Shown one piece after another: positions 1 through 64,000 of a stretch of 64,000 nucleotides of DNA (positions are counted from its first letter, which is position 1; each line of letters begins with the position of its first letter). The translations under genes and the position numbers were made by a program. The DNA comes from Armatimonadota bacterium (GTDB taxonomy: Bacteria; Armatimonadota; Fimbriimonadia; Fimbriimonadales; Fimbriimonadaceae): positions 434,001-498,000 of the forward strand of contig JAFDWS010000002.1 of NCBI GenBank assembly GCA_018268375.1, read 5' to 3'. The notes beneath the pieces are model-generated. The model ran no database searches. It was not told the DNA's origin and saw nothing but the letters and a program-made list of their open reading frames with translations.

Positions 1-282
1 CAGTACGAGGCGTTCAACGCCCACGGCCCGAGGCGCTATCAACCAGGTCCGGATGGCAAGATACTGATGGTTGTTACTCCAGGTGGTGAATGGATAGTGG
101 ACTCGAGGTGCAGCAACTGCACAATGCCCGACGACAACGAGCACAATTGTTGGATTAGGCACGGCGAAGCTCCCAATATCACGGTCGATAAAAATGGGCA
201 CACATGTGCCGCAGGCGGTGGCTCAATTTTGGCAGGAACGTACCATGGATTTTTACGAGACGGGCACTTAGAAGAGTGCTGA
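1..282 (+). CDS. Hypothetical phage protein, C-terminal part (5' end outside window)
   Basis: The frame is open from the first base and ends at TGA 280-282, giving 93 visible residues. The end has Cys pairs (CSNC), CWIRHGE and a PNITVDKNG...GSI...YHGFLRDG pattern. From memory this resembles small phage proteins with PxITVxPSI and YHGxLxDG motifs and no known function. The true start is not visible. Coding looks sound because the composition is protein-like up to the stop, 10 bases before a tRNA gene. Confidence 0.6.
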   Translation, partial: QYEAFNAHGPRRYQPGPDGKILMVVTPGGEWIVDSRCSNCTMPDDNEHNCWIRHGEAPNITVDKNGHTCAAGGGSILAGTYHGFLRDGHLEEC

Positions 283-292
283 CACACTGAGC

Positions 293-380
293 GGAAAGGC
301 CAGCCGATGGGTGACGGCAGCTGTTTTGAAAACTGACGAGCGTGATGAGCGCCTTAGGGGTTCGACTCCCCTCCTTTCCG
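293..380 (+). tRNA. tRNA-Ser(TGA)
   Basis: Acceptor GGAAAGG/CCTTTCC, T-arm AGGGG-TTCGACT-CCCCT and a long variable arm (class II). The anticodon loop TTTGAAA reads TGA, but the anticodon stem is imperfect. Discriminator G380; CCA is not encoded. Flanking bases extend the acceptor pairing to 10 bp (AGCGGAAAGG/CCTTTCCGCT). First of four Ser tRNAs. Confidence 0.75.
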
Positions 381-402
381 CTGAATGTGGTAAATTGCCC
401 TT

Positions 403-1224
403 GTGAGCACCAAGATTTACGAAGGCTTTGAAATCCTTGGCCTTGACACAACACAACTGTTCACCGAGCTTGAAGCTTTGGGTCAGGAGCTACGCATCTT
501 GGCAAAACAGGAATACGCAGCGTGGTTTATTCAAACCTTGGTCAAGAACCTCGACCGAAAGGCGTGGAGGACTAGAACGGGAAAAGAAAGCGACTCCATC
601 CTGCCGTTTGAGTTCCCAACAAGCTATGCCGGCATGATGACTCACCGCGCAGCTGCGATACGCAAAATGGAAGAACACATCCGTGACCCGGAGCAAGACT
701 GGGACTTTGCACTTTGCTTTGTTCCGGCCGGAGAACAAAGATGGCTTGCCATTCCTTTCACTGAAAAGGAGTCGATGCTGGCTGTACTGCGCAACAAACC
801 ATGGTACCGTCCATATGGTTACTGGAACAACACTGACCAGCTCGAGGGCGTGTCAGAAGAGGAATGGGACATGCGTGCAAAAGAATGGGAGGCAGTCATG
901 CCAAGCTTCCGACCCACTCAACACATGGCCAAGTTTGAAATGGTGACTAATCGCGAGTTGCACTACATTGCTAACGCAGAATTGGAGCCATACGTACCAA
1001 CAGACGCAGAAAGACAAGAACGCATCATACGAGACGCGGCAAAAGACGAGTACTTCTATGCCATGGGCGGATATTCCACTGCGTCAGACTTCTTAGACAA
1101 AAACGAAGTCTTCAACAAAGGTTTCGTGCCCGGTGGCACCTTGTGGCATTTACACACGGAGTTTGCACCCATGGCAGAAGAAATCGTCAAGAGCAACCCA
1201 GTCGAGCGCTTGCTCGAACGGTAA
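403..1224 (+). CDS. Hypothetical protein, 273 aa
   Basis: GTG start, 22 bases after tRNA-Ser. The protein is acidic and rich in Trp/Tyr, with no signal peptide, membrane segment or recognised motif. Length, uniform composition and the absence of a competing frame support coding. It is followed directly by a structured non-coding stretch and three Ser tRNAs. I do not recognise the family. Confidence 0.7.
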   Translation: MSTKIYEGFEILGLDTTQLFTELEALGQELRILAKQEYAAWFIQTLVKNLDRKAWRTRTGKESDSILPFEFPTSYAGMMTHRAAAIRKMEEHIRDPEQDWDFALCFVPAGEQRWLAIPFTEKESMLAVLRNKPWYRPYGYWNNTDQLEGVSEEEWDMRAKEWEAVMPSFRPTQHMAKFEMVTNRELHYIANAELEPYVPTDAERQERIIRDAAKDEYFYAMGGYSTASDFLDKNEVFNKGFVPGGTLWHLHTEFAPMAEEIVKSNPVERLLER

Positions 1225-1363
1225 GGGTATAAATCGCTTTCGAAGGGCCGGCGACGTCCTCTGGAGGACAAAAAGCAGGCGCATCGCGAGAGGCTGCGCC
1301 AAGCGTGTCGCTTTATGGCGGTCGGTCGAAACCGCCACCGAGTGCGCTCGGTGGCACCCACCA
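1225..1363 (+). ncRNA. Candidate structured RNA with possible pseudoknot
   Basis: No protein-like frame. Perfect helices are visible: GTCCT/AGGAC (1256-1269), GGCGCA/TGCGCC (1278-1300), GGCGGT/ACCGCC (1317-1336) and CCACCGAG/CTCGGTGG (1335-1354, competes with the previous one). GCGAC 1251-1255 pairs with GTCGC 1307-1311, and CGCTT 1235-1239 with AAGCG 1301-1305, which would cross it. GGGT 1225-1228 could pair with ACCC 1356-1359. It sits immediately 5' of tRNA-Ser(CGA). Family unknown. Confidence 0.45.
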
Positions 1364-1366
1364 CAC

Positions 1367-1454
1367 GGATGGACAACCCGATGGGCGACGGGGTCTCTTT
1401 CGAAAAGAGTTGAGCTGAAAGGCCTTGGGGGTTCGACTCCCCCTTCATCCGCCA
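1367..1454 (+). tRNA. tRNA-Ser(CGA)
   Basis: Acceptor GGATGGA/TTCATCC, anticodon loop TTCGAAA, long variable arm, T-arm GGGGG-TTCGACT-CCCCC, discriminator G and encoded CCA. Canonical class II serine tRNA. Confidence 0.9.
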
Positions 1455-1481
1455 ATTTGTCTGTACAAAAAACTCGAACGT

Positions 1482-1568
1482 GGAGCGGTGTCAGAGTGGT
1501 CTATCGTACTTCTTTGCTAAAGAAGTGGGCCCTAAAAAGCCCCGTGGGTTCGAATCCCACCCGTTCCT
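1482..1568 (+). tRNA. tRNA-Ser(GCT)
   Basis: Acceptor GGAGCGG/CCGTTCC, anticodon loop TTGCTAA, class II variable arm, T-arm GTGGG-TTCGAAT-CCCAC. Discriminator T; CCA is not encoded. Confidence 0.9.
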
Positions 1569-1573
1569 AACTC

Positions 1574-1663
1574 GGAGACGTCGCATAGTGGACTAGTGCA
1601 CCAACCTGGAAAGTTGGCAGACTGGCAACAGTTTCGAGGGTTCGAATCCCTCCGTCTCCTCCA
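1574..1663 (+). tRNA. tRNA-Ser(GGA)
   Basis: Acceptor GGAGACG/CGTCTCC, anticodon arm CCAAC-CTGGAAA-GTTGG, class II variable arm, T-arm GAGGG-TTCGAAT-CCCTC, encoded CCA. It starts only 5 bases after tRNA-Ser(GCT). Confidence 0.92.
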
Positions 1664-1711
1664 CTTTTTCGCAGGTGTCTGCAGGTCAGACATCAAAATT
1701 ACACCACAGCA

Positions 1712-1906
1712 ATGGACCGCAGGGTCTTCTATGTAAAGTGTATCCGTGCATGCCGTCATGGCGGCGTAGAGTTCAAAGTCGGAGACGTCAAGAAATTTGG
1801 CTCCCTGCTGCGCTCCAAACACTTTCTTGAAAACGCACCACCAGGGTGTTTTGCACCGGACGGCTGGAGCGGCCACAGGTACTCCGGGCCGGATATGGCA
1901 CAATAG
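1712..1906 (+). CDS. Hypothetical protein, 64 aa
   Basis: Small basic protein with a Cys-containing start (KCIRACRHGGVEF). The stop at 1904-1906 overlaps the -10 region (CACAAT) of the next gene. It is short but has protein-like composition. Function unknown. Confidence 0.5.
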   Translation: MDRRVFYVKCIRACRHGGVEFKVGDVKKFGSLLRSKHFLENAPPGCFAPDGWSGHRYSGPDMAQ

Positions 1907-1910
1907 ACAC

Positions 1911-2555
1911 ATGCTGATTTTATTCGGTATAGAGGTGGCACTTTGGGTGGTAGTGCTGCTCGCACTCGGAATCATCGGACTGTTCGTGTCAGTTGAGAAA
2001 GAATCACCTGTCGGCGCAACACTCATCGTCATTGGAGCGGTCGCATTGCTGCAACTCACCCAGACGGTCAACTTCGCGCCCATGTTCGCTGACTGGCGCA
2101 CCGTAACCATGTACACCGCTCTTTACATCGGGGTCGGCTTGGCATGGGCAATCGTCAAATGGAAGTTCTGGGTTGACCGATGGGCACGCGAGCGTCGACA
2201 AGCAATCCAGCAGGCCAGAAAGACGTTTCTGCAACACATGAAAATCGAAGGTGACACCGTGCCCGACGAAATGCGTGACGACTGGGAATCTTGGGTGCAA
2301 GGACGTGCCATAGCAGGGCCGGTCCCCTACATCGACAAACCAATTAGGCTGAATGAGGACGACGTCAACGTCGTCCAGAACAAAGGCAGATTAACGCTGT
2401 GGGGCATTTATTGGCCTTTCTCGATGACGTGGACCCTGGTCGACGACCCTCTGCGCAGATTTTACGAATGGGTATTGACAGTGGTCATTGGCGGCCCCTT
2501 GCAGTGGTTCGGCACAAAAGCGCACGCAAGTGTGCAAGCAGAGCTGAAAAAGTAG
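1911..2555 (+). CDS. Membrane protein, 214 aa
   Basis: Start ATG 1911 was chosen because CACAAT lies just upstream; a longer frame from 1797 overlaps the previous gene and is not hydrophobic at its start. About three hydrophobic segments occur at residues ~4-25, ~35-52 and ~62-80, then a soluble basic domain and a hydrophobic patch near the end. Likely an inner-membrane protein of unknown function. Confidence 0.7.
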   Translation: MLILFGIEVALWVVVLLALGIIGLFVSVEKESPVGATLIVIGAVALLQLTQTVNFAPMFADWRTVTMYTALYIGVGLAWAIVKWKFWVDRWARERRQAIQQARKTFLQHMKIEGDTVPDEMRDDWESWVQGRAIAGPVPYIDKPIRLNEDDVNVVQNKGRLTLWGIYWPFSMTWTLVDDPLRRFYEWVLTVVIGGPLQWFGTKAHASVQAELKK

Positions 2556-2615
2556 GAGGGTTGTTCTGCAAAACAGACGAATCTCCACTAGTTATTCTGG
2601 ATTTCGCCTGTTTTC

Positions 2616-2689
2616 GCGGGTATCTTATAGTGGTATTATCTCAGAGCGCCACTCTGAAGACGCGGGTTCGATTCCCGCTACCCGCTCCA
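2616..2689 (+). tRNA. tRNA-Gly(GCC)
   Basis: Acceptor GCGGGTA/TACCCGC, anticodon arm TCAGA-GCGCCAC-TCTGA, T-arm GCGGG-TTCGATT-CCCGC, encoded CCA. Position 33 is C instead of the near-universal U. Confidence 0.9.
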
Positions 2690-2705
2690 TCAATCTCGAG
2701 GCACC

Positions 2706-2897
2706 ATGAAGAAGTGGATTGAAAAAGACGGTGACATTTACGTCTGGGACATGGAACGGGACGTAGTACGAAAATACGTCCCGAGACCAGACGGACACTG
2801 GAAGTTCGCAGAGTCTAGGTCAGCGAACCACAAGTACAAAGAGTTGGTCGAGACGACCGATTGGCACTTTTCGCCTGTGCCTCACGGCTTACACTAG
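2706..2897 (+). CDS. Hypothetical protein, 63 aa
   Basis: ATG start, highly charged small protein beginning MKKWIEKDGDIYVWD. No domain recognised. It lies between tRNA-Gly and another small gene in the same direction. Confidence 0.55.
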   Translation: MKKWIEKDGDIYVWDMERDVVRKYVPRPDGHWKFAESRSANHKYKELVETTDWHFSPVPHGLH

Positions 2898-2953
2898 ATA
2901 TGGTACGATAAAAGCGAAGCACGTTCCGGCACGCAAGTCCTTGGTGACAAACC

Positions 2954-3205
2954 ATGAACGGATACATGCTTTACATCGACTGCAACGGTTACGACCTCGA
3001 TGACACGTGGGAGGAGACTCTCGGTGTCTACCTGGACGAAGACAAGGCCAAAAAAGCCGCACACCGGCTCGAAGGCATTAGAATCGCCAGGTTCGCGGTC
3101 AGCAAAAACCGAGACGGCAATACCTTGAGGTGGGCGCGGTACAACCGCGAACGAGGCAGGAACCACGAGTTCTCAGTCTTCGTAAAAACCATCAAGGTGC
3201 GATGA
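2954..3205 (+). CDS. Hypothetical protein, 83 aa
   Basis: ATG start. Small charged protein (MNGYMLYIDCNGYDLD), soluble, no recognised family. It is followed 4 bases later by an inverted repeat that may end its transcript. Confidence 0.6.
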   Translation: MNGYMLYIDCNGYDLDDTWEETLGVYLDEDKAKKAAHRLEGIRIARFAVSKNRDGNTLRWARYNRERGRNHEFSVFVKTIKVR

Positions 3206-3209
3206 CTCG

Positions 3210-3240
3210 CCAGACCGTGGGAGAGACGGTCTGGTACAAT
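3210..3240 (+). promoter_or_regulatory. Inverted repeat abutting a -10 box
   Basis: CCAGACCGT (3210-3218) pairs with ACGGTCTGG (3226-3234), 9 bp with a 7-base loop and no T-run. TACAAT (3235-3240) follows with no gap, so this may be a terminator-promoter junction or an operator upstream of the Asp tRNAs. No gene lies between 3241 and 3335. Confidence 0.5.
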
Positions 3241-3335
3241 AACCACCGAAGGCCCCGTGGCGACGAAAGGCACTGAGAGAGTTGGTACACAATACCGGCC
3301 TTAGTCAGGCGGGGTGAGATTTAAGCTCGAATTGC

Positions 3336-3412
3336 GCGGCTATGGTGTAGCGGTTACTGCACACCGGTCTGTCACATCGGAGGTCCGGGGTCAGCACCCG
3401 GTAGTCGCGCCA
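3336..3412 (+). tRNA. tRNA-Asp(GTC) with unusual T-loop
   Basis: Acceptor GCGGCTA/TAGTCGC, anticodon loop CTGTCAC, T-stem CCGGG/CCCGG and encoded CCA. The T-loop reads GTCAGCA, so U54 of the TTC signature is G. Confidence 0.85.
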
Positions 3413-3419
3413 AGTTGCT

Positions 3420-3494
3420 GCGCCCGTGTTCTAGTGGCTATGATGCCGGACTGTCTATCCGGCGGCGGGAGTTCAATTCTCCTCGGGCGCGCCA
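3420..3494 (+). tRNA. tRNA-Asp(GTC), second copy
   Basis: Acceptor GCGCCCG/CGGGCGC, anticodon arm CCGGA-CTGTCTA-TCCGG, T-arm GGGAG-TTCAATT-CTCCT, encoded CCA. Sequence differs greatly from the Asp tRNA 8 bases upstream, so this is not a recent duplication. Confidence 0.88.
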
Positions 3495-3554
3495 AAGTTT
3501 GAAACAGAACCAGCTACCTACTCAAAATATGTACAACACTAGTGGGTACATATA

Positions 3555-4253
3555 ATGGCAAAACCAGCAGCACAAGCTCAAGCAATCCAATTGAGAATTG
3601 ACGAACAACTATCGCTGGCAGCAATAGCATCTCGACTCAAGGTTTCAAAAAGTTCTGTCAGTAAATGGGTGCGCAAGTATCCCCTGAGCACCGAGACACT
3701 TACCGCGCGACAGGAATGCGCAATAAACTTGTCGATAGATATTCGGCGGCAAAAGCGAGCGCGAAGAGAGGCTGAACGCGCAATTGGCTCACCATATCGC
3801 AGGCTATTCGATGGCAGAGCATATACTTCTAGTGAAAAGGGGAAGATAGCCGAAGCCGCAGTGCTTTTGCGACTGGCCATGTTGCAATTGGAAGTTTACA
3901 AGTCTTTCTTTGACGGAGACAAAATTGACATGATAGTTTCCAAAGATGGCATTCTAATGAAGCTACAGGTCAGATTTGCTCGAGCGGGACGACATGGCAA
4001 CCCCTATGTGTCGCTGCAATGCTCAAATGGTCGCAAGAAAATGCGCACATATACACAAGGTGAGCTGGACGTACTCATCGGTTTTGACATGCTCGCAAAC
4101 ACGTGTCACGTTTTCCACTTCGACGAAATCAAAGCCAATCGCAGGTGCGCTACGTGCAACAAGGAAAACGCCGAGACATGGGATAAACTTGAAACCTGGT
4201 TCGAGTCCCGTCAGGAGGACCAAGTTTGTGCCACAATGATTGTTGGCAGGTGA
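3555..4253 (+). CDS. HTH plus PD-(D/E)XK homing-type endonuclease, 232 aa
   Basis: The N-terminus carries a helix-turn-helix (SLAAIASRLKVSKSSVSKWV, ~residues 20-39). The middle has the order expected of PD-(D/E)XK nucleases of the group I intron-associated type (I-Ssp6803I-like): GKIAEAAVL, DKIDMIV, then the hydrophobic LMKLQVR strand. A Cys pair (CATC) lies near the end. Such enzymes cut DNA and spread their own genes. The last 8 bases of the gene are also the first bases of the downstream tRNA-like gene, which fits homing into a tRNA locus. Confidence 0.7.
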   Translation: MAKPAAQAQAIQLRIDEQLSLAAIASRLKVSKSSVSKWVRKYPLSTETLTARQECAINLSIDIRRQKRARREAERAIGSPYRRLFDGRAYTSSEKGKIAEAAVLLRLAMLQLEVYKSFFDGDKIDMIVSKDGILMKLQVRFARAGRHGNPYVSLQCSNGRKKMRTYTQGELDVLIGFDMLANTCHVFHFDEIKANRRCATCNKENAETWDKLETWFESRQEDQVCATMIVGR

Positions 4254-4337
4254 GCGTCCAGTCGCGAGGTCCATTGATAAGACGAACGGCGCACTGACCT
4301 TCGAAGTCAGATTTGGGGCCCGCGCCCCCCGCCTGCT
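4246..4337 (+). tRNA. tRNA-Arg(TCG)-like gene with expanded D region
   Basis: Acceptor GCAGGTG/CGCCTGC and a perfect anticodon arm CTGAC-CTTCGAA-GTCAG. The stretch between acceptor and anticodon arm is 41 bases instead of about 19 and contains a repeated GTCCA. A D-stem CGTC/GACG can form around a ~22-base loop. The T-arm region (GGGG-CCCGCG-CCCC) lacks the TTC loop signature. Possibly active but divergent, or decayed. A CACAAT box lies at 4231-4236. Confidence 0.5.
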
Positions 4338-4495
4338 ACCAATTTTTCTAACGCGGTGCAAATCCGGGTATCATCAGTTTGCTCACGAGTGTAAGCCGCG
4401 GTGAGTTCGACAAACCGGACTCGAAACACGCCGTCCTTAGAAGACAGGTATATGGGCTCTCGCGTTCCCAGTGGGCAAGATTTTTTGAGGCTACG

Positions 4496-4687
4496 ATGAC
4501 TCCAGAGCAAATCAAACAATTGATGCGGATAGCTCACGAACTCGTGGATGCTGAAGCACTCCCGTGTTGGGACGCACACGAGATTAAAGCAAGGGACAAG
4601 GCGCGAGCAAACGCCTTGGAAGCAATGCGGCACATAGGCAGTCGCAAACTGGAAATGTTAGGAAAAGAACCGGACTGGGGAACTTAA
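4496..4687 (+). CDS. Hypothetical protein, 63 aa
   Basis: Begins MTPEQIKQLMRIAHEL; helical and charged. The frame is open upstream to a TTG at 4379 (102 aa), but that part looks less protein-like and may cover a decayed sequence, so the ATG was preferred. Function unknown. Confidence 0.5.
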   Translation: MTPEQIKQLMRIAHELVDAEALPCWDAHEIKARDKARANALEAMRHIGSRKLEMLGKEPDWGT

Positions 4688-4699
4688 ACCAGTCGATTT

Positions 4700-4800
4700 G
4701 GTGGTGGTGTAGTGTAAAGCCGTGGTTGCCCAAGTTGGCAAAAGCACTCGCGCCCGTGAAGCGCTCTGACGAGGTTCGCGCCCTCGCGCCGCCACCACCA
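4700..4800 (+). tRNA. tRNA-His(GTG)-like gene with insertion in the D loop
   Basis: GGTGGTGG pairs with CCGCCACC (8 bp, as expected for a His tRNA with G-1), followed by A-CCA. Alternatively a 7-bp acceptor GGTGGTG/CGCCGCC leaves an encoded A-CCACCA. Anticodon loop CCGTGAA (GTG, with C33), T-arm CGAGG-TTCGCGC-CCTCG. The D region holds an extra hairpin TTGCC-CAAGTT-GGCAA inside GTG...CAC, making the gene ~101 bases. Confidence 0.6.
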
Positions 4801-4802
4801 AG

Positions 4803-5147
4803 TCAAAACTGCTGGACGACCAAGTGCCAACAATCGTCGTGCCGTTCATAGACTCCTGTCTGAAACGACAACCAGTGACAGCAGATTTCCAATACAGTCA
4901 CCAACTCGTCGTGCAACTTGCGACAATAGTCTCCCTGCTCACGAGTGTACGTCTTCTCTCCGTCATAGGTCTCGACTGCCTCTATGCCGAGAATATCGGC
5001 AATATCGTCAATTACACCACTGCTGTTGCCGTAGGGCCGCTTGCAGTCAATGGCCGGGGCACCAAACTCACAATTGACGTTCGACCAACAGGCGTTCTTC
5101 AATAATTTGAGATGGTCTTCGGTGATTTCGAACACATTGCTTCGCAT
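4803..5147 (-). CDS. Conserved phage-type hypothetical protein, 114 aa
   Basis: Start MRSNVFEIT chosen because CAAAAT sits exactly 6 bases upstream on the minus strand; a longer frame reaches 5294. Contains FGAPAIDCKRPYGNS and TYTREQGDYCRKLHDEL, a pattern I recall from a phage protein family without known function. Transcribed against its neighbours; ends 3 bases from the His tRNA-like gene. Confidence 0.65.
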   Translation of the reverse strand: MRSNVFEITEDHLKLLKNACWSNVNCEFGAPAIDCKRPYGNSSGVIDDIADILGIEAVETYDGEKTYTREQGDYCRKLHDELVTVLEICCHWLSFQTGVYERHDDCWHLVVQQF

Positions 5148-5243
5148 ATGCGTATTTTGCCCATGAGGACACGCGGTTGTCGAAACAGGCAGGTACCAGG
5201 CACTTTTTTGGCCAAAGTGACATGATAGAGGAAGCAGGTAATT

Positions 5244-6197
5244 ATGCTCGCAATTGTAGGACTCTCCGCGGTGTTGATGTTGAACACCTATCACGTCGAC
5301 GAACTTCCCTCACTCACAGGGCAAGGGAGTTCTGAGGCATACGCGACAACGACAGACCATAGTGTCATCGTTGGTCGGTCAACCAACGCGGCCGGGATTG
5401 GTTGTGCAGTTATGTGGAACGGTCTCGACCAACAACCACAAGTGCTGCTTGAAGACGCTAAGGCAATCGGGGTTTCTGACAATAACGTTGTCTTACTCAA
5501 GAAAGACGGTCCCACAGAATGGCTAGGTGTGTTCGACGGCATTAACATCATCGAACTGACTCAAGGGCAAAAACTCATAGGGCACATCAACCGTAACGGC
5601 ACCGTCGTGTACAGCGGGTACGATGCGAACAACAAAGTGTTCAGCTGTGTGTGGACGCCCAGCGCTACGACAGCCCTGAAAACGGGATTCAGAGCATGGA
5701 CTATTTCGGACGGAGACCTGCCAGGTGGCCAAATCAACCATATTGCAGCACTGCACTTTGTCGACCACATACATTTCATCTATCTGTACGGCTGTGTCGA
5801 CAGTCAAGTGAGAGCGCTCAGCAGCAACGGACGTGTGTTGCTGACCGTGGCATTCAAAGCAGGCGACTACCGTGCGTATCTTTACGACACCTACAACGGC
5901 GCGGTCAAATTTGATTTTGTGTCCGAACCGCAATACTGGCCGTCTGTTCCACACATGAACGCCTTGGACATCAATGACGAGGAAACTGTTGTCGGTTGGT
6001 ATGGTACGAGTCTGAAATCTCTAGGTTTTATCAAACAAACAGGCATGCCAGCTTACGACGCCAATTTACTCTTGGACCAAGCGAGTCAAAGCTGGCACAT
6101 CGAACGTTTGTTCGACGTGAACGAAGATGGTTGTGCCGTAGGTCAGGCCAAAAACGCAGCAGGTCAGACTGTCGCCGTAATGCTTGAGCCTCAGTAA
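5244..6197 (+). CDS. Secreted HAF-repeat-like protein, 317 aa
   Basis: A hydrophobic N-terminus (~1-16) suggests export. The rest is beta-rich with repeats of the type DINDEETVVGWYG and DVNEDGCAVGQA, as in extracellular HAF repeat (beta-propeller-like) proteins. A GAGGAAG purine stretch lies 13 bases before ATG. Role unknown; perhaps surface-exposed or host-derived. It is followed by a strong tRNA promoter. Confidence 0.6.
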   Translation: MLAIVGLSAVLMLNTYHVDELPSLTGQGSSEAYATTTDHSVIVGRSTNAAGIGCAVMWNGLDQQPQVLLEDAKAIGVSDNNVVLLKKDGPTEWLGVFDGINIIELTQGQKLIGHINRNGTVVYSGYDANNKVFSCVWTPSATTALKTGFRAWTISDGDLPGGQINHIAALHFVDHIHFIYLYGCVDSQVRALSSNGRVLLTVAFKAGDYRAYLYDTYNGAVKFDFVSEPQYWPSVPHMNALDINDEETVVGWYGTSLKSLGFIKQTGMPAYDANLLLDQASQSWHIERLFDVNEDGCAVGQAKNAAGQTVAVMLEPQ

Positions 6198-6209
6198 CCG
6201 CTCATACGG

Positions 6210-6215
6210 TATAAT
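6210..6215 (+). promoter_or_regulatory. -10 box (TATAAT) for tRNA-Gly
   Basis: GGTATAATCG lies 18 bases before the tRNA 5' end. The same GGTATAATCG decamer precedes tRNA-Met at 23053. Confidence 0.6.
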
Positions 6216-6232
6216 CGTCATAACAGTCAAAC

Positions 6233-6306
6233 GCGGGGTTGGTGTAGTGGTAACACGTCATCCTTCCAAGTTGAAGTCACGGGTTCGAGTCCCGTACCCC
6301 GCCCCA
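6233..6306 (+). tRNA. tRNA-Gly(TCC)
   Basis: Acceptor GCGGGGT/ACCCCGC, D-arm with GG, anticodon loop CTTCCAA, T-arm ACGGG-TTCGAGT-CCCGT, discriminator C and CCA encoded. One mismatch in the anticodon stem. Confidence 0.9.
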
Positions 6307-6330
6307 ACAATTTGCCAAAGGAGGCACAAC

Positions 6331-6531
6331 ATGAAGAACGCAAGTTACTTCGAGCTGAACGGCTCGGTACTGCGCATTCCCGCCGAAGGCGGCGTGCCCC
6401 GAGCCTTCAATGCAGAAACGGGCGAATGGCGCCCGATTGTCAATATCGAACGCTTTGTCATTCAAGCGGTCGACATCTCGGAAGAAGAGGCCAACGGCCT
6501 TATGACCGAGAGAGAACTTGCCGCGGTGTAA
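6331..6531 (+). CDS. Hypothetical protein, 66 aa
   Basis: One of the few genes here with a textbook ribosome binding site (AAAGGAGG, 6 bases before ATG). Small acidic protein starting MKNASYFELNGSVLRI. No domain recognised. It probably shares the transcript of the upstream tRNA-Gly. Confidence 0.75.
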   Translation: MKNASYFELNGSVLRIPAEGGVPRAFNAETGEWRPIVNIERFVIQAVDISEEEANGLMTERELAAV

Positions 6532-6546
6532 CACCGCGGCGCATAG

Positions 6547-6624
6547 GCCCCGGTACTCAAGTCAGGTTAAGAGACGGCACTGCAAATGCCGCATTCAGCA
6601 GTTCGAATCTGCTCTGGGGCTCCA
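6547..6624 (+). tRNA. tRNA-Cys(GCA)
   Basis: Acceptor GCCCCGG/CTGGGGC, anticodon arm GGCA-CTGCAAA-TGCC, T-arm AGCAG-TTCGAAT-CTGCT, encoded CCA. First of two Cys tRNAs flanking an HNH gene. Confidence 0.9.
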
Positions 6625-6697
6625 TTTTAGAACATCCAAACTACAAACAAAATAAAAGAGACTGGTAGTTTGCAGTTTGTTTCTGTATAAGCCATGC

Positions 6698-7393
6698 ATG
6701 CACAAACTACGCAAACACAAACTACGCAAACACAAGTACACTCAGGACGAGTTCTTTACTGCGGTCGCCAAAAGCAGGTCTATACGTCAAATTGCAATCA
6801 ACCTGGGCATACACAGTAGCAGCAGTGGCAATTACGCAACTATTAAGCGACGTTTGCAAGAATGGAACGTCGACACGTCACATTTCAAGGGTCAAGGATG
6901 GCTCAAGAACCACACACATCAGTTCAATACTCGACCGTTGGATGAGTTTCTGGCATCCAACCCGCCAAGCACCAGGGTCAAAGAGCGCCTCTGGCGTGAA
7001 GGCATTTTGTCACAAGAATGTGCCGAGTGTAAAACCGGAGCCACATGGAACAACAAACCACTTGTCTTACAGCTCGACCACATTGATGGCGACAACAAAA
7101 ACAACCACATTGACAACTTGCGCATTCTATGTCCTAATTGTCACACCCAGACCAGCACCTTTACATCACGCAAACTCAGAAAAGCTCCATCCATGCGACC
7201 AAGGAGGAACAATAATCCTCGCAAGGTTGAATGGCCATCGCCAGAAGAATTAGCCACGTTGCTGTGGCAAATGCCCACTACTGCCATTGGAAAACGATAT
7301 GGCGTTTCAGATACAACCGTCAGCAAGTGGGCGAAACAATACAACCTCAGCAAACCTGCTCGAGGTTATTGGGCCAGGTTGGCAAGTGCTTGA
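6698..7393 (+). CDS. HNH homing-type endonuclease with two HTH segments, 231 aa
   Basis: ATG 6698 is preceded by TATAAG with a 6-base spacer. An N-terminal HTH-like region (RSIRQIAINLGIHSSSSGN), a central HNH core (CAEC, LQLDHIDGDNKNNHIDNLR, CPNCH) and a C-terminal HTH (TAIGKRYGVSDTTVSKWAK). A tandem repeat encodes LRKHKLRKHK at the start. It is a paralogue of the gene at 19145. The last 22 bases overlap the 5' part of the second tRNA-Cys, as if the gene had inserted at a Cys tRNA. Confidence 0.85.
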   Translation: MHKLRKHKLRKHKYTQDEFFTAVAKSRSIRQIAINLGIHSSSSGNYATIKRRLQEWNVDTSHFKGQGWLKNHTHQFNTRPLDEFLASNPPSTRVKERLWREGILSQECAECKTGATWNNKPLVLQLDHIDGDNKNNHIDNLRILCPNCHTQTSTFTSRKLRKAPSMRPRRNNNPRKVEWPSPEELATLLWQMPTTAIGKRYGVSDTTVSKWAKQYNLSKPARGYWARLASA

Positions 7394-7460
7394 AGCCGTC
7401 TGCCTGCAAAGCAGAAAACTACGTGGGTTGGAATCCCACCCTGGCCTCCAAATTCCAAAT
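7372..7460 (+). tRNA. tRNA-Cys(GCA), second copy
   Basis: Acceptor GGCCAGG/CCTGGCC, D-stem GGC/GCC with an 11-base loop, anticodon arm TCTGC-CTGCAAA-GCAGA, T-arm GTGGG-TTGGAAT-CCCAC (G replaces C56), encoded CCA. The stop codon of the HNH gene lies inside its D arm. Confidence 0.85.
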
Positions 7461-7475
7461 TCGTATAATTAGTTC

Positions 7476-7847
7476 ATGGAACTCACACCAGAACAAGAAC
7501 GGAAAGTCACACACGCTCACTTCATTGGCACACCTCAGCAATGGATGTCCAAACAGACTGCCAAAGAACTGGCACAGTTCGCACGCGACAACGACCCCAA
7601 CCTTGCCGAGGCCTCGGTCAAACGGCTGCACATCGGTGAAGTCGACGCCTTCCGCAACGTGGTCGAGCTCAAGACAAAGGGTGGTTCCAGCTGGTTGTTG
7701 ACCACACCCCCGGAGTACAGCTATTACCGCAACCACAACCGACCAGCACAGACCGAAGAGCAGGCAAGCATCAACGACATGTGCCGGCGTTTGGCACAAA
7801 GACGACCCTCCACGCAAGGCTTCAAGGCGCACAAACGACTTTCCTGA
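7476..7847 (+). CDS. Hypothetical protein, 123 aa
   Basis: ATG preceded by TATAAT (7464-7469) with exactly 6 bases between, so the mRNA is probably leaderless. Soluble, charged, starts MELTPEQERKVTHAHF. No family recognised. Confidence 0.7.
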   Translation: MELTPEQERKVTHAHFIGTPQQWMSKQTAKELAQFARDNDPNLAEASVKRLHIGEVDAFRNVVELKTKGGSSWLLTTPPEYSYYRNHNRPAQTEEQASINDMCRRLAQRRPSTQGFKAHKRLS

Positions 7848-7859
7848 CACCATCAACAC

Positions 7860-7939
7860 GCCCCGGTATGCACCCGCGCTTCGAACGCGGAGTAAGCTAG
7901 TGGATGAAAATGCGGGTTCGAATCCTGCTCGGGGCGCCA
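7860..7939 (+). tRNA. Non-canonical tRNA-Arg(TCG), rearranged D and anticodon arms
   Basis: Acceptor GCCCCGG/TCGGGGC, T-arm GCGGG-TTCGAAT-CCTGC, discriminator G, encoded CCA. Only 7 bases separate the acceptor from a perfect anticodon arm (CCGCG-CTTCGAA-CGCGG). The 21 bases after it contain a D-loop-like AGCTAGTGGATGAA. Total length is normal, so this looks like a changed arm order and not an added intron. Confidence 0.7.
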
Positions 7940-7958
7940 TTTTAGGTAAAATCAAATC

Positions 7959-8159
7959 ATGAACAGCTGGCACGTCAAAGACTGTACCGTTGAGCTTGCC
8001 GAGTACCAACTTGACATATTAAAGGACTTTCTGTCTAGTCCCATAGGTGGCGCAAACAGTTGGAAAAATTGGAGATTCGTTGGTGACCCCATGAACGCGC
8101 CCAACGAACCAACAACTACACCTCAAAGAACCTCTGTCCTCGACATGATGCTCTTATGA
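7959..8159 (+). CDS. Hypothetical protein, 66 aa
   Basis: ATG preceded by TAAAAT with a 6-base spacer. The C-terminus TSVLDMMLL resembles the ends of the next two proteins. The stop overlaps the next start (ATGATGA). Function unknown. Confidence 0.65.
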   Translation: MNSWHVKDCTVELAEYQLDILKDFLSSPIGGANSWKNWRFVGDPMNAPNEPTTTPQRTSVLDMMLL

Positions 8160-8368
8160 TGACCACAGACACCTTGCCTGGCACAGTTCCAGTGTGCCCA
8201 GACTGTGGGTGCCCTGATTTACAGCCGTCGACGGTCATTGCCGGCGTCGCGTGTACCCATTGCCCATACCAAGGGCCGTTTCCCAATATGGCGCTCAAAG
8301 AGACTGCGGCAGCATGGAGACCAAAGATAAATTCAGTCTTAGACGCAATGGTGGCAGACAGTGATTGA
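8156..8368 (+). CDS. Small zinc-ribbon protein, 70 aa
   Basis: Two Cys pairs, CPDCGCPDLQPS and CTHCPYQG, form a zinc-ribbon pattern. The end carries NSVLDAM. It overlaps the upstream gene by 4 bases and the downstream one by 8, so the trio is co-translated. Likely nucleic-acid or protein binding. Confidence 0.7.
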   Translation: MMTTDTLPGTVPVCPDCGCPDLQPSTVIAGVACTHCPYQGPFPNMALKETAAAWRPKINSVLDAMVADSD

Positions 8369-8594
8369 TTTATTCGGTCAAAATGGGGCGTACGCAAAAG
8401 CGTGCCCAGATTGTCATTGCTTAGACCTAGAGCCATCGCCGCACATGAACGGGCTCCGGTGCATGCAGTGCAAACTGAACATGTCGTATGACGAGGCGAG
8501 AGAAGTCAAAATCACAATCACCAAACGCAAGCGGCCTGGGCACAATTCACTCTTGGACCTATTGTTTGACACTTCAGACCAAGAACGGACATAA
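8361..8594 (+). CDS. Small zinc-ribbon protein, 77 aa (paralogue of previous)
   Basis: GTG start. CPDCHCLDLEPS and CMQCKLN match the preceding gene closely, and the tail has NSLLDLLFD. A tandem duplication followed by divergence is the likely origin. Confidence 0.7.
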   Translation: MIDLFGQNGAYAKACPDCHCLDLEPSPHMNGLRCMQCKLNMSYDEAREVKITITKRKRPGHNSLLDLLFDTSDQERT

Positions 8595-8601
8595 TACAGG
8601 T

Positions 8602-8922
8602 GTGAAAAAGGTTCTATTCCTTGTGTTCGGCGCAGTCTTGTGCATGGGTTGTCAAAACCAATCGGCCAACGCCGCTGCCGCAAAAGGACTCGCCCAGAAT
8701 TGGGTCAATGACATGTTGCCCGGCTACGAAATCAAGGGATTCAGCTGCGCGACGGTTGACACTGATTCAGACGGTTACGTCGCAGTAGACGTCATGGTGC
8801 AAAAAGAGGGCGGCGACAAACACCTCGTACAACTAGAGTGCCCGGCTGCTGGCGACCCGTTGAATTTCCAGAAAGGCTCCGGCTGCAAGTACAAACAGTC
8901 ACCGATGGAAAATCGTTGGTAA
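8602..8922 (+). CDS. Lipoprotein, 106 aa
   Basis: GTG preceded by CATAAT (8590-8595) with a 6-base spacer. Signal peptide MKKVLFLVFGAVLCMGC with a lipobox-like LCMGC, so Cys17 is the probable lipidation site. The remainder is an acidic soluble domain with DTDSDGYVAVDV. Expected to be membrane-anchored outside the cytoplasm. Confidence 0.7.
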   Translation: MKKVLFLVFGAVLCMGCQNQSANAAAAKGLAQNWVNDMLPGYEIKGFSCATVDTDSDGYVAVDVMVQKEGGDKHLVQLECPAAGDPLNFQKGSGCKYKQSPMENRW

Positions 8923-8931
8923 ACACAATCG

Positions 8932-9297
8932 TTGAACTTTGAAGAAGTATGGCGACACACAAACCGACTGGTATGGGCAATGAGCGAGTTCGACTATCCT
9001 GAACAAGAGTTTTACGACTCACTGAGGCGTGCCTTCACCGGTTCTAATGCAGCCGACTACATCACCTTTGACGGACACGTAGCACGCAACAAGTTCTTGC
9101 GACAGTGTATTCAATGGGGCGTGGACAACGACGTACTCTACGAAGACAAGACAACGTCCGAGTTGCTTTCTGATTCTCAATGGACAGTCCAAGCGTTCAG
9201 GTTGACAGACCGCGGGAAGGACTGGGTCGTACACGGCAAGTACCGACTCGACTTACCCCAGTCCAAACTAGACCGTGCGCTTGAAGGCACCATATAA
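8932..9297 (+). CDS. Hypothetical protein, 121 aa
   Basis: TTG start (no better one in frame), protein-like throughout: NFEEVWRHTNRLVW...FRLTDRGKDWVVHGKY. The LTDRGK stretch resembles ends of winged-helix proteins, but this is weak. It stops 4 bases before tRNA-Arg. Confidence 0.65.
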   Translation: MNFEEVWRHTNRLVWAMSEFDYPEQEFYDSLRRAFTGSNAADYITFDGHVARNKFLRQCIQWGVDNDVLYEDKTTSELLSDSQWTVQAFRLTDRGKDWVVHGKYRLDLPQSKLDRALEGTI

Positions 9298-9301
9298 ACA
9301 C

Positions 9302-9378
9302 CTCCCCTTAGTTCAGTGGATTAGAACGTCGGCTTGCGGAGCCGGAGGTCGCGTGTTCGAGTCACGCAGGGGAGGCCA
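9302..9378 (+). tRNA. tRNA-Arg(GCG), canonical
   Basis: Acceptor CTCCCCT/AGGGGAG, normal D-arm (AGTTCAGTGGATTAGAAC), anticodon arm TCGGC-TTGCGGA-GCCGG, T-arm GCGTG-TTCGAGT-CACGC, encoded CCA. A useful reference for the rearranged Arg tRNA just downstream. Confidence 0.9.
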
Positions 9379-9396
9379 TTTTTACTCACACCTCGC

Positions 9397-9475
9397 GCGC
9401 CCGTAGCCGAGTCGCCCTGCGAAGGCGATATCCGTAGCGGAGCTGTAAACGCAAGTTCAAATCTTGTCGGGCGCG
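9397..9475 (+). tRNA. Non-canonical tRNA-Arg(GCG), rearranged arms
   Basis: Acceptor GCGCCCG/CGGGCGC, extended by flanking bases to 13 bp (9391-9403 with 9468-9480). TAGCCGAG (8 bases) then a perfect anticodon arm TCGCC-CTGCGAA-GGCGA, then 22 bases with GTAGCGGAGCTG, then T-arm GCAAG-TTCAAAT-CTTGT. AGC before and GCT after the anticodon arm can pair around it. CCA is not encoded. Confidence 0.65.
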
Positions 9476-9489
9476 CGAGGTACAATCAA

Positions 9490-9691
9490 TTGTCGACAGG
9501 CAGAGAAGCCTTGGCTCTACGGAGAGAAAACTCAGCACTGAATCGCTAACGGAAGGAGACTCGTCGCTTGCACTTCCAAGTCAGCAACCCATACAGGCCT
9601 AGCGGGAAAGCGACGCTACGATGGCCGGGTTGGGGCCAATAGACAAATCAAGGCATAAAGCAGAAAGCTGGTTAAGCTCACCTGTCGACAA
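9490..9691 (+). ncRNA. Candidate structured RNA, ~200 nt
   Basis: No protein frame. TTGTCGACAGG (9490-9500) is the exact complement of CCTGTCGACAA (9681-9691), an 11-bp closing helix. Inside, CGTCGCTT (9562-9569) pairs with AAGCGACG (9608-9615), and GGCC...GGCC (9623-9637) and AGA..GCC/GGC..TCT hairpins are visible. No RNase P, tmRNA or group I signature was found. It lies between an Arg tRNA and a membrane-protein gene. Confidence 0.5.
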
Positions 9692-9711
9692 TATGGTACA
9701 CTTTGGTGCAC

Positions 9712-10704
9712 ATGTTGACTTCCTTGCAGCAAGAAAACGAGCTACAAACTGACACAGCTTTTATCAATGTCACCGGCACAGACCCAAGTACCGTAGCCAA
9801 GAAAGCTTGGAAGGCATGTAAACACTGGAGCTGGTGTGAGCATCGCTCGCGTTCTGTCATGGACGGAACAGCGCCAGCGTACTACTCCGCCTACCGATAT
9901 TGGGAACTGGTCATCAAACTTCCGTTGGGAGTGTATTGGGTCATACAATTATTCAACCACGTACCATGGGTGTGGGCTGCAGACGCTACACTTGATGATG
10001 GAACAAAGTCAGCTTTAACATCCACGTTCATGTTCTCAATCGTTTTTGGACTAGTGGCCGCTGCAGTGTTTAACATGCCCGAAGTGCGCACTAGAGGATT
10101 CTTGAAAATCACCGGACCGGCGACATTGGGCTACTGGATGTGGTGGAACGCAGGGTTCCGCAAAGAGCACCCTTACCCCAGTGACAGTTTTTCTGCCAGC
10201 GACCTTGAACTTATCATTCAGTACTTCGAACACGAGCCCAAACAACTGCACCATGTCATCAAGACAAGCGGTCAGGAAAAAATACAGGCACTCCAGGCGC
10301 TTATAGACGATTTGGAGCGCGCAGTGGTGCAACTCGACCAGCACACACGCGATGCAGACATAGGCGAACTAATGGTGAACCGTCGTGAAGTGGCCAAGAC
10401 GCAAATCGCCAACATGCAAATCAAACAAGCAGCGGCGCAAGGTCAAATCGCAGAAGCTGACAAAGCTCTAGAGCCGGTACTGGAACTCACTAGCAAACTG
10501 GAGCACCTGCTGAGCGCCATGCGCCTGACCGACAACATCAAAGCGTCGTTCGCAGAATGCGCTGCAGCCGACATCACCTTCAAAGAGAACCGGATGCTTC
10601 TCGATGCACTCTGGCATACCACCGCCAAGTCAGTTCAGTCTCTCGAGGCCATTGCAGCAAGATTGGATGCCCAACCGGCACAACAAACTGTTGTGTCACA
10701 ATAA
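9712..10704 (+). CDS. Membrane protein with coiled coil, 330 aa
   Basis: TACACT lies upstream; TTG 9703 or GTG 9706 are alternative starts. Two or three hydrophobic segments lie at ~70-85 and ~105-125 with nearby WMWWNAGF. The C-terminal half (~165-325) is helical and charged, with coiled-coil character (LQALIDDLERAVVQLDQ). Probably inner-membrane with a cytoplasmic coiled-coil domain. Function unknown. Confidence 0.65.
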   Translation: MLTSLQQENELQTDTAFINVTGTDPSTVAKKAWKACKHWSWCEHRSRSVMDGTAPAYYSAYRYWELVIKLPLGVYWVIQLFNHVPWVWAADATLDDGTKSALTSTFMFSIVFGLVAAAVFNMPEVRTRGFLKITGPATLGYWMWWNAGFRKEHPYPSDSFSASDLELIIQYFEHEPKQLHHVIKTSGQEKIQALQALIDDLERAVVQLDQHTRDADIGELMVNRREVAKTQIANMQIKQAAAQGQIAEADKALEPVLELTSKLEHLLSAMRLTDNIKASFAECAAADITFKENRMLLDALWHTTAKSVQSLEAIAARLDAQPAQQTVVSQ

Positions 10705-10708
10705 TGAC

Positions 10709-11293
10709 ATGTCTTTGTCGCGCGGAGAATTCGAAAGCCGGGTGTTCGCACGCGACCGCGGTGCTTGTGTAAACTGCAAGTTGGCCGCGGTCGATGCCCA
10801 CCACATCATCGACCGCAAACTGTTCGAAGACGGTGGTTATCACCTGGACAACGGAGTGGCGCTGTGTGCCGATTGTCACAAACTGGCAGAACGCTCACAA
10901 CTGAGTTGTCAACACCTGCGACAAGCGGCGGGCATCACACGCGTGATACTGCCTCCGGGTTTAGACCCTGACCTAACGTACGACAAGTGGGGGAACCCAG
11001 TCGAAGAACCATGGTATTTGACGTGCTTCTCTGAAACTGGAGTGAAAGACCCCGGGGAAATGCTGGCTTTGATGGCCGAGTTTGTACGGACGGCCGGTAT
11101 AGAAAACGAGTGCATTGAGTTTGTGGCCCAGTTTGTCGCGACGCACCCAGAACGTGTGTACAACCCACACTATGGCGACGAACGCCTGTGTGATTGCGGG
11201 CATCCATACTATCGCCACTTCGACACTTACGACAGTATGAGCGCTATAGGGTGCAAGTACTGTGCGTGCCAAGACTTCCAAGCAGCGACATGA
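10709..11293 (+). CDS. HNH endonuclease with Cys/His-rich tail, 194 aa
   Basis: ATG preceded by CACAAT and a 6-base spacer. HNH core: CVNCK, VDAHHIIDRKLF, LDNGVALCADCHKLAE (~22-65). The C-terminus has CDCGHPYYRHFD and GCKYCACQDF, a second metal-binding module seen in actinobacterial and phage proteins. Overlaps the next gene by ATGA. Not beside a tRNA, so it may serve another DNA-cutting role. Confidence 0.8.
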   Translation: MSLSRGEFESRVFARDRGACVNCKLAAVDAHHIIDRKLFEDGGYHLDNGVALCADCHKLAERSQLSCQHLRQAAGITRVILPPGLDPDLTYDKWGNPVEEPWYLTCFSETGVKDPGEMLALMAEFVRTAGIENECIEFVAQFVATHPERVYNPHYGDERLCDCGHPYYRHFDTYDSMSAIGCKYCACQDFQAAT

Positions 11294-12165
11294 GCTTCGT
11301 CCTACACGAATACGACCCGTACGACGGCGACAGGCTGGGTGTCTTCTTCTACGGAGAGACCGTACGGTACGGCTGGGAGAAAGACTTAGGGTTCCGCAGC
11401 TATGAGTTCAAACTCATGCTGGCAAAACCCTTGTGGGGATACGACCAGGCGATTCGACAAGAAGGCGGGGAGCTGCTGCGTTTTGTCTACTCAATGAACC
11501 TCAAAGACTTGCCGCGAGAAAAAATCGCGGTCTTTGGCGGCAAGAAGATAGTCAAAGTTTTGTGGGAGCAATTGTTGCTCGACGCAGACCCCAAGCAATA
11601 CAAGCACTGCCTGCAACGATTGAGAAGAAGACTGTCGACCAAACCCGTCCCGGCACGAATCGAGTACAAAGCTGGCGACTGGCACAAAGGCGACGAGTTT
11701 CTTGTATTCACCAAAGACACATCGCACAACTGGGGCGGACCCTTTGAGCAAGGCGGCAAACAGGGTTGCTGCGCGAATGTGACCGAAAGACCGTTCAGAG
11801 AGTTCCCTGTCGGAAACATCGCCGAAAATTGGCACTACTATCAACTGCCACGCCACTTGCGTGACACCACGACAGAAAAATGGGTCTACCATGCATCACC
11901 CGCAGAGCGACGCGCGAAATTTATCGGATTCAGCATGGACGACCAATTTCTCATCGCTAAAAACTACTTGAAGTGGCAGACCGACCATTCTTTGGCCGAG
12001 TGCCTGCCTTGGAGGTTGTGTTTGTGCGGGAACGACGACACTTCATATTCAAAGTACTTCGCAGACCGCAGCGCAGTGGAAGCCGAACTCGCGTACCTGA
12101 GAAAAATGCAACCTTTGGACTTTGAGCGCGACATCGTCCAACGCGACTACTATTTCACCAACTAA
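11290..12165 (+). CDS. Hypothetical protein, 291 aa
   Basis: Translationally coupled to the HNH gene. Soluble, rich in Tyr/Trp and charged residues, with scattered Cys (GCCANV, RLCLCGND). No known fold recognised. Confidence 0.7.
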   Translation: MSFVLHEYDPYDGDRLGVFFYGETVRYGWEKDLGFRSYEFKLMLAKPLWGYDQAIRQEGGELLRFVYSMNLKDLPREKIAVFGGKKIVKVLWEQLLLDADPKQYKHCLQRLRRRLSTKPVPARIEYKAGDWHKGDEFLVFTKDTSHNWGGPFEQGGKQGCCANVTERPFREFPVGNIAENWHYYQLPRHLRDTTTEKWVYHASPAERRAKFIGFSMDDQFLIAKNYLKWQTDHSLAECLPWRLCLCGNDDTSYSKYFADRSAVEAELAYLRKMQPLDFERDIVQRDYYFTN

Positions 12166-12181
12166 GCGCCATAATCACAAC

Positions 12182-12382
12182 ATGGCAAGCGGATACTCTC
12201 CCTGGTGGTTCAGGATGCTCACACGTTGGTGCCCGTGGCTGTTCATCGAATGCCCTGGGTACAACAAGCACTTCCGGTGGCGCACTTACTGTTGTTGCTG
12301 CCGGCACGAGAACTCCCAAGGCGACTATGAATGGAAAGACGGCAAATGGTCACCAGTGACACCAATGACCAAGCCGTGGTAA
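12182..12382 (+). CDS. Small Cys/Trp-rich protein, 66 aa
   Basis: ATG preceded by CATAAT (12170-12175) with a 6-base spacer. Contains RTYCCCCRHENSQG, a cluster of four Cys that may bind metal. Function unknown. Confidence 0.6.
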   Translation: MASGYSPWWFRMLTRWCPWLFIECPGYNKHFRWRTYCCCCRHENSQGDYEWKDGKWSPVTPMTKPW

Positions 12383-12393
12383 GAAAAGTTTGT

Positions 12394-12473
12394 CCCGCTG
12401 TATGCCCTCTCGGTCCTAACGAGGAGGAAGGCTAATGGACATCATGCAGGTTCGACTCCTGTCAGCGGGGCCA
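12394..12473 (+). tRNA. Non-canonical tRNA-Arg(CCT), rearranged arms
   Basis: Acceptor CCCGCTG/CAGCGGG, T-arm GCAGG-TTCGACT-CCTGT, encoded CCA. TATGCCC (7 bases), then anticodon arm TCTCG-GTCCTAA-CGAGG, then 21 bases holding AGGCTAATGGACATCAT, a D-loop-like segment. GCC before and GGC after the anticodon arm can pair. Same architecture as 7860, 9397 and 14679. A minus-strand HNH gene ends inside it. Confidence 0.7.
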
Positions 12474-12969
12474 AAGTTACCAAACCATGGTCAAATTCCC
12501 AATGATGATTGCGGCATAATGCAACCAAATTGTCCAGGTGATTGACCACACCAAGAGTGGTGTCCAAAGGAAAACTAGCTATATCCTTCACATGTGCAAC
12601 TTCATAATGTGTTGAATACCCACAATAACAGCAACACTTGGGCTTATCTGACGCTCTGTACACTCGACGTGCGTGGTCTCGCACGGTCGCATTGCGTTGC
12701 CAGTTATTGTTGGCAACATCCGCGAGGGTGCGGGATTCCCAATCCAAGCTCCGCTCCATGCAAGCACGACACCGGAGACGACCATAACCAGAAACTTTGT
12801 CAAGCTTGCACACAGTGCACGTTGGCAATTGTGCCCTGCGTTTGGGGTATAAGTGATTATTCATCCTACTTGCACATGAGCGAGAGCAGTAGTGCGCCTT
12901 GGTGCGCCGTACTTGGCTGGAGGCTTTCTCGAATACAGTTTGGCAACAACCACAGACAACAGAAACCAT
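12442..12969 (-). CDS. HNH endonuclease, 175 aa
   Basis: Start at the ATG that has AAAGG 6 bases upstream. N-terminal Cys pairs CGCCQ and YCSRSCASR, middle CTVCK/CRACM, then an HNH-like core: CCCYCG, YEVAHVKDI, HLDNLVALCRNHHWEFDHG. The last ~10 codons are antisense to the T and acceptor parts of tRNA-Arg(CCT), so this mobile gene abuts a tRNA from the opposite side. Confidence 0.8.
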   Translation of the reverse strand: MVSVVCGCCQTVFEKASSQVRRTKAHYCSRSCASRMNNHLYPKRRAQLPTCTVCKLDKVSGYGRLRCRACMERSLDWESRTLADVANNNWQRNATVRDHARRVYRASDKPKCCCYCGYSTHYEVAHVKDIASFPLDTTLGVVNHLDNLVALCRNHHWEFDHGLVTLAPLTGVEPA

Positions 12970-13030
12970 ACTCATCCTTTCTGTGAGTGGAACAACAGGA
13001 CCTGCAAAACTCACCGATGGTCGTTTTCGT

Positions 13031-13107
13031 CTCCTTGTAGCTCAGTGGAACAGAGCGCTGCCCTCCGAAGGCAGAGGCCGCGAGTTCGAGTCTCGCCAAG
13101 GAGGCCA
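13031..13107 (+). tRNA. tRNA-Arg(CCG), canonical
   Basis: Acceptor CTCCTTG/CAAGGAG, normal D-arm, anticodon arm CTGCC-CTCCGAA-GGCAG, T-arm GCGAG-TTCGAGT-CTCGC, encoded CCA. Confidence 0.93.
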
Positions 13108-13136
13108 TTTTTGACCACGATGACTATAATAACCTC

Positions 13137-13613
13137 GTGCGGCCGGGGAAGAATCAAAAGCCAATGCGAACAGTGACGTTGCCTGGCTACAATGTCTTGG
13201 ACATCAGTTGGGCTGTGCACGAGGCACTAGAGATACCTTTCGAACCCGACAACGAAACCCAGATGTGCTTGATAAAGCTGACAGCACAAGGCGCCGCAGA
13301 AGAATACGGAGAGAATCTAAACCAATTTTCTGTGGCACCGACCGAGTGGTACCGCATTCCGTATCCAATGGCATTGGGACTGCACGACCCGCACAATGGG
13401 TTCTTGCTAATGGGCACGACCGGTTTTGGTTGGCGGTGTGTCAAAGAGCGGCACATCGAAAGCCATACCTTGTTGGGTTTTGGATATGGGCACATAGACG
13501 TCGCCATTGAGCGCGCCAAACGTTTGCGCACTGTTTTGAGCGGTCACCAAGTCGAATACGTCGATTACGAGCTGTTCGAAGCCGTACGCACCGGCGTAGA
13601 CGCACTGCGCTAA
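13137..13613 (+). CDS. Hypothetical protein, 158 aa (paralogue of 16511 product)
   Basis: GTG preceded by TATAAT (13125-13130) and 6 bases, which supports this start over ATG 13164. The C-terminal part (RLRTVLSGHQVEYVDYELFE) matches the end of the 16511 protein (LKKVLAGHKVQYVDQVLKQE). Function unknown. Confidence 0.7.
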   Translation: MRPGKNQKPMRTVTLPGYNVLDISWAVHEALEIPFEPDNETQMCLIKLTAQGAAEEYGENLNQFSVAPTEWYRIPYPMALGLHDPHNGFLLMGTTGFGWRCVKERHIESHTLLGFGYGHIDVAIERAKRLRTVLSGHQVEYVDYELFEAVRTGVDALR

Positions 13614-13634
13614 AACCTATGGTAAAATGACGGC

Positions 13635-14477
13635 ATGACAGTCGTTTACACCATGGTCCCGATTGAAGGCATTGTTGAGGCCGGCCACCGGCCTGTGCCT
13701 ATGGCGGTTGCCAAAGCCAAGCTTGAGACCATCATCACAAGCGACTTGCTGCCGCGCAGGGTCATCACGTCTTACACCCTCATTGAGGACAGGCAGTTCA
13801 AATATCCGTCTGACACACCTGACTTGCTCAAGACTACTTGGTTTTTCGACGGCTTAGACCTGAACACAATCAAAACCGAACTGGAATACCTCTACCGCGA
13901 GTCAGTGCGCGAGCATCAGGAAACCGTGGCCGAGACCACCAAAGCATGCAAAACTGCCTCGGACGAGGAGCTACTGGAACTATACGGCAAGTATCACTAC
14001 AGCACTGCGCGACAACGTGAGGATTACACCCAGGCATTGAAAAACCTTGAAGACAACTGGGACACGTGGGACAAAGTAAAAGATGACCTTCTAGGCAGCG
14101 GATATGCCCGGCGTCGCTACGAGATTTCACGCGCGCTGAAGGACATTGAGTCTATTTATGGCCGTTGTTTCTTTGAGGACATCAACAAGCTAAAAGAGTA
14201 CTTGACCGTAATAGACATAGGTCGCGACGAAGTAGTTTCGAGAGTAATCTCCATGTGCCACGACTGGTGCAGGCGAAATACTTCACACTTTGAAAACCAA
14301 TGTGGCGACGCTGCGTTTTATGGCGCGGGCTATTGGGTGGCTCGACTTGTCAAGAACGAAGAGTGGGAGCAGCGCGAGTGGGACAAGAACGACATCAGCC
14401 TAGAGGACAGCCTCACACAATGGAATTTACCGTTCTTTATAGTGCCTGTCAAACAAACTGTGGCCTCAGCGGCATAA
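13635..14477 (+). CDS. Hypothetical protein, 280 aa
   Basis: ATG with TAAAAT (13623-13628) 6 bases upstream. Mostly helical, charged, with CHDWCRRN and YGAGYWVARL near the end. No family recognised. Unidirectional with its neighbours. Confidence 0.7.
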   Translation: MTVVYTMVPIEGIVEAGHRPVPMAVAKAKLETIITSDLLPRRVITSYTLIEDRQFKYPSDTPDLLKTTWFFDGLDLNTIKTELEYLYRESVREHQETVAETTKACKTASDEELLELYGKYHYSTARQREDYTQALKNLEDNWDTWDKVKDDLLGSGYARRRYEISRALKDIESIYGRCFFEDINKLKEYLTVIDIGRDEVVSRVISMCHDWCRRNTSHFENQCGDAAFYGAGYWVARLVKNEEWEQREWDKNDISLEDSLTQWNLPFFIVPVKQTVASAA

Positions 14478-14484
14478 TCAGTAT

Positions 14485-14676
14485 GTGAAGACATTCAACA
14501 TCATTCGTGTCGGCAACGACGACTACCCGGTCAATGACGCCGTGGTCGAAAAATTCAAAACAGAATTCATCGAAGCGGTCGCAAACGACCGTGCCTACAT
14601 CACCGGTATTCCCTTCAGCTGCCATCCCGTTCTTTTGGACGATGACGACACGGAGAATACTGACACCACTCAATAA
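14485..14676 (+). CDS. Hypothetical protein, 63 aa
   Basis: GTG with CATAAT (14473-14478) 6 bases upstream. Small acidic protein ending DDDDTENTDTTQ. The stop is 2 bases before a rearranged Arg tRNA. Confidence 0.6.
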   Translation: MKTFNIIRVGNDDYPVNDAVVEKFKTEFIEAVANDRAYITGIPFSCHPVLLDDDDTENTDTTQ

Positions 14677-14678
14677 AT

Positions 14679-14761
14679 GCCCGGGTAGCCGTCGCGGTCT
14701 TCTAAACCGTCAAGCGTAGGTGGAGCTGCAAACGTGAGTTCGAATCTCACCTCGGGCGCCA
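14679..14761 (+). tRNA. Non-canonical tRNA-Arg(TCT), rearranged arms
   Basis: Acceptor GCCCGGG/CTCGGGC, TAGCCGTC (8 bases), anticodon arm GCGGT-CTTCTAA-ACCGT, 23 bases including GTAGGTGGAGCTGC, T-arm GTGAG-TTCGAAT-CTCAC, encoded CCA. Strongly similar layout and wording to 9397 (TAGCCG...GTAG..GGAGCTG.AAAC). Confidence 0.7.
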
Positions 14762-14769
14762 GTTTGTAG

Positions 14770-14775
14770 TACAAT
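14770..14775 (+). promoter_or_regulatory. -10 box (TACAAT) for the Thr tRNA cluster
   Basis: GTACAAT lies 11 bases before tRNA-Thr(TGT), a fitting distance for a transcript starting just ahead of it. The five Thr tRNAs that follow are probably one transcript. Confidence 0.5.
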
Positions 14776-14786
14776 CACCACTGTTG

Positions 14787-14864
14787 GCCAGCGTAGCTCA
14801 GTTGCTTTAGAGCACCCGCCTTGTAAGCGGGATGTCGCGAGTTGGAACCTCGCCGCTGGCTCCA
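14787..14864 (+). tRNA. tRNA-Thr(TGT)
   Basis: Acceptor GCCAGCG/CGCTGGC, normal D-arm, anticodon arm CCGC-CTTGTAA-GCGG, T-arm GCGAG-TTGGAAC-CTCGC (G at 56), encoded CCA. Confidence 0.9.
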
Positions 14865-14870
14865 GATTTC

Positions 14871-14946
14871 GCACCCGAAGTTCATGTGGATGAATGCGTC
14901 CTTGGTAAGGACGAGGAAGTCGGTTCGAGCCCGACCGGGTGCTCCA
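14871..14946 (+). tRNA. tRNA-Thr(GGT)
   Basis: Acceptor GCACCCG/CGGGTGC, anticodon arm CGTCC-TTGGTAA-GGACG, T-arm GTCGG-TTCGAGC-CCGAC, encoded CCA. Confidence 0.9.
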
Positions 14947-14952
14947 AATTTT

Positions 14953-15028
14953 GCCTGCTCGGCCCCAATGGCGGGGCGCCTCACTTGTAATGAGGAAGCG
15001 ACCGGTTCAATCCCGGTAGCAGGCTCCA
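14953..15028 (+). tRNA. tRNA-Thr(TGT), second copy
   Basis: Acceptor GCCTGCT/AGCAGGC, strong 5-bp D-stem GCCCC/GGGGC, anticodon arm CCTCA-CTTGTAA-TGAGG, T-arm ACCGG-TTCAATC-CCGGT, encoded CCA. Confidence 0.9.
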
Positions 15029-15032
15029 GAAT

Positions 15033-15106
15033 GCCGCCATAGTACAGTGGTAGTACATTGCACTCGTAACGCAAAGACTGGGATTCGATTTCCCATGGCG
15101 GCTCCA
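15033..15106 (+). tRNA. tRNA-Thr(CGT)
   Basis: Acceptor GCCGCCA/TGGCGGC, anticodon arm TTGCA-CTCGTAA-CGCAA, T-arm TGGGA-TTCGATT-TCCCA, encoded CCA. Confidence 0.9.
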
Positions 15107-15114
15107 AATCTCAT

Positions 15115-15199
15115 GCCGGTGTCCCATAGTGGTCAATTGGAGCACTTTCGTAAAGTGTCGCGTCAAGCTTCGTGGGTTCGAATCCCTCCGCCGGCTCCA
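15115..15199 (+). tRNA. tRNA with Thr(CGT) anticodon on a Ser-like class II body
   Basis: Acceptor GCCGGTG/CGCCGGC, anticodon arm GCACT-TTCGTAA-AGTGT, T-arm GTGGG-TTCGAAT-CCCTC, encoded CCA. The variable region is ~13 bases (CGCGTCAAGCTTC) and the D-arm (CCATAGTGGTCAATTGG) resembles tRNA-Ser(GGA) at 1574. Amino-acid identity is therefore uncertain. Confidence 0.7.
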
Positions 15200-15223
15200 A
15201 CCTTTTGTGTCACAATAGACCAT

Positions 15224-15421
15224 ATGCGCAAGCACCTGACACAAGCTCAAATGCTGGAAAAGTCCTTCCAGCGGCCAAGCGACTATTTCGAGCTCAGTGC
15301 TGAGATTCAGTGGGCCATTGACAAGAGCCTTGGCATCCTTGATTGGGACGGCGCAATGACTGCCGACGAACGGGCGCGCTTTGAGGCTCATTACGACCAC
15401 TTTAAGAACCAAGAGGCATAA
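15224..15421 (+). CDS. Hypothetical protein, 65 aa
   Basis: ATG preceded by CACAAT. Helical, charged, starts MRKHLTQAQMLEKSFQRP. No domain recognised. Confidence 0.6.
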   Translation: MRKHLTQAQMLEKSFQRPSDYFELSAEIQWAIDKSLGILDWDGAMTADERARFEAHYDHFKNQEA

Positions 15422-15427
15422 TCAGCT

Positions 15428-15694
15428 ATGCTCTTGTTCTGGTACGTGTACTTTTTAGTCGCAGGCATTATTAGTGTCGAGTGGTCTGACACCAATCACA
15501 AACGGCTGCTCGCGCTAGGTTGCTCGCCCAAGACAGCGGTCGTCCGCAGCGTGGTCGCATTCTTCATCAACGTAATCATTTTTCCCGTTTCCCTTGGCTG
15601 CTGGGCGTACTTCAAGCTCACTGGACGCACAGTGTTCAAGTGTCGCGGCACAATGTGCCCTGTCCAGCAAATCGACCAATCTGACAAGCCCTGA
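15428..15694 (+). CDS. Small membrane protein, 88 aa
   Basis: ATG preceded by CATAAT, 5-base spacer. Two hydrophobic segments (~1-17 and ~39-60) separated by a charged loop, then a Cys-containing tail (FKCRGTMCPVQQ). Predicted two-pass membrane protein. Confidence 0.65.
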   Translation: MLLFWYVYFLVAGIISVEWSDTNHKRLLALGCSPKTAVVRSVVAFFINVIIFPVSLGCWAYFKLTGRTVFKCRGTMCPVQQIDQSDKP

Positions 15695-15808
15695 GTCTTG
15701 TGTCTCAAACGGGTTCTCGTACATTTCGAACATGCCTTCGGCCACCAGCGGTTCTTCAGAATCCAGCGGGCAGGGAAGTTTGGTGCCACGTGTCACGCAC
15801 ATGGTCAT
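15515..15808 (-). CDS. Possible minus-strand gene, 97 aa (doubtful)
   Basis: The first ~55 codons look protein-like (KLPCPLDSEEPLVAEGMF), and AGGTG lies a few bases before ATG. The rest is antisense to the membrane-protein gene and rich in Ala/Asp, which may be an artefact. Without it, 15695-15904 contains no gene. Confidence 0.3.
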   Translation of the reverse strand: MTMCVTRGTKLPCPLDSEEPLVAEGMFEMYENPFETQDSGLVRLVDLLDRAHCAATLEHCASSELEVRPAAKGNGKNDYVDEECDHAADDRCLGRAT

Positions 15809-15904
15809 CACCTCATAGGTTCACCCAGCGGTACACCAAGCACACACCCAAGGTTTGTAACGACCCATGGTTGTATGGTACCACTCGCCAAGTATAATGT
15901 GCGC

Positions 15905-16087
15905 ATGAAACGACCAAAGACCACGAGCGGCATGACCAAACGTGCGCGTTGGCGCTACTACTGTTCGTTTATGACTCCAGCGACGACCCAAGAGTTGCTG
16001 CGAGAACACCTCGAGAAAAGTGGCATGTGGGTGCGCAGCGTGCTTGTAGAGCGCACAGACGGGGTCGAGTGGGGTTGGGCGACTTGA
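15905..16087 (+). CDS. Hypothetical protein, 60 aa
   Basis: ATG preceded by TATAAT (15893-15898) and 6 bases. Very basic start (MKRPKTTSGMTKRARWRY). Possibly nucleic-acid binding, but no family recognised. Confidence 0.6.
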   Translation: MKRPKTTSGMTKRARWRYYCSFMTPATTQELLREHLEKSGMWVRSVLVERTDGVEWGWAT

Positions 16088-16095
16088 CCTCCTCT

Positions 16096-16467
16096 ATGGA
16101 GCCTGTCAGTCGCTGGCGACCGTTTGACATCAACAACCCCGCGCGCACTATGCGGCACGAAGGAAAAGCATATCGCTCCCGCAAAAAGAAATGGCTCGTG
16201 TTCCTGCGCGACAACCACACCTGTCAAATCTGCGGCACACCCGTGGTCGGCACACAAATCATGCGGTCTAACGAAGGGCGCAACCATCTGGTCTACCATT
16301 GTGCGAACGGGTCTTTTCTGACACTCGACCACATCATCCCGAAATGTGTGTCAAAATGCGGCAAGCGTGAAAACCTTCAAGCGGCTTGTAACGAGTGCAA
16401 CAAGATTAAGAACGATTCTTTGCCAAACATGGCTTCGAGTGCAAGAATCGCTCAGGCACTGGGTTGA
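16096..16467 (+). CDS. HNH endonuclease, 123 aa
   Basis: Core: FLRDNHTCQICG, FLTLDHIIPKCVSKCGKREN, LQAACNECNKIKNDSLP. ATG 16096 preferred; TTG 16084 overlaps the previous stop. No adjacent tRNA, so it may be a free-standing homing enzyme or a phage housekeeping HNH protein. Confidence 0.8.
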   Translation: MEPVSRWRPFDINNPARTMRHEGKAYRSRKKKWLVFLRDNHTCQICGTPVVGTQIMRSNEGRNHLVYHCANGSFLTLDHIIPKCVSKCGKRENLQAACNECNKIKNDSLPNMASSARIAQALG

Positions 16468-16510
16468 CAACCGGAACGGAAGGCTGTGCCTGGTAGAGCT
16501 TGACCATCCC

Positions 16511-16840
16511 ATGCCTTGTTACAACTGCCAAGGCATGGTCTGTGAAGAGCACTATGGGCTGAATAAACTAACTTGCGTCGGCTTGCGCAAACGAGGGCGC
16601 GAAAAAGGAGTATGGCTCTTTCATGCAGGGCACCAACCTCTTTGGCAAAGGCTCGACCCAAGTCAGTACATTGGCGTCCATGACCTTGACTTGCCCTGGG
16701 CCTACATAACGACCATATACAAACAGGAACTCCAGTTGAAAAAAGTGTTGGCTGGACACAAAGTTCAGTACGTCGACCAAGTCCTGAAACAAGAAATTGA
16801 CAAAATTCTCTTGAAAAACCAAGACAGGAAAGAAGTATAA
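16511..16840 (+). CDS. Hypothetical protein, 109 aa (paralogue of 13137 product)
   Basis: ATG 16511 is the first standard start in frame; the frame continues upstream in a protein-like way (RLCLVELDHP), so a non-standard start is possible. An N-terminal CYNCQGMVCEEH and the shared C-terminal LAGHKVQYVDQVLKQE segment. Its end overlaps the TATAAT that begins the structured RNA region. Confidence 0.6.
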   Translation: MPCYNCQGMVCEEHYGLNKLTCVGLRKRGREKGVWLFHAGHQPLWQRLDPSQYIGVHDLDLPWAYITTIYKQELQLKKVLAGHKVQYVDQVLKQEIDKILLKNQDRKEV

Positions 16841-16847
16841 TTACGCC

Positions 16848-17076
16848 AGCTACGTGGTAGCGGGAGGTACCAATATGATGGAACCAAGAGTGCACTTGCT
16901 GCGATGTCGCGCAGCCGTAGCCATGGGAAACCAGGCACTTCTCCTCCGGGAAGCCGCAGGCCTTCGGGCTTGTGGACAGTCCTTGAGGTCCCGACGAACA
17001 TCGCGCACTGTCACAACAATGCGCACGACCCGGCTCGGCGCTCTTCGGGGCGCCGAAGCCACCATGAGACCAGTAT
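16848..17076 (+). ncRNA. GC-rich structured RNA or long leader, ~230 nt
   Basis: TATAAT at 16836-16841 predicts a transcript start near 16848. Helices: GCTAC/GTAGC (16849-16861); GCTGCG/CGCAGC (16898-16915); a 9-bp stem with TTCG loop (16953-16974); GACAGT/ACTGTC (16975-17012); and a 12-bp stem with TTCG loop (17032-17060). Frames crossing it are not protein-like. It may be a stand-alone RNA or a regulatory leader of the small gene at 17077. Confidence 0.5.
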
Positions 17077-17229
17077 ATGCCTGAAGAAGAAACCACTCCG
17101 TTCGACTACCCACCTGAGTGGGACATGGTCATCGACGAAGCCAACCGACACCGTTTTAGCGACGAGGATGTCGAAGAGGCCGTGCAAGAACTTTTGGACA
17201 AGCGCGAAAAACGCGAATCCAACGACTAG
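17077..17229 (+). CDS. Hypothetical protein, 50 aa
   Basis: ATG 17077 to TAG 17229. Acidic N-terminus (MPEEETTPFDYPPEWDM) and a helical charged end (VEEAVQELLDKREKRES). Directly follows the structured RNA, 16 bases after its last hairpin. Overlaps the convergent next gene by 4 bases. Confidence 0.55.
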   Translation: MPEEETTPFDYPPEWDMVIDEANRHRFSDEDVEEAVQELLDKREKRESND

Positions 17230-17720
17230 ACACTGATTTGAGGATTAACGTCGACGAACGGAGCAACGTCGTTCGGCACGAACCACAATTTAGCACCAAG
17301 GCGCATCGCCTCTGTTCTGCTCGCCAGCTGGGCACCGGCCAACAAATTAGACCCATGTACGTCCACTTCGTAGTTGTAGCCCCAAATGTAACCCCGCTCG
17401 TTTGAAGGAAGGACAAACCCTTCGGAGTAGTCCAAGGCAAAGGGGAACTGGTCGGCGGTGGGGTCAAGCACTTTCCGAGAAGACCGCTCCTTTAGGAACA
17501 CGTGCTCGCCGTCTTCCACGAAAACCATATGAGGCTCGACTTCGTCACCGTGAATCATGTACATGGCGCAACAAGCAACAGCGCACAGACCGAACAGCGG
17601 ATGGAACTCTCCCGACTCGATTTCGGTCTTCCAGTCTTCGAGAAACGCCGGCGACAACAGGTCTCGAGTGGCACAACGCCGGACCAGTGCCTCTGATTCT
17701 CGCAACGCCTCAAGTGACAT
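17226..17720 (-). CDS. Conserved phage hypothetical protein, 164 aa
   Basis: ATG preceded by TAAATT with a 6-base spacer on the minus strand. Contains GLCAVACCAMYMIHGDEVEP, HVFLKER and LDPTADQFPF, a pattern I recall from phage proteins annotated only as hypothetical; the GHCxxA...DPTADQ layout recalls papain-like folds, but this is speculative. Confidence 0.65.
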   Translation of the reverse strand: MSLEALRESEALVRRCATRDLLSPAFLEDWKTEIESGEFHPLFGLCAVACCAMYMIHGDEVEPHMVFVEDGEHVFLKERSSRKVLDPTADQFPFALDYSEGFVLPSNERGYIWGYNYEVDVHGSNLLAGAQLASRTEAMRLGAKLWFVPNDVAPFVDVNPQISV

Positions 17721-17750
17721 TTCTGCAATTTACCACACCAACCGAAAAAC

Positions 17751-17826
17751 GCCCCCAAGGCCTAGATGGCGAGGCACCTCACTGGTACCGAGGAGATGGT
17801 CAGTTCAAGTCTGACTGGGGGCTCCA
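17751..17826 (+). tRNA. tRNA-Thr(GGT), second copy
   Basis: Acceptor GCCCCCA/TGGGGGC, anticodon loop CTGGTAC, T-arm GTCAG-TTCAAGT-CTGAC, encoded CCA. One anticodon-stem mismatch (A-C). Confidence 0.88.
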
Positions 17827-17846
17827 GTTTGCGCGATAACACTGAC

Positions 17847-18425
17847 ATGCAACGAGCCAGACACCTCATCGAGACGGTCGAACAAGCGACCGAATACCTT
17901 TGGACGCAAAACGCAGCTTTATGCGGCCCAGAACTAGAACGACTCAATCTGCTCGTTTTGTCGGACGTAGACTTTTGGCAGTGGCCGGCAGCTACGAAAC
18001 GACACCAAGCGTACGAAGGTGGTTTGGCCGTGCACACGGCACAAGTGGCCATGACGGCCTTGTGGATGCTGGAAACAGTCCAGGACGTGCGCAAAGATTT
18101 AGTGTACACAGCGTGCCTGTGGCACGACAGTGCCAAGACACTAGACTACGAACGTGTAAGAAGCCAGGAACCGCCATATGAGTTCACAAACGAATGGGCC
18201 AACACGCCCTTCCATGAACAAGAACGCCATGTGGCACGGTCTTACGCAGACTTTCGCATGCACGCCCACAGTAAGGGCATTGAAGCACAAGACATAGATT
18301 TTGTGTCACACTTGATATTGGCGCACCATGGTAGGCGCGAATGGGGTTCTCCTGTAGAACCTGTCTGTGCAGAAGCATGGGCAATTCACGCGGCCGACAT
18401 GCTGAGCGCACGGTTTTTGACATGA
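17847..18425 (+). CDS. HD-domain phosphohydrolase (YhaM-like), 192 aa
   Basis: Metal ligands in HD order: H near QAYEGGLAVHTAQVA, HD in CLWHDSAKTLDY, HH in ILAHHGRREWG, D in WAIHAADMLSAR. The HHGRREWGSPV and HAADMLSAR phrases resemble the YhaM/CBF1 3'-5' exoribonuclease HD domain. It could hydrolyse RNA or nucleotides. Overlaps the next gene by ATGA. Confidence 0.75.
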   Translation: MQRARHLIETVEQATEYLWTQNAALCGPELERLNLLVLSDVDFWQWPAATKRHQAYEGGLAVHTAQVAMTALWMLETVQDVRKDLVYTACLWHDSAKTLDYERVRSQEPPYEFTNEWANTPFHEQERHVARSYADFRMHAHSKGIEAQDIDFVSHLILAHHGRREWGSPVEPVCAEAWAIHAADMLSARFLT

Positions 18426-18841
18426 GTAAACGCTGGGACAGTTTCGAAGAAGCGAGGCAATACCACCTAGACAGGTTTCACTCTGACACTCATGGCATGA
18501 GTCTGGAAGAAAAACTCATGCGCGCCGTGGAATTCAAAGCGGACATACAGTGGTCGTACGGCCAAAAGTGGGACCGCTTGAGGGAGCTGCTGCGCGGTAC
18601 ACCCTATGAAGAAGAGGCCTGTTGCGTAATCGCCAATGGCACTGCAAACGTCCATGAGCGACCGACTGCATCACAACAAATGGCCGCGCTCAAGTACGAA
18701 CTCATGTGTGCGCGTATTGCGATGCGTCATATTTTTGACATGACTGCCGAAATCGAAAACCGTGAATTGGCCGAGCGCATTCAAGAAATGTGCAAAAAGG
18801 CCGGCATCAACAAAGGCATACCTGGTCACATCGGTGAGTAA
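18422..18841 (+). CDS. Hypothetical protein, 139 aa
   Basis: Coupled to the HD gene by ATGA overlap. Helical, charged, starts MSKRWDSFEEARQYHLDRF. No recognised domain; the context suggests a partner of the HD phosphohydrolase. Confidence 0.65.
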   Translation: MSKRWDSFEEARQYHLDRFHSDTHGMSLEEKLMRAVEFKADIQWSYGQKWDRLRELLRGTPYEEEACCVIANGTANVHERPTASQQMAALKYELMCARIAMRHIFDMTAEIENRELAERIQEMCKKAGINKGIPGHIGE

Positions 18842-19069
18842 GTGTACAAACAAGCCGTGTTCAACTGGCTTTTAGAACTATGGCGACCATACCGTGCAGA
18901 CCCCGTCGTGGTGGACGATAGCGACTTCAACCGCGGCACGTTTCAGATTTTTGTTGGCCGAAACCGCGTAGTAGTGTCCGAAGAGCAAGCCCGCAACCTG
19001 TGGGGAGAGCTCGGTCAGGCACTCAAAAAACGTTCGGCCAAAAGACCGTCGGGCTTGTCGACGGACTAA
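18842..19069 (+). CDS. Hypothetical protein, 75 aa
   Basis: GTG start immediately after the upstream TAA. Trp-rich N-terminus (FNWLLELWRPYRADP), basic C-terminus. Third gene of the HD operon. Confidence 0.6.
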   Translation: MYKQAVFNWLLELWRPYRADPVVVDDSDFNRGTFQIFVGRNRVVVSEEQARNLWGELGQALKKRSAKRPSGLSTD

Positions 19070-19144
19070 CGTCAATCGCGTTGATGAGTGGAGCATAAGC
19101 CCCAACCCCATTCAGGTTGTGCTCCATATATGTACAACCCTCAT

Positions 19145-19630
19145 ATGTCATGGCCTCGCAAACAAAGAACATGGACAGATGAACAGCTGGTACATGCTGT
19201 CCAGACATGCGACTCATACCGTATGTGTGCCAAACAACTTGGTCTACGACCATCTGGCAGCGGACAAAAAACCCTGGAACGGCGAATTCAAGAACTTCAA
19301 CTTGACGTATCACACTTTAATCCCAAAGGAAAATTGTCTCGCAAACCAGCCATAAGTTTAGTAGACTTACTAGTCCAAGGCGTCAAAGTAAATACTTGTA
19401 ATCTCAAAAGGCGCCTCATTGAAGAAAGGTTTTTTGATTACAAGTGTTACTCGTGTCTTAACACCGTGTGGTTAAATGCTCCGATTCCTTTAGAACTAGA
19501 GCACATTAACGGCGATAGATACGACAATAGAATTGAAAACCTGACACTGTTGTGTCCCAATTGCCATGCCTTCACTCCTACGTACAGAGGTAAAAATTCT
19601 GGACGCTACAAACATGCCCGCATAGTTTAA
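19145..19630 (+). CDS. HNH homing-type endonuclease, 161 aa (paralogue of 6698 product)
   Basis: Start ATG 19145 has TACAAC 6 bases upstream; ATG 19130 is an alternative. N-terminal HTH-like segment (YRMCAKQLGLRPSGSGQ), then CYSC, LELEHINGDRYDNRIENL, CPNCHAF. It shares the layout of the 6698 enzyme but lacks the C-terminal HTH. The final 15 bases overlap the start of tRNA-Ile(TAT). Confidence 0.85.
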   Translation: MSWPRKQRTWTDEQLVHAVQTCDSYRMCAKQLGLRPSGSGQKTLERRIQELQLDVSHFNPKGKLSRKPAISLVDLLVQGVKVNTCNLKRRLIEERFFDYKCYSCLNTVWLNAPIPLELEHINGDRYDNRIENLTLLCPNCHAFTPTYRGKNSGRYKHARIV

Positions 19631-19709
19631 TGGTAAAACACCACGCTTATAACGTGCACAGTCCCCAGATTAGGGAGTTTTCCGGGTTCAAGTCCCGGTG
19701 CGGGTACCA
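19616..19709 (+). tRNA. tRNA with Ile(TAT) anticodon and long variable arm
   Basis: Acceptor GCCCGCA/TGCGGGT, D-stem GTTT/AAAC, anticodon CACG-CTTATAA-CGTG, T-arm CCGGG-TTCAAGT-CCCGG, discriminator A, encoded CCA. The variable region is ~24 bases (class II), unusual for an Ile anticodon. The HNH stop codon lies inside its D arm. Confidence 0.75.
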
Positions 19710-19753
19710 TTTTGCTCGAACAAAACGCTATTCAGTGGTACACTGGAACCCGA

Positions 19754-20389
19754 GTGACCCAAAACCTCGTCCAGAATCCATATCTCGACGCCTACAAGGC
19801 GGTCTGTACACCGGCGTTGTCCGCCATATCGGCAGTCTCGCCAGTCATTGGTGATGTACTGTTGACGGTCAACACCTGGCAGACAAGAGACAGGTGCTTG
19901 GAACAGTACGGCTTCGCCGTGCCTTCACAAGAGGCTATTGAACTGTTGGCCACTCTGTCTCCCCTTGTGGAAATGGGCGCCGGACTTGGCTACTGGGCCT
20001 CTCTTGTTGAGGCCCTCGGCGCCGATATCGTCGCCTACGACAAGTATGTCAACAAGCGCGGGAAAGTCAAGCTTTACAGCAGCACCAAGTACGGCAAACC
20101 GTTCTTGCCCGTGCACAAAGGCACCACTGAAGTGCTCGAGTTGCACGCGGACAGGACACTTTTCATGTGTTGGCCGCCCTACGACTCTCCGATGGCGTCA
20201 GACACGCTGCAAGCCTACCTCGACCATGGTGGTCAGACCGTCGTTCATGTTGGCGAAGGTCCAGGTGGATGCACGGGCGACGACCGGTTCTTCGGACTAC
20301 TCGAGGAACACATGGAAGAGACCCAAACCCTGGACATTCCACGATGGCCGGGAATCAGGGACTACCTGAGCGTCTGGCGGCGCTTGTGA
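19754..20389 (+). CDS. SAM-dependent methyltransferase-like protein, 211 aa
   Basis: Motif I-like VEMGAGLGYWASLVEALG and IVAYDKY, followed by LFMCWPPYDSPMASDTL (NPPY-like motif IV position) and HVGEGPGGCTGDDRFF. This recalls a phage family annotated as putative methyltransferase. GTG 19754 has TACACT upstream; TTG 19712, right after the tRNA, is an alternative. Substrate unknown. Confidence 0.65.
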   Translation: MTQNLVQNPYLDAYKAVCTPALSAISAVSPVIGDVLLTVNTWQTRDRCLEQYGFAVPSQEAIELLATLSPLVEMGAGLGYWASLVEALGADIVAYDKYVNKRGKVKLYSSTKYGKPFLPVHKGTTEVLELHADRTLFMCWPPYDSPMASDTLQAYLDHGGQTVVHVGEGPGGCTGDDRFFGLLEEHMEETQTLDIPRWPGIRDYLSVWRRL

Positions 20390-20401
20390 TATACTTGTGA
20401 T

Positions 20402-20806
20402 ATGGCCAGAAGCATCGTCCGCCTGACACACTCGCAAACAGGTGAAACGTATTATTTTGGATGGTCTGGCGGATGTGACGCACCGACCACCAATCGAATG
20501 ACCGAAGAAGAACTGCTAACCTACCTTGAGGCAGAAGACTATCAAGAAGCTGGCGCCCACTGGTTGATACCAGCGTTTGAGCTCAACGGTCCATACTCCC
20601 ACCTTGGTCCGGAGGCTCTTGCTTCCATTGAGCGCAAATTAGCCTACCTACGCAACGAGCGAGAAATCAGACTAGAAAGGCTCAGGCGACAGGGTACGAC
20701 GTTTTGCGATAACCCAGCCAGTAGTGAGGAGTCAGTCAAGTTCAACCGTGCCGGCAAAAGAGAAGGTTGCATTTCTGTCGACGCGATTATTGAACTCTAC
20801 AAATAA
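20402..20806 (+). CDS. Hypothetical protein, 134 aa
   Basis: ATG preceded by TATACT (20390-20395) and 6 bases, partly inside the upstream stop region. Soluble, starts MARSIVRLTHSQTGETYYF. No known domain. Confidence 0.7.
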   Translation: MARSIVRLTHSQTGETYYFGWSGGCDAPTTNRMTEEELLTYLEAEDYQEAGAHWLIPAFELNGPYSHLGPEALASIERKLAYLRNEREIRLERLRRQGTTFCDNPASSEESVKFNRAGKREGCISVDAIIELYK

Positions 20807-21079
20807 ATGACCACACTCGACGTTGTGGGCTTTGTCTCAGTCACGTTCATGTTGCTGTGCTACGCTTGTGAACGTCGCAGCCATTGGTTCGTCTTAGGTT
20901 TTGCCTTTGCTTGCGTGTCTTCGGGAGTGTACGCGTGGGCACAAGGCGCAATGCCCATTGCGTGCGTCGAGGCCGTATGGTCGGTAGTGGCGGGTCTGCG
21001 ATGGTGGAAGCAGCACAAAATGGCGAAGTACACCCGAGAACGCTTTCGCATCAGCCAAGAGGCTAAGAAAAGGCCATAA
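20807..21079 (+). CDS. Small membrane protein, 90 aa
   Basis: ATG directly after the previous TAA. Three hydrophobic segments in the first ~65 residues, then a basic cytoplasmic tail (KYTRERFRISQEAKKRP). Resembles small PnuC/CBU_0592-type membrane proteins only in layout. Confidence 0.6.
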   Translation: MTTLDVVGFVSVTFMLLCYACERRSHWFVLGFAFACVSSGVYAWAQGAMPIACVEAVWSVVAGLRWWKQHKMAKYTRERFRISQEAKKRP

Positions 21080-21170
21080 CTCGTCACTTCTGGCACATTG
21101 ACACCTAACACGTCACTTCTGACGTGTTAAGCCCCGTTTTGCCACTTAATACGTCAGAAGTGACGTGTTG
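21080..21170 (+). repeat. Inverted-repeat cluster with ACGTCA core
   Basis: TAACACGTCA-CTTC-TGACGTGTTA (21106-21129) and TAATACGTCA-GAAG-TGACGTGTTG (21147-21170) are near-identical palindromes in opposite orientation. A half copy CGTCACTTCTG lies at 21082. Spacing suggests an operator array or paired terminators between the membrane gene and the 2H gene. Confidence 0.6.
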
Positions 21171-21238
21171 TGGACTCAGTCTGTACAAACACCGACGTGT
21201 GGTACCAGTTCGCCAAAAAGCAAGGCTATGAGAGTGTC

Positions 21239-21772
21239 ATGGTGGCTTTTTACCTACCTGTCAAAGCCGCAAAAAAGATGGCGGTCGACAAGACGGACTT
21301 GCCTGACGAACTGGACGTAGACCTCAGCCCCCCAAAGGAAATGCACTTGACGCTTGCAATTCTAGGCGACGCAAAGACCCTGGAACCACATTTTCCTGTC
21401 GTCGATGCGTGCCTCAAGCAGCTCGCCAAAGATTGTGGGCCGGTGACCGGCACAATCGGGGGAATTGGTGCGTTTACACCCGACGGCAACACACCAGAGG
21501 CCGAAAAGACACACCCTGTTTACTATTCGTTCGACAGTCCCGCACTAGCTCCGTTCAGACAAGAACTTGTAAAGCGTTTGTGGTCTGTCGGAGTCCCAGT
21601 GGACGACAGTCACGGCTATACTCCGCACATCACCATTGGCTATACCAACGAGGGCACTCGAGGCACTGAAGTCTTGCCACATGTGCACTTCAAGCCTGAG
21701 GAAGTCAAATTCGACACAATACACCTAAGATGGGGCAACGAAGGTCGCGGCAAGTACAAACTCGGAGGTTGA
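21239..21772 (+). CDS. 2H phosphoesterase (LigT/2'-5' RNA ligase-like), 177 aa
   Basis: The two signature motifs are HLTL (His36) and HITI (His130), which supply the catalytic histidines for 2',3'-cyclic phosphate or 2'-5' chemistry on RNA. MVAFYLP forms the first strand. Start ATG 21239 has TATGAG 6 bases upstream; a longer form could start at GTG 21170. May process or repair cut tRNA ends, which fits the tRNA-rich setting. Confidence 0.8.
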   Translation: MVAFYLPVKAAKKMAVDKTDLPDELDVDLSPPKEMHLTLAILGDAKTLEPHFPVVDACLKQLAKDCGPVTGTIGGIGAFTPDGNTPEAEKTHPVYYSFDSPALAPFRQELVKRLWSVGVPVDDSHGYTPHITIGYTNEGTRGTEVLPHVHFKPEEVKFDTIHLRWGNEGRGKYKLGG

Positions 21773-21776
21773 CACT

Positions 21777-22271
21777 GTGTGGCTGGTGACCGGGCCGGTA
21801 CATTGCGGCAAGAGCACTGCACTACGCGAGGCTGGTGTGCGTTTTGTCTCTTGGGACGAATGGTTCGAAGACTATTTGCCGACTGACAAGGCCAAAACCG
21901 CGTTAGCAGGATTGTTGACCGACGCACCCATGTTCGTCTTGCGCAAACAACTTGCGCTAGAGCCCAGTCTCATGCGCATGGTCTGCATCAGGTGCGCCCG
22001 GGCGTTCCGAGCATATTGTGAAGACCAAGAAGTTTCCGTGTGCGAGGTTCCATTGTACGCTCTAAAGGCCGTCCAGCAAGCAGGAGACACATCTGTGTGC
22101 CTCCAATCTCCGGACCACGCCACTCATGTTGCACGTTTCGCGGCCGCCAGACAGTGCGACCTGCTCACTGCTGAACGGATGGTCGGTACTGTGGGCCTGA
22201 TAGAGTGCGACGTGTGTTTAGACACCGAAGACCTCGAAGGACTGAGGGCGCACATCTGCCAAGCAGTGTAA
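21777..22271 (+). CDS. P-loop kinase resembling dephospho-CoA kinase, 164 aa
   Basis: GTG start. Walker A GPVHCGKST at residues 6-14, then VRFVSWDEWF. Later CEVPLYALKA and SPDHATHVARFAAAR occupy the positions of the CoaE lid and VVDxPLL segments. CoaE phosphorylates dephospho-CoA, but divergence means another nucleotide or tRNA-related substrate is possible. Confidence 0.6.
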   Translation: MWLVTGPVHCGKSTALREAGVRFVSWDEWFEDYLPTDKAKTALAGLLTDAPMFVLRKQLALEPSLMRMVCIRCARAFRAYCEDQEVSVCEVPLYALKAVQQAGDTSVCLQSPDHATHVARFAAARQCDLLTAERMVGTVGLIECDVCLDTEDLEGLRAHICQAV

Positions 22272-22286
22272 AGTATACTGCAGCAC

Positions 22287-22532
22287 ATGGCACGAAAATT
22301 AACAGCGTCACAACTGAAAGTGCTGCAAGACTTTACAGACGAAACGTGTGACATCAAAAAAACGTCTGACTTCAGCCCCACGAATGGAGGCTACATCAAA
22401 GTACACAGGCAAGGGTTCACTTTTAACCTAAAACGAAGCACCGTCGAGGCACTGCTTGCCCGCGGATTGGTCGAAGAGCGGAACAATATGTTCGTGCTCA
22501 CTCCTGAAGGACGCGCAGAGTTGGCAGAATAA
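22287..22532 (+). CDS. Small winged-helix-like protein, 81 aa
   Basis: ATG preceded by TATACT with a 7-base spacer. The end reads VEALLARGLVEERNNMFVLTPEGRAEL, the typical wing of MarR/PadR-like DNA-binding proteins. Probably a transcription regulator. Confidence 0.55.
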   Translation: MARKLTASQLKVLQDFTDETCDIKKTSDFSPTNGGYIKVHRQGFTFNLKRSTVEALLARGLVEERNNMFVLTPEGRAELAE

Positions 22533-22535
22533 CAT

Positions 22536-23057
22536 GTGGTCCGCGTCCAGTACACTTATTCGACTGTAAACGAGCTTCGCACCAGTACGCCGAGCGAAGT
22601 CACGTTCCGTTATGAGTCCGTCCAAGAGCTGCGCCTCGCACAAGAGAACTACATCCTTGAGGGACTGGTGTGTATACCAAGTGACGACACTTCACGGTTG
22701 TGCGTCGGCTTTCTCACTCACGATGAAGCGAACGAGCGGCCACCGATATGGCACTATGCATCGCTTTATGACACTGACTATGAGTGCCAACGCATTGACC
22801 ATTATGACATCACTACGTGCGCAGCAGCCATTGACAAACTGCTGGAATGTCCCGATACCGTGTGCTACCCTTCTAACGACCCGCGACGGCTTCGCTATGG
22901 CTGGGTGTTCTACCCACAAAGAGAGGAGCACACCCTTCCAATGCGCACAATGCGCACAGAGGACATCACAAAACTCGATGCGCTAGTGTACCGGTGCAAA
23001 ACTCGTGCGGGCGCACTGGCTGAAGGCGTGACTTTCAACTGGCACGCCAAGGTATAA
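22536..23057 (+). CDS. Hypothetical protein, 173 aa
   Basis: GTG start 3 bases after the upstream stop. Soluble and acidic with scattered Cys. The end overlaps the TATAAT promoter of tRNA-Met. No family recognised. Confidence 0.65.
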   Translation: MVRVQYTYSTVNELRTSTPSEVTFRYESVQELRLAQENYILEGLVCIPSDDTSRLCVGFLTHDEANERPPIWHYASLYDTDYECQRIDHYDITTCAAAIDKLLECPDTVCYPSNDPRRLRYGWVFYPQREEHTLPMRTMRTEDITKLDALVYRCKTRAGALAEGVTFNWHAKV

Positions 23058-23058
23058 T
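23053..23058 (+). promoter_or_regulatory. -10 box (TATAAT) for tRNA-Met
   Basis: GGTATAATCG, identical to the decamer before tRNA-Gly(TCC); 9 bases ahead of the tRNA and overlapping the upstream stop codon. Confidence 0.6.
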
Positions 23059-23066
23059 CGCATTAC

Positions 23067-23141
23067 GGGGCTCAAGCTCATATGGTATGCAGCACCCGGC
23101 TCATAACCGGACGGTAGTGGGTTCGAACCCCACGGGCCCCA
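23067..23141 (+). tRNA. tRNA-Met(CAT)
   Basis: Acceptor GGGGCTC/GGGCCCC, anticodon CCGG-CTCATAA-CCGG, T-arm GTGGG-TTCGAAC-CCCAC, discriminator A, no CCA. A CAT anticodon could also be tRNA-Ile2. It lacks the C1-A72 mismatch and the GGG/CCC stem of initiator tRNA. Confidence 0.88.
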
Positions 23142-23153
23142 AAAACTTTAGCC

Positions 23154-23492
23154 ATGAATTTTTTCAACGACCCCGGTGATTCACAGGAAAGTCTCCCTCT
23201 TGGCCTTGAACCCACATTCATGGAAATGTTGGGTTTCAAAGACCGCAAAGACACCATTGACTGGCTCGGTGAAGACTTCTACGACCAATACGAGCAAGAA
23301 CTGTTCGATGCGTGGCAAAACTGTTGGGTCCAGGCTTTAGAACTGCAAAAAGACCCCAAAGCCTCACCTCGCGAACTTGACCTCGCGAACGCGGTCATCG
23401 CAGTCATGTGCAAGGCACGGAAGGTACCCATTGTATCACACACGTTCGACGTTGACGGCACACCTTGTATTTGCCGCAACCAACTCGATTAA
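23154..23492 (+). CDS. Hypothetical protein, 112 aa
   Basis: Acidic protein. The C-terminal half (ELDLANAVIAVMCKARKVPIVSH) resembles the 24015 product (AVELARMVFEVMCAEEGVPTVG), so the two are distant paralogues. Convergent with the next HNH gene (4-base overlap). Confidence 0.65.
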   Translation: MNFFNDPGDSQESLPLGLEPTFMEMLGFKDRKDTIDWLGEDFYDQYEQELFDAWQNCWVQALELQKDPKASPRELDLANAVIAVMCKARKVPIVSHTFDVDGTPCICRNQLD

Positions 23493-23785
23493 CGGGCGCG
23501 CTTTTTGGCCTTGAATGTCTTGGCGCCCGGGTGCTTGACGATAAAGTCCAAATACTTGCGCACGTCAGGGTGTGCCCTCAAGGCCACCACGTCAGCGAGT
23601 CCAGTGGCAAGCTCTTTGTTCGTAAAAAGCGCGTGTAGTTGCTTATGGCACATGCGGCATAAATCGCACTGAGGCAACAGGCTGAGTTTCGTACCACGCC
23701 GGCGACCAACGGCCTTGGGCACCAAATGATGGTTCGTCGTCTCAGGAACCGGTCGCTCGCAAAGCTGGCACACTGTTGCGGACAT
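23489..23785 (-). CDS. HNH-type nuclease, 98 aa
   Basis: Start ATG has CATAAT 7 bases upstream. CQLCERPVPETTNHHLVPK, then CDLCRMCHKQLHALFTNKEL matches the small HNH family with NHHLxPK. Divergent from the P-loop gene at 23812 (26-base gap). Confidence 0.75.
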   Translation of the reverse strand: MSATVCQLCERPVPETTNHHLVPKAVGRRRGTKLSLLPQCDLCRMCHKQLHALFTNKELATGLADVVALRAHPDVRKYLDFIVKHPGAKTFKAKKRAR

Positions 23786-23811
23786 GTGTCTAATTATGAC
23801 AGAATAGCGAA

Positions 23812-24099
23812 GTGCGCAACGTGTACGGGCTTGAAGCTGATGAAGGCATTGTAGCAGACCTGTCCGCAACTCGCGAGTCAAGCCCGTTTCTCGTTAGCGG
23901 ACGGAGGTCAGGCAAATCCACCTTCGCTGCACAACTTCAAGCCTGGGCAATGAAAGGAATCGCGGAAAGCCTTAAGTGCGAAATACAATTCCCGGACTCC
24001 AGTATAATCGAGAAATGGCAGACTCTGTCGTTCCGAAACTCAATGGCAAGTTCCACAAAACCACCACAGACTGGGACACGCTCTGGGCAGCCACTGTAA
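23812..24099 (+). CDS. Short P-loop protein, 95 aa
   Basis: GTG preceded by CAGAAT and 6 bases. Walker A SGRRSGKSTFAA at ~30-41. The sequence soon runs into the next gene (85-base overlap in another frame) and its tail is poor, so the gene looks truncated relative to a full ATPase such as a terminase motor. Confidence 0.5.
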   Translation: MRNVYGLEADEGIVADLSATRESSPFLVSGRRSGKSTFAAQLQAWAMKGIAESLKCEIQFPDSSIIEKWQTLSFRNSMASSTKPPQTGTRSGQPL

Positions 24100-24263
24100 A
24101 CGTACTGCACAGTTCTCCATTGGCCCCAGACGCAGTGGAATTGGCCCGAATGGTGTTCGAGGTCATGTGTGCCGAAGAGGGCGTGCCCACTGTCGGCGCG
24201 CTGGTCGATGGGCAAGTACACTACAACAAACTTGACTTAAGCCGGCCTTTTGAATGCCTTTAA
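24015..24263 (+). CDS. Hypothetical protein, 82 aa
   Basis: ATG with TATAAT (24003-24008) exactly 6 bases upstream, inside the previous reading frame. Paralogous C-terminus to the 23154 product. Function unknown. Confidence 0.65.
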   Translation: MADSVVPKLNGKFHKTTTDWDTLWAATVNVLHSSPLAPDAVELARMVFEVMCAEEGVPTVGALVDGQVHYNKLDLSRPFECL

Positions 24264-24290
24264 GGGACTTTTGGCACAATTTCGGTGTAA

Positions 24291-24884
24291 ATGCCGAAAA
24301 ATATCACAGAGCACAAACTGAGGCTCGGCAGCATTCTGGTCGGACACGAACTTACCGAGACTCAAAAACGACTGTTCAACGAAGACCACACCGACTTCTC
24401 ATTTCACTTCTATTTACGTCAAACAGGCGCTACAACCGGCGCCTTGAGCCACACCCTTACAGAAGCCTATTGGCACGCGGACACTCAATACCTGGTGCTG
24501 ACCTCCAACGGAGACCTTGCAGCTGCAGCGTTCAACAGAGCCATCCAGATGATGGGGCGCTTGTGCCTCGAGCGGCCTGAACGTGTTTACAAAGACTCAA
24601 GCAGCACCAAAACAGTCTCCATTCATTACGGGTCAACAGGCTCGTCAGTGAGGTTCGCCTCCAAAGATGCCAATTTGGCAGGCAAACACTACCATGGCGT
24701 AGTTTTAGACTTGAACTACCAAGAATTGACGCTAGACCTTGTGGACAAAGCCTCGAACCTCGTCATGTCAGGAATGGGTTCCTTGCGCATCTTGGCCACA
24801 CATGAAGAAGACATGACCGAAGTCGACGTTCTGCCACCCACACCTTCCAAGCTCGACGCGGTATTAGACCAGATAGCGGCTTGA
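24291..24884 (+). CDS. Terminase-like protein with degenerate P-loop, 197 aa
   Basis: FYLRQTGATTGALSHTL sits where phage terminases have RQxGKT, but the Walker A Lys is replaced by Ala. A VVLDLN segment could be a Walker B remnant. The length is less than half of a terminase. Likely a cut-down ATPase relative with a structural or regulatory role. Confidence 0.45.
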   Translation: MPKNITEHKLRLGSILVGHELTETQKRLFNEDHTDFSFHFYLRQTGATTGALSHTLTEAYWHADTQYLVLTSNGDLAAAAFNRAIQMMGRLCLERPERVYKDSSSTKTVSIHYGSTGSSVRFASKDANLAGKHYHGVVLDLNYQELTLDLVDKASNLVMSGMGSLRILATHEEDMTEVDVLPPTPSKLDAVLDQIAA

Positions 24885-24888
24885 ACGA

Positions 24889-25179
24889 GTGTACAACAGA
24901 GCCATGAGCAAGCACGAGGCAGCAGGACATTGCGGCATGTTGCTCCGGATGGTCGAAGACTTGGCCACTATGTGGTTCAACGACAAAGGTCAAGAAAACG
25001 AAGTGCTTTTTGAAGCAAAACTCGAGTTGTTGCATGCTTACTTGCGCGTATTGCCAGTAGCGCCAGAAACATTGCCGTCCGAACTCAGAAAAGCAGTGTG
25101 GGGCAAGACAAATGTATTGCGAACACTGAGGAGCAGCGACGATGTCACTCGCTCTTACAACGGGAACACATTGGCATAA
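24889..25179 (+). CDS. Hypothetical protein, 96 aa
   Basis: GTG 24889 or ATG 24904 (MSKHEAAGHCGML). Helical, with LLHAYLRVLPVAPETLPSEL. No domain recognised. Confidence 0.6.
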   Translation: MYNRAMSKHEAAGHCGMLLRMVEDLATMWFNDKGQENEVLFEAKLELLHAYLRVLPVAPETLPSELRKAVWGKTNVLRTLRSSDDVTRSYNGNTLA

Positions 25180-25186
25180 TAACACT

Positions 25187-25360
25187 GTGAGCGACACCGT
25201 CGATACGGCATCTATGATTGCCTTTCTCAAAAAACTCGCTGGCAGCTTGGGTTCTGCGAAACTCGAGACCGTGGCAGACCGGTTAGAAGAACAAGACTCC
25301 CAAATCAAAGCGTTGGAAGAACGCATTGCCCAAATTGCGACGCTGTGTTCCCAGAGTTGA
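25187..25360 (+). CDS. Small coiled-coil protein, 57 aa
   Basis: GTG with CATAAT (25175-25180) exactly 6 bases upstream. The second half (LEEQDSQIKALEERIAQIA) has heptad spacing of a coiled coil. Function unknown. Confidence 0.6.
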   Translation: MSDTVDTASMIAFLKKLAGSLGSAKLETVADRLEEQDSQIKALEERIAQIATLCSQS

Positions 25361-25400
25361 CGGCAGGTCAAGTGTCGGCGCGTGGCTAAATGAGGACTCA

Positions 25401-25802
25401 ATGGACTCAGTCCGTTGTTTCCCGAAACACGAAGTGTTGGCCAGGCTCGCCGTAGAAGATGTAATCTGTCACATACCCAGCGTGGAAGAGGGCAACTACG
25501 GTCGAAAACTGGCCGTACAGACCGACCAAGGCACCATTAATGTGTCCATAGCCAGTAAAAAACTGCTGACATTCCGCCAAAGTCTTTCTTGCGCTGGCTG
25601 CGGTGCCCAAGGAGCATATTTTTTGTTGCTGCGCAACCCACTGGCCAAAAACCGCTGCTCTTTAGAACTGTTCACCGACGAAGGTGAACTGATGACGCGC
25701 GACCACATCTTGCCAAAGTCTCTCGGCGGCGGAAATGAGATGGGCAACAGTCAGACTATGTGCCTAGTGTGCAACTCGGAGAAAGGCAGCAAAATCTTGT
25801 GA
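25401..25802 (+). CDS. HNH endonuclease, 133 aa
   Basis: GAGG lies 5 bases before ATG. Core: CAGCGAQ, MTRDHILPKSLGGGNEMGN, TMCLVCNSEKGSKIL. Complete HNH signature; not beside a tRNA. Confidence 0.8.
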   Translation: MDSVRCFPKHEVLARLAVEDVICHIPSVEEGNYGRKLAVQTDQGTINVSIASKKLLTFRQSLSCAGCGAQGAYFLLLRNPLAKNRCSLELFTDEGELMTRDHILPKSLGGGNEMGNSQTMCLVCNSEKGSKIL

Positions 25803-25823
25803 CTGTGGTAGAATGCCTTCGAA

Positions 25824-26075
25824 ATGGCTACCTACACTGTACTAGCAGGCAGCGGCGACTTGAAGCTCTCGTACGACCCTGCCAACAAAGACCAGGTCGC
25901 TGCGGCGAAAAAGGTCTTCAACGACCTCGTCAAAAAGGGCATGAAGGTTTACGTGGACACTAAGTCCAAGTCTAGGCGCAAAGAGGTCACTGAGTTCAGC
26001 CCCACTCAGACCAAGCTGGTGTTCGTACCTCAGTTGACTGGCGGAATGTCGAAGACCAAAACGACATGCCGGTAG
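25824..26075 (+). CDS. Small basic protein, 83 aa
   Basis: TAGAAT lies 9 bases before ATG. Lys-rich, with AAAKKVFNDLVKKGMKVYV, a pattern seen in short phage proteins with one alpha/beta unit. Function unknown. Overlaps the next gene by 10 bases. Confidence 0.65.
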   Translation: MATYTVLAGSGDLKLSYDPANKDQVAAAKKVFNDLVKKGMKVYVDTKSKSRRKEVTEFSPTQTKLVFVPQLTGGMSKTKTTCR

Positions 26076-27025
26076 ACACACTGGAGGTCGAAGAGGAAGA
26101 AGTCCCTGCCACGTCTGACGCGGCAGGGACTATGCTGCTTTATATGCTCTCGTTAGAAGCCGTTTGTCCCCATTGCGCCAGGATAGTCCCCATCACTGCT
26201 CCCGAACGGCATAACTACGCGCCATTGATGTACTCGATGTACATTACGTGCAAGCGTTGCCAATTCACGGCCTTGTTGTCAGACTTTTTCATGGTGGGCG
26301 CAGACATGTTCAGCAGGCGACCGGACGATGTAGTCCGTCACGGACGACAAAAAGTGCGTTTTAAGCACACCAAAAAGCGACTGAACACCAAATGGGCGGA
26401 AGACCGGTATTTTCGACGATACTGGCAGCTGCACAAGATGCGCGAAGCGCAAGGCATGCTCGCCTTTCTTGAGCACTTGAGCAACCGTCAAAAGCGCTCG
26501 TTTTTAGACCATGGACACCTAGACATCAAGGGTTCCGAGGGCGGCAAATACAGGCTGTATTTTGCCAGGCACAGTAACATTGCACAAGTGGACGCAAATG
26601 GCATGCCCCTCCGCGGGTGGTGCTACCACGCTGGAGACTTCATGTCGGTAGGCGACAACTTGTTGACACAAATGTTCGCCATTGAGACCAACGAGCGGGC
26701 GTTCTTCCAGCAGGCAAACGTGCAAAGAGAAGACTGGATGGACGGACTGGGGTCTTACTCCAATTGGAAGTCTGCACTGAAAGACTACCAAAAAATAATC
26801 AAAAAACACAGACTAGACCAACGAGAGACGCAGCCATTGCTGGGCACGTCTCTCATTGTACTGGACATGGATTTGGACGACTCGACAAACTACACGACAC
26901 GGAAAAAGGTAGGTTTACCGGCCAAAAGAACCGCCACCAGGCGGACCGCTGCCAAAACCGCCAAAGTTGCCAGAGCCACCACCAAAGTTGCCAGAACCAA
27001 AACCGCCGCCAAAACTCCCGCCTAA
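26066..27025 (+). CDS. Zinc-ribbon protein with basic Ala/Lys tail, 319 aa
   Basis: CPHC and CKRC pairs (~34-74) suggest a zinc ribbon. The central part is unrecognised. The last ~40 residues (TRRTAAKTAKVARATTKVAR) look like a histone H1-type basic tail, but that stretch is antisense to the Gly-rich end of the minus-strand gene, so the tail may be partly imposed by the other strand. Confidence 0.6.
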   Translation: MPVDTLEVEEEEVPATSDAAGTMLLYMLSLEAVCPHCARIVPITAPERHNYAPLMYSMYITCKRCQFTALLSDFFMVGADMFSRRPDDVVRHGRQKVRFKHTKKRLNTKWAEDRYFRRYWQLHKMREAQGMLAFLEHLSNRQKRSFLDHGHLDIKGSEGGKYRLYFARHSNIAQVDANGMPLRGWCYHAGDFMSVGDNLLTQMFAIETNERAFFQQANVQREDWMDGLGSYSNWKSALKDYQKIIKKHRLDQRETQPLLGTSLIVLDMDLDDSTNYTTRKKVGLPAKRTATRRTAAKTAKVARATTKVARTKTAAKTPA

Positions 27026-27214
27026 CCCGGTAATACCGAAGCCGGTCGACATTTCAGGCGGAGTGTCAAGGGTCGTCGTGCCAGCAAGCAGCATGGCAAT
27101 AAGAGCAGGGTCTGCGTGACGGACTTTAATCCTGCGAACGACCGTCCCGTCTGATTGAGCAGCCGCAACACCTGCGGCCAGCAAGAACGCACATACCAAG
27201 AAGACTTTCTTCAT
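26915..27214 (-). CDS. Secreted Gly-rich protein, secretin-N-like, 99 aa
   Basis: Signal peptide MKKVFLVCAFLLAAGVAAAQ. Then RRIKVRHADPALIAMLLAG, reminiscent of the short N-domains of secretins, and a Gly/Phe-rich tail. Start overlaps the stop of the upstream protease gene by ATGA, so the two form one operon and probably act outside the cytoplasm. Confidence 0.7.
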   Translation of the reverse strand: MKKVFLVCAFLLAAGVAAAQSDGTVVRRIKVRHADPALIAMLLAGTTTLDTPPEMSTGFGITGLGGSFGGGFGSGNFGGGSGNFGGFGSGPPGGGSFGR

Positions 27215-27960
27215 CTGGTCACCATGGATGTTTGTACACGCTCTCCCGTAAGTTCTTGAATGACTTTAGCCAGTCGGAACGCTGGCAAACCGAATGACAC
27301 GGCATTTGCACCTTGACGCACAAAGACCATCATGGCTACGACCTTGTTGGTATTGACATCGACCAAGGGACCGCCACTGTCGCCAGGATTAAAACAAGCG
27401 TCGGTCACGAGGTATTCACCAATCACGGCGTCCCCTGTGTCCAGGGTGGTGTCCAAATTGGTGTAGCCAGTAATATGGCCGAACAAAAAAAGACAAGACA
27501 GGTCAAGTGGGAAGCCGGACCCCATCAATGAAGTACCGACTTCTAGCTTGTCCGTGTTTAACTCAAGCAAAGACCGGGCCTTGTCCTTTACTGCCGACTT
27601 GTCAACGTACAAAAGTGCCACATCCTCGGTCTTGCTCTTTTTGCAGAGCAATGCCGCCAATTGCTGACCGTCACTAAACGTGACCCTTATCTTGGCGTAC
27701 TCACGGTGTACCTTGTGCGCCTCGCCCTTGTCGTCAGTAGTCCATTCGTCATAACCAGCCACCACGTGCTTGGCAGTGATTATCATGCTCTGTTCAGCGT
27801 ACAACCATCCAGTACCGGAGTGTTCAAACTCAGAGGAGTTGGTTTCTGCCACCGACACTTCGACGACAGCGTCACGCAACTGGCTTGTAGAACCCGCCCG
27901 CACTTGACCGAAACAAAGACAGCCCAACAACGACAAGCCGAGAAGCGCACAAATTTTCAC
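27211..27960 (-). CDS. Secreted trypsin-like serine protease, 249 aa
   Basis: GTG with GGAGGA 5 bases upstream. Signal peptide (~1-22). Catalytic triad placed as in S1 proteases: His65 in ITAKHVV, Asp113 in TEDVALLY, Ser195 in NPGDSGGPLV. No PDZ domain. Related to HtrA/trypsin-type enzymes. It could act on envelope or surface proteins. Confidence 0.85.
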   Translation of the reverse strand: MKICALLGLSLLGCLCFGQVRAGSTSQLRDAVVEVSVAETNSSEFEHSGTGWLYAEQSMIITAKHVVAGYDEWTTDDKGEAHKVHREYAKIRVTFSDGQQLAALLCKKSKTEDVALLYVDKSAVKDKARSLLELNTDKLEVGTSLMGSGFPLDLSCLFLFGHITGYTNLDTTLDTGDAVIGEYLVTDACFNPGDSGGPLVDVNTNKVVAMMVFVRQGANAVSFGLPAFRLAKVIQELTGERVQTSMVTR

Positions 27961-28070
27961 CAGAGTCCTCCGTATTTTTCAACCCTAATGAGTGCATTAT
28001 TGAGACACACGACGGCACCTTGGTCACATCTGTGACATTTTTGCCAGACCAGCAATGTATACTTACACAA

Positions 28071-28595
28071 ATGGTCGAACTGGCGCATTTGCATCCCACT
28101 CAATCTTGGTTGCGAAGTTTTTCCAAAGTCAGGCGCATGACAGAATATGTCTTGAACGGAGGCATTTTTACGGCAGAAAGCGTACAGTTGTTCCACCCAG
28201 AAGACACAGTGTTCCCCCTTGTGCAACTGAGTCGCTTCCCGGACGGCTCGTTGTACGTACACGATGGGCACCACAGGGCGGTCTCTGTCTGGCTGGGTGG
28301 TCGAGAAGTACTGGTGGAAGAAGAGTACTGCATCCGTGACTGGCCATCGCTCGATTCGTACGCCAAGCCTAATTTGAGCGCACAATGGTACACACCGTTC
28401 GACCTTTTGACCGAAGTCAGGCTGCCGGACACTCGGGCGTTCAAGAGCTTGGTGGAGGAAACGTCGCCTGAAGAGGCCGAGGCCTTGATTGCGCGGCTCA
28501 AACACATGTACGCCACTGCGCGCGAACACTGGACGATGGTAGAACTCGCAGAAGCAATCCGCGGTCCGGCTTTCTCTGCCGTTGTACAGGCCTAG
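28071..28595 (+). CDS. ParB-like nuclease-fold protein, 174 aa
   Basis: ATG with TATACT 7 bases upstream; the frame extends to TTG 28020. Core RFPDGSLYVHDGHHRAVSVWL matches the DGHHR motif of ParB/sulfiredoxin-fold proteins. No HTH is seen, so a partition role is unlikely; DNA-binding or nuclease activity is possible. Confidence 0.65.
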   Translation: MVELAHLHPTQSWLRSFSKVRRMTEYVLNGGIFTAESVQLFHPEDTVFPLVQLSRFPDGSLYVHDGHHRAVSVWLGGREVLVEEEYCIRDWPSLDSYAKPNLSAQWYTPFDLLTEVRLPDTRAFKSLVEETSPEEAEALIARLKHMYATAREHWTMVELAEAIRGPAFSAVVQA

Positions 28596-28662
28596 GTGTT
28601 GAAAAAAATGGTCACCCGGTGATATAATCACTGTGCGGCCAGTGTGCCGAAACTAAAGCATC

Positions 28663-29394
28663 ATGGCAAACAGACATGAATTGGTAGCGGTACTCGACCG
28701 CAGTGGCTCAATGGGAAGCAAGGCCGCCGACGTCATCGGTGGTTACAACAGCCTGATTGAGCGCACTCTAAAAGACTCTCAAGACACGGGTGTCCCCACC
28801 TTTGTCACACTAGTGCTGTTCGACACCAGGTACCAGGTCGTCTATGCGTCGACGCCCATCACCGATGTCGAACCATTGACCGACCGGGTGTACCAAACTG
28901 GTGGGAACACCGCGTTGATGGACGCCGTGGGAGCGGCCATCGAAGCTTGCAAAAAGAGCATTAAGCCACCCAAGCAGGCTAAAAAAAGCACGAACAAGCT
29001 TGACGCTGCCCTGGCAGTCGTCGACCCGCCTAAGGTCAAAGACCAAGTATCGGTGACGTTCGCCATCTTTACAGACGGTGAAGAGAACCAATCGACCACT
29101 TACTCTCGCGAGCAAATCGCCACAAGCATAGGCAAACTCACCAAACAAGGGTGGACTTTCACATATCTTGGCGCAGACCAAGACCAGTGGACGGCCAGCC
29201 GCATCGCACAGGGCCTCGGCATCGCCAAGGGCAACACTCGAGGCTACGACAAGTCCCAAATGGGTGAGACGTTCGCACTGTTCTCGGCCGGCACCACCAG
29301 CCGCTTGCGCTCAGTAAGCCAAGGCCTGGTCGGCTCCACCGTGGACTTCTTCGAAGAAGCCGAAGCCGTCTTGCAGGAGGACAGCAATGCTTAA
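28663..29394 (+). CDS. VWA-domain protein, 243 aa
   Basis: MIDAS motif DRSGS (12-16), the TGGNTALMDAV threonine loop and IFTDGEENQS. An insertion rich in Lys/Pro (~95-125) interrupts the fold. Followed by PspA with an 8-base overlap and an AGGAGG ribosome site. VWA domains bind protein partners through a metal ion; pairing with PspA suggests membrane-stress duty. Confidence 0.85.
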   Translation: MANRHELVAVLDRSGSMGSKAADVIGGYNSLIERTLKDSQDTGVPTFVTLVLFDTRYQVVYASTPITDVEPLTDRVYQTGGNTALMDAVGAAIEACKKSIKPPKQAKKSTNKLDAALAVVDPPKVKDQVSVTFAIFTDGEENQSTTYSREQIATSIGKLTKQGWTFTYLGADQDQWTASRIAQGLGIAKGNTRGYDKSQMGETFALFSAGTTSRLRSVSQGLVGSTVDFFEEAEAVLQEDSNA

Positions 29395-30139
29395 GCGGCT
29401 CGCGAACTTCTTTCGAGCGATTTTCAACGCCTTTATGACCAAGGTCGAAGACCCCGAAATGCTGCTCGACCAAGCACGACGGGACATGGCAGAAGCGTTG
29501 AGTTCCAACCGCGAAAAAGCAGTCCAGGCCTTGGCTATGAAAAACCGGCTGGCCGCATTGGTGCAAGAAACCGAAATGCGAGGCCGGCAATGTGAAGTCA
29601 AGGCCGAAGCCGCCCTAAAACAAGGCAACCGGGACATGGCTTTGCAGTTCATGGCTGAGAAAAAGCGGCATGAAAGTTCGCTTACCGGGCTAAAGGAATC
29701 CCTTGCCAAGGCCGAGGTGACAGTCGGTCACGTCAAAGAAGGCATCAAGTACCAAGAGAACCAAATCCGCCAAAAAACGGCCGAGGCTTTGGCGCTCAAG
29801 GCACAATGGAAACAGTCTCAAATCCAGTCTGCCATCACGAAGAGCCTCGAAGGCCTGTCTTTCGAGAACGAACTGGAAGGCTGGGGCGCTGCGACCGAGA
29901 AAATCAAAAATTCGACTGCCGAGGCCGATGCGCGACAAGAAATGTTCAACGATTCCATTGCCGGCAAGGTGATGCAGCTCGAGAACACCCAGGACGACAT
30001 CGACGCGGAAGACGACCTCAAGCAGCTCGAAGCACGCTTGGGGCTCGCCAGTCCGGGCACCGTGGACGCAGGCGCGACAGCGCAAACAGCCAGTGTGGAA
30101 GACGACCTGGCGACACTTGAGGCGCGACTAAAGGTCTAA
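29387..30139 (+). CDS. pspA: PspA/IM30 family membrane-remodelling protein, 250 aa
   Basis: Begins MLKRLANFFRAIFNAFMTKVEDPEMLLDQ in pattern: amphipathic helix then VEDPEMLLDQA, the PspA hallmark. Long helical coiled coil to ~residue 190, then an acidic C-terminal helix with LKQLEARLG. PspA/Vipp1 proteins are ESCRT-III relatives that protect the inner membrane. Translationally coupled to the VWA gene. Confidence 0.88.
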   Translation: MLKRLANFFRAIFNAFMTKVEDPEMLLDQARRDMAEALSSNREKAVQALAMKNRLAALVQETEMRGRQCEVKAEAALKQGNRDMALQFMAEKKRHESSLTGLKESLAKAEVTVGHVKEGIKYQENQIRQKTAEALALKAQWKQSQIQSAITKSLEGLSFENELEGWGAATEKIKNSTAEADARQEMFNDSIAGKVMQLENTQDDIDAEDDLKQLEARLGLASPGTVDAGATAQTASVEDDLATLEARLKV

Positions 30140-30146
30140 AAAACTC

Positions 30147-30180
30147 ACGCGGCACATGGCCTAAAAACCGTGTGCCGCGT
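30147..30180 (+). promoter_or_regulatory. 13-bp hairpin next to a -10 box
   Basis: ACGCGGCACATGG (30147-30159) pairs with CCGTGTGCCGCGT (30168-30180). CATAAT follows after 2 bases and then the start of the next gene. It could end pspA transcription and/or serve as an operator. Confidence 0.55.
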
Positions 30181-30195
30181 GTCATAATCACAACT

Positions 30196-30987
30196 ATGAC
30201 CACTGAGGTCCCAAAAAAGTCCAGGTTTCGAAAAGGGCTCGCTGTGTCCACTCTGCAATGGGCACAAAACTGCTTGACCGAGTGCCAGTACCGGACTCGG
30301 TCCAAGATGGACTGTGCCACAGCGCACGCGCTCCATAAGTTGGCCAATGGCGACCCAATCCAGTTCGTCGCCTACCGTTTTACGGGCGACCATACAGAGT
30401 GCCTGGCGATTTACACTCCAAGTTTGCCAGTGACCGCAGTCAGCTTTGGCTTTGGTGGATACATGGAAATCCGAAGCGTAGAGCAAATGGCACAGTCACT
30501 GTATCGACACGGACATCGAATCGGCGGACAACTTCTGGCTTTTCGCACCGCAGACACGGAGAGAGTGTACTTTGAACCGGCGGGCATTGACGACCGCGTG
30601 GAATGGTCTGAGGACGCAGCCGCGCTACTGGCCGAAGCTGCTATGTACGCCGCTGAAAAAGCTCGCGAAGAACAAGTACGTATCTTGACGGATGCGCTTT
30701 GTACACTGGACAACCGCGCGACACGCGACATCAAGGAAGAACTTAAAGAACTCACTACGGTCATCATGGGAGACAGAGTCATTCAGCCAAACGACTGGAT
30801 GCTACAATTGTTACAAGACCTAGACAACGTGGACGAAACTGATTTGTGGTCTCGGCTACAACAAGAAATCGAACGCGAAAGCAAGGACGATGTTTGGGGT
30901 TGGAACGTGATGCCTGTGCATCTTGCGTTCCGCTTGGTCTATGGAGACCAGGACAAGAAAAAAACAGGACGCAAGAAATGCCACTGA
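30196..30987 (+). CDS. Hypothetical protein, 263 aa
   Basis: ATG preceded by CATAAT with a 7-base spacer. Soluble; helical second half (LLAEAAMYAAEKAREEQVRI). No recognised motif. Overlaps the next gene by 10 bases. Confidence 0.7.
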   Translation: MTTEVPKKSRFRKGLAVSTLQWAQNCLTECQYRTRSKMDCATAHALHKLANGDPIQFVAYRFTGDHTECLAIYTPSLPVTAVSFGFGGYMEIRSVEQMAQSLYRHGHRIGGQLLAFRTADTERVYFEPAGIDDRVEWSEDAAALLAEAAMYAAEKAREEQVRILTDALCTLDNRATRDIKEELKELTTVIMGDRVIQPNDWMLQLLQDLDNVDETDLWSRLQQEIERESKDDVWGWNVMPVHLAFRLVYGDQDKKKTGRKKCH

Positions 30988-31448
30988 ACAACATTCTATT
31001 CATGACAGACGGTACATGGGCGAACACGTCCGTCTATAACAACAACAATCCTTTGAGCTGCCGTCTCATTGTTGTGGACTTGCGAGTCTGCAACACTGAC
31101 GAGGGCGAAGCAGGCATCGACGAAGGCGGCGACTTGGAGGGGTATGTCGATTTTATTCCCCCAGGCGTCGACGACTCTGTCATGGAAGCACCCACCCAGC
31201 GCGGGCCTATCTTTCCGGGCAGCATCGAGTTCCAGGTTAACAAAAAATGCGTACGCATCGAGTGTCAAGACCCTGAATTGAACTTCATGGAGACACGCGT
31301 GTTCGACGATGGTCTGGAAATCACAGAAGACATTGCACGCTTTTATGCAAAAATCGACGCAATCAATGACGACGTCAGTATTTGGATGAAGTACAAGACT
31401 GGAGAACAGTTCGGTATTTCTGAGTATGACAACGTCGTGCTACTATGA
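30978..31448 (+). CDS. Hypothetical protein, 156 aa
   Basis: ATG inside the end of the previous gene. Acidic, beta-rich (VDFIPPGVDDSVMEAP...GSIEFQVNKKCVRIEC). No family recognised. Confidence 0.65.
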   Translation: MPLNNILFMTDGTWANTSVYNNNNPLSCRLIVVDLRVCNTDEGEAGIDEGGDLEGYVDFIPPGVDDSVMEAPTQRGPIFPGSIEFQVNKKCVRIECQDPELNFMETRVFDDGLEITEDIARFYAKIDAINDDVSIWMKYKTGEQFGISEYDNVVLL

Positions 31449-31462
31449 CACCAATCAAACAC

Positions 31463-32227
31463 ATGAAAACGAACAACACACTCCGGTTCTTGACCAAGCT
31501 TGCCCTGGTCACCACATTGGTCATTGGGGCCACAAGCTTCGCAGACGCACAACGAATGCGTAGCGGGGGAGGCATGCGCACTTCGCCACGGACGTACTCT
31601 GCACCACCACGCACATACACGGCACCACGCACGTACACCCCGCCTGTGACGACTGCGCCAGCACCGTCTGGAACAATGCGCAGTGGCGGAAGCATGGGCG
31701 GCGGCCTGACTGGCGGTGCTCCCAGCTCGGGCACCATGCGCGACGGTGGCAAAATGGGCGGAGGGCTTACCGGTGGCGGTGCGGGGACGAACAACACTGG
31801 CACCATGCGCTCAGGCGGCACCATGAACAGTACCGCGCCAATGAAAGCAGGCACGACAACAAAAACCAGTAGCGGCACCATGGACACGGGTACGAGCACA
31901 AGCCGCACTTCTACGTCAAGTCCTTCAAAAAGCTATCGGTACAAGTCTTACTCCGGCGCCAACACCACAGTCATTGGCGGTCGCACTGTATACATTGACA
32001 CCCATGGAGGCTACAGCTATTCACTGGGCGGACCGGTTTTTGACTATGTGCCAGGTTATGCCCCCGTGGTGGTCACTGCCCCTGTCGTAGTCCCGACCAG
32101 CACGCCTTACAACAACGGCTATGTGACTCCGGTCTACCCCGTACGGACTTACAACCCGTTTTGGACCATCTTCGGCGTTCTGACCTTCGTCGTTGTCGTG
32201 TTGGTCATTATCAAAATTCTGCGATAA
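31463..32227 (+). CDS. Secreted low-complexity protein with C-terminal membrane anchor, 254 aa
   Basis: Signal peptide with ATSFADAQ cleavage-like site (ATG 31445 is an alternative start). Repeats built around SGTMRSGGSMGGGLTGG and TYTAPRTY, then a Tyr/Pro-rich region and a terminal hydrophobic helix (IFGVLTFVVVVLVIIKIL). Probably exported and membrane-held, perhaps envelope- or surface-associated. Confidence 0.65.
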   Translation: MKTNNTLRFLTKLALVTTLVIGATSFADAQRMRSGGGMRTSPRTYSAPPRTYTAPRTYTPPVTTAPAPSGTMRSGGSMGGGLTGGAPSSGTMRDGGKMGGGLTGGGAGTNNTGTMRSGGTMNSTAPMKAGTTTKTSSGTMDTGTSTSRTSTSSPSKSYRYKSYSGANTTVIGGRTVYIDTHGGYSYSLGGPVFDYVPGYAPVVVTAPVVVPTSTPYNNGYVTPVYPVRTYNPFWTIFGVLTFVVVVLVIIKILR

Positions 32228-32256
32228 CGACCCAATACTACTGCGCAACCGCGCAC

Positions 32257-32297
32257 AAAAGCCGTTCGGTCTCATTGACCGGACGGCTTTTGTTTTT
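32257..32297 (+). terminator. Strong intrinsic terminator
   Basis: 15-bp stem (32257-32271 with 32277-32291) with a TCATT loop, followed by G and five T. Separates the envelope genes from the glycosylation cluster. Confidence 0.85.
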
Positions 32298-32326
32298 ACA
32301 GACGTGTACAAACAAGGTTGACGCCA

Positions 32327-33046
32327 ATGCCAGCCCAACCGCCGCCCATACACGTCTTCATCGTGTCCTTCAACAGGGTCACATGGTTGCCGGATTTGGT
32401 GACCGCTGCGTATCGTTTTGACAACATAGGCGAAGTCTATATTGTCGACAATGGTTCGACTTATCCTCCGTTGCTCGAGTACTACCAGCGCACGCCGGCC
32501 AAGGTCATTTACCTCGAAAAGAACCTGGGCCACAGGTCAGCATGGATTTCTGGTGTAATCGAACACTGTGCCAGTCCCTATTACGTCGTGACAGACCCGG
32601 ACTTGGACATTCGAGGTGTGCCTCGCAACTGCTTGCTGCACTTGTACGAAGGCATGCAACGGTACAAGCACAAGCACATCAACAAGGTTGGACTCAGCTT
32701 GGAAATCAACGATGTGCCTAAAACCCAGAACACTGAGTTTGTCCGGCGCTTTGAACAAGACAACATGTGGTCTCGACCACTAGACAGAGAGTTTTTTGAG
32801 TGTACGGTAGACACAACGTTCGCGCTCTACGACAAGTACAATTTCACATGGGACATCAACCCGGTGACGCACCATGACTTCACCTATGGCCTAAGAGCGA
32901 ACCGGCCCTACACTGCCAGGCACATGCCCTGGTATTGCGACCCGACAAACCCGTCTGAAGAGGACATGTTCATATGGTCGACCCTAAGGACCGACTCGGC
33001 CGGTTGGACGTATGAACAAGCCAAAAAAGCAGGTGTCCGCGAATGA
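32327..33046 (+). CDS. Glycosyltransferase, GT-A fold (GT2-like), 239 aa
   Basis: IHVFIVSFNRVTWLPDL start, VDNGSTYPPLL nucleotide-binding segment and YYVVTDPDLDI with a DxD metal site. Transfers sugar from a nucleotide sugar. First gene of a run of nine, overlapping the next by ATGA. Confidence 0.8.
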   Translation: MPAQPPPIHVFIVSFNRVTWLPDLVTAAYRFDNIGEVYIVDNGSTYPPLLEYYQRTPAKVIYLEKNLGHRSAWISGVIEHCASPYYVVTDPDLDIRGVPRNCLLHLYEGMQRYKHKHINKVGLSLEINDVPKTQNTEFVRRFEQDNMWSRPLDREFFECTVDTTFALYDKYNFTWDINPVTHHDFTYGLRANRPYTARHMPWYCDPTNPSEEDMFIWSTLRTDSAGWTYEQAKKAGVRE

Positions 33047-33828
33047 ACGGGGCTTTTGAGCCGCAAAACGTGGAACTTTTCATCGTCAACTACCGCAGAC
33101 ATAAAGAAGTCCACAATACAGTCGTCAACTGGTTAGAGACCTTTCCCTTCGAGCGCATCAACGTCATCGACAATCACGGCTCGCTGACACTTGAGGTGTT
33201 CCGAGAAGAAGACCGTGACAAGATACGGATTTTACGGACTGGCAGACCAGACTGGATGCTTGGCTCGCTTGCCGAGTGTTGGAACATGGCTTATTGCCAT
33301 ACTTTTCCCACACGAGACTGGGTGGTTTGCAGCCAAGACGATGTCGTCGTCAAGCATGGCTGGGCTGACTGTGTCGAAAAATCCGGGTTCGCCACTTTGT
33401 TCGCGCCCAAGGGCGACATGATTCATGTCAACAGTATCGACGGCTTCAACTTTTATGGGTGGTGGGACGAACGGTTTAGGACTATCTTCTACCAAGAATC
33501 CGATTACATGCTCCGTTGTATGAAAAAGCTGCCTGAGTTTGTGTCGGTATGCGACTTGCACCATTGGGAGCTACGCCACAACCATATTGGGCTTGATTCG
33601 TACTTCATGGCCAGCGAGCGCACCGAGGAGGTGCTTGAAACTGGAGACCGCACTGCGACACTGACTGGCGAGGACATTGGTCAAATGTGGAACAGCAAAT
33701 GGGGACGGTCACCGCTTGAGATTTTTACACAAGACCGCGAGTTTCCTGAATGCGCCTGGGTCCCTGCCGAAGTTGACTGGTACCCCTCAGTGACGCACGC
33801 ACTGAAACAAAGCGGGAGGTTGCAATGA
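33043..33828 (+). CDS. Glycosyltransferase-like protein, 261 aa
   Basis: VELFIVNYRRHKEV, NVIDNHGSL and VVCSQDDVVV (DD in place of DxD) follow GT-A order. The cluster position supports a sugar-transfer role. ATGA overlaps on both sides show translational coupling. Confidence 0.7.
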   Translation: MNGAFEPQNVELFIVNYRRHKEVHNTVVNWLETFPFERINVIDNHGSLTLEVFREEDRDKIRILRTGRPDWMLGSLAECWNMAYCHTFPTRDWVVCSQDDVVVKHGWADCVEKSGFATLFAPKGDMIHVNSIDGFNFYGWWDERFRTIFYQESDYMLRCMKKLPEFVSVCDLHHWELRHNHIGLDSYFMASERTEEVLETGDRTATLTGEDIGQMWNSKWGRSPLEIFTQDREFPECAWVPAEVDWYPSVTHALKQSGRLQ

Positions 33829-35225
33829 AAATTAAGGCAGTTCTACTAGATGCAGACGGCGTTATGTTCGACGCAAGAGAAATACATTACCTGGCCTTGA
33901 ACGACGCCTTGGGCGAGCACGGCTTCAACATTTCGCGCGAGACACACCTCCGGCGCTTTGACGGCAAGACCACGCGGACTAAACTGCAAATGTTGACGGC
34001 CGAACAAGGACTGCCGCCTGAAAAACACGATGCTATTTTTGAGTCCAAACAAGAAAAGACCAAAGAACGGTTCAAAACCGAACTCAAACGAGACGACAGC
34101 AAAGTTGAACTTATCAAGGCTCTGAAAGACCAGGGCTGTTTGGTAGCGATTTGCTCAAACGCGATACGTGAGTCAGTGCAAATCATGTCTGAACGCATCG
34201 GCATCGACGGTATGTTGGATTTGTACCTCGGCAATGAAGACAGTCCAAACCCCAAGCCGGCACCAGACATCTATTTGCGTGGCGCAGAATTGCTCGGCGT
34301 ATCCATTCACGAGTGCGCCATCGTCGAAGACTCGGCGACTGGCATCTTGGCAGCCGAGCGAGCCAAGCCCGGAAGGCTGGTGAAGGTCAAAGGCCCAGAG
34401 GACGTGAACACCGACATGCTGGCTGAACTACTTTCACCAGACCCAAGGTTCTACGCAGACCGCGGCAGGCTTATCGACGACATTGCAGACTTCTTGGGAG
34501 TGTCGTCGGCGTTCGTGAGACCAAAAGTCAACTACGACCCCAACCATGCCACCGAAGAAGGATTGGTGACAGTCCCAAACTTGTGGAAATGGATGTACGG
34601 CCATCGCGAAGGCGACTTGGATGAGTACCGGTACTTCTATACGGCTTGCTTCCCATACTTGTTCGACTTGGCGAACTTTGCAGACCAATTCGACCCACAC
34701 ATCGCTTCTGCGGCAAAGTACATGAAAGGTCGCTGTCTTGACTATGGCAGCGGCATTGGCACAGTCGGTTTCTATATGTCCATGCTCGACCACGTAGACC
34801 ACGTCGACTTAATAGACGTCAACCCAGTGTTGAACAATTTTGCCCGGTGGCGCGCTAGGAAGTATGAAACCACTCAAGTGCGTGTCCTAGACCCTACTGA
34901 CACACCTACGCGCCAGAGGCGGCCACAATTGGCGTTACAAGGACCGTACGACTTCATTTACGCACGAGACGTGCTTGAACACTGTATCGACCGTATGGAT
35001 ATCGTTGACAGCCTGATTGACGCCCTGGCAGACGGCGGGCACTTGTGTGAGGCTACACCCATCGACGATTATGACGAGACCACTGGCAAAGAGAACGTGG
35101 CCAGGATGGAATACGACATCTGGGAACTGTTGCAAGACCGAGGCTTTACGATGGTTTCAGCCGAAACCACAGGTGGCTTCAGCCTTGGGACGACGAAGGT
35201 GTGGCGGAAGCCAGAAAACCTGTAG
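33825..35225 (+). CDS. HAD phosphatase fused to a SAM methyltransferase, 466 aa
   Basis: Residues 1-~205: HAD motifs LLDADGVMFD, ICSNA and KPAPDIYLRG...VEDSATG, as in beta-phosphoglucomutase-type enzymes. Residues ~290-460: CLDYGSGIGTVGFYM, VDLIDVNP, YARDVLEH, a class I methyltransferase. The fusion suggests dephosphorylation plus methylation of a sugar intermediate. Confidence 0.8.
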   Translation: MKIKAVLLDADGVMFDAREIHYLALNDALGEHGFNISRETHLRRFDGKTTRTKLQMLTAEQGLPPEKHDAIFESKQEKTKERFKTELKRDDSKVELIKALKDQGCLVAICSNAIRESVQIMSERIGIDGMLDLYLGNEDSPNPKPAPDIYLRGAELLGVSIHECAIVEDSATGILAAERAKPGRLVKVKGPEDVNTDMLAELLSPDPRFYADRGRLIDDIADFLGVSSAFVRPKVNYDPNHATEEGLVTVPNLWKWMYGHREGDLDEYRYFYTACFPYLFDLANFADQFDPHIASAAKYMKGRCLDYGSGIGTVGFYMSMLDHVDHVDLIDVNPVLNNFARWRARKYETTQVRVLDPTDTPTRQRRPQLALQGPYDFIYARDVLEHCIDRMDIVDSLIDALADGGHLCEATPIDDYDETTGKENVARMEYDIWELLQDRGFTMVSAETTGGFSLGTTKVWRKPENL

Positions 35226-35272
35226 AAGTTAGAGTGGACCGCGGTCGAAGTGGGCGCGGCACTACGACCTTC

Positions 35273-36001
35273 ATGAACATAGTAATCCCATCGGCCGGGG
35301 CTGGTCGGCGCTTTGCAGAAGCAGGCTTTGCCAAACCCAAGCCATTCATTGAAATCGACGGCGTACCGATGATTCAAAAAGTCGTCGACAATATTGCCGA
35401 GCCACACGACAAGGTGTTCATCCTTATGCGGACAGACCACTTGGCCTATGTCAAGGGGACTGACCTGACTAAGCGAGACAACGTGTGCTTTGTCATGGTC
35501 GACGAACTGACCGAAGGAGCGGCGTGCACTGTTTTAAGGGCCCGAGGGTTCATAGCGAACAGCACGCCGCTCCTCATTGCAAATAGTGACCAAATCGTGC
35601 AGTACGACCGGCAGGCCTGGCGCGAAAGCCTGCACGAGGCCGCCGGCGCCATTATGACGTTTCACTCCGATGAACCCAAGTGGAGCTATGCGCAAACCGA
35701 CGAAAACGGCAAAGTAATCAGAGTGGCTGAAAAACAAGTGATTTCTGACAAAGCGACCGTGGGCGTGTACTATTTCGCCACTGGCCTGATGTTCGTGCAA
35801 AACGCCCAACGCATGATTGACAACAATATTCGTGTCAACAATGAGTTCTACGTCTGCCCGGTTTACAACGAACTTATTTCACACCTGAAGGACACCAATG
35901 CCGTGGACTCCTTTTTTGTGCGCACGTTCGGAGTTGATTCCATGTATGGTCTGGGAACTCCAGAAGACTTCGCAATGAATGCCGGGAGGTTGCCAAGCTA
36001 A
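35273..36001 (+). CDS. Sugar-phosphate nucleotidyltransferase, 242 aa
   Basis: MNIVIPSAGAGRRFAEAGF is the NTP-binding loop; FIEIDGVPMIQ, LLIANSDQIV (D for metal) and GVYYF follow the GlmU/RmlA-like order. Activates a sugar phosphate to a nucleotide sugar for the neighbouring transferases. Frame is also open upstream to GTG 35201. Confidence 0.78.
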   Translation: MNIVIPSAGAGRRFAEAGFAKPKPFIEIDGVPMIQKVVDNIAEPHDKVFILMRTDHLAYVKGTDLTKRDNVCFVMVDELTEGAACTVLRARGFIANSTPLLIANSDQIVQYDRQAWRESLHEAAGAIMTFHSDEPKWSYAQTDENGKVIRVAEKQVISDKATVGVYYFATGLMFVQNAQRMIDNNIRVNNEFYVCPVYNELISHLKDTNAVDSFFVRTFGVDSMYGLGTPEDFAMNAGRLPS

Positions 36002-37812
36002 TGTACCTATATATGAACGTGTTCATTAGCGACGTACGATTGACACCCATCAACCGTGGTCACCTCAACCAAGACCCCAGGCACCAAGTGTTCAAGTATA
36101 TGCTGGCGAGTCTGGCGTCCATAGACCGAATTCAAGGTGGTGTCGTGCGTGTCGAGTTCGACGAACCGTACAGAGGACGTTTTGAAGAAGTTCAAGCGTT
36201 TGGGTACCAAATGTTCGGAGACAAGGTCAAATTCATTGAAAAAAGAGCCACAAACGCCCTGCAGTGGCAACAACACCTCGCGACCGACATGGCAGAGGTG
36301 CCAGACGATGAGTCCGTTGTGTTTTTCTGCAATGACGACCACATTTTCCTCGACTCCAGCCTGGACATGCTTTATCGTTGTGTGGACGCAATGGAGTCCG
36401 ACCCGGAAACCTACAAAGCGGTCGTCTTGTCCCACTGGCCAGAACACTTGAAAGTGGCGAAGGCACCGTTCTGTCACGACTTACAAGAGCACGATGACTT
36501 TGTCACGTTTCGGTGGGCTTCTGACGACAGTTACCAAATCGTCACGGCGGCACTGTTGCGCAAATGGTTCAACTCAAAACAAACCGACCATCCAGGATGG
36601 CTGCCTCGCAGCGATGGAGCATTCTGGGGAGTACAAGAGTACAAAGTATGGCTGCCTAAGCGAGAACTCGTAAGGCACTTTGACGGTTATGGGCCTCAAA
36701 ACATGTGCATTGGCGAGGCGCCGCCCCTCGAGATTCCAGCTGGCTTTTTTGAGAACAACATCAAAATCGACATCGGAGGACAGACGCGCAGACCAGGATG
36801 GACTTTGTTCAACCCCGACATGCCGGTGCACTCCACTCACGATTGGGGAGCTGATTATAAATGGGTAGAAGAAGACATACCATACTTCTGGAAAAACCGC
36901 ATATCTACCATCGAGCGGCACGAGACCGGCATGTACACCGGCCGTAACGCGGCCTTGACCGTCTTCGCCACTGCCAAGCATGACACCAATTGGACAAAAG
37001 TCAACCCTGGAGAACCAGAGCCTAGTTGGTACGAAAGGGCGCACATCGCCCCCAAGCCGTGGGCGATGGTGTTTTACGCCTACAACACTCTCACTGAGCG
37101 CAATTATGAGCTGTGCTGCGAAAGCTTGACTGCTGACGACTTTCACTTTGACACCTTGTGCCTCTACAACTCATCTACTGAGTTCGACGACCAATGGATT
37201 CTCAAAAAGCTCGAACAATACGGATTGTTGGAGCGGTTTGACAAAGTCATCCAGGCTCCACAGCTCGCCACGGCAAAAACGGTGTCGGCCGACTTCATGT
37301 GCCAGATGCAGTCGTTCGGCGGGCATGAGTTCTACATGGTCGTCAAACCAGATTTTTATGTGGCCCACGGAGCCGTGTCGGCTGCTCAGGCATTGCTAGA
37401 AAGCCGGCGAGGGCGACCGGCAATGCTTAATTTCAAGAAGTTCGACATTCGCGAAAACGTCAGTGACGTCGACATTCGCGCACTCGCGCGACTGAAAAGC
37501 TTCGACGCCTGCTTGCGAGTTCCGGACGTCAAAATGTGGTACCAAGAACCCGTTGGGCTCGAACACTGGGCGCTAGGCTATTTCGGCCTAGACGGAGTCA
37601 TGCACGGATATACAGACGCGACTCGAAAACTGCCGATGATAGACCCCGAAGAATTGTCTCGCACCTGGGGCTATTGCTCGGTGCTGGAAAGTGCCCAAAA
37701 CGCCGGCGCGGAAGTGTTCTACGACGACAAGGTCTATGCGATGCACGTCTACCACCCCGTGCCGACAAAAACTGGCCCGGAGACGCGAATGACCATGGGA
37801 TACCGATACTAA
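36001..37812 (+). CDS. Large two-part glycosyltransferase-like protein, 603 aa
   Basis: The first half has VVFFCNDDHIFLD (DD metal-type site) and SDGAFWGVQEYKVWL. The second half restarts with WAMVFYAYNTLTERNYELC and FYMVVKPDFYVAHG. Probably two GT-A-like units in one chain. ATG follows the previous TAA by one shared base; MNVFI at 36013 is an alternative start. Confidence 0.6.
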   Translation: MYLYMNVFISDVRLTPINRGHLNQDPRHQVFKYMLASLASIDRIQGGVVRVEFDEPYRGRFEEVQAFGYQMFGDKVKFIEKRATNALQWQQHLATDMAEVPDDESVVFFCNDDHIFLDSSLDMLYRCVDAMESDPETYKAVVLSHWPEHLKVAKAPFCHDLQEHDDFVTFRWASDDSYQIVTAALLRKWFNSKQTDHPGWLPRSDGAFWGVQEYKVWLPKRELVRHFDGYGPQNMCIGEAPPLEIPAGFFENNIKIDIGGQTRRPGWTLFNPDMPVHSTHDWGADYKWVEEDIPYFWKNRISTIERHETGMYTGRNAALTVFATAKHDTNWTKVNPGEPEPSWYERAHIAPKPWAMVFYAYNTLTERNYELCCESLTADDFHFDTLCLYNSSTEFDDQWILKKLEQYGLLERFDKVIQAPQLATAKTVSADFMCQMQSFGGHEFYMVVKPDFYVAHGAVSAAQALLESRRGRPAMLNFKKFDIRENVSDVDIRALARLKSFDACLRVPDVKMWYQEPVGLEHWALGYFGLDGVMHGYTDATRKLPMIDPEELSRTWGYCSVLESAQNAGAEVFYDDKVYAMHVYHPVPTKTGPETRMTMGYRY

Positions 37813-37813
37813 A

Positions 37814-38650
37814 ATGACACACGACTGCTTTATGTTTTGGAAAGAGCTCGACATGCTCGAGCTACGCTTGCGCCATTTGTGGGAACATGTAGACCGCTTT
37901 GTCATTGTCGAAGCCGACAGGACTTTCAGGTGTGACCCAAAGCCCCTCTACTTTTGGGACAATCGCGAAAGGTTTGCATGGGCTATGCCAAAAATCAAGC
38001 ACGTGGTCGTCAAAATGCCCGAGTCGCACCCGGAATACTGGGGCATGGAAAGTTTTCAACGCAACGGCATCATGGACGGACTGGACGACGCACTACCAGA
38101 AGACTTTGTCCTAATATCGGACGTGGACGAGCTGCCACGCTACGCCGCGATGCGCGAGGGCATGGCCAGGTGTGTACATGAAGGGCCAATCGCTTTAGTC
38201 CTGAGCAAGCACCATTGGAAGCTCAACAACCGCATGGACGTCTCGTTGCCAGGTTCTGAGTTCCACTACCCATGGGCCAGCTTTACGGTTTGCCAAAGAC
38301 AACAATTGAGACGGGCAAACGAACCAGACACGATGGGTTGGACTCCTCAAATCATCCGCGACCGACGAGGAGCTTGGCCGCGAGTCGAAAACGGCGGGTG
38401 GCACTTCAGCTTTATCGGTGACGAACAGTTCAACCATGAGAAAATCGCAGCTTTTTCGCACTCGGAGTTCGACGTACCAGAGTTCACCGACCCCGAAAAA
38501 ATCAAAGAACGCATCGCTAAGCTGGACGTAGACCCGTTTGAAAGAGGGTTCCGATACCGAGTCGAGCCCATTGAGGCGGACGCATATCCCGACGAAGTCG
38601 TGGAAAACATCGAACGGTACCGCCAACTAGGCTGGGTCGCTGATTTTTGA
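37814..38650 (+). CDS. Glycosyltransferase family 17 protein, 278 aa
   Basis: DCFMFWKELDMLELRLRHL, FVIVEADRTF, PLYFWDNR, VLISDVDELPR and GGWHFSFIG are the ordered motifs of the GT17 (beta-1,4-GlcNAc transferase, MGAT3-like) family. Typical full family length. Confidence 0.88.
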   Translation: MTHDCFMFWKELDMLELRLRHLWEHVDRFVIVEADRTFRCDPKPLYFWDNRERFAWAMPKIKHVVVKMPESHPEYWGMESFQRNGIMDGLDDALPEDFVLISDVDELPRYAAMREGMARCVHEGPIALVLSKHHWKLNNRMDVSLPGSEFHYPWASFTVCQRQQLRRANEPDTMGWTPQIIRDRRGAWPRVENGGWHFSFIGDEQFNHEKIAAFSHSEFDVPEFTDPEKIKERIAKLDVDPFERGFRYRVEPIEADAYPDEVVENIERYRQLGWVADF

Positions 38651-40269
38651 TGGTCTACGATTGCTTCACGTTCAGTGACGAGCTCGACTTGCTCGAGCTT
38701 AGAATGCGTCATCTGTGGGACTTGGTCGACTTCTTTGTCGTTTGCGAATCCCCTTACACATTTGCCGGCAAAAACAAACCCTTGCATCTGGCCAACAACA
38801 TGGCGCGCTTTACCTGGGCACAGTCCAAACTCAGACCGTTGGTGTGCGACGACATGGTACGTGACGCCAAACCACAAGAAAGGTGGGTCAATGAAGTCCG
38901 TCAACGCAATTTCCTGGCGAACGGGCTCGGCGACGCTCAGCCAGGTGATACAGTTTTGTTGGGAGACGCAGACGAAATTCCGGCCCAAGACGCCATTCAG
39001 TTGGTCAAAGAGCAAGCTGGCAAAAGCTTCGTGATGTTGATGACCGGTCATTGTTATTTCCTTGACCGACGACTCAAAGACTTTACCTGGCACGGTACTT
39101 GTGCCGTGCCATTCAAAAATGGAGACGCCATCGTCGGCCGGCCAGGCCGCACGATGCAGGACATTAGGAACGAGCGCACCAGTGGACGCTTCGAGCCCCT
39201 TGTGGATGCTGGCTGGCACATGTCGTACACAGGAGGCGTCGAGGCAATTCAACAAAAGTTGGCCGGGTTCAGTCACGCCGAGTTCGACACGCCCGAATTT
39301 CACGACCCAGTGCGCATAGTGCGCGACATGATGGAGGACAGGGTCTTTCTTGACGGCATTCCCCTAGTACAAGTGGAAGACTATGAACTGCCTCCTGTAA
39401 TCCGTCGCGCGCGAGCCAGCCATGGACACTTGTTCCATCCCTTGGACAAAAGAGCAGTCCCAAAACTCTATGACTGCTTTATGTTCTGGAAGGAGGTCGA
39501 ATTATTGCAGATGCGACTTAGGCACATGTATGACACAGTCGACAAGTTCGTCATTGTTGAAGCACCTTTCACGTTCACTGGCAAGCCTAAGCCGTTGTAT
39601 TTCTGGGACAACCGAGGACAATTTGAATGGGCCATGGACAAAATCCAACATGTGTTGGTGGATTTTGAACCAAGGACAAACGAACCATGGTGGAACGAAT
39701 CGGCCCAACGCAACAGCATCATGCGCGGGTTGGGCGAAGCACGGCCCAACGACATCGTCCTGATATCGGACGTGGACGAACTGCCACGACCGGAAACACT
39801 GAAAGAAGCCATCACTATGGTGGGTCAACGCTGTGAACCATTCACCTTGACCCTGGACAAGTGTTACTACCGTCTGAACAACTTTATGACCGGTCACGAA
39901 CCAGGAACCGAGCCACACCCGCCATGGAACATGTTCGTAGTGTGTCAAAAGCAACACACTACCAAGCGCGGACCGCAAGAACTTCGCGATGCCCATAACT
40001 CAATGCCTACTCTCACGAATGGTGGCTGGCATTTTAGCTTCATGGGCGAAGCCGACTTATTGAGAGAAAAAGTAGAGGCCTTTAGCCACACGGAGTACAA
40101 TACTCCTGCAATCATTGCCGGGCTTGAAGACAAAATCACAGGATTGCGCTCTGACGTGTTCGACAGGGGTTACACTTTTGAAGTCCGCGAACCACAATCT
40201 GGAACTTTGCCAGACTGTGTTTTGCAGAACTTGGACTATTATCGAACAATAGGATTGATTGCAGAATGA
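38650..40269 (+). CDS. Tandem GT17 glycosyltransferase, 539 aa
   Basis: Two complete GT17 units. First: DCFTFSDELDLLELRMRHL...LLGDADEIPA...GWHMSYTGG. Second (~residue 270 on): DCFMFWKEVELLQMRLRHM...LISDVDELPR...GGWHFSFMG. Unit one has diverged (GDADE for SDVDE). ATG overlaps the upstream TGA. Confidence 0.87.
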   Translation: MVYDCFTFSDELDLLELRMRHLWDLVDFFVVCESPYTFAGKNKPLHLANNMARFTWAQSKLRPLVCDDMVRDAKPQERWVNEVRQRNFLANGLGDAQPGDTVLLGDADEIPAQDAIQLVKEQAGKSFVMLMTGHCYFLDRRLKDFTWHGTCAVPFKNGDAIVGRPGRTMQDIRNERTSGRFEPLVDAGWHMSYTGGVEAIQQKLAGFSHAEFDTPEFHDPVRIVRDMMEDRVFLDGIPLVQVEDYELPPVIRRARASHGHLFHPLDKRAVPKLYDCFMFWKEVELLQMRLRHMYDTVDKFVIVEAPFTFTGKPKPLYFWDNRGQFEWAMDKIQHVLVDFEPRTNEPWWNESAQRNSIMRGLGEARPNDIVLISDVDELPRPETLKEAITMVGQRCEPFTLTLDKCYYRLNNFMTGHEPGTEPHPPWNMFVVCQKQHTTKRGPQELRDAHNSMPTLTNGGWHFSFMGEADLLREKVEAFSHTEYNTPAIIAGLEDKITGLRSDVFDRGYTFEVREPQSGTLPDCVLQNLDYYRTIGLIAE

Positions 40270-40874
40270 CCATCGTGCTCCACCGTGCAAACTCAGTAAA
40301 AGAACTCACCTTGGCCGCAGTCCATGGCTGGGGCATTGAAGTCGATGTACGCACCCACGAAGGCAAGCCCTATCTTGCCCACGACCCAATTGTCGACGTG
40401 TCACAAGTGTTGGCGCTTCGCGAGGCACTGCAATGGTGTCAGACGACGCGACAAACGCTGGTACTAGACTTCAAAGAGACCGGCATTGCACAAAAGTCAG
40501 TGTCCCACGACTCGTTGACCGCACTTGGAATTTCGGAATTGGTCAAATGCACCGATTTATTGGTGCCCGACCAACTGGCATTGCGAAAACTGGGAGTTCC
40601 AAACCTGACACGGGTCAGCAAATACGAACAAATTGACGTCAGCAACGCAGACATGCTCCCCTATATCCCAGAACAAGAATTCTGGCTAGACTATGTTTTT
40701 GCCCCTGAAGAACTTCAGGAATATGCACAAATCGCCGGCCAAACCTATCTTGTATCACCCGAACTGCACACTAGTGTCAAACCTGACACGGCTTTTGTGC
40801 GGGCAGTCTGGGAGACAGGCTTTGCCGGCGTTTGTACGGACTTTCCAGAAGCCTATGCTTCTGAGACTGGTTGA
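40266..40874 (+). CDS. Glycerophosphodiester phosphodiesterase-like TIM-barrel protein, 202 aa
   Basis: HRANS near the start, GIEVDVRTHEGKPYLAHDP (E-x-D and HDP catalytic positions) and GVCTDFPEA at the end match GDPD-like proteins of glycan clusters. Last gene of the run; its end overlaps the convergent clpC by 22 bases. Confidence 0.75.
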   Translation: MTIVLHRANSVKELTLAAVHGWGIEVDVRTHEGKPYLAHDPIVDVSQVLALREALQWCQTTRQTLVLDFKETGIAQKSVSHDSLTALGISELVKCTDLLVPDQLALRKLGVPNLTRVSKYEQIDVSNADMLPYIPEQEFWLDYVFAPEELQEYAQIAGQTYLVSPELHTSVKPDTAFVRAVWETGFAGVCTDFPEAYASETG

Positions 40875-43336
40875 CACTCCACTTCGCGCACGACCGTCTT
40901 CATCTGTTCGTCACCTTCTTCGACGTCGACCAAATAGCACTTGCCAGAGACGACACCGTGGTGAAGCACTTGCTCGCTTAACGGGTTTTCCACGTACCGC
41001 TGCACAGCGCGACGCAGTGGCCTGGCACCCAGGTTGGGGTCATAGCCTTCTTTGACCAACAAGTCCTTGAGCGCGTCTGTCAACTCGACGGTAATGCCCA
41101 AATCGGCGCATTGCTTGTAAAGCCGAAGCATGTACATGTCTGCGATGCGCAAAATGTCTTCGCGCCGTAAGTGCTGGAACACAATGACTTCGTCAATGCG
41201 GTTCAGGAACTCAGGCCGGAACATTTTCTTCATGTCCTCGAGCATCGCCTTCTTCATGCGCACATATGTTTTTGGGTCTTCTGGGTCGTCCATGTTCGAA
41301 CGGAATCCCAGACCCTGCTCCAGTTCAATCGGTTTGACACCGACGTTGGAAGTCATGATGATAATGGTGTTCTTAAAATCCACCCGGCGGCCGCGTGAAT
41401 CGGTCAGTTGACCGTCTTCCATGACCTGGAGCAGGATGTTGAAGACTTCAGGGTGGGCTTTTTCGATTTCGTCGAGCAACACCACACAATACGGATTGCG
41501 TCGCACGGCCTCGGTTAGCTGCCCGCCCTCGTCATAACCGATGTAACCGGGAGGCGCGCCGACTAGTCGAGAAACTGCGAACCTCTCCATGTACTCAGAC
41601 ATGTCGATGCGGACCATAGCGTCTTCTTTGTCGTACAAATAGCGCGAGAGCGTCTTTGCAAGCTCTGTCTTGCCCACACCGGTAGGGCCAAGGAACATAA
41701 AACTACCAATCGGACGTTTCGGGTCTGCCAAACCACTGCGAGCACGACGAATGGTCTGAGACAACGCCTTGACGGCGTCATCCTGCCCGACGACTTGCTT
41801 GTGCAAATCTTCTTCCATGCTCAAGAGTCGCTCAGATTCGGCCTGGGCAACTTTATTGACAGGAATGCCAGTCCAACTCTGGACGATTGCGGCAATCTCT
41901 GTCTCTGTAATGGTCAGTTCTTGCTCATAATCGCTTTCCAAAGCCAGTTCAAGTTCACCCAACTCCTGCTCGAGTTCTGCTTTTTTGGTCTGAGCAGCAG
42001 TGAACTCGTCTGTTTTCTTTTGCCGCTTTTTGCGGTTCATTTCCCGCTCAAGTTCAATCAAGGCGATTCGGATTTCACCAATGCGCGGGGGCGGCATTGA
42101 ACGCAGCAACCGCGCTTTGGCACAAGCCTCGTCAATAAGGTCGATACCTTTGTCCGGCAAAGTGCGGTCGGTGATGTAGCGTACCGAAAGGTCGACCGCG
42201 GCGCGCAAGGCTCCATCAGTCACTTCGACACCATGGTGCGCCTCGTAGCGGTCGCGCAGTCCTCGAAGAATTTCGTAAGCGACCTCTGGCGAAGGTTCTT
42301 TCACCTGTACTGCCTGAAAACGACGTTCCAAGGCGGCATCGCGTTCAATATACTTGCGATATTCGTCGAAGGTAGTCGCGCCGATACACTGCATTTCACC
42401 GCGGGCCAAGGCAGGCTTCATGATGTTGCTGGCGTCAATGGCGCCTTCGGCCGAACCAGCTCCAATCAGGGTGTGCAATTCGTCAATAAAAACGATAATC
42501 TGCCCTTGTGCACGCCGAATCTCTTCCATGAGCTTCTTCAACCGCTCTTCGAACTCGCCGCGATATTTGGTGCCCGCCACAATGGCCGCAAGGTCTAAAG
42601 AAACGAGCCTCTTGTCGGCCAAAATCTTAGGGACGTTTGATTGCACGATGCGTTGCGCCAAGCCTTCGGCGATGGCCGTCTTGCCAACTCCAGGCTCGCC
42701 GACCAAAACAGGGTTGTTCTTCGTGCGCCGACTTAGAATCTGCATCAACCTCTGGACTTCTTCTTCACGACCAATGACAGGGTCAAGCTTGCCTTGCCGC
42801 GCAAGCGCAGTCAGGTCTCTGCTGTACTCGTCCAAAACAGACGTAGACTTGTTCTTGGAACTAGTTGGCCGCGGTGCCGAATCCGACACTGCCGACTCGG
42901 TTTGCTCCTGTTGCGCAGCGCCGATTTCACGACGTGCCGTCTCCAAGTCGATACCAAGCTTCAACAGCGTGCGGCCTGCCAGGCCTTCAGCCTCACGGAC
43001 CAACCCCAACAACAGGTGTTCAGTGCCAATATAGTTGTTGTTCAAGGTGCGAGCCTCGTCGTAAGCGAGGTCGATGACCCGCTTGGCGCGAGGAGTCAAA
43101 GACAAGTCTGAATGAGTCTTGCCTTCGCCCTTAGGCATGGCTTTCTCCAACTCTTGCCTAAGCTTGTCAACGCTGACGCCCATGCGCGCCACGACATTGG
43201 AGGCCATGTTCTCGTCTTCCCGCAGCAAGCCCAGGAGAATGTGTTCAGTTGATACAAACCCCTCAGCGTTCCTTTGTGCTTCTTCCTGAGCGTAAAAGAC
43301 GGCCTTGCGAGCGCGTTCGGTAAAACGTTGCCACAT
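40853..43336 (-). CDS. clpC: ClpC-type AAA+ unfoldase, 827 aa
   Basis: ATG preceded by TATAAA with a 6-base spacer. N-terminal double Clp-N repeat (1-~140), D1 Walker A GEPGVGKT (213-220) and [12 protein letters not shown], a Lys/Glu-rich middle helix, D2 with [12 protein letters not shown] and [17 protein letters not shown] segment after TSNVG is at the place of the ClpP-binding loop. Full family length. Next to clpS, so both unfoldase and adaptor are supplied. Confidence 0.95.
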
Positions 43337-43361
43337 AATGGTTTTATAGTGCCTTTAAGGC

Positions 43362-43649
43362 CTAAGCTTCCTCTCGCACTTCAGTGCGCATTCCAATACT
43401 GGCGATTTTATCCGCCTTTTCTTGACAATCCGACTCTGACGAGCTGAAATACACACTAGCTTCTCCACGCAAATGAGCGTCCCACGCATGCAACTCAGCA
43501 CTGTCTTCCGTGATGCCTAAAGTCCTACACAACACTTGAATGACCTCTTCAAAGGTGTTGTGTGAATTATTGTAAATTACGACACAAAAGCCCCCTGTGC
43601 CTGTACCACTGGAGTTGTCGATGTCCGGTTTCTCGAGAACGCTCGGCAT
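43362..43649 (-). CDS. clpS: ClpS-like adaptor, 95 aa
   Basis: Start MPSVLEKPD with TAGAAT 7 bases upstream; a longer frame begins at 43685. CVVIYNNSHNTFEEVIQVL corresponds to the ClpS VVLLNDDYTPMEFV segment, with NNS replacing NDD of the N-degron pocket, so specificity may differ. Delivers substrates to ClpC. Confidence 0.8.
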   Translation of the reverse strand: MPSVLEKPDIDNSSGTGTGGFCVVIYNNSHNTFEEVIQVLCRTLGITEDSAELHAWDAHLRGEASVYFSSSESDCQEKADKIASIGMRTEVREEA

Positions 43650-43665
43650 GTAAGTTATTCTACCT

Positions 43666-44064
43666 TTAGTTGCACGTTTTAACAAGGCCTTGCGCCCATT
43701 CTGTGTCTAAAACGGAGGCCGGGGGCTGGGTTGCGCACACAAACCAATCAGGCTGTATGTGCTCGGCGTAGAGGGCCACCAAGTGTGTGTGGCAAAAGTT
43801 TCCGTCTCGGCAGTAGCACAACAATGACGCAGCACCTTCCTCGTTGCCCTGGTCAAAGAGCCACTTCCATGTTTCATTGGACACCATGGAGAGCAACGCC
43901 CCGTAAGCGTGAGCATACTCATTGTCGCTCAGGGCACCAGTCTTGTGCCCGCGGACCAATTCCCACGTGGGGGCCAATTGACGCGCAGGCCCTTGAGACG
44001 ACATGACCGTAACGTCGATGCCGACCGCAGTTCGGCTGATTTGACCACGCCTTAAACTAACCAC
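43666..44064 (-). CDS. DUF488-like protein, 132 aa
   Basis: LLCYCRDGNFCHTHLVA matches the C-terminal Cys motif of DUF488 family proteins. The N-terminus lacks the usual GHS motif. Overlaps the upstream nuclease-like gene by 13 bases. Function unknown. Confidence 0.65.
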   Translation of the reverse strand: MVSLRRGQISRTAVGIDVTVMSSQGPARQLAPTWELVRGHKTGALSDNEYAHAYGALLSMVSNETWKWLFDQGNEEGAASLLCYCRDGNFCHTHLVALYAEHIQPDWFVCATQPPASVLDTEWAQGLVKTCN

Positions 44065-44768
44065 TTGCGGACCTCCTTAGGACAAGACGGTCTAAATGCC
44101 GTCCATCGTTCGCCCCAGCGCTTGCTCAAGAGGTTGTCTACATGCGGCACCATGACCTTCAGGGCTTCCTCAGGCAAGGGGAAGACCTCGACCAAGTAAG
44201 ACCGGTGGTGTGGATAGGCCTCACTGAACAACAAGTCTGTTGCGATGCATTCTCCGTATGAGTTGTAAACGCGGCCAAAATCGTCTCGGTTCCTCACTGG
44301 GACACGATGCTTGATTTTGTCCACGAACTCGCGCCCAAAAACCCGTGGCACCAAACCTTCGTACCAATAGTCGCGAAGCGCTTCGAGCCGCGAGACGTAC
44401 ACCTTGTTCTGCATGACGACGATTTGATGCAAAAACTCTGCCTCGCTGCGCCAAAAACAACCCGCTTGCGACTCGGCTCCGTTACAGTCGTCACTAGAAA
44501 CGGTCTCAAAAAACACGTTGCCTGTAAGACCGGCGGCATTGTCGAACTTGGCTTCAATGGTATGGACGTCTTTGTCCCCAGACCTTCCAGCGAAATCAAT
44601 GTCTGGCTTGTAATAAGCCGGGTCACCCCGAAGGTCGACCGGGTCTAAGCCGAGCCCCACCATGCGAGGAGACACGACAGACTCAAAATACTGAGTCTCC
44701 AAAGAACCGTTTTCTCCCAAAGAACGTCGAAAGTTGTGCTCGTACACTTGTGTGCCAGGGTTGCCCAT
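44052..44768 (-). CDS. PD-(D/E)XK nuclease-like protein, 238 aa
   Basis: KPDIDFAGR and HTIEAKFDNAAG supply the D...ExK pattern of restriction-type nucleases (~49-75). The rest is unrecognised. Divergent from the 44813 gene; CATAAT lies 9 bases upstream of ATG. A DNA-cutting role is inferred. Confidence 0.5.
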   Translation of the reverse strand: MGNPGTQVYEHNFRRSLGENGSLETQYFESVVSPRMVGLGLDPVDLRGDPAYYKPDIDFAGRSGDKDVHTIEAKFDNAAGLTGNVFFETVSSDDCNGAESQAGCFWRSEAEFLHQIVVMQNKVYVSRLEALRDYWYEGLVPRVFGREFVDKIKHRVPVRNRDDFGRVYNSYGECIATDLLFSEAYPHHRSYLVEVFPLPEEALKVMVPHVDNLLSKRWGERWTAFRPSCPKEVRKWLV

Positions 44769-44812
44769 GCCTGTTGTATTATGCCTGGATTGAAGCTGTG
44801 TACAACAAATGC

Positions 44813-45202
44813 GTGGGTCAACGCAAAATTCGGCCGATGCGGAAACACCTTCTGGACAACTTTTGGTGCGAAGTCCAGCGCAAAAAGCACGTCACCAGGT
44901 TCTACCAGCTTCAGTGGAGCGCCGATTTGATGATGTTCGAGCAATATGGTGCCGAACTAGTGCCCGGAGACTATATCGTGGCCATATTTGCAAACGGAGA
45001 ACCCATCCTAAACATCCAGTGCAAGATTCGGCGTAGCACCAAGACCATTATTGGACTTTGGGTCGGAGGACTCAATCCTCACAAACCCAAAGGAAAGCAC
45101 GGCATCATCACGTTTCAGGGCGACATGCTCTCCTTGCTCGATGCCATCAAAAATACGCGAATGGGCAGCGCCCATGCCTTGACCAACCTCAATGGTGTAT
45201 AA
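44813..45202 (+). CDS. Hypothetical protein, 129 aa
   Basis: GTG with TACAAC 6 bases upstream; the frame is open further 5'. Contains VPGDYIVAIFANGEPILNI. The end overlaps the TATAAT of the next gene. No family recognised. Confidence 0.6.
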   Translation: MGQRKIRPMRKHLLDNFWCEVQRKKHVTRFYQLQWSADLMMFEQYGAELVPGDYIVAIFANGEPILNIQCKIRRSTKTIIGLWVGGLNPHKPKGKHGIITFQGDMLSLLDAIKNTRMGSAHALTNLNGV

Positions 45203-45224
45203 TTCCTCCTTCCAAAGGAGGTTT

Positions 45225-45443
45225 ATGAGTCGTCACATTAAACGCCAATGGCGTTGTAAAAAAACTGGCACAATCTGGCAAGAGCACCAACGACGTAGCG
45301 CGCCGTATGGCACGCATGAGTTCATCACTCTGACTCAAGTGTCCAGTCCGGCGGCACCGACTCTCCAAAGGACGAACATCAACATTCACCAAGACTTTGA
45401 ATTGGTGGACTGCGAGGAAACACATGGAACAAGCACAAACTGA
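45225..45443 (+). CDS. Small basic protein, 72 aa
   Basis: AAAGGAGG lies 3 bases before ATG, and CCTCCTT just upstream could pair with it. TATAAT at 45198-45203. Starts MSRHIKRQWRCKKTGTIW, basic with a single Cys, possibly RNA-binding. It overlaps the release-factor gene start. Confidence 0.65.
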   Translation: MSRHIKRQWRCKKTGTIWQEHQRRSAPYGTHEFITLTQVSSPAAPTLQRTNINIHQDFELVDCEETHGTSTN

Positions 45444-46110
45444 AGCAATCCTCGTCGAAATACGCGGAGGCGAAGGCGGAGACGATGCAAAATCGCTCGT
45501 CCTGGAACAAACCCGCATCTATGAACGAGCCTGCCGGCTCCGACGCCTGTGACTAGAACAAGTCGACTCCAGAGACGGCTTTTGCGCCTTCGTCGTACGT
45601 GGTGCCCATGCACCGGCGTTGTTTAAGAACGAACCAGGCGGACACCGCTGGCAACGAATCCCCCCTAATGAAAAAAGAGGGCGCGTGCATTCATCGTCCG
45701 TGACAGTGGCGGTGATTCCAGTCGTCGCACAGACCCCGCACTTTCATGCCCAAGACGTTGAACTCCGGTTCACACGCGGCAGCGGCAACGGCGGTCAGAA
45801 CAAGAACAAGGTCGAGACTTGCGTCGTGGCCAAGCACCTGCCCACTGGATTGGAGGTCAGATGCGACGCAGAACGCAGCCAGCATAAAAACCGCGCCCTT
45901 GCGCTCGAATTGTTGGCCGCCAAAGTCGAGGTTCGAGCAAACGCACTACAAACATCCACGACTTGCGTGGCACGACGAGAACAAATAGGGAGCGGAATGC
46001 GAGGCGACAAAGTGCGCACAATCCGTTGCCAAGACCGCACAGTCAAATGCGAGCTGACTGGGCGCAAAAAAGCGCTCGAAAAATACCTGGAGGGCGAGAT
46101 AGAGTTCTAA
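45424..46110 (+). CDS. Release-factor homologue interrupted by an in-frame UGA, 228 codons
   Basis: ATG with GAGGAAA upstream. ILVEIRGGEGGDDA then, after UGA at codon 43 (45550-45552), GGHRWQRIPPNEKRGRVHS, TRGSGNGGQNKNKVET (GGQ at 123-125) and SQHKNRALAL, all in one frame. N-terminal domain 1 of RF1/RF2 is absent. The codon-recognition tripeptide position reads PPN instead of PxT. Aligned to RF1 the UGA falls on a basic residue (RRWRVE), so one C-to-T change of CGA, or regulated read-through, could explain it. Confidence 0.75.
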
Positions 46111-46340
46111 CCCGCCGTGACGCGGACGACCCGGCCGGACGAGTCCACAAAGACCAACAGCCGGGTCTCGTCAAACACACAATCGTACATCGCCTCGGGC
46201 GTGCGCACTTGCGCACTTTGAAAGCCCAGGCTATGGGCAAGTTCTTCGAGTTCTTGTTCGGTGTAACAGTCAGCGGCAGGGTCGGGCGTGACGCGAGAAC
46301 CCACTAGTTGTTGGGGTTGAGTGATGGTCTGTGTGCTCAT
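46107..46340 (-). CDS. Hypothetical protein, 77 aa
   Basis: Last of three overlapping minus-strand genes (ATGA junctions). Acidic, starts MSTQTITQPQQLVGS. Function unknown; it shares an operon with Pth2. Confidence 0.6.
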   Translation of the reverse strand: MSTQTITQPQQLVGSRVTPDPAADCYTEQELEELAHSLGFQSAQVRTPEAMYDCVFDETRLLVFVDSSGRVVRVTAG

Positions 46341-46645
46341 TCAATTTCCTCGATAGTAATTTTGAAACGCGGTCTAGGATAATCCCACAGGCCGCTTTCG
46401 AGTTCGGCCTTACCAGCCGGTGACATCAAGTATAAAGCCATGACAACGTCCGGATGGACGTCCAAGTCGACAGAAAGCATGTCATATGGACTGCCATAAT
46501 AACCACTGTAACGAACACTGCCACAATCAAAGGTCGGCTCGGTGTGGCATCTATCGTCAAGCTGCGGGCATTGTTTCCCCGTGACGTCACAGACTACGCC
46601 GGTCACAGTGGCAACTTCACGTACGACGAGTTCTTCGGTCTTCAT
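46337..46645 (-). CDS. Hypothetical protein, 102 aa
   Basis: Middle gene of the pth2 operon with ATGA overlaps. Cys at CDVTGKQCPQLDDRCH may form a small metal site. The VLSPAGKAELESG-like tail (LMSPAGKAELESGLW) is unplaced. Confidence 0.6.
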   Translation of the reverse strand: MKTEELVVREVATVTGVVCDVTGKQCPQLDDRCHTEPTFDCGSVRYSGYYGSPYDMLSVDLDVHPDVVMALYLMSPAGKAELESGLWDYPRPRFKITIEEIE

Positions 46646-47142
46646 AACAATGACAGTCCTTTGGTCAATGGGTCGATGCGGCTTGCCGAATGTGGACCGA
46701 TGGCAAGGGCGGTAAGCGTCCTTTGACCATCAAACTCTGTCGCCCCAACGTCGTGCACCAAGCGCGCCGTCAAACCGTTGTCCAAGGCTTCTTGGTAGAG
46801 CGCAAGCATCTCTGCTTCAGTATCTATGCCCACTACCACTTTCGTAAACTTCTCCGTCATCCATGCGCGTTCTTCTGTGGTGAGTCCGAACTCTCCGGTA
46901 TAGGTGTACTGAACACCAGGGTATGCGCTCATTTTGCCCACTAAATGCTCAAGCCCCGGCTTGGCGCCTTGACACACTCTTTCCACCAACCACATCATAC
47001 TGGCGTGCGCAGCCTGCGCGGCCAGCTTGCCCGCACGGACTTTTTTGGTGCCCCCGTTACCGTCCGGGTACAACCTTCTTAGCACAATGACCTGTTTGAC
47101 GTGCTGTGGGAAATGGTCGTCAGTCTTGGCGCGAACAATCAT
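46642..47142 (-). CDS. pth2: Peptidyl-tRNA hydrolase 2 (Pth2), 166 aa
   Basis: Order typical of Pth2: QVIVLRRLYPDGNG, VRAGKLAAQAAHAS (catalytic K/Q/H region), KVVVGIDTEAEML, TARLVHDVGATEF and TLTALAIGPHSA at the end. Releases peptides from stalled peptidyl-tRNA. Heads a three-gene operon beside the release-factor homologue. Confidence 0.88.
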   Translation of the reverse strand: MIVRAKTDDHFPQHVKQVIVLRRLYPDGNGGTKKVRAGKLAAQAAHASMMWLVERVCQGAKPGLEHLVGKMSAYPGVQYTYTGEFGLTTEERAWMTEKFTKVVVGIDTEAEMLALYQEALDNGLTARLVHDVGATEFDGQRTLTALAIGPHSASRIDPLTKGLSLL

Positions 47143-47154
47143 GGTCTACAAGTA

Positions 47155-47460
47155 TTATGCATCCCAGTCCCTGTCCTTGAACAACTCGTCGATTTGTTCA
47201 GGCAGGGGCGGGGTGACTGGCGACACATAGTCGGGGTTGTCCATAAAGCTGAGGACAGCGTTGTTCAACATATCGAAGAAAACAGCACCTTGCAAAATGC
47301 CACTCAGAAGGACTGCTCCCTTAGCGACTTCCCGGAACCACACAGCGGCAGACTCTATTTCTTCCGCGTCAGGTGCGTCTCCACCGTGCATTTGTCTTCC
47401 TGCCCTAAAGGCTTGTGCTAATCGCTCTTCCTGTTCAAGGCTTAAAAACGGTCCTTCCAC
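47155..47460 (-). CDS. Hypothetical protein, 101 aa
   Basis: Acidic protein with an alanine/valine-rich centre (FREVAKGAVLLSGILQ). Divergent from 47521 with a 60-base gap holding promoter-like boxes. Function unknown. Confidence 0.6.
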   Translation of the reverse strand: MEGPFLSLEQEERLAQAFRAGRQMHGGDAPDAEEIESAAVWFREVAKGAVLLSGILQGAVFFDMLNNAVLSFMDNPDYVSPVTPPLPEQIDELFKDRDWDA

Positions 47461-47520
47461 GGTTCTAAACTTAGCGCGAGGCAGGACGCCGACCTATAGA
47501 CAGAGTATAAGAGACTTGGC

Positions 47521-48078
47521 ATGCGCAAGTTCGCTGAATCCGACACCGAGCAGACACTTTACGTGCTGGTCACAGGCAAAGACCACCACGTCGGGGTCAC
47601 TTGGGCCAAAGGAGCGGCCGCAGTGGTCGCGAACCAACCGTACACCGAGACGGCGTTGGTCGTGTTTTCTGGCGGTCAAAGCACCGAAGACGACATTGAA
47701 AAAGCAATTTCGGAACACGAACACGCCGAATTGTGCATCGTGGCCCTGGACGAAGGAGTGCCAGCAGCGCTTAGATATATGGCGCGCATGTCTGCGGGCG
47801 TCACTGAAAAGTTTGTGGCCTGCCTGCGTGACACGACTTTGTACGACGACGGTGCTTACATGTTGTTGATGGACACCGCTGACAAAATCGGCAATTTCTT
47901 CGTGGTCACTTGTTCCCAGCCTGAAGACGGTGGCATAGCCGAGGAATCAGCAGACAACGTGGTGTATTTTGAGCACCCTGACGATGTGGCTGCCCTAGGC
48001 AAAACGTCTACAATGGTCTTGACCAGTCAAGACGAAAAAGACACGCCAGATGAAGAAAAGGGCGAGCAAGAAGACTAA
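47521..48078 (+). CDS. Hypothetical protein, 185 aa
   Basis: TATAAG lies upstream of the ATG. Alpha/beta composition (TLYVLVTGKDHHVGVTW) with an acidic tail (DEKDTPDEEKGEQED). Convergent with the Fe-S carrier gene (4-base overlap). No family recognised. Confidence 0.65.
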   Translation: MRKFAESDTEQTLYVLVTGKDHHVGVTWAKGAAAVVANQPYTETALVVFSGGQSTEDDIEKAISEHEHAELCIVALDEGVPAALRYMARMSAGVTEKFVACLRDTTLYDDGAYMLLMDTADKIGNFFVVTCSQPEDGGIAEESADNVVYFEHPDDVAALGKTSTMVLTSQDEKDTPDEEKGEQED

Positions 48079-48455
48079 CTTTCTTGCCCGCACCCACACG
48101 AACCGCCACAGCCACACGAACCGCCACAGCCACCAGCTTCAGTGGAACAAGAACATGCTGCCGACGCAGAATTTGTGACACTGAAACCGCCACCGAACAC
48201 ATCTGGAGAAAAGTCTATCGAGACAGTCTCGAGATATTGCAGGCTCATCGCGTCGACAAGGACTTTGACATCGTGCGACTCAAAAACCGTGTCCCCTTCT
48301 TCCAAGGCATGGTCTAAGACCAACCCATATGCGTATCCAGAACACGTCTTGCCGCGGACGAAAAGCCTCAAATAATCAGCCTTGCTACTGGTCAAGTGGG
48401 ACAGTGCCGCCTCAGCAGCTTGTTCCGTCAATGTGACTTCAGGTTCCATAGCCAT
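48075..48455 (-). CDS. A-type Fe-S cluster carrier (IscA/ErpA/HesB-like), 126 aa
   Basis: VTLTEQAAEAALSHL, LRLFVRGKTCSGYAYGL (first Cys), VLVDAMSLQYLETVSIDF and FSVTNSASAACSCS (C-terminal Cys pair) follow the family. A Cys/Gly-rich tail (GGCGGSCGCGGSCGCG) is added after the fold and may bind extra metal. Confidence 0.85.
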   Translation of the reverse strand: MAMEPEVTLTEQAAEAALSHLTSSKADYLRLFVRGKTCSGYAYGLVLDHALEEGDTVFESHDVKVLVDAMSLQYLETVSIDFSPDVFGGGFSVTNSASAACSCSTEAGGCGGSCGCGGSCGCGQES

Positions 48456-48481
48456 GTTTTCACTTGCCGAGTGTCAGAAAC

Positions 48482-49063
48482 CTAGGCCACACTCGCGATT
48501 CGAGGCACTTGTACCCCTTGAGAAAGTTGCGAACTGTACATGTCCACGAGTTGTTCGAAGAGTGCCAAGTCACCATTGTTCACAAGGACTGTGTCGAACC
48601 TGGTTTCACCGTCCAAGGCTGTTTCAGACGGGTGTGCGCCTGCGGCACCGGTGACATCCAGTCCCGGTCGCTCAATTCGCACATTGAGCCCACCGCGAGA
48701 ACGGATGAACTCGAACTCGTTAGGAAAACGAACGTCTGTAACGACCACAATACAATCATCGTCCTTCCATTGTTCGAGGGTGTTGGCCAATTGGACCAAC
48801 CAGTAATCGTCACGGAAAAGTTGACGCCGGTACTCAGTGCCCCACCATTGCATCAAGGTGCGGAACCTTTCTTTGGTGTCGTCATTTTCCATCAGGTCTC
48901 TTGCCAAGCCATCAGGTTGCAAAATCCTTTCGTAGACTTCGGCCTTCAGGGCATCCGCGAAGGCCACTCGGTGCACCGTAAGGCTTGGGTTGTTGGCCAA
49001 GAATTGGTAGAACGTGTCTTTTCCGGAGCGTTTTTTACCGCTCACTCCAATCAGCTTCATCAT
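48482..49063 (-). CDS. Deoxynucleoside monophosphate kinase-like protein, 193 aa
   Basis: P-loop GVSGKKRSGKDTF (6-18), VAFADALK, WWGTEYRRQLFRDDYW and VVVTDVRFPNE match phage dNMP kinases (T4 gp1-like). Supplies dNDPs for phage DNA synthesis. Overlaps the upstream gene by 29 bases. Confidence 0.82.
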   Translation of the reverse strand: MMKLIGVSGKKRSGKDTFYQFLANNPSLTVHRVAFADALKAEVYERILQPDGLARDLMENDDTKERFRTLMQWWGTEYRRQLFRDDYWLVQLANTLEQWKDDDCIVVVTDVRFPNEFEFIRSRGGLNVRIERPGLDVTGAAGAHPSETALDGETRFDTVLVNNGDLALFEQLVDMYSSQLSQGVQVPRIASVA

Positions 49064-49508
49064 CTTGCTCGCTGCTCTGAAGTACGGAGTCCAACAAAGA
49101 GTCTAAATAAGCCGGCCTTGTCGGTCGACGATATCTTTCTTGACCCTGCATGGGCACGTACTCACAGGCACTTAAGTTATCGCGCAACCAGTCCCTAAAG
49201 TCCGCATCAGTCACATCTTTTTTATCCAAATTTCCGGCCACATGACTCAACAGCTTGTCAGCCGGAGAAAGCAATGTATAGCTGCGCTGTACTGTCATGG
49301 GCGACATGTGTGAATTACACGGATATGAGTAAAACGAACCAGCAGGCGTACTGGTCCCAAATGTGGCCGTTATTGTTTTCGAATCACGCAACGAATCTAT
49401 GACCAAAGGTGCCACAATGCGGTGCAAGATTTTTCGCCAGAGGCGGCGTAATTTTGACCCCGATTGGTCTTGCCGCTCTATTCGCATCACGATGGTAGTG
49501 TCTTCCAT
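49035..49508 (-). CDS. Hypothetical protein, 157 aa
   Basis: Start MEDTTIVMRIE chosen since TAGAAC lies 8 bases upstream and the palindromic operator lies just beyond; the frame also reaches 49544. Basic first half with LRRLWRKILHRIVAPL. Family unknown. First gene of a pair with dNMP kinase. Confidence 0.6.
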   Translation of the reverse strand: MEDTTIVMRIERQDQSGSKLRRLWRKILHRIVAPLVIDSLRDSKTITATFGTSTPAGSFYSYPCNSHMSPMTVQRSYTLLSPADKLLSHVAGNLDKKDVTDADFRDWLRDNLSACEYVPMQGQERYRRPTRPAYLDSLLDSVLQSSEQDDEADWSER

Positions 49509-49521
49509 CCAAGAGTGTTCT

Positions 49522-49596
49522 ACAATGTTCCCGTACGGGAACATTGTGCGGTCTCAGACTTGTTCGGGACAAAAATGTTACCGTTCGGGAACATTT
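49522..49596. promoter_or_regulatory. Pair of palindromic operators
   Basis: 49522-49547 is a perfect 26-base palindrome (AATGTTCCCG|CGGGAACATT around TA). 49573-49596 is an imperfect copy with the same AATGTT..CCG and CGG.AACATT halves. Centres are 50 bp apart. The first abuts the -10 of the 49508 gene and the second overlaps the end of the methyltransferase gene. Confidence 0.7.
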
Positions 49597-51281
49597 AGCT
49601 TAGTCCAACCTGGAGGAAAACCCATCAAGATTTCTTGCCAGTCAGGATTGGCCATGGCGCGTGTGCCTCGGTCAGTTTTTTGAGTGCGGTCTATCGCCGG
49701 ACCCTGTTTGATTGTCCGTTCCGGACAACCTAGATTGTCCGCCACTTCACCATCAGATGGCACTGACCACAAATGACCCAACCCCATTTTGTGAGGGTCA
49801 TGAGCCTCGCCCCACTCACCTGGCCACATTTTTACTTGAGTACTCAGCGCAGTCTGCACGACACGACCTGACTCACGCCTGTACAATTTTTCACCCGGCT
49901 TGGGTTCTTGGCCAAAGCGGTTGACCAAGTGCTCGGGTAATTCACCGGCCGTGGTATTGGCCGCAGGCGTCGCCCAGAGCGCCACTTCCCAGTTGTGGCA
50001 CATTTCTACTTGCTGATTCAGTGTTACGGACTGTTTGGCGACAGTGCCGTCTTTATTGCGCCGATAAATCGTGACACCCAATTTACTTGGAGGTCGGCCT
50101 TCTTTGTCAATCAACTGCTCAGGCTTGACGCCACATTCGCCAGTTGGCGTGCGCCACAAGGCACCGTCCATGTCACACCACAAGACGGCGCCCAAGGAGT
50201 CGTCACCACGCTGGGGTGGGAACTGCCCCAGCAAGGTGTCCGTAGGCCGGACTGAGGGCTCGAAAGCGACACAAGACTGCTTGCCGGTCAAACGACCGTG
50301 TTTGCGCCACTTGGTCACTAGTGGCACCGTAGAAGCACCAATATAGGGTTTTGCGCCTAAGTACCATGTCTGGTTGACCCGATGCGCAAACTGCTTGCCA
50401 GGCGCTCGCGCCAATGTGTCCCGGACAAGCGCGAAACACGACTCGAGTGTCAAAAGTTTGCTTTCAAACATGCGCGACATCGCACATGCTTCAAGCCATT
50501 CGTCAGCAGTGTCACTGAAATCAAGGTACGAACTGTCTCCGCGGCACAAAAGGGCCACGACCATAGGGAACACCTGGTGGGGGGACACTGCATTGCCTAT
50601 GGCCTTAATCCTGGACGAACGGTCTTTGTCTGGGTCTGAAAAGACCACACGAGCTGGTTCAAAAGCCCGCTGGAAACAACCAGCCAAGGCAGGCCAGCGA
50701 GAATAGGTCAACCAACCTACGATTTGTTCCGACACAATTTTGCGGTCTGGCATCCAGACTGGTTCATCTGGCTTAATGCCAAAAGAGAACACACGATATC
50801 TTTCATGCATGCAACCAGTGTGACTTGCAGCATAGCAACTCCAACCCACGGCATATCCCATGTCTGCCAAGTCACACAACACGTCACCGAGAACTTCACC
50901 ATTGGCGCTGCTCAACAGACCGTCTACGTTTTCAGCCAGGATGTATGCTGGCTCGACTTCTTTCAATACGCGTGCCATCTCAGGCCACAGATGACGCTCG
51001 TCGCTCTTTGCCTTGCGCAATCCAGATATGCTGTGAGGTTGACACGGAAAGCCTCCCGTGACCATTTGTATTTGGTTGATGTCAATGTCCTTGTCGGCCA
51101 GCTCTGTGACCGATAAGTCTTTGACATCGCCGAAAACGGGCACACCGGGCCAACGTGCGCTCAGTACCTTTTGACAATACGGTTCCCAGTCACAAAAGGC
51201 GACCGAGCGGACTCCGAGCTGTTCCAGGGCCAAATCAATACCGCCTATGCCAGCGAACAACGACAAGGAACGCATACTCAT
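49578..51281 (-). CDS. C5-cytosine DNA methyltransferase with extra C-terminal region, 567 aa
   Basis: Motif I LFAGIGGIDLALE, motif IV GGFPCQP, motif VI ILAENVDGLL and motif X GNAVSPHQVFP at ~residue 232. Roughly 300 more residues follow, ending with NPDWQEILMGFPPGWTKL, a block usually placed before GNxVxP in phage enzymes, so the domain order appears changed. Overlaps the second methyltransferase by ATGA. Confidence 0.85.
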   Translation of the reverse strand: MSMRSLSLFAGIGGIDLALEQLGVRSVAFCDWEPYCQKVLSARWPGVPVFGDVKDLSVTELADKDIDINQIQMVTGGFPCQPHSISGLRKAKSDERHLWPEMARVLKEVEPAYILAENVDGLLSSANGEVLGDVLCDLADMGYAVGWSCYAASHTGCMHERYRVFSFGIKPDEPVWMPDRKIVSEQIVGWLTYSRWPALAGCFQRAFEPARVVFSDPDKDRSSRIKAIGNAVSPHQVFPMVVALLCRGDSSYLDFSDTADEWLEACAMSRMFESKLLTLESCFALVRDTLARAPGKQFAHRVNQTWYLGAKPYIGASTVPLVTKWRKHGRLTGKQSCVAFEPSVRPTDTLLGQFPPQRGDDSLGAVLWCDMDGALWRTPTGECGVKPEQLIDKEGRPPSKLGVTIYRRNKDGTVAKQSVTLNQQVEMCHNWEVALWATPAANTTAGELPEHLVNRFGQEPKPGEKLYRRESGRVVQTALSTQVKMWPGEWGEAHDPHKMGLGHLWSVPSDGEVADNLGCPERTIKQGPAIDRTQKTDRGTRAMANPDWQEILMGFPPGWTKLNVPER

Positions 51282-52270
51282 TTGCCGGCTGCCAGACGAA
51301 CGGCCAAGGCTTCACCAATCACTTTGCCCATGAGCACAGGCACTGCGTTGCCGACCATGAGATATCCAGAATCTACATTGTCGTACTCGAACAAAAAGTC
51401 GTCCGGAAAAGTCTGGATACGGGCGCATTCGCGGACAGACAGCCTGCGATAAGGGACAGGAGTACTTTCATCGAACACAAATTTGTCTTTGCCCGCGGGT
51501 ACCATTTTATTCGCGGAAGGGTGCAGCGGAATGTGACGACCAGTAGCAGGTATCGTGTACGAAGGCTCGTCCCAAGACCGGACTCGCTGTCGACTCATAA
51601 AATGAGACGACCAACCGCCCGTTCCGTACTCATGGTTCGGAACTGCAGAACACGTCTCGATTCGGCGGCCGACCGGAGTCGCCGAAGGCAAATCACCAAT
51701 GGCGGAGGCCAGTGTGGCCCGTTCGGCAACGGGCAACGGGAACTCAAACGGAGACTCGTACATGTCAGACCGCAAACCGACCAAAAAAACCCTTTTTCGG
51801 TTCTGTGGAACTCCATAGTCCGCGCAGTCGACCAGGTCATAGGACACATGGTATCCACAGTGCTGTAGTTGGCCGACTAAGTACTGGAACGCCTCAGCTT
51901 TCTTGCCCTCAAGCATGCCGGCAACGTTCTCAGCGATAAAAAACTCAGGCCTGCGCGCTGCAATAATGTCACAGTACAAGAAGAACAACTGACCACGCGG
52001 GTCGCTTGCACCGCGCTGAGCACCGGCGGCCGACCATGACTGGCAAGGAGGAGACCCGACTATGCCCCTGGCAGCCGGAAAAGTGGAAGCGTCCAGGGTT
52101 CGGATGTCTTGTTGAGTGACCGGTGTGTCAGGAAAGTTCTTTCTGTACGTAGGCACGACACGAGCATCGTGTTCGTTAGCGTACACCGAACGAAATCCAG
52201 CCTGGTGAAGCCCCAAATCGAGTCCTCCACAACCGGAGAACAAGGATACAAACTCAATAGCGTCTTTCAT
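51278..52270 (-). CDS. C5-cytosine DNA methyltransferase, 330 aa
   Basis: Motif I VSLFSGCGGLDLGL, IV GSPPCQSWS, VI FFIAENVAGML, VIII QNRKRVFLVG, target region, IX RECARIQTFPDDF and X GNAVPVLMG. Complete and of usual length. MKDAIEF start chosen to sit after the sigma-factor stop; the frame reaches 52306. Probably protects phage DNA or alters host regulation; no linked restriction enzyme was seen. Confidence 0.9.
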   Translation of the reverse strand: MKDAIEFVSLFSGCGGLDLGLHQAGFRSVYANEHDARVVPTYRKNFPDTPVTQQDIRTLDASTFPAARGIVGSPPCQSWSAAGAQRGASDPRGQLFFLYCDIIAARRPEFFIAENVAGMLEGKKAEAFQYLVGQLQHCGYHVSYDLVDCADYGVPQNRKRVFLVGLRSDMYESPFEFPLPVAERATLASAIGDLPSATPVGRRIETCSAVPNHEYGTGGWSSHFMSRQRVRSWDEPSYTIPATGRHIPLHPSANKMVPAGKDKFVFDESTPVPYRRLSVRECARIQTFPDDFLFEYDNVDSGYLMVGNAVPVLMGKVIGEALAVRLAAGK

Positions 52271-52277
52271 TTTATTG

Positions 52278-52835
52278 TCAAACCTCGATGCCATTTTCCG
52301 CGGCAAAACTACGCAATTTTTCCAGTGCAGAACGATTCAAAAGTAACACTTTGTAAGGAGTCATTCCGGGCATTTCCAACGCTGTCTCTCGTGCGCTTCG
52401 ACCTTCGTAGTGCATCTTGATGCAGACCTCTTTTTCGTCTTCTTCTAAACACTCGAGCAAGCGCTCAATTTCTACACTTCGCTCCACGGCACCGTAATCC
52501 ACGTCCTGGACAGCGATAGACGGGTGCAGCTGAACGACCATTGGAGTACCGTCAGGTTTTTTTCGCGCCGTAAGGCAACCTGGGTATTTGCGGGTGTACC
52601 GTGACACGGCGAAACGCGCAGAGTTATAGGCGTGTGTAATAAATTTGGCACCACGCGAAGCATCGTATGTGCGAATGGCGGTCAGAATCCCGAGCCTAGC
52701 CTGTTGGACCAGTTCGTCGAGTTCGTAATGCGCCCCTATCTTTGCGTGATAGTTGCGCGCAATACGATGCGCCAAAGCATCGTATTGCTGCAACAACGAT
52801 GCTTCAGTGTCTTGTGTCGTAGGTGTCTGTGGCAC
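52278..52835 (-). CDS. Small sigma-70 family factor, 185 aa
   Basis: Region 2-like YELDELVQQARLGILTAIRT and THAYNSARFAVSRYTRKYP, then region 4-like LECLEEDEKEVCIKMHYEG...ALEMPGMTPYKVLLL. No region 1 and no clear region 3. Likely directs RNA polymerase to phage promoters, perhaps the TANAAT boxes seen throughout. Same operon as the methyltransferases. Confidence 0.8.
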   Translation of the reverse strand: MPQTPTTQDTEASLLQQYDALAHRIARNYHAKIGAHYELDELVQQARLGILTAIRTYDASRGAKFITHAYNSARFAVSRYTRKYPGCLTARKKPDGTPMVVQLHPSIAVQDVDYGAVERSVEIERLLECLEEDEKEVCIKMHYEGRSARETALEMPGMTPYKVLLLNRSALEKLRSFAAENGIEV

Positions 52836-52853
52836 TAAAAAGGTTATCGCGCT

Positions 52854-53318
52854 TTACACCTGTCGCGTAACCAGAATATGTGTATCTTTGAGTTCTTTTT
52901 CTACCAACCGGTACACTTTTTCAGCCTCGGCAGCATGTCCTCCGCGACCGACCAAGGGACAGTTCATCACAGCTGGTGCAAGTCCTAAGACTTCGACCAG
53001 GCGGCGAAGAGACCGTGTGCAAAGCTCAAAATCACCGTCTTGTTTATAGTGCCGCTTGACTTGGAGCGCATGTATGTTGGATGGGTTCCAATCAGGGTCA
53101 CAGACGGACGCCACCAAATAGTCTTGTCTCTTAAACGGCTTTATCTCGACTCCCAATAACAAATCCGAGCCCAAGAACTCGTCACGCACCCGCAACGCCG
53201 CACCGGCGCCCATAACAAGACCGCGATTGTTTACGACAGCGTTGGCCGAGAACACCAAGTGCGCGACGCCCTTGTCGCGCGCCAACTGCACGAAATCAAC
53301 ATTGTCGACCCATTCCAT
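52854..53318 (-). CDS. Macro-domain-like protein, 154 aa
   Basis: FSANAVVNNRGLVMGAGAAL (ligand loop) and NCPLVGRGGHAAEAEKVY match macro domains that bind or hydrolyse ADP-ribose. Phage macro proteins can counter ADP-ribosylation or NAD-based host defence; that role is inferred. Confidence 0.75.
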   Translation of the reverse strand: MEWVDNVDFVQLARDKGVAHLVFSANAVVNNRGLVMGAGAALRVRDEFLGSDLLLGVEIKPFKRQDYLVASVCDPDWNPSNIHALQVKRHYKQDGDFELCTRSLRRLVEVLGLAPAVMNCPLVGRGGHAAEAEKVYRLVEKELKDTHILVTRQV

Positions 53319-53319
53319 G

Positions 53320-53793
53320 TCAAAAAGCGTCTTTAGAGCGGTCGCAAAAGGCTTCCAATTCGTACAGGTCGTCAGGGTACACGAACAAACTGGTCACTCC
53401 CCACATAGGCCCGAAAACATTGGAAGACTCGTGATTGTTGACGGGGACGGAGTTCCAGTCGTTGTAACTACGTTTCGATGTAACCATTCCTGGTGCATGC
53501 GACAAAGCGAACATCACTCCGTCATGGTCGACGAACTCACTCGTGCGCCACAAATCAACGTCAAAGGCAATCGGCCCCTGCGGTCGTTTACGTGCCACTA
53601 AATAGTAATCGTCCTCAAAACAAGTGAAGACCGGAATGGTTGGGTCATTCTCCAACTGAGCGGCAAAATTAGCGAAAAGCACGTAGACAGTGTGCTGTTC
53701 CAGTTCGGCGTCAAACATTGGAGGCATTCTGATTCTTTCCTCGCGGACTAGGCGTTTCCATGCCGGGGGCGGATACATATACGTCTTCTTCAA
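53320..53793 (-). CDS. Hypothetical protein, 157 aa
   Basis: Start uncertain: ATG 53793 gives a protein-like N-terminus (YPPPAWKRLVREERIRMPP) but overlaps the upstream gene by 83 bases; ATG 53718 has CAGAAT 7 bases upstream. Stop is 1 base from the macro gene start. Unknown function. Confidence 0.6.
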   Translation of the reverse strand: MKKTYMYPPPAWKRLVREERIRMPPMFDAELEQHTVYVLFANFAAQLENDPTIPVFTCFEDDYYLVARKRPQGPIAFDVDLWRTSEFVDHDGVMFALSHAPGMVTSKRSYNDWNSVPVNNHESSNVFGPMWGVTSLFVYPDDLYELEAFCDRSKDAF

Positions 53794-54004
53794 GCACGAC
53801 CCTGTCCAAACTCAATGGCAAAACCTTTCTTCGAACCGAAGGGTTGCAAGGACTTGACAAATAATGCGAACGAAATGGGCACCCAATGGCCTCCAGCACC
53901 AATTCGATGCTCAGTTGCTCAGACTGCTCGACCAATTCACCATTGACGTACACACCCTGGATGTCGGGGGTGCACACTAAAACCACCTCGCGGACCCTGT
54001 CCAT
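53711..54004 (-). CDS. Hypothetical protein, 97 aa
   Basis: VYVNGELVEQSEQLSIELVLEA is a pattern common in small phage proteins (x-DGKLV-x). The last ~28 codons lie in the overlap and look less protein-like, so a frameshift or late stop is possible. Confidence 0.55.
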   Translation of the reverse strand: MDRVREVVLVCTPDIQGVYVNGELVEQSEQLSIELVLEAIGCPFRSHYLSSPCNPSVRRKVLPLSLDRVVLEEDVYVSAPGMETPSPRGKNQNASNV

Positions 54005-54076
54005 GTTTTTATTATCGCGCTACAGGGCAGGACTGTGTGAGGGGCCTAAAAGAAGTACACAAGTAGAGGCAAGCCC

Positions 54077-54895
54077 ATGTCATGTCACGCCGCGCTGCTG
54101 TTTTTATTGGGACTGCTCAATTTGGGCACAAAGCCCGTTTCAGACAAGCTGTACTTCCTCAACACGCCCGAAACTGTCCGCGCGAGCGGACTGCTCGCAG
54201 AAGGGCGCGTGCCAGCCGGCACGAACGCGCGGTTCTTCTTTCATTTTGTCAACGCGACGCACAAGACGCAACAATTTGACCTTGAAGGGCCTAACAAAAA
54301 CGGGTTTGACCGGTACGGAATGTCTGTAGACACTTCACCGAGCAACGCAGGAGCAAGCGCAATGTACGCGTTTTTAATGAACCCTGCGCCAGACCGTCGG
54401 CAAGTATTGTCTGTCACAGTCCCGGCATGGCACACCGTAAGTGGGATTGCTGAAACTGTCACGGCCGACACAGGGACTTATAGGTGTTCCATGGGAAACG
54501 GAGACCTAGTCCGCGGAGCCAATGTGCTTGTGTCTGAAACCTTGTGCAACACAGTCGAAATGGAACTCACATCGGGACTGCACAAGTTCCGCTATGGAGG
54601 TGCGGTCATTGGAGGACAAAAAGGCGAGTATGGCATCGGACAAATGTACCGCTTCCGGAACACGACAAAAAAAGCCCTCCGAGTGGTTGTCAGCGTGAGT
54701 CCTCGCGGTGGGAACGGTTGTGTCGTCTATCGTTTGAACAACACGGTCAAAAGAACAGGCCGACTCCTCGCCAAGTCTGTGTGCAGACTGGCTGGAATCG
54801 ACCTGTGGCCCGGACAGTACGCCGAGTTCTTTACGATGCCTGCTGGAGGCATGAGTTATCCGGTGGAACTGACGTGCGAGGTCCGAGCAATCTAA
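54077..54895 (+). CDS. Secreted beta-rich protein, 272 aa
   Basis: Short signal peptide (LLFLLGLLNLG). Beta-rich body with FFFHFVNATHKTQQF and MYRFRNTTKKALRVVVSV, suggesting one or more Ig-like or lipocalin-like sheets; Cys present in the second half. Probably exported; role unknown. Its end overlaps the convergent Pth2-like gene by 65 bases. Confidence 0.65.
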   Translation: MSCHAALLFLLGLLNLGTKPVSDKLYFLNTPETVRASGLLAEGRVPAGTNARFFFHFVNATHKTQQFDLEGPNKNGFDRYGMSVDTSPSNAGASAMYAFLMNPAPDRRQVLSVTVPAWHTVSGIAETVTADTGTYRCSMGNGDLVRGANVLVSETLCNTVEMELTSGLHKFRYGGAVIGGQKGEYGIGQMYRFRNTTKKALRVVVSVSPRGGNGCVVYRLNNTVKRTGRLLAKSVCRLAGIDLWPGQYAEFFTMPAGGMSYPVELTCEVRAI

Positions 54896-55184
54896 AGCCA
54901 CGGAACACGTTGCGCACAGTGCCACGGACAGGTTCCGTACATGCCGCAGTGTGGCCCAAATCGTCGTCAGGCTCGTAGAACATCACAGACTGAATTCCGT
55001 TTTTGGCCGCTTTGGCGCAAAACTTTTCCAGGCCGGCCTCGCCGTCGACCTCCACCACGACCATGTGACAGTTGTCTGGGCAGCCAAACTTAGCACCAGA
55101 CTCCTGTGCCGCGTGACTCGCCTGCACGACTCTGCGAGCGCAATCCAGGTCTGAGCGGACGGCCAAGTACACATAAGGCGTCAT
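54831..55184 (-). CDS. Pth2-like protein, 117 aa
   Basis: VYLAVRSDLDCARRVVQASHAAQES, HMVVVEVDGEAGLEKF and MFYEPDDDLGHTAACTEP follow the Pth2 fold order (strand, K/R-A-Q-xHA helix, VV strand, FxEPD, TA). Second copy of this fold in the window; the catalytic Lys is not obvious. Starts at MTPYVYL; overlaps the upstream gene by 4 bases. Confidence 0.6.
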   Translation of the reverse strand: MTPYVYLAVRSDLDCARRVVQASHAAQESGAKFGCPDNCHMVVVEVDGEAGLEKFCAKAAKNGIQSVMFYEPDDDLGHTAACTEPVRGTVRNVFRGFRLLGPRTSVPPDNSCLQQAS

Positions 55185-55645
55185 TTGACCCCCTTGTACT
55201 TTTTGCACAAGCGAGCGTACTCTGCTTTGTCGTGTTCTTCGCGCGCTATGGCGGCAGCCTTGCATTTCTCCTTGGTCAAGCGGGCTTTCTCAACAGCCTC
55301 TTCATCGGCTTTTCTTTGTTTCTCTTGACGCACTTCTTCAATACCATTGACATCCCACAACAAACGTGTCGGCATCAAGTATTTGCGCTCACCATAATCG
55401 TGCCTCCAAGTGTCAATGAACATGACTTCCAGTTCGTCGCGCGACCAGCTGGTCACATAATAAAAGCAACCTTTCCAATCCATGACCTTTCCGTACTCTT
55501 CAGACACGCGTTCGATGTGTTGAACAAGCTTTTCGTTGGCGAAGCACAAGTACTGCACCAACTCGGGCGTCCAAACAAACTCAGTGTCGTTGCGCTCGTC
55601 ATAATCTTCGGACGACCAACCTGCGGGCAAAAAATTCACGCGCAC
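55181..55645 (-). CDS. Hypothetical protein, 154 aa
   Basis: The first half is Trp/Tyr-rich (CFYYVTSWSRDELEVMFID). The second half is a long charged helix (EEVRQEKQRKADEEAVEKAR) likely to be a coiled coil. Overlaps both neighbours; same operon. Confidence 0.65.
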   Translation of the reverse strand: MRVNFLPAGWSSEDYDERNDTEFVWTPELVQYLCFANEKLVQHIERVSEEYGKVMDWKGCFYYVTSWSRDELEVMFIDTWRHDYGERKYLMPTRLLWDVNGIEEVRQEKQRKADEEAVEKARLTKEKCKAAAIAREEHDKAEYARLCKKYKGVK

Positions 55646-56067
55646 GCCTCCTCGGTAGGCAAATACTTGTAACCGGGGGCACTGTCCTCTAAGTGGACTG
55701 CCAAAAAGGCCTTGACGGCGTCAGTGTCCAACAAGTCGGCGAACGGTGCCAGCACTGCGTCACTGACGTGCCTTGAGCGAGTCTGCCAGTTATAACGCAG
55801 CAGACCGCTGCGAGCTCCAAGGTAGCCGTCGTGAGGAGTAAAACCGTTGGCGAGCTTACTTTCTTTGGTGATGGGCGAGAAAGCCTTCGACAGGCTCTTG
55901 CCGCGCAAAACGAGATAGAGCAAGTGGTGGCTGGACGTCAGAGACTTGCACGACTCTTTGTCGTTGACCAAGTTGGCCCAGCGGCGCACCAGCTGCGCGT
56001 AACCGTCAGAGTCGATGAAAAACTTCGAAGTCTGAGCCTTGCTCAGAGTAGTTGTGATTGTAGACAT
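55636..56067 (-). CDS. Hypothetical protein, 143 aa
   Basis: AAGG lies 5 bases before ATG and is caught in a long hairpin of the leader (56073-56136). Starts MSTITTTLSKAQTSKFF. No family recognised. First gene of the minus-strand operon 54831-56067. Confidence 0.65.
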   Translation of the reverse strand: MSTITTTLSKAQTSKFFIDSDGYAQLVRRWANLVNDKESCKSLTSSHHLLYLVLRGKSLSKAFSPITKESKLANGFTPHDGYLGARSGLLRYNWQTRSRHVSDAVLAPFADLLDTDAVKAFLAVHLEDSAPGYKYLPTEEACA

Positions 56068-56072
56068 TTTTT

Positions 56073-56136
56073 CCTTGTTGAAACGGTTGGGCGCCCGAAG
56101 GGCGCAGAACGACGAAATGACGCTTCGTCAACAAGG
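56073..56136 (-). promoter_or_regulatory. Leader RNA three-way junction sequestering the ribosome site
   Basis: CCTTGTTGA and TCAACAAGG (9 bp) close a structure holding a GCGCCC-TTCG-GGGCGC hairpin and a GACGAA/TTCGTC hairpin. One strand of the closing helix contains the ribosome binding site of the 56067 gene, so folding should block translation. Confidence 0.5.
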
Positions 56137-56162
56137 AGGAGGACGGGGGCGGAGAACCTACA

Positions 56163-56200
56163 ACATGGAGGTGGCTCCATTAAAACCGTGGTTTTTAATC
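56163..56200. terminator. Possible bidirectional terminator
   Basis: ATGGAG-GTGG-CTCCAT (56165-56180) followed by ATTAAAACC-GT-GGTTTTTAAT (56180-56200), two adjacent hairpins with A/T-rich flanks between divergent genes. Confidence 0.35.
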
Positions 56201-56220
56201 AGCCACTGTACAAGCTGAAT

Positions 56221-56769
56221 ATGCCATGTTGCAAAAACTGTCAAGCCACATTTCCTACCAGTGTCACAGTCGATGGTCGCAAACGGTCTATACACCGCCG
56301 ACATTACTGCTTGCAATGCGTACCACTTGATGCACAGCATGACTACGGGTGGAGTCGACCGTCTGGATACAGGCGCGCAAGGCCCGCATATGACCCCACA
56401 CAACACAAGACATGCACCAGATGTGGTCAAAACAAGTGCATGACTGAATTCTATAAGTACAAAAAACTGAACAAAACTACTTCGTACTGCAAACTGTGCA
56501 ATCTCAAGGACATTCACGCACGCAGTTTGGCCATCAAGGAGGCGTGTGTCGCCTATTTGGGAGGCAAATGTGTAGACTGTGGGTATTGTGGACACAGTTG
56601 TGCGTACGACTTCCATCATCGAGACCCCGCACAAAAAGACTTCGCCATTTCAAAACACAAGAGTAAAAAACTCACCAAGCAAGTTTGCGAGGAACTAGAC
56701 AAGTGTGACTTGTTGTGCGCAATATGCCATCGTTTACGCCACTTCAAACAGGAGTACGTGGATGAATAG
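56221..56769 (+). CDS. HNH-type endonuclease, 182 aa
   Basis: ATG with TACAAG 6 bases upstream. N-terminal CKNCQATF and YCLQC, middle CTRCGQNK and CKLCN, then CVDCGYCG, YDFHHRDPAQKDFAI and CDLLCAICHRLRHF. Ends 3 bases before the minus-strand tRNA-Lys(TTT), so it too borders a tRNA. Confidence 0.8.
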   Translation: MPCCKNCQATFPTSVTVDGRKRSIHRRHYCLQCVPLDAQHDYGWSRPSGYRRARPAYDPTQHKTCTRCGQNKCMTEFYKYKKLNKTTSYCKLCNLKDIHARSLAIKEACVAYLGGKCVDCGYCGHSCAYDFHHRDPAQKDFAISKHKSKKLTKQVCEELDKCDLLCAICHRLRHFKQEYVDE

Positions 56770-56771
56770 AA

Positions 56772-56843
56772 TGGACCGCCAGGGTACCGCCCCCTGTTCC
56801 CGAGGTTAAAAGCCAAGTGCATCACTGTTAATGCTTGCGGTCC
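56772..56843 (-). tRNA. tRNA-Lys(TTT), atypical
   Basis: Read on the minus strand: acceptor GGACCGC/GCGGTCC, D-stem GCAT/ATGC, anticodon loop CTTTTAA (stem with two mismatches), T-stem CAGGG/CCCTG with loop GGCGGTA, discriminator A. The TTC T-loop and GG D-loop signatures are both absent. Confidence 0.55.
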
Positions 56844-56876
56844 ATATGATGAATTGCTTGCGCATTCAAATTTGAA

Positions 56877-56947
56877 TGGACTGCCAGGGTACCGGCCCCT
56901 GTTCCCCAGATTAAGAGTCTGGTGCATCACTTTAATGCTTGCAGTCC
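56877..56947 (-). tRNA. tRNA-Lys(CTT), atypical
   Basis: Minus strand: acceptor GGACTGC/GCAGTCC, D-stem GCAT/ATGC, perfect anticodon arm CCAGA-CTCTTAA-TCTGG, variable GGAA, T-stem CAGGG/CCCTG with loop GCCGGTA, discriminator A. Tandem relative of the TTT gene with the same missing loop signatures. Confidence 0.65.
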
Positions 56948-57047
56948 GTGAATCACAGCCTGCGCGGGCTAAAGTGGGAAAAGACGAATCGACTCTATGA
57001 AGCGCGCAGGACTGTATGGTCTTCCTGCCGCTTGAAGGCTGGAAAAC

Positions 57048-57086
57048 CTAGTAGTTGCGTTTATTGCGCTTGAGTCGGATAGACAT
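57048..57086 (-). CDS. Possible basic leader peptide, 12 aa
   Basis: MSIRLKRNKRNY followed by TAG, between a TATAAT promoter and the Lys tRNAs. Five of 12 residues are Lys/Arg, so ribosome progress could sense charged Lys/Arg tRNA. Speculative; the region 56948-57047 otherwise shows only a CCTGCGC/GCGCAGG stem (56959-57010). Confidence 0.3.
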   Translation of the reverse strand: MSIRLKRNKRNY

Positions 57087-57122
57087 GGTCGTCTTCTTTG
57101 TCGGTTGTTCGCCGACAGAGCT

Positions 57123-57128
57123 ATTATA
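57123..57128 (-). promoter_or_regulatory. -10 box (TATAAT) upstream of leader peptide and Lys tRNAs
   Basis: Minus-strand TATAAT. A GTCGG/CCGAC hairpin (57100-57116) would lie at the start of the transcript. Points toward the leader peptide and the two tRNA-Lys genes. Confidence 0.5.
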
Positions 57129-57217
57129 CTTATTCTGCGGCGAAAATGTTCCCACCTGCGAAAAAAAGTCTGAAAATTCTCGTTTTGAGTTCAAAAAATC
57201 TTTGACACGCCATAGGA

Positions 57218-57532
57218 CTATCCAGCACCACCGACCGAGTTGAGCACTTCGAACTGTTTGGCGCGAAGCAACATCAGCACTGTTTGCAGGTGTTCGATGG
57301 GAACTTGTCGGCCTATGCGCACAATCTCGCCAAGCACTTCTTCGCGCAGCTTTCCAGCGAACAAGCCCACATACCAATCAAGACTCACCCAGCCAATGTG
57401 TCGGCTACATGGCAAGCACGGCACACCGGCGGACTTTGCGCCAGGACAGTACGGACACTCAATTTGCTCTTCGCCTTCGAGCACTCTTCGCCGGCCGTTG
57501 GCCAGGTGTTCCTCAGTGACGCGGTCATACAC
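57218..57532 (-). CDS. Cys-rich protein, 104 aa
   Basis: IECPYCPGAKSAGVPCLPCSRHIGW is a DnaJ-like CxxC zinc cluster; the tail PIEHLQTVLMLLRAKQFE is helical. Paralogue of the upstream 57525 gene (overlap 8 bases). Confidence 0.7.
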   Translation of the reverse strand: MYDRVTEEHLANGRRRVLEGEEQIECPYCPGAKSAGVPCLPCSRHIGWVSLDWYVGLFAGKLREEVLGEIVRIGRQVPIEHLQTVLMLLRAKQFEVLNSVGGAG

Positions 57533-57839
57533 TCTTTCTAACCACCTCTTTGGCCCGGAGCAACATCACGGCCGATTCGAGCTGCGCCAACGTCGAGCGA
57601 TACGCTAGGCTCCTGAACTCGTCCACTAAAGCGCTGCGTTGCTTATTAAGTTCCTGCTGCGCAAGTCCATCACGATAGTCTTCCAGCTTCATCCAGCCCG
57701 TCGGTCTACAACGGCAATTTGGGTTGTGACTGTGAATTTCTCCCGTCCCATCACAATACGGACACTCGATGTAGTCAACGCCCTCGTCCTTCATCCTGGG
57801 AGCGTTGAAAAGGTGGTGTTCAGAATAGGTGTCACTCAC
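57525..57839 (-). CDS. Cys-rich protein, 104 aa (paralogue)
   Basis: IECPYCDGTGEIHSHNPNCRC then GWMKLEDYRDGL, and TLAQLESAVMLLRAKEV at the end, all matching the 57218 product. CxxCxGxG resembles the DnaJ zinc finger. Tandem duplication. Confidence 0.72.
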   Translation of the reverse strand: MSDTYSEHHLFNAPRMKDEGVDYIECPYCDGTGEIHSHNPNCRCRPTGWMKLEDYRDGLAQQELNKQRSALVDEFRSLAYRSTLAQLESAVMLLRAKEVVRKSV

Positions 57840-57868
57840 GACATTAGAGTACCTGACACAATCAGTAC

Positions 57869-58282
57869 ATGGAACGCTGGCCTGAAGAACCCGAGTGGGA
57901 CGAAAAAGACGAAGAGGCGACCAAGCAAGTATGGTCGGACATACACGAAAGGTTCATCGCTACGCTCGTCAACCCTATAAAAGAAGCCGGCTGGCACTTT
58001 GCCGAAATGCGGCTTGAGGATGCGCGGTACTGGATTGTCCGGGGATGGAAAGACGGCGAAAACAAGGCCTGGGAAGCGTGTTCGTGCGCCAGGCATCACG
58101 CCATTATCGCACTTGCGGACAAACTGGGGGTCACAATTCAGAAAGACGGCAAGACACTGGTGCCACAGGCGGACATGGCCTGTGTCCACGACATCGACCC
58201 TACCCAAAGTTGGTGGCATGCCACAGACGGTCCGCGGTACAATCGCTTAGATTTTCAGCAGGCGACACAACACCATGCTTGA
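57869..58282 (+). CDS. Hypothetical protein, 137 aa
   Basis: ATG with CACAAT 6 bases upstream; divergent from the Cys-rich pair. Acidic and Trp-rich (MERWPEEPEWDEKDEE). CSCARHHAII might bind metal. Function unknown. Confidence 0.68.
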   Translation: MERWPEEPEWDEKDEEATKQVWSDIHERFIATLVNPIKEAGWHFAEMRLEDARYWIVRGWKDGENKAWEACSCARHHAIIALADKLGVTIQKDGKTLVPQADMACVHDIDPTQSWWHATDGPRYNRLDFQQATQHHA

Positions 58283-58907
58283 CACACGCAAATTCTTAGA
58301 CCTTGGCACACGCGACAGGCTAGGGCATCTATACGCAATCAACGGAAGGCGCGCGTCTGACAGCGGTGGCTGGTATTGGGACACACCATCGAGGACGTAC
58401 TTGCAGTTATTGTTCGAGGCAGTGTTCGCGGGCTCCATGTCCCACGAAAAGCCAGCACCCGATGGAGTCGTGCTCTTCGGTTCCAGCGTCAGGCCAGTGC
58501 CTGCTCCAAAACCCACAAGGATAAAACAAAAGCAGGGAATTTTTGGACCGACCATTGAAGTAGACGGGCCGCCTCAGCATGTACAGCCAGAAAACATCTT
58601 GCGTTTTGACATCTTGGTTTTTCAGAACAATCGACAAGAGGGTTTGAAGACCGAGTACCTGACGGCATCAGGAGGAAGCGTGTGCTCATCAGGCTTGGAG
58701 GTCACATATTTGTCACAATTTGAGTTCATGACTCGACTGGAAGAAGAAGACCCTGTGTGCACAGCAATCATGAACGAGGGAGTCCTACTGATGCAGCACC
58801 AGGACAACTGGGGGCTTGGAGTGGTCGGGGCGAACGACCTGAACGCCGAATGGGTGCTCAATGGTCACGGCAAGTGGGACTGTCGCATCCGCAAACTGAA
58901 GACTTGA
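58275..58907 (+). CDS. Hypothetical protein, 210 aa
   Basis: Overlaps the previous gene by 8 bases. Alpha/beta composition without a recognised motif; starts MLDTRKFLDLGTRDRLGH. Co-directional with 58922. Confidence 0.68.
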   Translation: MLDTRKFLDLGTRDRLGHLYAINGRRASDSGGWYWDTPSRTYLQLLFEAVFAGSMSHEKPAPDGVVLFGSSVRPVPAPKPTRIKQKQGIFGPTIEVDGPPQHVQPENILRFDILVFQNNRQEGLKTEYLTASGGSVCSSGLEVTYLSQFEFMTRLEEEDPVCTAIMNEGVLLMQHQDNWGLGVVGANDLNAEWVLNGHGKWDCRIRKLKT

Positions 58908-58921
58908 GTACACTCAAAAAC

Positions 58922-60088
58922 ATGAACAAGCAGAATCCGCTCATTTTTCGAGACAGGCCAAAAATACAATGTGCTGCGACAAACAAAGACAGCATCATTT
59001 ATGAGCAACTTGGCATGTTGCCAGAAATGATTGGCGAACTGCTTGGTGAAGAAACACACGCGCAACTTCAGACCAGGGCACAAGCGACACAAGCAGTCCA
59101 AAAACTTGAAGACATGTACGATGAGGCATGGGCACAAGTAGATGCCAGCGGGCTTGGCGACTTGGTACGCTCTAAATTCGGACTCTTGCCCGCAGCACCA
59201 AGATTCGACCTCGAAATTAAGGAAGTCGGCGAAGACCAACCACATCCGTCCAAATTCGGTGGCATTCCTGATTTTCGCGGTGATTTTCTGTTCACGCACC
59301 CCAAGCTTATTCGCGAGGCCCATGGCGACGCGGACTACGTGCCCAGTTGGGTCAATGATTCCCCCGAGACTGTGCTCGCCAGATTGTGGCCGACCGACGC
59401 TGATGGCAGCTTCATGCGGTTTGCGGCACAAGCCTATATGCCGGCACACATGTGGGACATATTCTATCGCTCAGGCGCCTGGTTGGCCGAAGATTACGGA
59501 GACCGCAAAGTGACTGTCACTCCGATGGGTTATTATCCGTCTCTGGCAATGAACTCGCAATATGCCTATGTTTTCTACGCCAAAGACATGGACTTCAGCC
59601 CTAGGCTGACCGCTTGTGTAGATTTCAGCGTTCCCGAAAAAAAAGACGACATCATGCCTTGGGAAGAGTACGTCGAACTGGTCAAGAAAGTCGTCCCTGT
59701 CGAGTGTTACGCTATGGAAGACGGCAGCGTCACCAGTGCTCCACTTGGCGAAGCCCAAATCGGACTCGACCTTGACTGCGACAACATGTGGGGCAAGGAC
59801 AGTTTCTACAGCCAAGCAAAAGAATCCAACGCATGTTGGGACATTATGCATTTAAGCTTGGGCGAAGGTAGTAAGTTGCGCGAAAGCTTGACCATTGGTG
59901 GCAGACCGTCCAGTCAGCAAGAGGAAAAGCGTCCTTGGGACCACATGGCGTTTGGAGAACCCAGGCGGATGGTGCCGTTCTGCTCGTTCAGCGACCGTGA
60001 CCACGATGTCACACACCAAGTGTACTTGTCCGGCTACAGGGTCGAAACCAGCCAGTACTGGGGACAAGACGACGCCTCTTGCACTTAA
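58922..60088 (+). CDS. Hypothetical protein, 388 aa
   Basis: ATG with TACACT 7 bases upstream. The N-terminal third is helical (MIGELLGEETHAQLQTRAQA), the rest globular. Largest unknown protein of this end of the window. Convergent with the TIM-barrel gene (4-base overlap). Confidence 0.7.
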   Translation: MNKQNPLIFRDRPKIQCAATNKDSIIYEQLGMLPEMIGELLGEETHAQLQTRAQATQAVQKLEDMYDEAWAQVDASGLGDLVRSKFGLLPAAPRFDLEIKEVGEDQPHPSKFGGIPDFRGDFLFTHPKLIREAHGDADYVPSWVNDSPETVLARLWPTDADGSFMRFAAQAYMPAHMWDIFYRSGAWLAEDYGDRKVTVTPMGYYPSLAMNSQYAYVFYAKDMDFSPRLTACVDFSVPEKKDDIMPWEEYVELVKKVVPVECYAMEDGSVTSAPLGEAQIGLDLDCDNMWGKDSFYSQAKESNACWDIMHLSLGEGSKLRESLTIGGRPSSQQEEKRPWDHMAFGEPRRMVPFCSFSDRDHDVTHQVYLSGYRVETSQYWGQDDASCT

Positions 60089-60726
60089 GAGTTAGAGCGC
60101 ACGGCGTCGACTAATGCCTTGCATTTTTCGACGTCTAAATTGTGAAAGTCTTTACTGATGCCTGTCGCGACCAAAAAGTGGTCGACATAAGGCAGCATAG
60201 AGACGACATTTTCCGGGGTCACTCCGCTTGCGACGGCAATTTTTGACCCAAAGCCTTCTGCCAGGACGGCCAACTTCTCTAAATCTGGTGCAATGCCAGT
60301 GCCGTCACCGCTTGTCGTCAAAACATCGACCAGGAAACGTGCCTCCTCGCCAGCTTTGCGCAAGTTAGCGGGTTGTGGTTGATATTTGAATGCGACGCCG
60401 CCATAGTGCACGCCTGTGAAGCCCACATCTTTTCGGTGTGCAGCCAACGCTTCTGCGGCCATGAGGGTGATGGGCGCATTGTCAGACCACATCATTGGGA
60501 TTGCACTGCCGCACAACCGGAACGCCTCGGACAAACTAGAGCCTAGAAAATTGACCCCAGTCTTCGACGGTTCAAACTGAGTCGCGATGGACAACAATGT
60601 TTCTGGCGTCATACCGCCATGGTTGATGAAGAACACTCCGTCACAACCGCACTCCACGGCCACCACGGCGTTTGCAAGTGCTTCTGGTTCCTGACGGGTG
60701 TGCACGACGGCAAAAATCTTTGGCAT
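60085..60726 (-). CDS. BtpA-like TIM-barrel protein, 213 aa
   Basis: ATG with TATACT exactly 6 bases upstream. CDGVFFINHGGMTPETLL, FTGVHYGGVAFKYQ, LTTSGDGTGI and VASGVTPENV follow the phosphate-binding barrel order of the BtpA/PRAI-like group. Ligand unknown, possibly a phosphorylated sugar or nucleotide. Confidence 0.7.
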   Translation of the reverse strand: MPKIFAVVHTRQEPEALANAVVAVECGCDGVFFINHGGMTPETLLSIATQFEPSKTGVNFLGSSLSEAFRLCGSAIPMMWSDNAPITLMAAEALAAHRKDVGFTGVHYGGVAFKYQPQPANLRKAGEEARFLVDVLTTSGDGTGIAPDLEKLAVLAEGFGSKIAVASGVTPENVVSMLPYVDHFLVATGISKDFHNLDVEKCKALVDAVRSNS

Positions 60727-60740
60727 GTGGAGAGTATAGC

Positions 60741-61025
60741 TCAAAGTTCGTCGAGCATGGCGTACACGTCGTCCCGGGCAGGTAGCCAGTTCCACATGGC
60801 AAGATTGCGGTGGTGTTCCCAAAACGCGGCAATATCGGCTTCCGAGTCTGTGTCTTGCAACAAAGCATAGTCACAAATGTGCGAGAGCGCAGTTTGCAAC
60901 TCGGTTGCATAACCTTTGAGCCCCATTTCGCCCTGTACGTAGTCGTCGGCCACGTACAAAAACCAATGCCTTACTCCTTTGAGGAGTTCGCACACGTCTG
61001 CTGGGGTCGGCCGCGGTAGTCTCAC
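60741..61025 (-). CDS. Hypothetical protein, 94 aa
   Basis: GTG start right after the upstream TAA (TAATGTG junction). Helical, Trp-rich (VRHWFLYVADDYVQGEMG). Unknown function. Confidence 0.6.
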   Translation of the reverse strand: MRLPRPTPADVCELLKGVRHWFLYVADDYVQGEMGLKGYATELQTALSHICDYALLQDTDSEADIAAFWEHHRNLAMWNWLPARDDVYAMLDEL

Positions 61026-61026
61026 A

Positions 61027-61356
61027 TTAGTACAAATAGGCGATGGCCTCAACTTCATCCAAGTCGACGAACATTTCGTCGTCGACATAGCCCAATCGCT
61101 CACTTACGTGGCCTACCAAAAGGCAAGACCCGTTTTTCAAGCGCAGGACACTCCCTGGCCGAACCCCACACTTAGACAAGTGCTCGGCGCTCGCCTGGAA
61201 GTAACTGTTCAATACTGTCGCTGCCGCGATAGGACTGACCTTTGAAACCACTTCCTGCAGCTCGCTGTCTGTCGGAGACACAGGCAGTGGCGACTGAACG
61301 AAAGGGTGAAAGTCCAATGTCTCCACGAACGACGACCAAGTTGAGTTGTTACCCAC
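61027..61356 (-). CDS. Hypothetical protein, 109 aa
   Basis: GTG with TATAAT 5 bases upstream. Second half beta-rich (GSVLRLKNGSCLLVGHVSE). Unknown function; coupled to 60741. Confidence 0.62.
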   Translation of the reverse strand: MGNNSTWSSFVETLDFHPFVQSPLPVSPTDSELQEVVSKVSPIAAATVLNSYFQASAEHLSKCGVRPGSVLRLKNGSCLLVGHVSERLGYVDDEMFVDLDEVEAIAYLY

Positions 61357-61475
61357 AACCGATTATACCGACAAGGTCGTTGAACGGTTGCGAAAACCAG
61401 CAGGCAAAACAATGGGACTGATAATTTCCCGATACACTTGCACCACACTGAGGCAACCGTGCACAATACAGTCAG

Positions 61476-61748
61476 ATGCAAATAGACGTATTAGACCTCT
61501 GTGGTTGGCTGGGGACATTCGCGGTCTTGTGCGGCTACTTTCTCGTCCGAGCCAAAAAATTGGCCCCCGACAGTGGCGTGTACACTTTGTGCAACACCAT
61601 CGGGCCAACTGGCATCATAGTCAGCGCGTTGCACCATCAATTGTACGCAGTCATCGTACTGCAATGCTTCTGGATTGTCGTCACGCTATGGACTTGGGTT
61701 CCAGGACCGCGCGTGACGCCAGCCAACGAAGAGCATCCTCGCGACTAG
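61476..61748 (+). CDS. Small membrane protein, 90 aa
   Basis: CACAAT lies 8 bases before ATG. Three hydrophobic segments (~9-25, ~37-52, ~56-73), the layout of CBU_0592-type small membrane proteins. Overlaps the convergent CCA-enzyme gene by 68 bases. Confidence 0.65.
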   Translation: MQIDVLDLCGWLGTFAVLCGYFLVRAKKLAPDSGVYTLCNTIGPTGIIVSALHHQLYAVIVLQCFWIVVTLWTWVPGPRVTPANEEHPRD

Positions 61749-63723
61749 TAAAAGCACCAGACAACTGCTGCTGCCATGCTTCTTCAAGGATGCGGCCTAT
61801 CGCCGGTCCGGACTGCACTCCCAAGGACAACACGTCAGTGCCGTTCAGCATATTGGCCTTGCTCCGCAAATGGTTGCTCAGCCACGTCTGTGCGCCTGCA
61901 CGGTCATCATAGGCACCGTTCAAATATGCGTTGTACGCTGCGCTAACGGCGTCGCCGACATGCGGTCCTGTCTGACCGCCGAAGTACGGCATGACGTCAC
62001 GGCCATAGACCAACTGCTCTGGCTTACCGGCAGAGACACCTTGTTCTCTGGCGGCTTTCAACAATGCTTTGGCCTGCTCAGGCAGTTCCTTAGGCAATGG
62101 TGGCCGGCCAGAATGGTCGGCTTCGACCAATTGCGCCAGTTCCTCAATGTTAGAAGGGTGCAAGTCGTGTGCCAGCTTGCGCACATTGGACTTGTTGTTC
62201 TGTACGTTGATATGCGCCAAGTGCCGTTTTACCAAAGGCACGACACGTGCTCGGATAGACCGCTTGATGCCCATGCGTTCCAAAAGGCTCTCGGCCAACG
62301 GTGCGCCGGCCTCTTCGTGGCCTGGCGATGTGACAGACAGTCCTCGACCTGGCTTGTCCTTGAATTCCGTCTTCTCGGGTTTGGCCAAGTCGTGGGCCAT
62401 GGCCGCAAGCACCAACACGGCACGGTCGTCGCCCTCGAGACCGTCCCGGTCTGCTATACGGGCAGCTTCGTCCATCACATGGGCTGTATGAGTCACCACA
62501 TCGCCCATTTGGACATGCACGTGCGCAGGGCAGCCCCGCTTCCGCAGCTCCGCCAGAAGCGGGCCGCGGAACCCTACAGTCAACTCGACATCGTTGCCGT
62601 GTCTCACCGCATGACCATACACGTATGGCTTCGTGTCCTCAGGGTGCGTCAAAGCTAGTTTGTTCAACTCGGCTCCGCCGTATTGAACCACCAAGTGACG
62701 AATGCCCACCTGGGCAAGCGACAAGGCACCACTGTCTTGTTCGGCCAAGTACTTGTCGTAATACCGAGCCGGCACATCCAGTGTGACGTACAAATCTGCG
62801 TCCTGACCTTCGCGCGACCATACAGCACGCTTGCCTTCTTGGCCAACGTCTGCCCAATCTGCATTGTGGTCTTGTGGAGAGAACAACCTTTGTTTATCGC
62901 CTGTTGCCTCATTGTTGGCCCAGCCCTCAGGGTGCCACTCGGGGTCTTGTGGAACTCCGAACATTTGTTCAAGTTCTGGGTAGTGCACAAGCCAACCCGT
63001 GTCGGCGAGATACTGCAACGCCCGGCCGGGATGCCTGCCTTTGATTGCAAGCTTCATCCATTCTTCGGACACTCGTTCTTTGGCCAACTCGCCGTAAGAG
63101 TCTACAATCTCCCTGCAGGTTTTTGCCGTCTCAGGGTCTAACCTCAGGCCGTACCTCGCAGCGAACTGCATTCCGCGCAAAACGCGCAACGGGTCTTCCT
63201 TGAAAGCACTCGACGTAGCACGAAGCACCCCGTTGTGCAAATCGTTCAAGCCACCGTAGTAGTCATGGAGCTCGCCACTCACAGGGTTGTAAGCCAATGA
63301 GTTCATCGTAAAGTCACGACGAGAGGCCGCTTCTTTAGGCGTCATTGTGGGGTCGGCGACAATGTCAAAGCCTTTGTGGCCACTGCCTTTCTTGTTGTCT
63401 CTGCGGGGCAGGCTGAAATCGTAATCGTCGCCCTCGGGCGTCCTCAACTTGACCACCTGGAAACTGTCGCCCGTGATGTCTGCTCGACCGTACTTGCGCA
63501 ACAACTGTACTAAGGCTGCATAGTCGATGCCATAGACTTCGACGTCAATGTCTTTGGGCACGACGCCCATGACTGCGTCACGCACTGCGCCGCCCACGAC
63601 CAAGGCCTGATGTCCTTGGCCGTGCAGCTCTTCAAGGATGGCTTGCAACGTGCGGTCAATGGGAATCTCCAAGTCCGTCACGTAGACACCGTCCTTGCCA
63701 ACAGTCGCGGCACGGTACCACAT
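61681..63723 (-). CDS. cca: tRNA CCA-adding enzyme with inserted 2H-like domain, 680 aa
   Basis: Polymerase head: LVVGGAVRDAVMGVVPKDIDVEVYG in pattern (GG 44-45, DID 58-60), RRDFTMNSLAYNP (135-147) and EDPLRVLRGMQFAARYG. HD domain after ~405: HTAHVMDEAA, MAHDLAKPEK. Residues ~268-404 split the usual WHPEG..THT stretch and contain LYVTLDVP, RHLVVQYGG and PAHVHVQMG, the order of a 2H phosphoesterase. Adds or repairs CCA on tRNAs, several of which lack an encoded CCA. Confidence 0.88.
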   Translation of the reverse strand: MWYRAATVGKDGVYVTDLEIPIDRTLQAILEELHGQGHQALVVGGAVRDAVMGVVPKDIDVEVYGIDYAALVQLLRKYGRADITGDSFQVVKLRTPEGDDYDFSLPRRDNKKGSGHKGFDIVADPTMTPKEAASRRDFTMNSLAYNPVSGELHDYYGGLNDLHNGVLRATSSAFKEDPLRVLRGMQFAARYGLRLDPETAKTCREIVDSYGELAKERVSEEWMKLAIKGRHPGRALQYLADTGWLVHYPELEQMFGVPQDPEWHPEGWANNEATGDKQRLFSPQDHNADWADVGQEGKRAVWSREGQDADLYVTLDVPARYYDKYLAEQDSGALSLAQVGIRHLVVQYGGAELNKLALTHPEDTKPYVYGHAVRHGNDVELTVGFRGPLLAELRKRGCPAHVHVQMGDVVTHTAHVMDEAARIADRDGLEGDDRAVLVLAAMAHDLAKPEKTEFKDKPGRGLSVTSPGHEEAGAPLAESLLERMGIKRSIRARVVPLVKRHLAHINVQNNKSNVRKLAHDLHPSNIEELAQLVEADHSGRPPLPKELPEQAKALLKAAREQGVSAGKPEQLVYGRDVMPYFGGQTGPHVGDAVSAAYNAYLNGAYDDRAGAQTWLSNHLRSKANMLNGTDVLSLGVQSGPAIGRILEEAWQQQLSGAFTSREDALRWLASRAVLEPKSIA

Positions 63724-63771
63724 TGAGAATACAGTCTACCTGTGTACTATTACTTACACTGACTGAAGGTC

Positions 63772-63996
63772 TCAGCCTGCGAAGCCCATACTTCTAGCCG
63801 CAGCAAGCGTCTCGGGGCCTACGACGCCGTCGACCCGAACTTTTTCCGCGGCTTGGAATGCCCGAGTAGCCGCAGTGGTCCGAGGGCCAAAAACAGGCGG
63901 CGTATTAGCGCTGTAGTTCGCGAAAAACCCTTTTTGAGACAAGAACTTTTGCCATGCGCCCACATTTTGACCACGGGAACCCAAAGCACTAGACAT
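63772..63996 (-). CDS. Peptidoglycan-binding domain-like protein, 74 aa
   Basis: LGSRGQNVGAWQKFLSQKGF, VFGPRTTAATRAFQ and VRVDGVVGPETLAAAR are the two repeats of the PG_binding_1 fold. No catalytic domain is visible; it may be a free cell-wall-binding module or the end of a split lysin. ATG lies 5 bases from the window edge. Confidence 0.75.
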   Translation of the reverse strand: MSSALGSRGQNVGAWQKFLSQKGFFANYSANTPPVFGPRTTAATRAFQAAEKVRVDGVVGPETLAAARSMGFAG

Positions 63997-64000
63997 TAGG

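Follow-up and report, generated by a model that had tools for sequence, protein, structure and literature searches.

Four genes in the window, the whole 64,000-nucleotide stretch of Armatimonadota DNA analysed here, very probably encode working arginine tRNAs that have a non-circularly permuted chain and a predicted normal L shape. In each of them, D-loop text stands 3′ of the anticodon arm and not 5′ of it. In standard numbering the gene order is 1–9, 22–43, 44–47, 10–21 and 48–76; the 5′ strand of the D stem and the D loop (segment 10–21) come to lie inside the variable loop, after 47 and before 48, and nucleotide 9 is joined to 22. As read from sequence and covariation, the order of helices is that of a non-circular permutation.

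Layout and detection of the four window genes

The four genes share one layout (Table 1). A 7-bp acceptor stem is followed by 7 or 8 nt, an anticodon arm of 5 bp and 7 nt, 21–23 nt with D-loop text, a T arm of 5 bp and 7 nt, the second acceptor strand and N73. The original prediction had described this arrangement, and our re-derived coordinates agree with it as to places, arms and anticodons; the short 5′ linker and the D-loop-like text beyond the anticodon arm are present in all four genes, which confirms the observation of rearranged Arg genes. Two further Arg genes, named there as canonical, are so by both ARAGORN and RF00005. The permuted genes have the canonical 7-bp acceptor, 5-bp anticodon arm and 5-bp T arm with a TTCRA-type loop, all of which our scanner for relatives required. 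In contrast to canonical tRNAs, the D arm is not complete between acceptor and anticodon arm, as 22–43 precedes 10–21. CCA is encoded by three of the four genes. All four carry A20, C35, G or U36 and G73, in agreement with the bacterial tRNA-Arg determinants A20, C35, U/G36 and A/G73 given in the text of a review whose table also has U73 (PMC9976931).

Table 1. Permuted tRNA-Arg genes of the window and two canonical genes for contrast
Gene	Positions	Strand	Subtype	Remarks	Segments
Permuted tRNA-Arg(UCG)	7860-7939	+	7-nt	anticodon TCG, end GCCA	acceptor 7860-7866; U8 A9 + 22-26 7867-7873; anticodon arm 7874-7890; variable + 10-12 7891-7897; U, D loop A14-A20 7898-7904; up to Y48 7905-7911; T arm 7912-7928; acceptor 7929-7935
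Permuted tRNA-Arg(GCG)	9397-9478	+	8-nt	end GCGA, CCA not encoded	acceptor 9397-9403; 9404-9411; anticodon arm 9412-9428; 9429-9434; D loop 9435-9441; 9442-9450; T arm 9451-9467; acceptor 9468-9474
Permuted tRNA-Arg(CCU)	12394-12473	+	7-nt	anticodon CCT, end GCCA	acceptor 12394-12400; 12401-12407; anticodon arm 12408-12424; 12425-12432; D loop 12433-12439; 12440-12445; T arm 12446-12462; acceptor 12463-12469
Permuted tRNA-Arg(UCU)	14679-14761	+	8-nt	anticodon TCT, end GCCA	acceptor 14679-14685; 14686-14693; anticodon arm 14694-14710; 14711-14716; D loop 14717-14724; 14725-14733; T arm 14734-14750; acceptor 14751-14757
Canonical tRNA-Arg(GCG)	9302-9378	+		RF00005 62.3 bits	
Canonical tRNA-Arg(CCG)	13031-13107	+		RF00005 67.3 bits	

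The common finders, proposed as a check, gave a divided answer. ARAGORN listed 20 tRNAs in the window and RF00005 with the Rfam fast filters listed 19, in both cases with none of the permuted genes among them. In a genome search with RF00005, whose cut-off is 29 bits, three of the permuted genes passed (9397 at 38.0, 14679 at 35.8 and 7860 at 32.7 bits) and 12394 was not listed; canonical tRNAs reached up to 75 bits with the same model, most of them far above the permuted genes. Assignment to tRNA-Sec (RF01852) was rejected, as in a relaxed regional scan three of the genes scored only 31.2, 28.4 and 22.0 bits against a gathering score of 47, and tRNA-Sec needs a UCA anticodon where the window genes have Arg anticodons.

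We built a covariance model (R1) from the permuted window genes; it gave 94.9 bits for 7860, 80.1 for 9397, 79.4 for 12394 and 84.0 for 14679, all four being its training set. Among its 56 matches over the 3.83-Mb genome, the best beyond these four was a canonical tRNA at 38.5 bits. Model R2 gave 77.7 bits for 7860 and 72.7 for 12394, and model R3 gave 82.0 for 9397 and 93.0 for 14679, each pair again belonging to the training set of its model. A search of other phage genomes with a model of the four genes had been proposed as a check: R1, with the window genes as its only source, scored members in named phages at 48–77 bits.

Covariation of the D stem and outer stem

Comparison across relatives shows a retained D stem that would enclose the anticodon arm. 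D-stem pairs played no part in detection, and they were counted on representatives of clusters at 75% identity (60 of the seven-nt and 22 of the eight-nt subtype). In the seven-nt subtype, 12:23 is paired in 60 of 60 representatives and 11:24 in 59, with four Watson–Crick types at each; in the eight-nt subtype both are paired in 22 of 22. Over all 139 seven-nt members, 11:24 is paired in 138, compared with 68.8 ± 4.6 after shuffling (ancestry ignored). Pair 10:25 is formed in only 38 of the 60 seven-nt representatives. In the eight-nt subtype an additional outer stem is present, its three pairs holding in 28, 30 and 35 of 36 members. Thus, the GCC/GGC pairing claimed around the anticodon arm corresponds to the D stem and the AGC/GCT pairing to this outer stem, and covariation supports both. 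For the eight-nt subtype, RNAalifold recovered the entire fold, outer stem included, unprompted; for the seven-nt subtype it gave the acceptor, anticodon and T stems only and did not predict the D stem by itself.

Two alignments were assessed further, A3 with 45 of the 60 seven-nt representatives and six other sequences, and A4 with 19 of the 22 eight-nt representatives and five others. Paired cells made up 95.8% and 97.5%, respectively, against 31–45% with the partners slid, and the covariation score was matched by none of 500 shuffles in either alignment (ancestry ignored). The number of pairs changed on both sides, one of five pair measures, was reached by 35 of 500 shuffles for A3 and by 4 of 500 for A4. 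Drift without compensatory change had been named as the outcome that would speak against these genes; the alignments display the opposite, namely compensatory changes in the helices.

Tertiary positions point the same way. R15 and Y48 covary (A–U in 154, G–C in 20 and G–U in 1 of 175 members; Fisher 2e-25, ancestry ignored), and A21 is kept in 173 of 175. The conservation of U8, A9, A14, R15, G18G19 and Y48 as such is by construction, because the search required all but the last, and Y48 was worth one point in the scanner score.

The original prediction had offered two readings, exchanged arms or an anticodon arm inside the D loop. This was essentially correct: both describe a single structure, in which the D-stem pairs survive and enclose the anticodon arm. 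In a mature RNA transcribed and processed in the encoded order, both D-stem strands would keep their direction, 22–25 running into the anticodon stem and 10–13 into A14. A normal L is therefore predicted, with the acceptor stacked on the T stem, the D stem on the anticodon stem and the D loop docked on the T loop; relative to an ordinary tRNA, only three linkers would be rewired.

Distribution, identity nucleotides and anticodons of the class

The scanner returned 221 raw matches in 3.6 Mb of fetched DNA and, under the same rules, none in the reversed, complemented or Markov-resampled DNA, so the matches are not due to chance. They comprised 177 distinct sequences, from which Pro-AGG in L248 and Lys-CTT in L332 were removed as ordinary tRNA text by eye. 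The class accordingly has at least 175 distinct members, the window's four and 171 others, mostly on viral contigs. Of those listed, 139 are of the seven-nt and 36 of the eight-nt subtype; 119 are Arg, 51 Ile, four CAU and one Lys, and all six Arg anticodons as well as Ile anticodons are used. The claim that the rearranged genes are all Arg holds for the window and fails for this wider class, whose spread through phages goes beyond anything originally claimed. ARAGORN overlooks 167 of the 175.

FelixO1, 121Q, XacN1 and Mesorhizobium phage Cp1R7A-A1 carry one permuted gene each, and the same architecture is seen in phages whose hosts belong to at least eight genera. Among the matches listed, canonical tRNAs are present at 133 of the 144 loci bearing permuted genes. 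A scan of genome contigs with one ACG pattern and one D-loop text gave five matches, four of which are members by scanner and R1 (three from Bradyrhizobium, one from a Bacteroidetes MAG); the fifth, from a Lachnospiraceae MAG, is not. A search of 5,426 E. coli genomes with the 121Q tRNA as a single query gave no match at E 0.001. Across 60 relatives of the host genome, no R1 score outside G000 exceeded 42.7 bits under strict filters, and T5-like phage S124 yielded no clear member.

Nucleotide 20 follows the isotype. Among members matching three anticodon-blind patterns, A20 occurs in 92 Arg genes and one other, and U20 in no Arg gene and 44 others (Fisher 3e-35, ancestry ignored); in the GGT pattern, U20 goes with an Ile-type anticodon in 44 of 44 members. 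N73 is A in all 55 Ile-type members and mixed in Arg members (46 G, 40 T, 30 A, 3 C), and CCA is encoded by 97 of 119 Arg and 6 of 55 Ile-type members. According to the review cited above, A20 is the main bacterial Arg determinant, and Ile determinants include A73, U20, C4–G69 and U12–A23 (PMC9976931). C4–G69 is found in 35 of the 55 Ile-type members, and U12–A23 in at most four of all 139 seven-nt members. At the sequence level, A20 with Arg and U20 with Ile anticodons match known determinants of ArgRS and IleRS; in charging, ArgRS would meet A20, and IleRS U20, in the permuted D loop.

Where permuted and canonical Arg genes share a locus, an identical anticodon is seen in 7 of 65 cases, compared with 16.5 ± 3.0 after shuffling (ancestry ignored). 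Permuted Arg genes thus usually provide an anticodon absent from the neighbouring canonical ones, and their RNAs would decode codons outside the reach of the element's canonical tRNAs. For permuted Ile(GAU/UAU) the sample is small: a canonical counterpart lies at the same locus in 7 of 51 cases, in two of them with an identical anticodon. FelixO1 has its permuted tRNA-Arg(UCU) at 25951–26032. Its genome paper notes over-use of AGA and calls a tRNA for that codon "expected" (PMC3185647), a gap that this gene may fit.

No ArgRS was found in the viral contigs with peptide patterns. In the low-G+C part, an open frame of 571 codons resembles ArgRS (559 aa from its Met in the database) and has TVAA where the HIGH motif is expected. 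We considered this as a sign of a specialised partner and rejected it, as the ArgRS of Fimbriimonas ginsengisoli has TVGS at the equivalent place; TVAA looks like a lineage trait.

Alternative explanations and relation to known RNAs

Some animal mitochondrial tRNAs lack the D arm, and a short linker between acceptor and anticodon arm is common to them and the permuted class. The genes could be D-armless tRNAs in which the 5′ linker replaces the D arm and the variable region is long, the D-loop look of the 21–23 nt being incidental. The three stems that RNAalifold predicts for the seven-nt subtype would suit this, as would RF00005 scores above the cut-off, reached without a permuted reading, for three of the four window genes (32.7–38.0 bits) and three of six named members (31.7–44.5 bits). 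It is nevertheless distinctly unlikely given the covarying D-stem pairs, the behaviour of R15:Y48 and A21, the agreement of nucleotide 20 with the anticodon and the unprompted outer stem around the D loop: D-armless tRNAs have lost a D arm that the permuted class keeps in another order. Decay into pseudogenes is barely credible, for although ARAGORN overlooks most members, every helix has compensatory changes, no shuffle reached the covariation score and one architecture recurs across host genera.

The RNAs might also be tRNA-shaped decoys or regulators unused on the ribosome, for example bait for host tRNA-cleaving defences. Members lie mostly in viral DNA, and a title cited in PMC12851939 concerns such defences and the phage tRNAs that evade them. 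We hold this to be unlikely, because a decoy needs neither the range of anticodons, nor the filling of gaps left by canonical Arg genes, nor nucleotides 20 and 73 that match the anticodon, nor the encoded CCA of most Arg members. Cutting and rejoining of the RNA to standard order, as for circularly permuted tRNA genes, is highly improbable. Phages Zooman and Pumpernickel do have RtcB-like ligase genes close to permuted genes, but the other annotated stretches that we inspected show no RtcB gene within 3–5 kb. Moreover, the encoded order allows both a D stem and a D loop to form, the termini are normal acceptor ends, and moving an internal segment would require three cuts and three joins.

To our knowledge, the 5′-to-3′ order of tRNA arms has been treated as universal, with exceptions that lose arms or permute the gene only. 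The permuted class has in common with canonical tRNA-Arg and tRNA-Ile (RF00005) the acceptor, anticodon and T arms, D stem, D loop, similar length, U8, A14, R15:Y48, G18G19, A21 and the identity mark at nucleotide 20; it differs in the place of 10–21, which follows 47 and precedes 48 and no longer links 9 to 22. A non-standard segment order is also found in circularly permuted tRNA genes, but there, as described in PMC10085705, the fragments are reversed and the transcript is circularised and cleaved to the standard form. The original prediction rightly separated them: here no 3′ half lies upstream of a 5′ half, the acceptor strands stand at both ends, and an internal segment has moved between normal termini. 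The same topological change is reported for hammerhead ribozymes, which are not tRNAs, by Eckert et al. 2023, where natural RNAs are described as previously without known non-circular permutation (PMC10085705). Table 1 of PMC11472068 lists the chain order relative to tRNA as non-circular for the TYMV and BMV tRNA-like structures and circular for bacterial Y RNA. These also combine an altered chain order with a tRNA-like three-dimensional shape, but they are viral RNA domains or Ro-binding RNAs mimicking tRNA and not free tRNA genes with anticodon sets. In the literature searched, natural non-circular permutation appeared in hammerhead ribozymes and viral tRNA mimics and in no tRNA.

We consider it likely that these genes represent a second tRNA topology: a non-circularly permuted class covering Arg, Ile and perhaps Lys, mainly phage-borne and working on the ribosome, with a D arm order unlike that of every other described tRNA. 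The class is open to immediate testing, as members occur in well-known phages, FelixO1 and 121Q among them. The tRNA content of phages is undercounted, as a common finder mostly misses permuted genes, and the AGA gap of FelixO1 and similar gaps may be filled by them. Arg and Ile, which dominate the class, both have identity nucleotides in the D loop; why these two prevail is a question for synthetase biochemistry. If the proposed topology is true, it would be a natural non-circular permutation in a central RNA, and translation would read the shape of a tRNA, not its connectivity.

Detection and setting of the four tRNA-Arg genes

Direct reading of the sequence bore out the positions originally proposed for four tRNA-Arg genes, at 7860 (TCG), 9397 (GCG), 12394 (CCT) and 14679 (TCT) in the window, in which the D-loop segment lies 3′ of the anticodon arm. 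ARAGORN found 20 tRNAs in the window and the Rfam tRNA model with fast filters listed 19; none of the four was in either set. It had been suggested that Infernal be run with a relaxed model; a relaxed scan of the region recovered three of the four genes, as weak tRNA-Sec matches. In the genome search with the Rfam tRNA model (cut-off 29 bits), 9397, 14679 and 7860 scored 38.0, 35.8 and 32.7 bits, low by comparison with canonical tRNAs (up to 75.4 bits), and 12394 was absent from the matches. A covariance model built from the four genes with acceptor, anticodon and T stems only (R1) singled them out in the 3.83-Mb assembly: they scored 94.9, 84.0, 80.1 and 79.4 bits, and the next match 38.5; over 60 relatives of the source genome, the top match was 42.7 bits. 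Pairing of the 9397 acceptor stem continues outward, so that the perfect inverted repeat is 13 bp long (CCTCGCGCGCCCG / CGGGCGCGCGAGG, window 9391–9484). The 3′ end of this gene is GCGA, not CCA.

The contig carrying the window (G000:C5, window at 434001–498000) is 1.36 Mb long, and sampled stretches have a G+C content of about 0.52–0.56 up to ~530 kb and about 0.60 beyond. The step itself, from about 0.54 to about 0.60 near 531 kb, suggests either an integrated element of >520 kb or an assembly joint. Because the low-G+C part has dense tRNA clusters and two tail-type protein matches, one of them largely collagen-like, we infer that it is a huge element of phage type that either was integrated or became joined during assembly. 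Its arginyl-tRNA synthetase is the sole PF00750 match in the assembly (completeness 92.6%), and a host copy may be absent from this incomplete assembly. The enzyme has TVAA at the expected HIGH site, where F. ginsengisoli has TVGS; its named relatives, from Fimbriimonadaceae/Armatimonadota, suggest a host in that lineage. The element also encodes a possible amber suppressor tRNA (anticodon CTA). Its Ro60/TROVE-type gene has counterparts beside tRNA clusters in phages Pumpernickel and Francob, both carriers of permuted tRNA genes.

Features of the element and of phage genomes (L numbers denote single DNA stretches examined; R2 is a covariance model described in the text)
Feature	Location	Remark
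Arginyl-tRNA synthetase gene of the element	L013:11901-13613 = G000:C5:371901-373613	PF00750
Ro60/TROVE-type protein gene	L006:16225-17988 (element); L254; L384	adjoins tRNA clusters
tRNA, anticodon CTA, in the element	L004:6178-6252	'Pyl' in ARAGORN
GOLLD RNA	L250:5608-6070	within tRNA cluster of Mesorhizobium phage Cp1R7A-A1
'tRNA-Ser-ACT' of T5-like Salmonella phage S124	L255:4969-5041	GTAACTGGT text directly 5′ of T arm
Permuted tRNA-Arg(UCU)	FelixO1 genome 25951-26032	R2 match

Relatives in phages and bacteria

Viral contigs were searched with patterns combining an Arg anticodon loop, GYGGA and a T loop, and later with anticodon-blind patterns containing GGA and then GGT. The scanner demands acceptor, anticodon and T pairing, a 5′ linker beginning with TA and, between the anticodon and T arms, a D-loop motif; several conserved positions are search requirements and were left out of the evidence. 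At least 221 raw matches gave at least 177 distinct ones and, after two of the 177 were removed by eye, at least 175 members (the window's four included) in at least 144 loci. Among the matches listed, at least 119 are Arg (ACG 44, TCT 44, TCG 14, CCT 14, GCG 2, CCG 1), at least 51 are Ile (TAT 43, GAT 8), four have CAU and one is Lys(CUU). The same rules gave no match in three kinds of control DNA. ARAGORN missed 167 of the 175, miscalled three and agreed on five.

The original prediction had proposed a search of other huge-phage genomes; members were found in twelve phages that we opened: Mesorhizobium phage Cp1R7A-A1, Xanthomonas phage XacN1, Microbacterium phages Zooman and Pumpernickel, Stenotrophomonas phage RAS14, Escherichia phage 121Q, Klebsiella phage Roth37, Salmonella phage FelixO1, Streptomyces phage Francob, Erwinia phage Ep030, Pseudomonas phage HHBS10_2 and a 634-kb uncultured phage. 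R1, trained on the window alone, gave these members 48–77 bits. R2, whose training set includes eight of them, gave 15 matches of 67.8–84.2 bits spread over 12 of 13 whole phage records, all else being ≤43.9; S124, one of the 13, had no match in that group. The S124 'tRNA-Ser-ACT', which has no clean anticodon arm, is perhaps a decayed permuted tRNA. A blast search with one UCU member matched 340 phage records, 160 of them with ≥80% of the query covered; the five of these 160 that we opened all contain members. Existing annotation calls the permuted gene tRNA-Leu(taa) in 121Q and tRNA-OTHER in Roth37; none of the other annotated phage records that we opened gives it as a tRNA. Bacterial members lie within tRNA clusters, in three genomes of Bradyrhizobium and in a Bacteroidetes MAG, and a Sinorhizobium meliloti plasmid has one (R1, 56.8 bits); one query against 5,426 E. 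coli genomes found no match.

Pairing and segment order

In the subtype with a 7-nt 5′ linker, the linker 3′ of the acceptor reads U8 A9 N22 N23 N24 N25 N26, and N23–N25 pair with the three bases preceding U-A14 of the displaced D loop. Neither this D stem nor the outer stem of the 8-nt subtype was part of the detection rules. Among 60 representatives of 7-nt clusters (75% identity), 12:23 is paired in all (CG 50, GC 4, TA 3, AT 3), 11:24 in 59 and 10:25 in 38. This clustering is the only correction for kinship in our statistics. Over all 7-nt members, 11:24 is paired in 138/139 versus 68.8 ± 4.6 with partners reshuffled. The same three D-stem pairs form in 36, 36 and 24 of the 36 8-nt members, and the outer stem (AGC/GCU, AAC/GUU, AGU/ACU, AGA/UCU, ACA/UGU) in 28, 30 and 35.

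Drift without compensatory change, which would have counted against the original prediction, was not what the alignments showed. The covariation score was reached by none of 500 shuffles, though the count of pairs changed on both sides was reached by 35/500 and 4/500 in the two alignments. Of the cells counted in the two alignments, 95.8% and 97.5% were paired, and 31–45% with partners slid by 1–3 columns. RNAalifold recovered the complete fold of the 8-nt subtype unprompted and, for the 7-nt subtype, acceptor, anticodon and T stems only, so that the 7-nt D stem rests on covariation.

Positions 15 and 48 combine as A-U48 in 154/175 members, G-C48 in 20 and G-U in one (Fisher 2e-25, uncorrected for ancestry), and the base directly 5′ of Y48 is A in 173/175, matching the expected A21. 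From these two features we read the segment order as 1-9 / 22-43 / 44-47 / 10-21 / 48-76, that is, with 10-21 placed between 47 and 48. In the tRNA core, 9, 22-23, 44-45, 10:25, 21 and 48 lie close together; the three new joints would therefore be short, and the permuted RNAs would keep the L shape.

Eckert et al. 2023 (PMC10085705) state that their hammerheads are the first natural RNAs for which a non-circular permutation became known. The ARTEMIS paper (PMC11472068) classes the tRNA-like structures of plant viruses as non-circular permutations of the tRNA shape, and bacterial Y RNA as a circular one; these RNAs are mimics. We found no mention of a permuted tRNA gene in the accessible parts of the XacN1 and Sf14 phage papers, and a literature search, with preprints and most subscription papers outside its scope, showed none that deals with permuted tRNAs of phages.

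Anticodon supply and identity marks

In loci with both permuted and canonical Arg genes, anticodons are identical in 7/65 versus 16.5 ± 3.0 when shuffled, and 5 of 5000 shuffles were as low. In the window, decoding of CGU/CGC and CGG would fall to the canonical Arg genes, and that of CGA, CGC, AGG and AGA to the permuted ones. In a sample of 156 ORFs of the low-G+C part, the shares of CGA, AGA and AGG among Arg codons are 0.161, 0.087 and 0.119. The FelixO1 paper has AGA among over-used codons and remarks that a tRNA for it might have been foreseen (PMC3185647); the permuted tRNA-Arg(UCU) gene is present in that genome.

Among the 137 members matching three anticodon-blind patterns, A20 accompanies an Arg anticodon in 92/93 and U20 an Ile-type one (Ile anticodons plus CAU) in 44/44 (Fisher 3e-35, uncorrected for ancestry). 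All 55 Ile-type members have A73. As counter-evidence to recognition of the displaced D loop by synthetases, the Ile determinant C4-G69 is present in 35 of these 55, and U12-A23 in at most 4/139 7-nt members. Bacterial Arg identity depends mainly on A20 and C35, and A73 and U20 are among the Ile determinants (PMC9976931). Since the association between nucleotide 20 and the anticodon fits these determinants, it looks, at the level of sequence, as if the displaced D loop is still read by synthetases.
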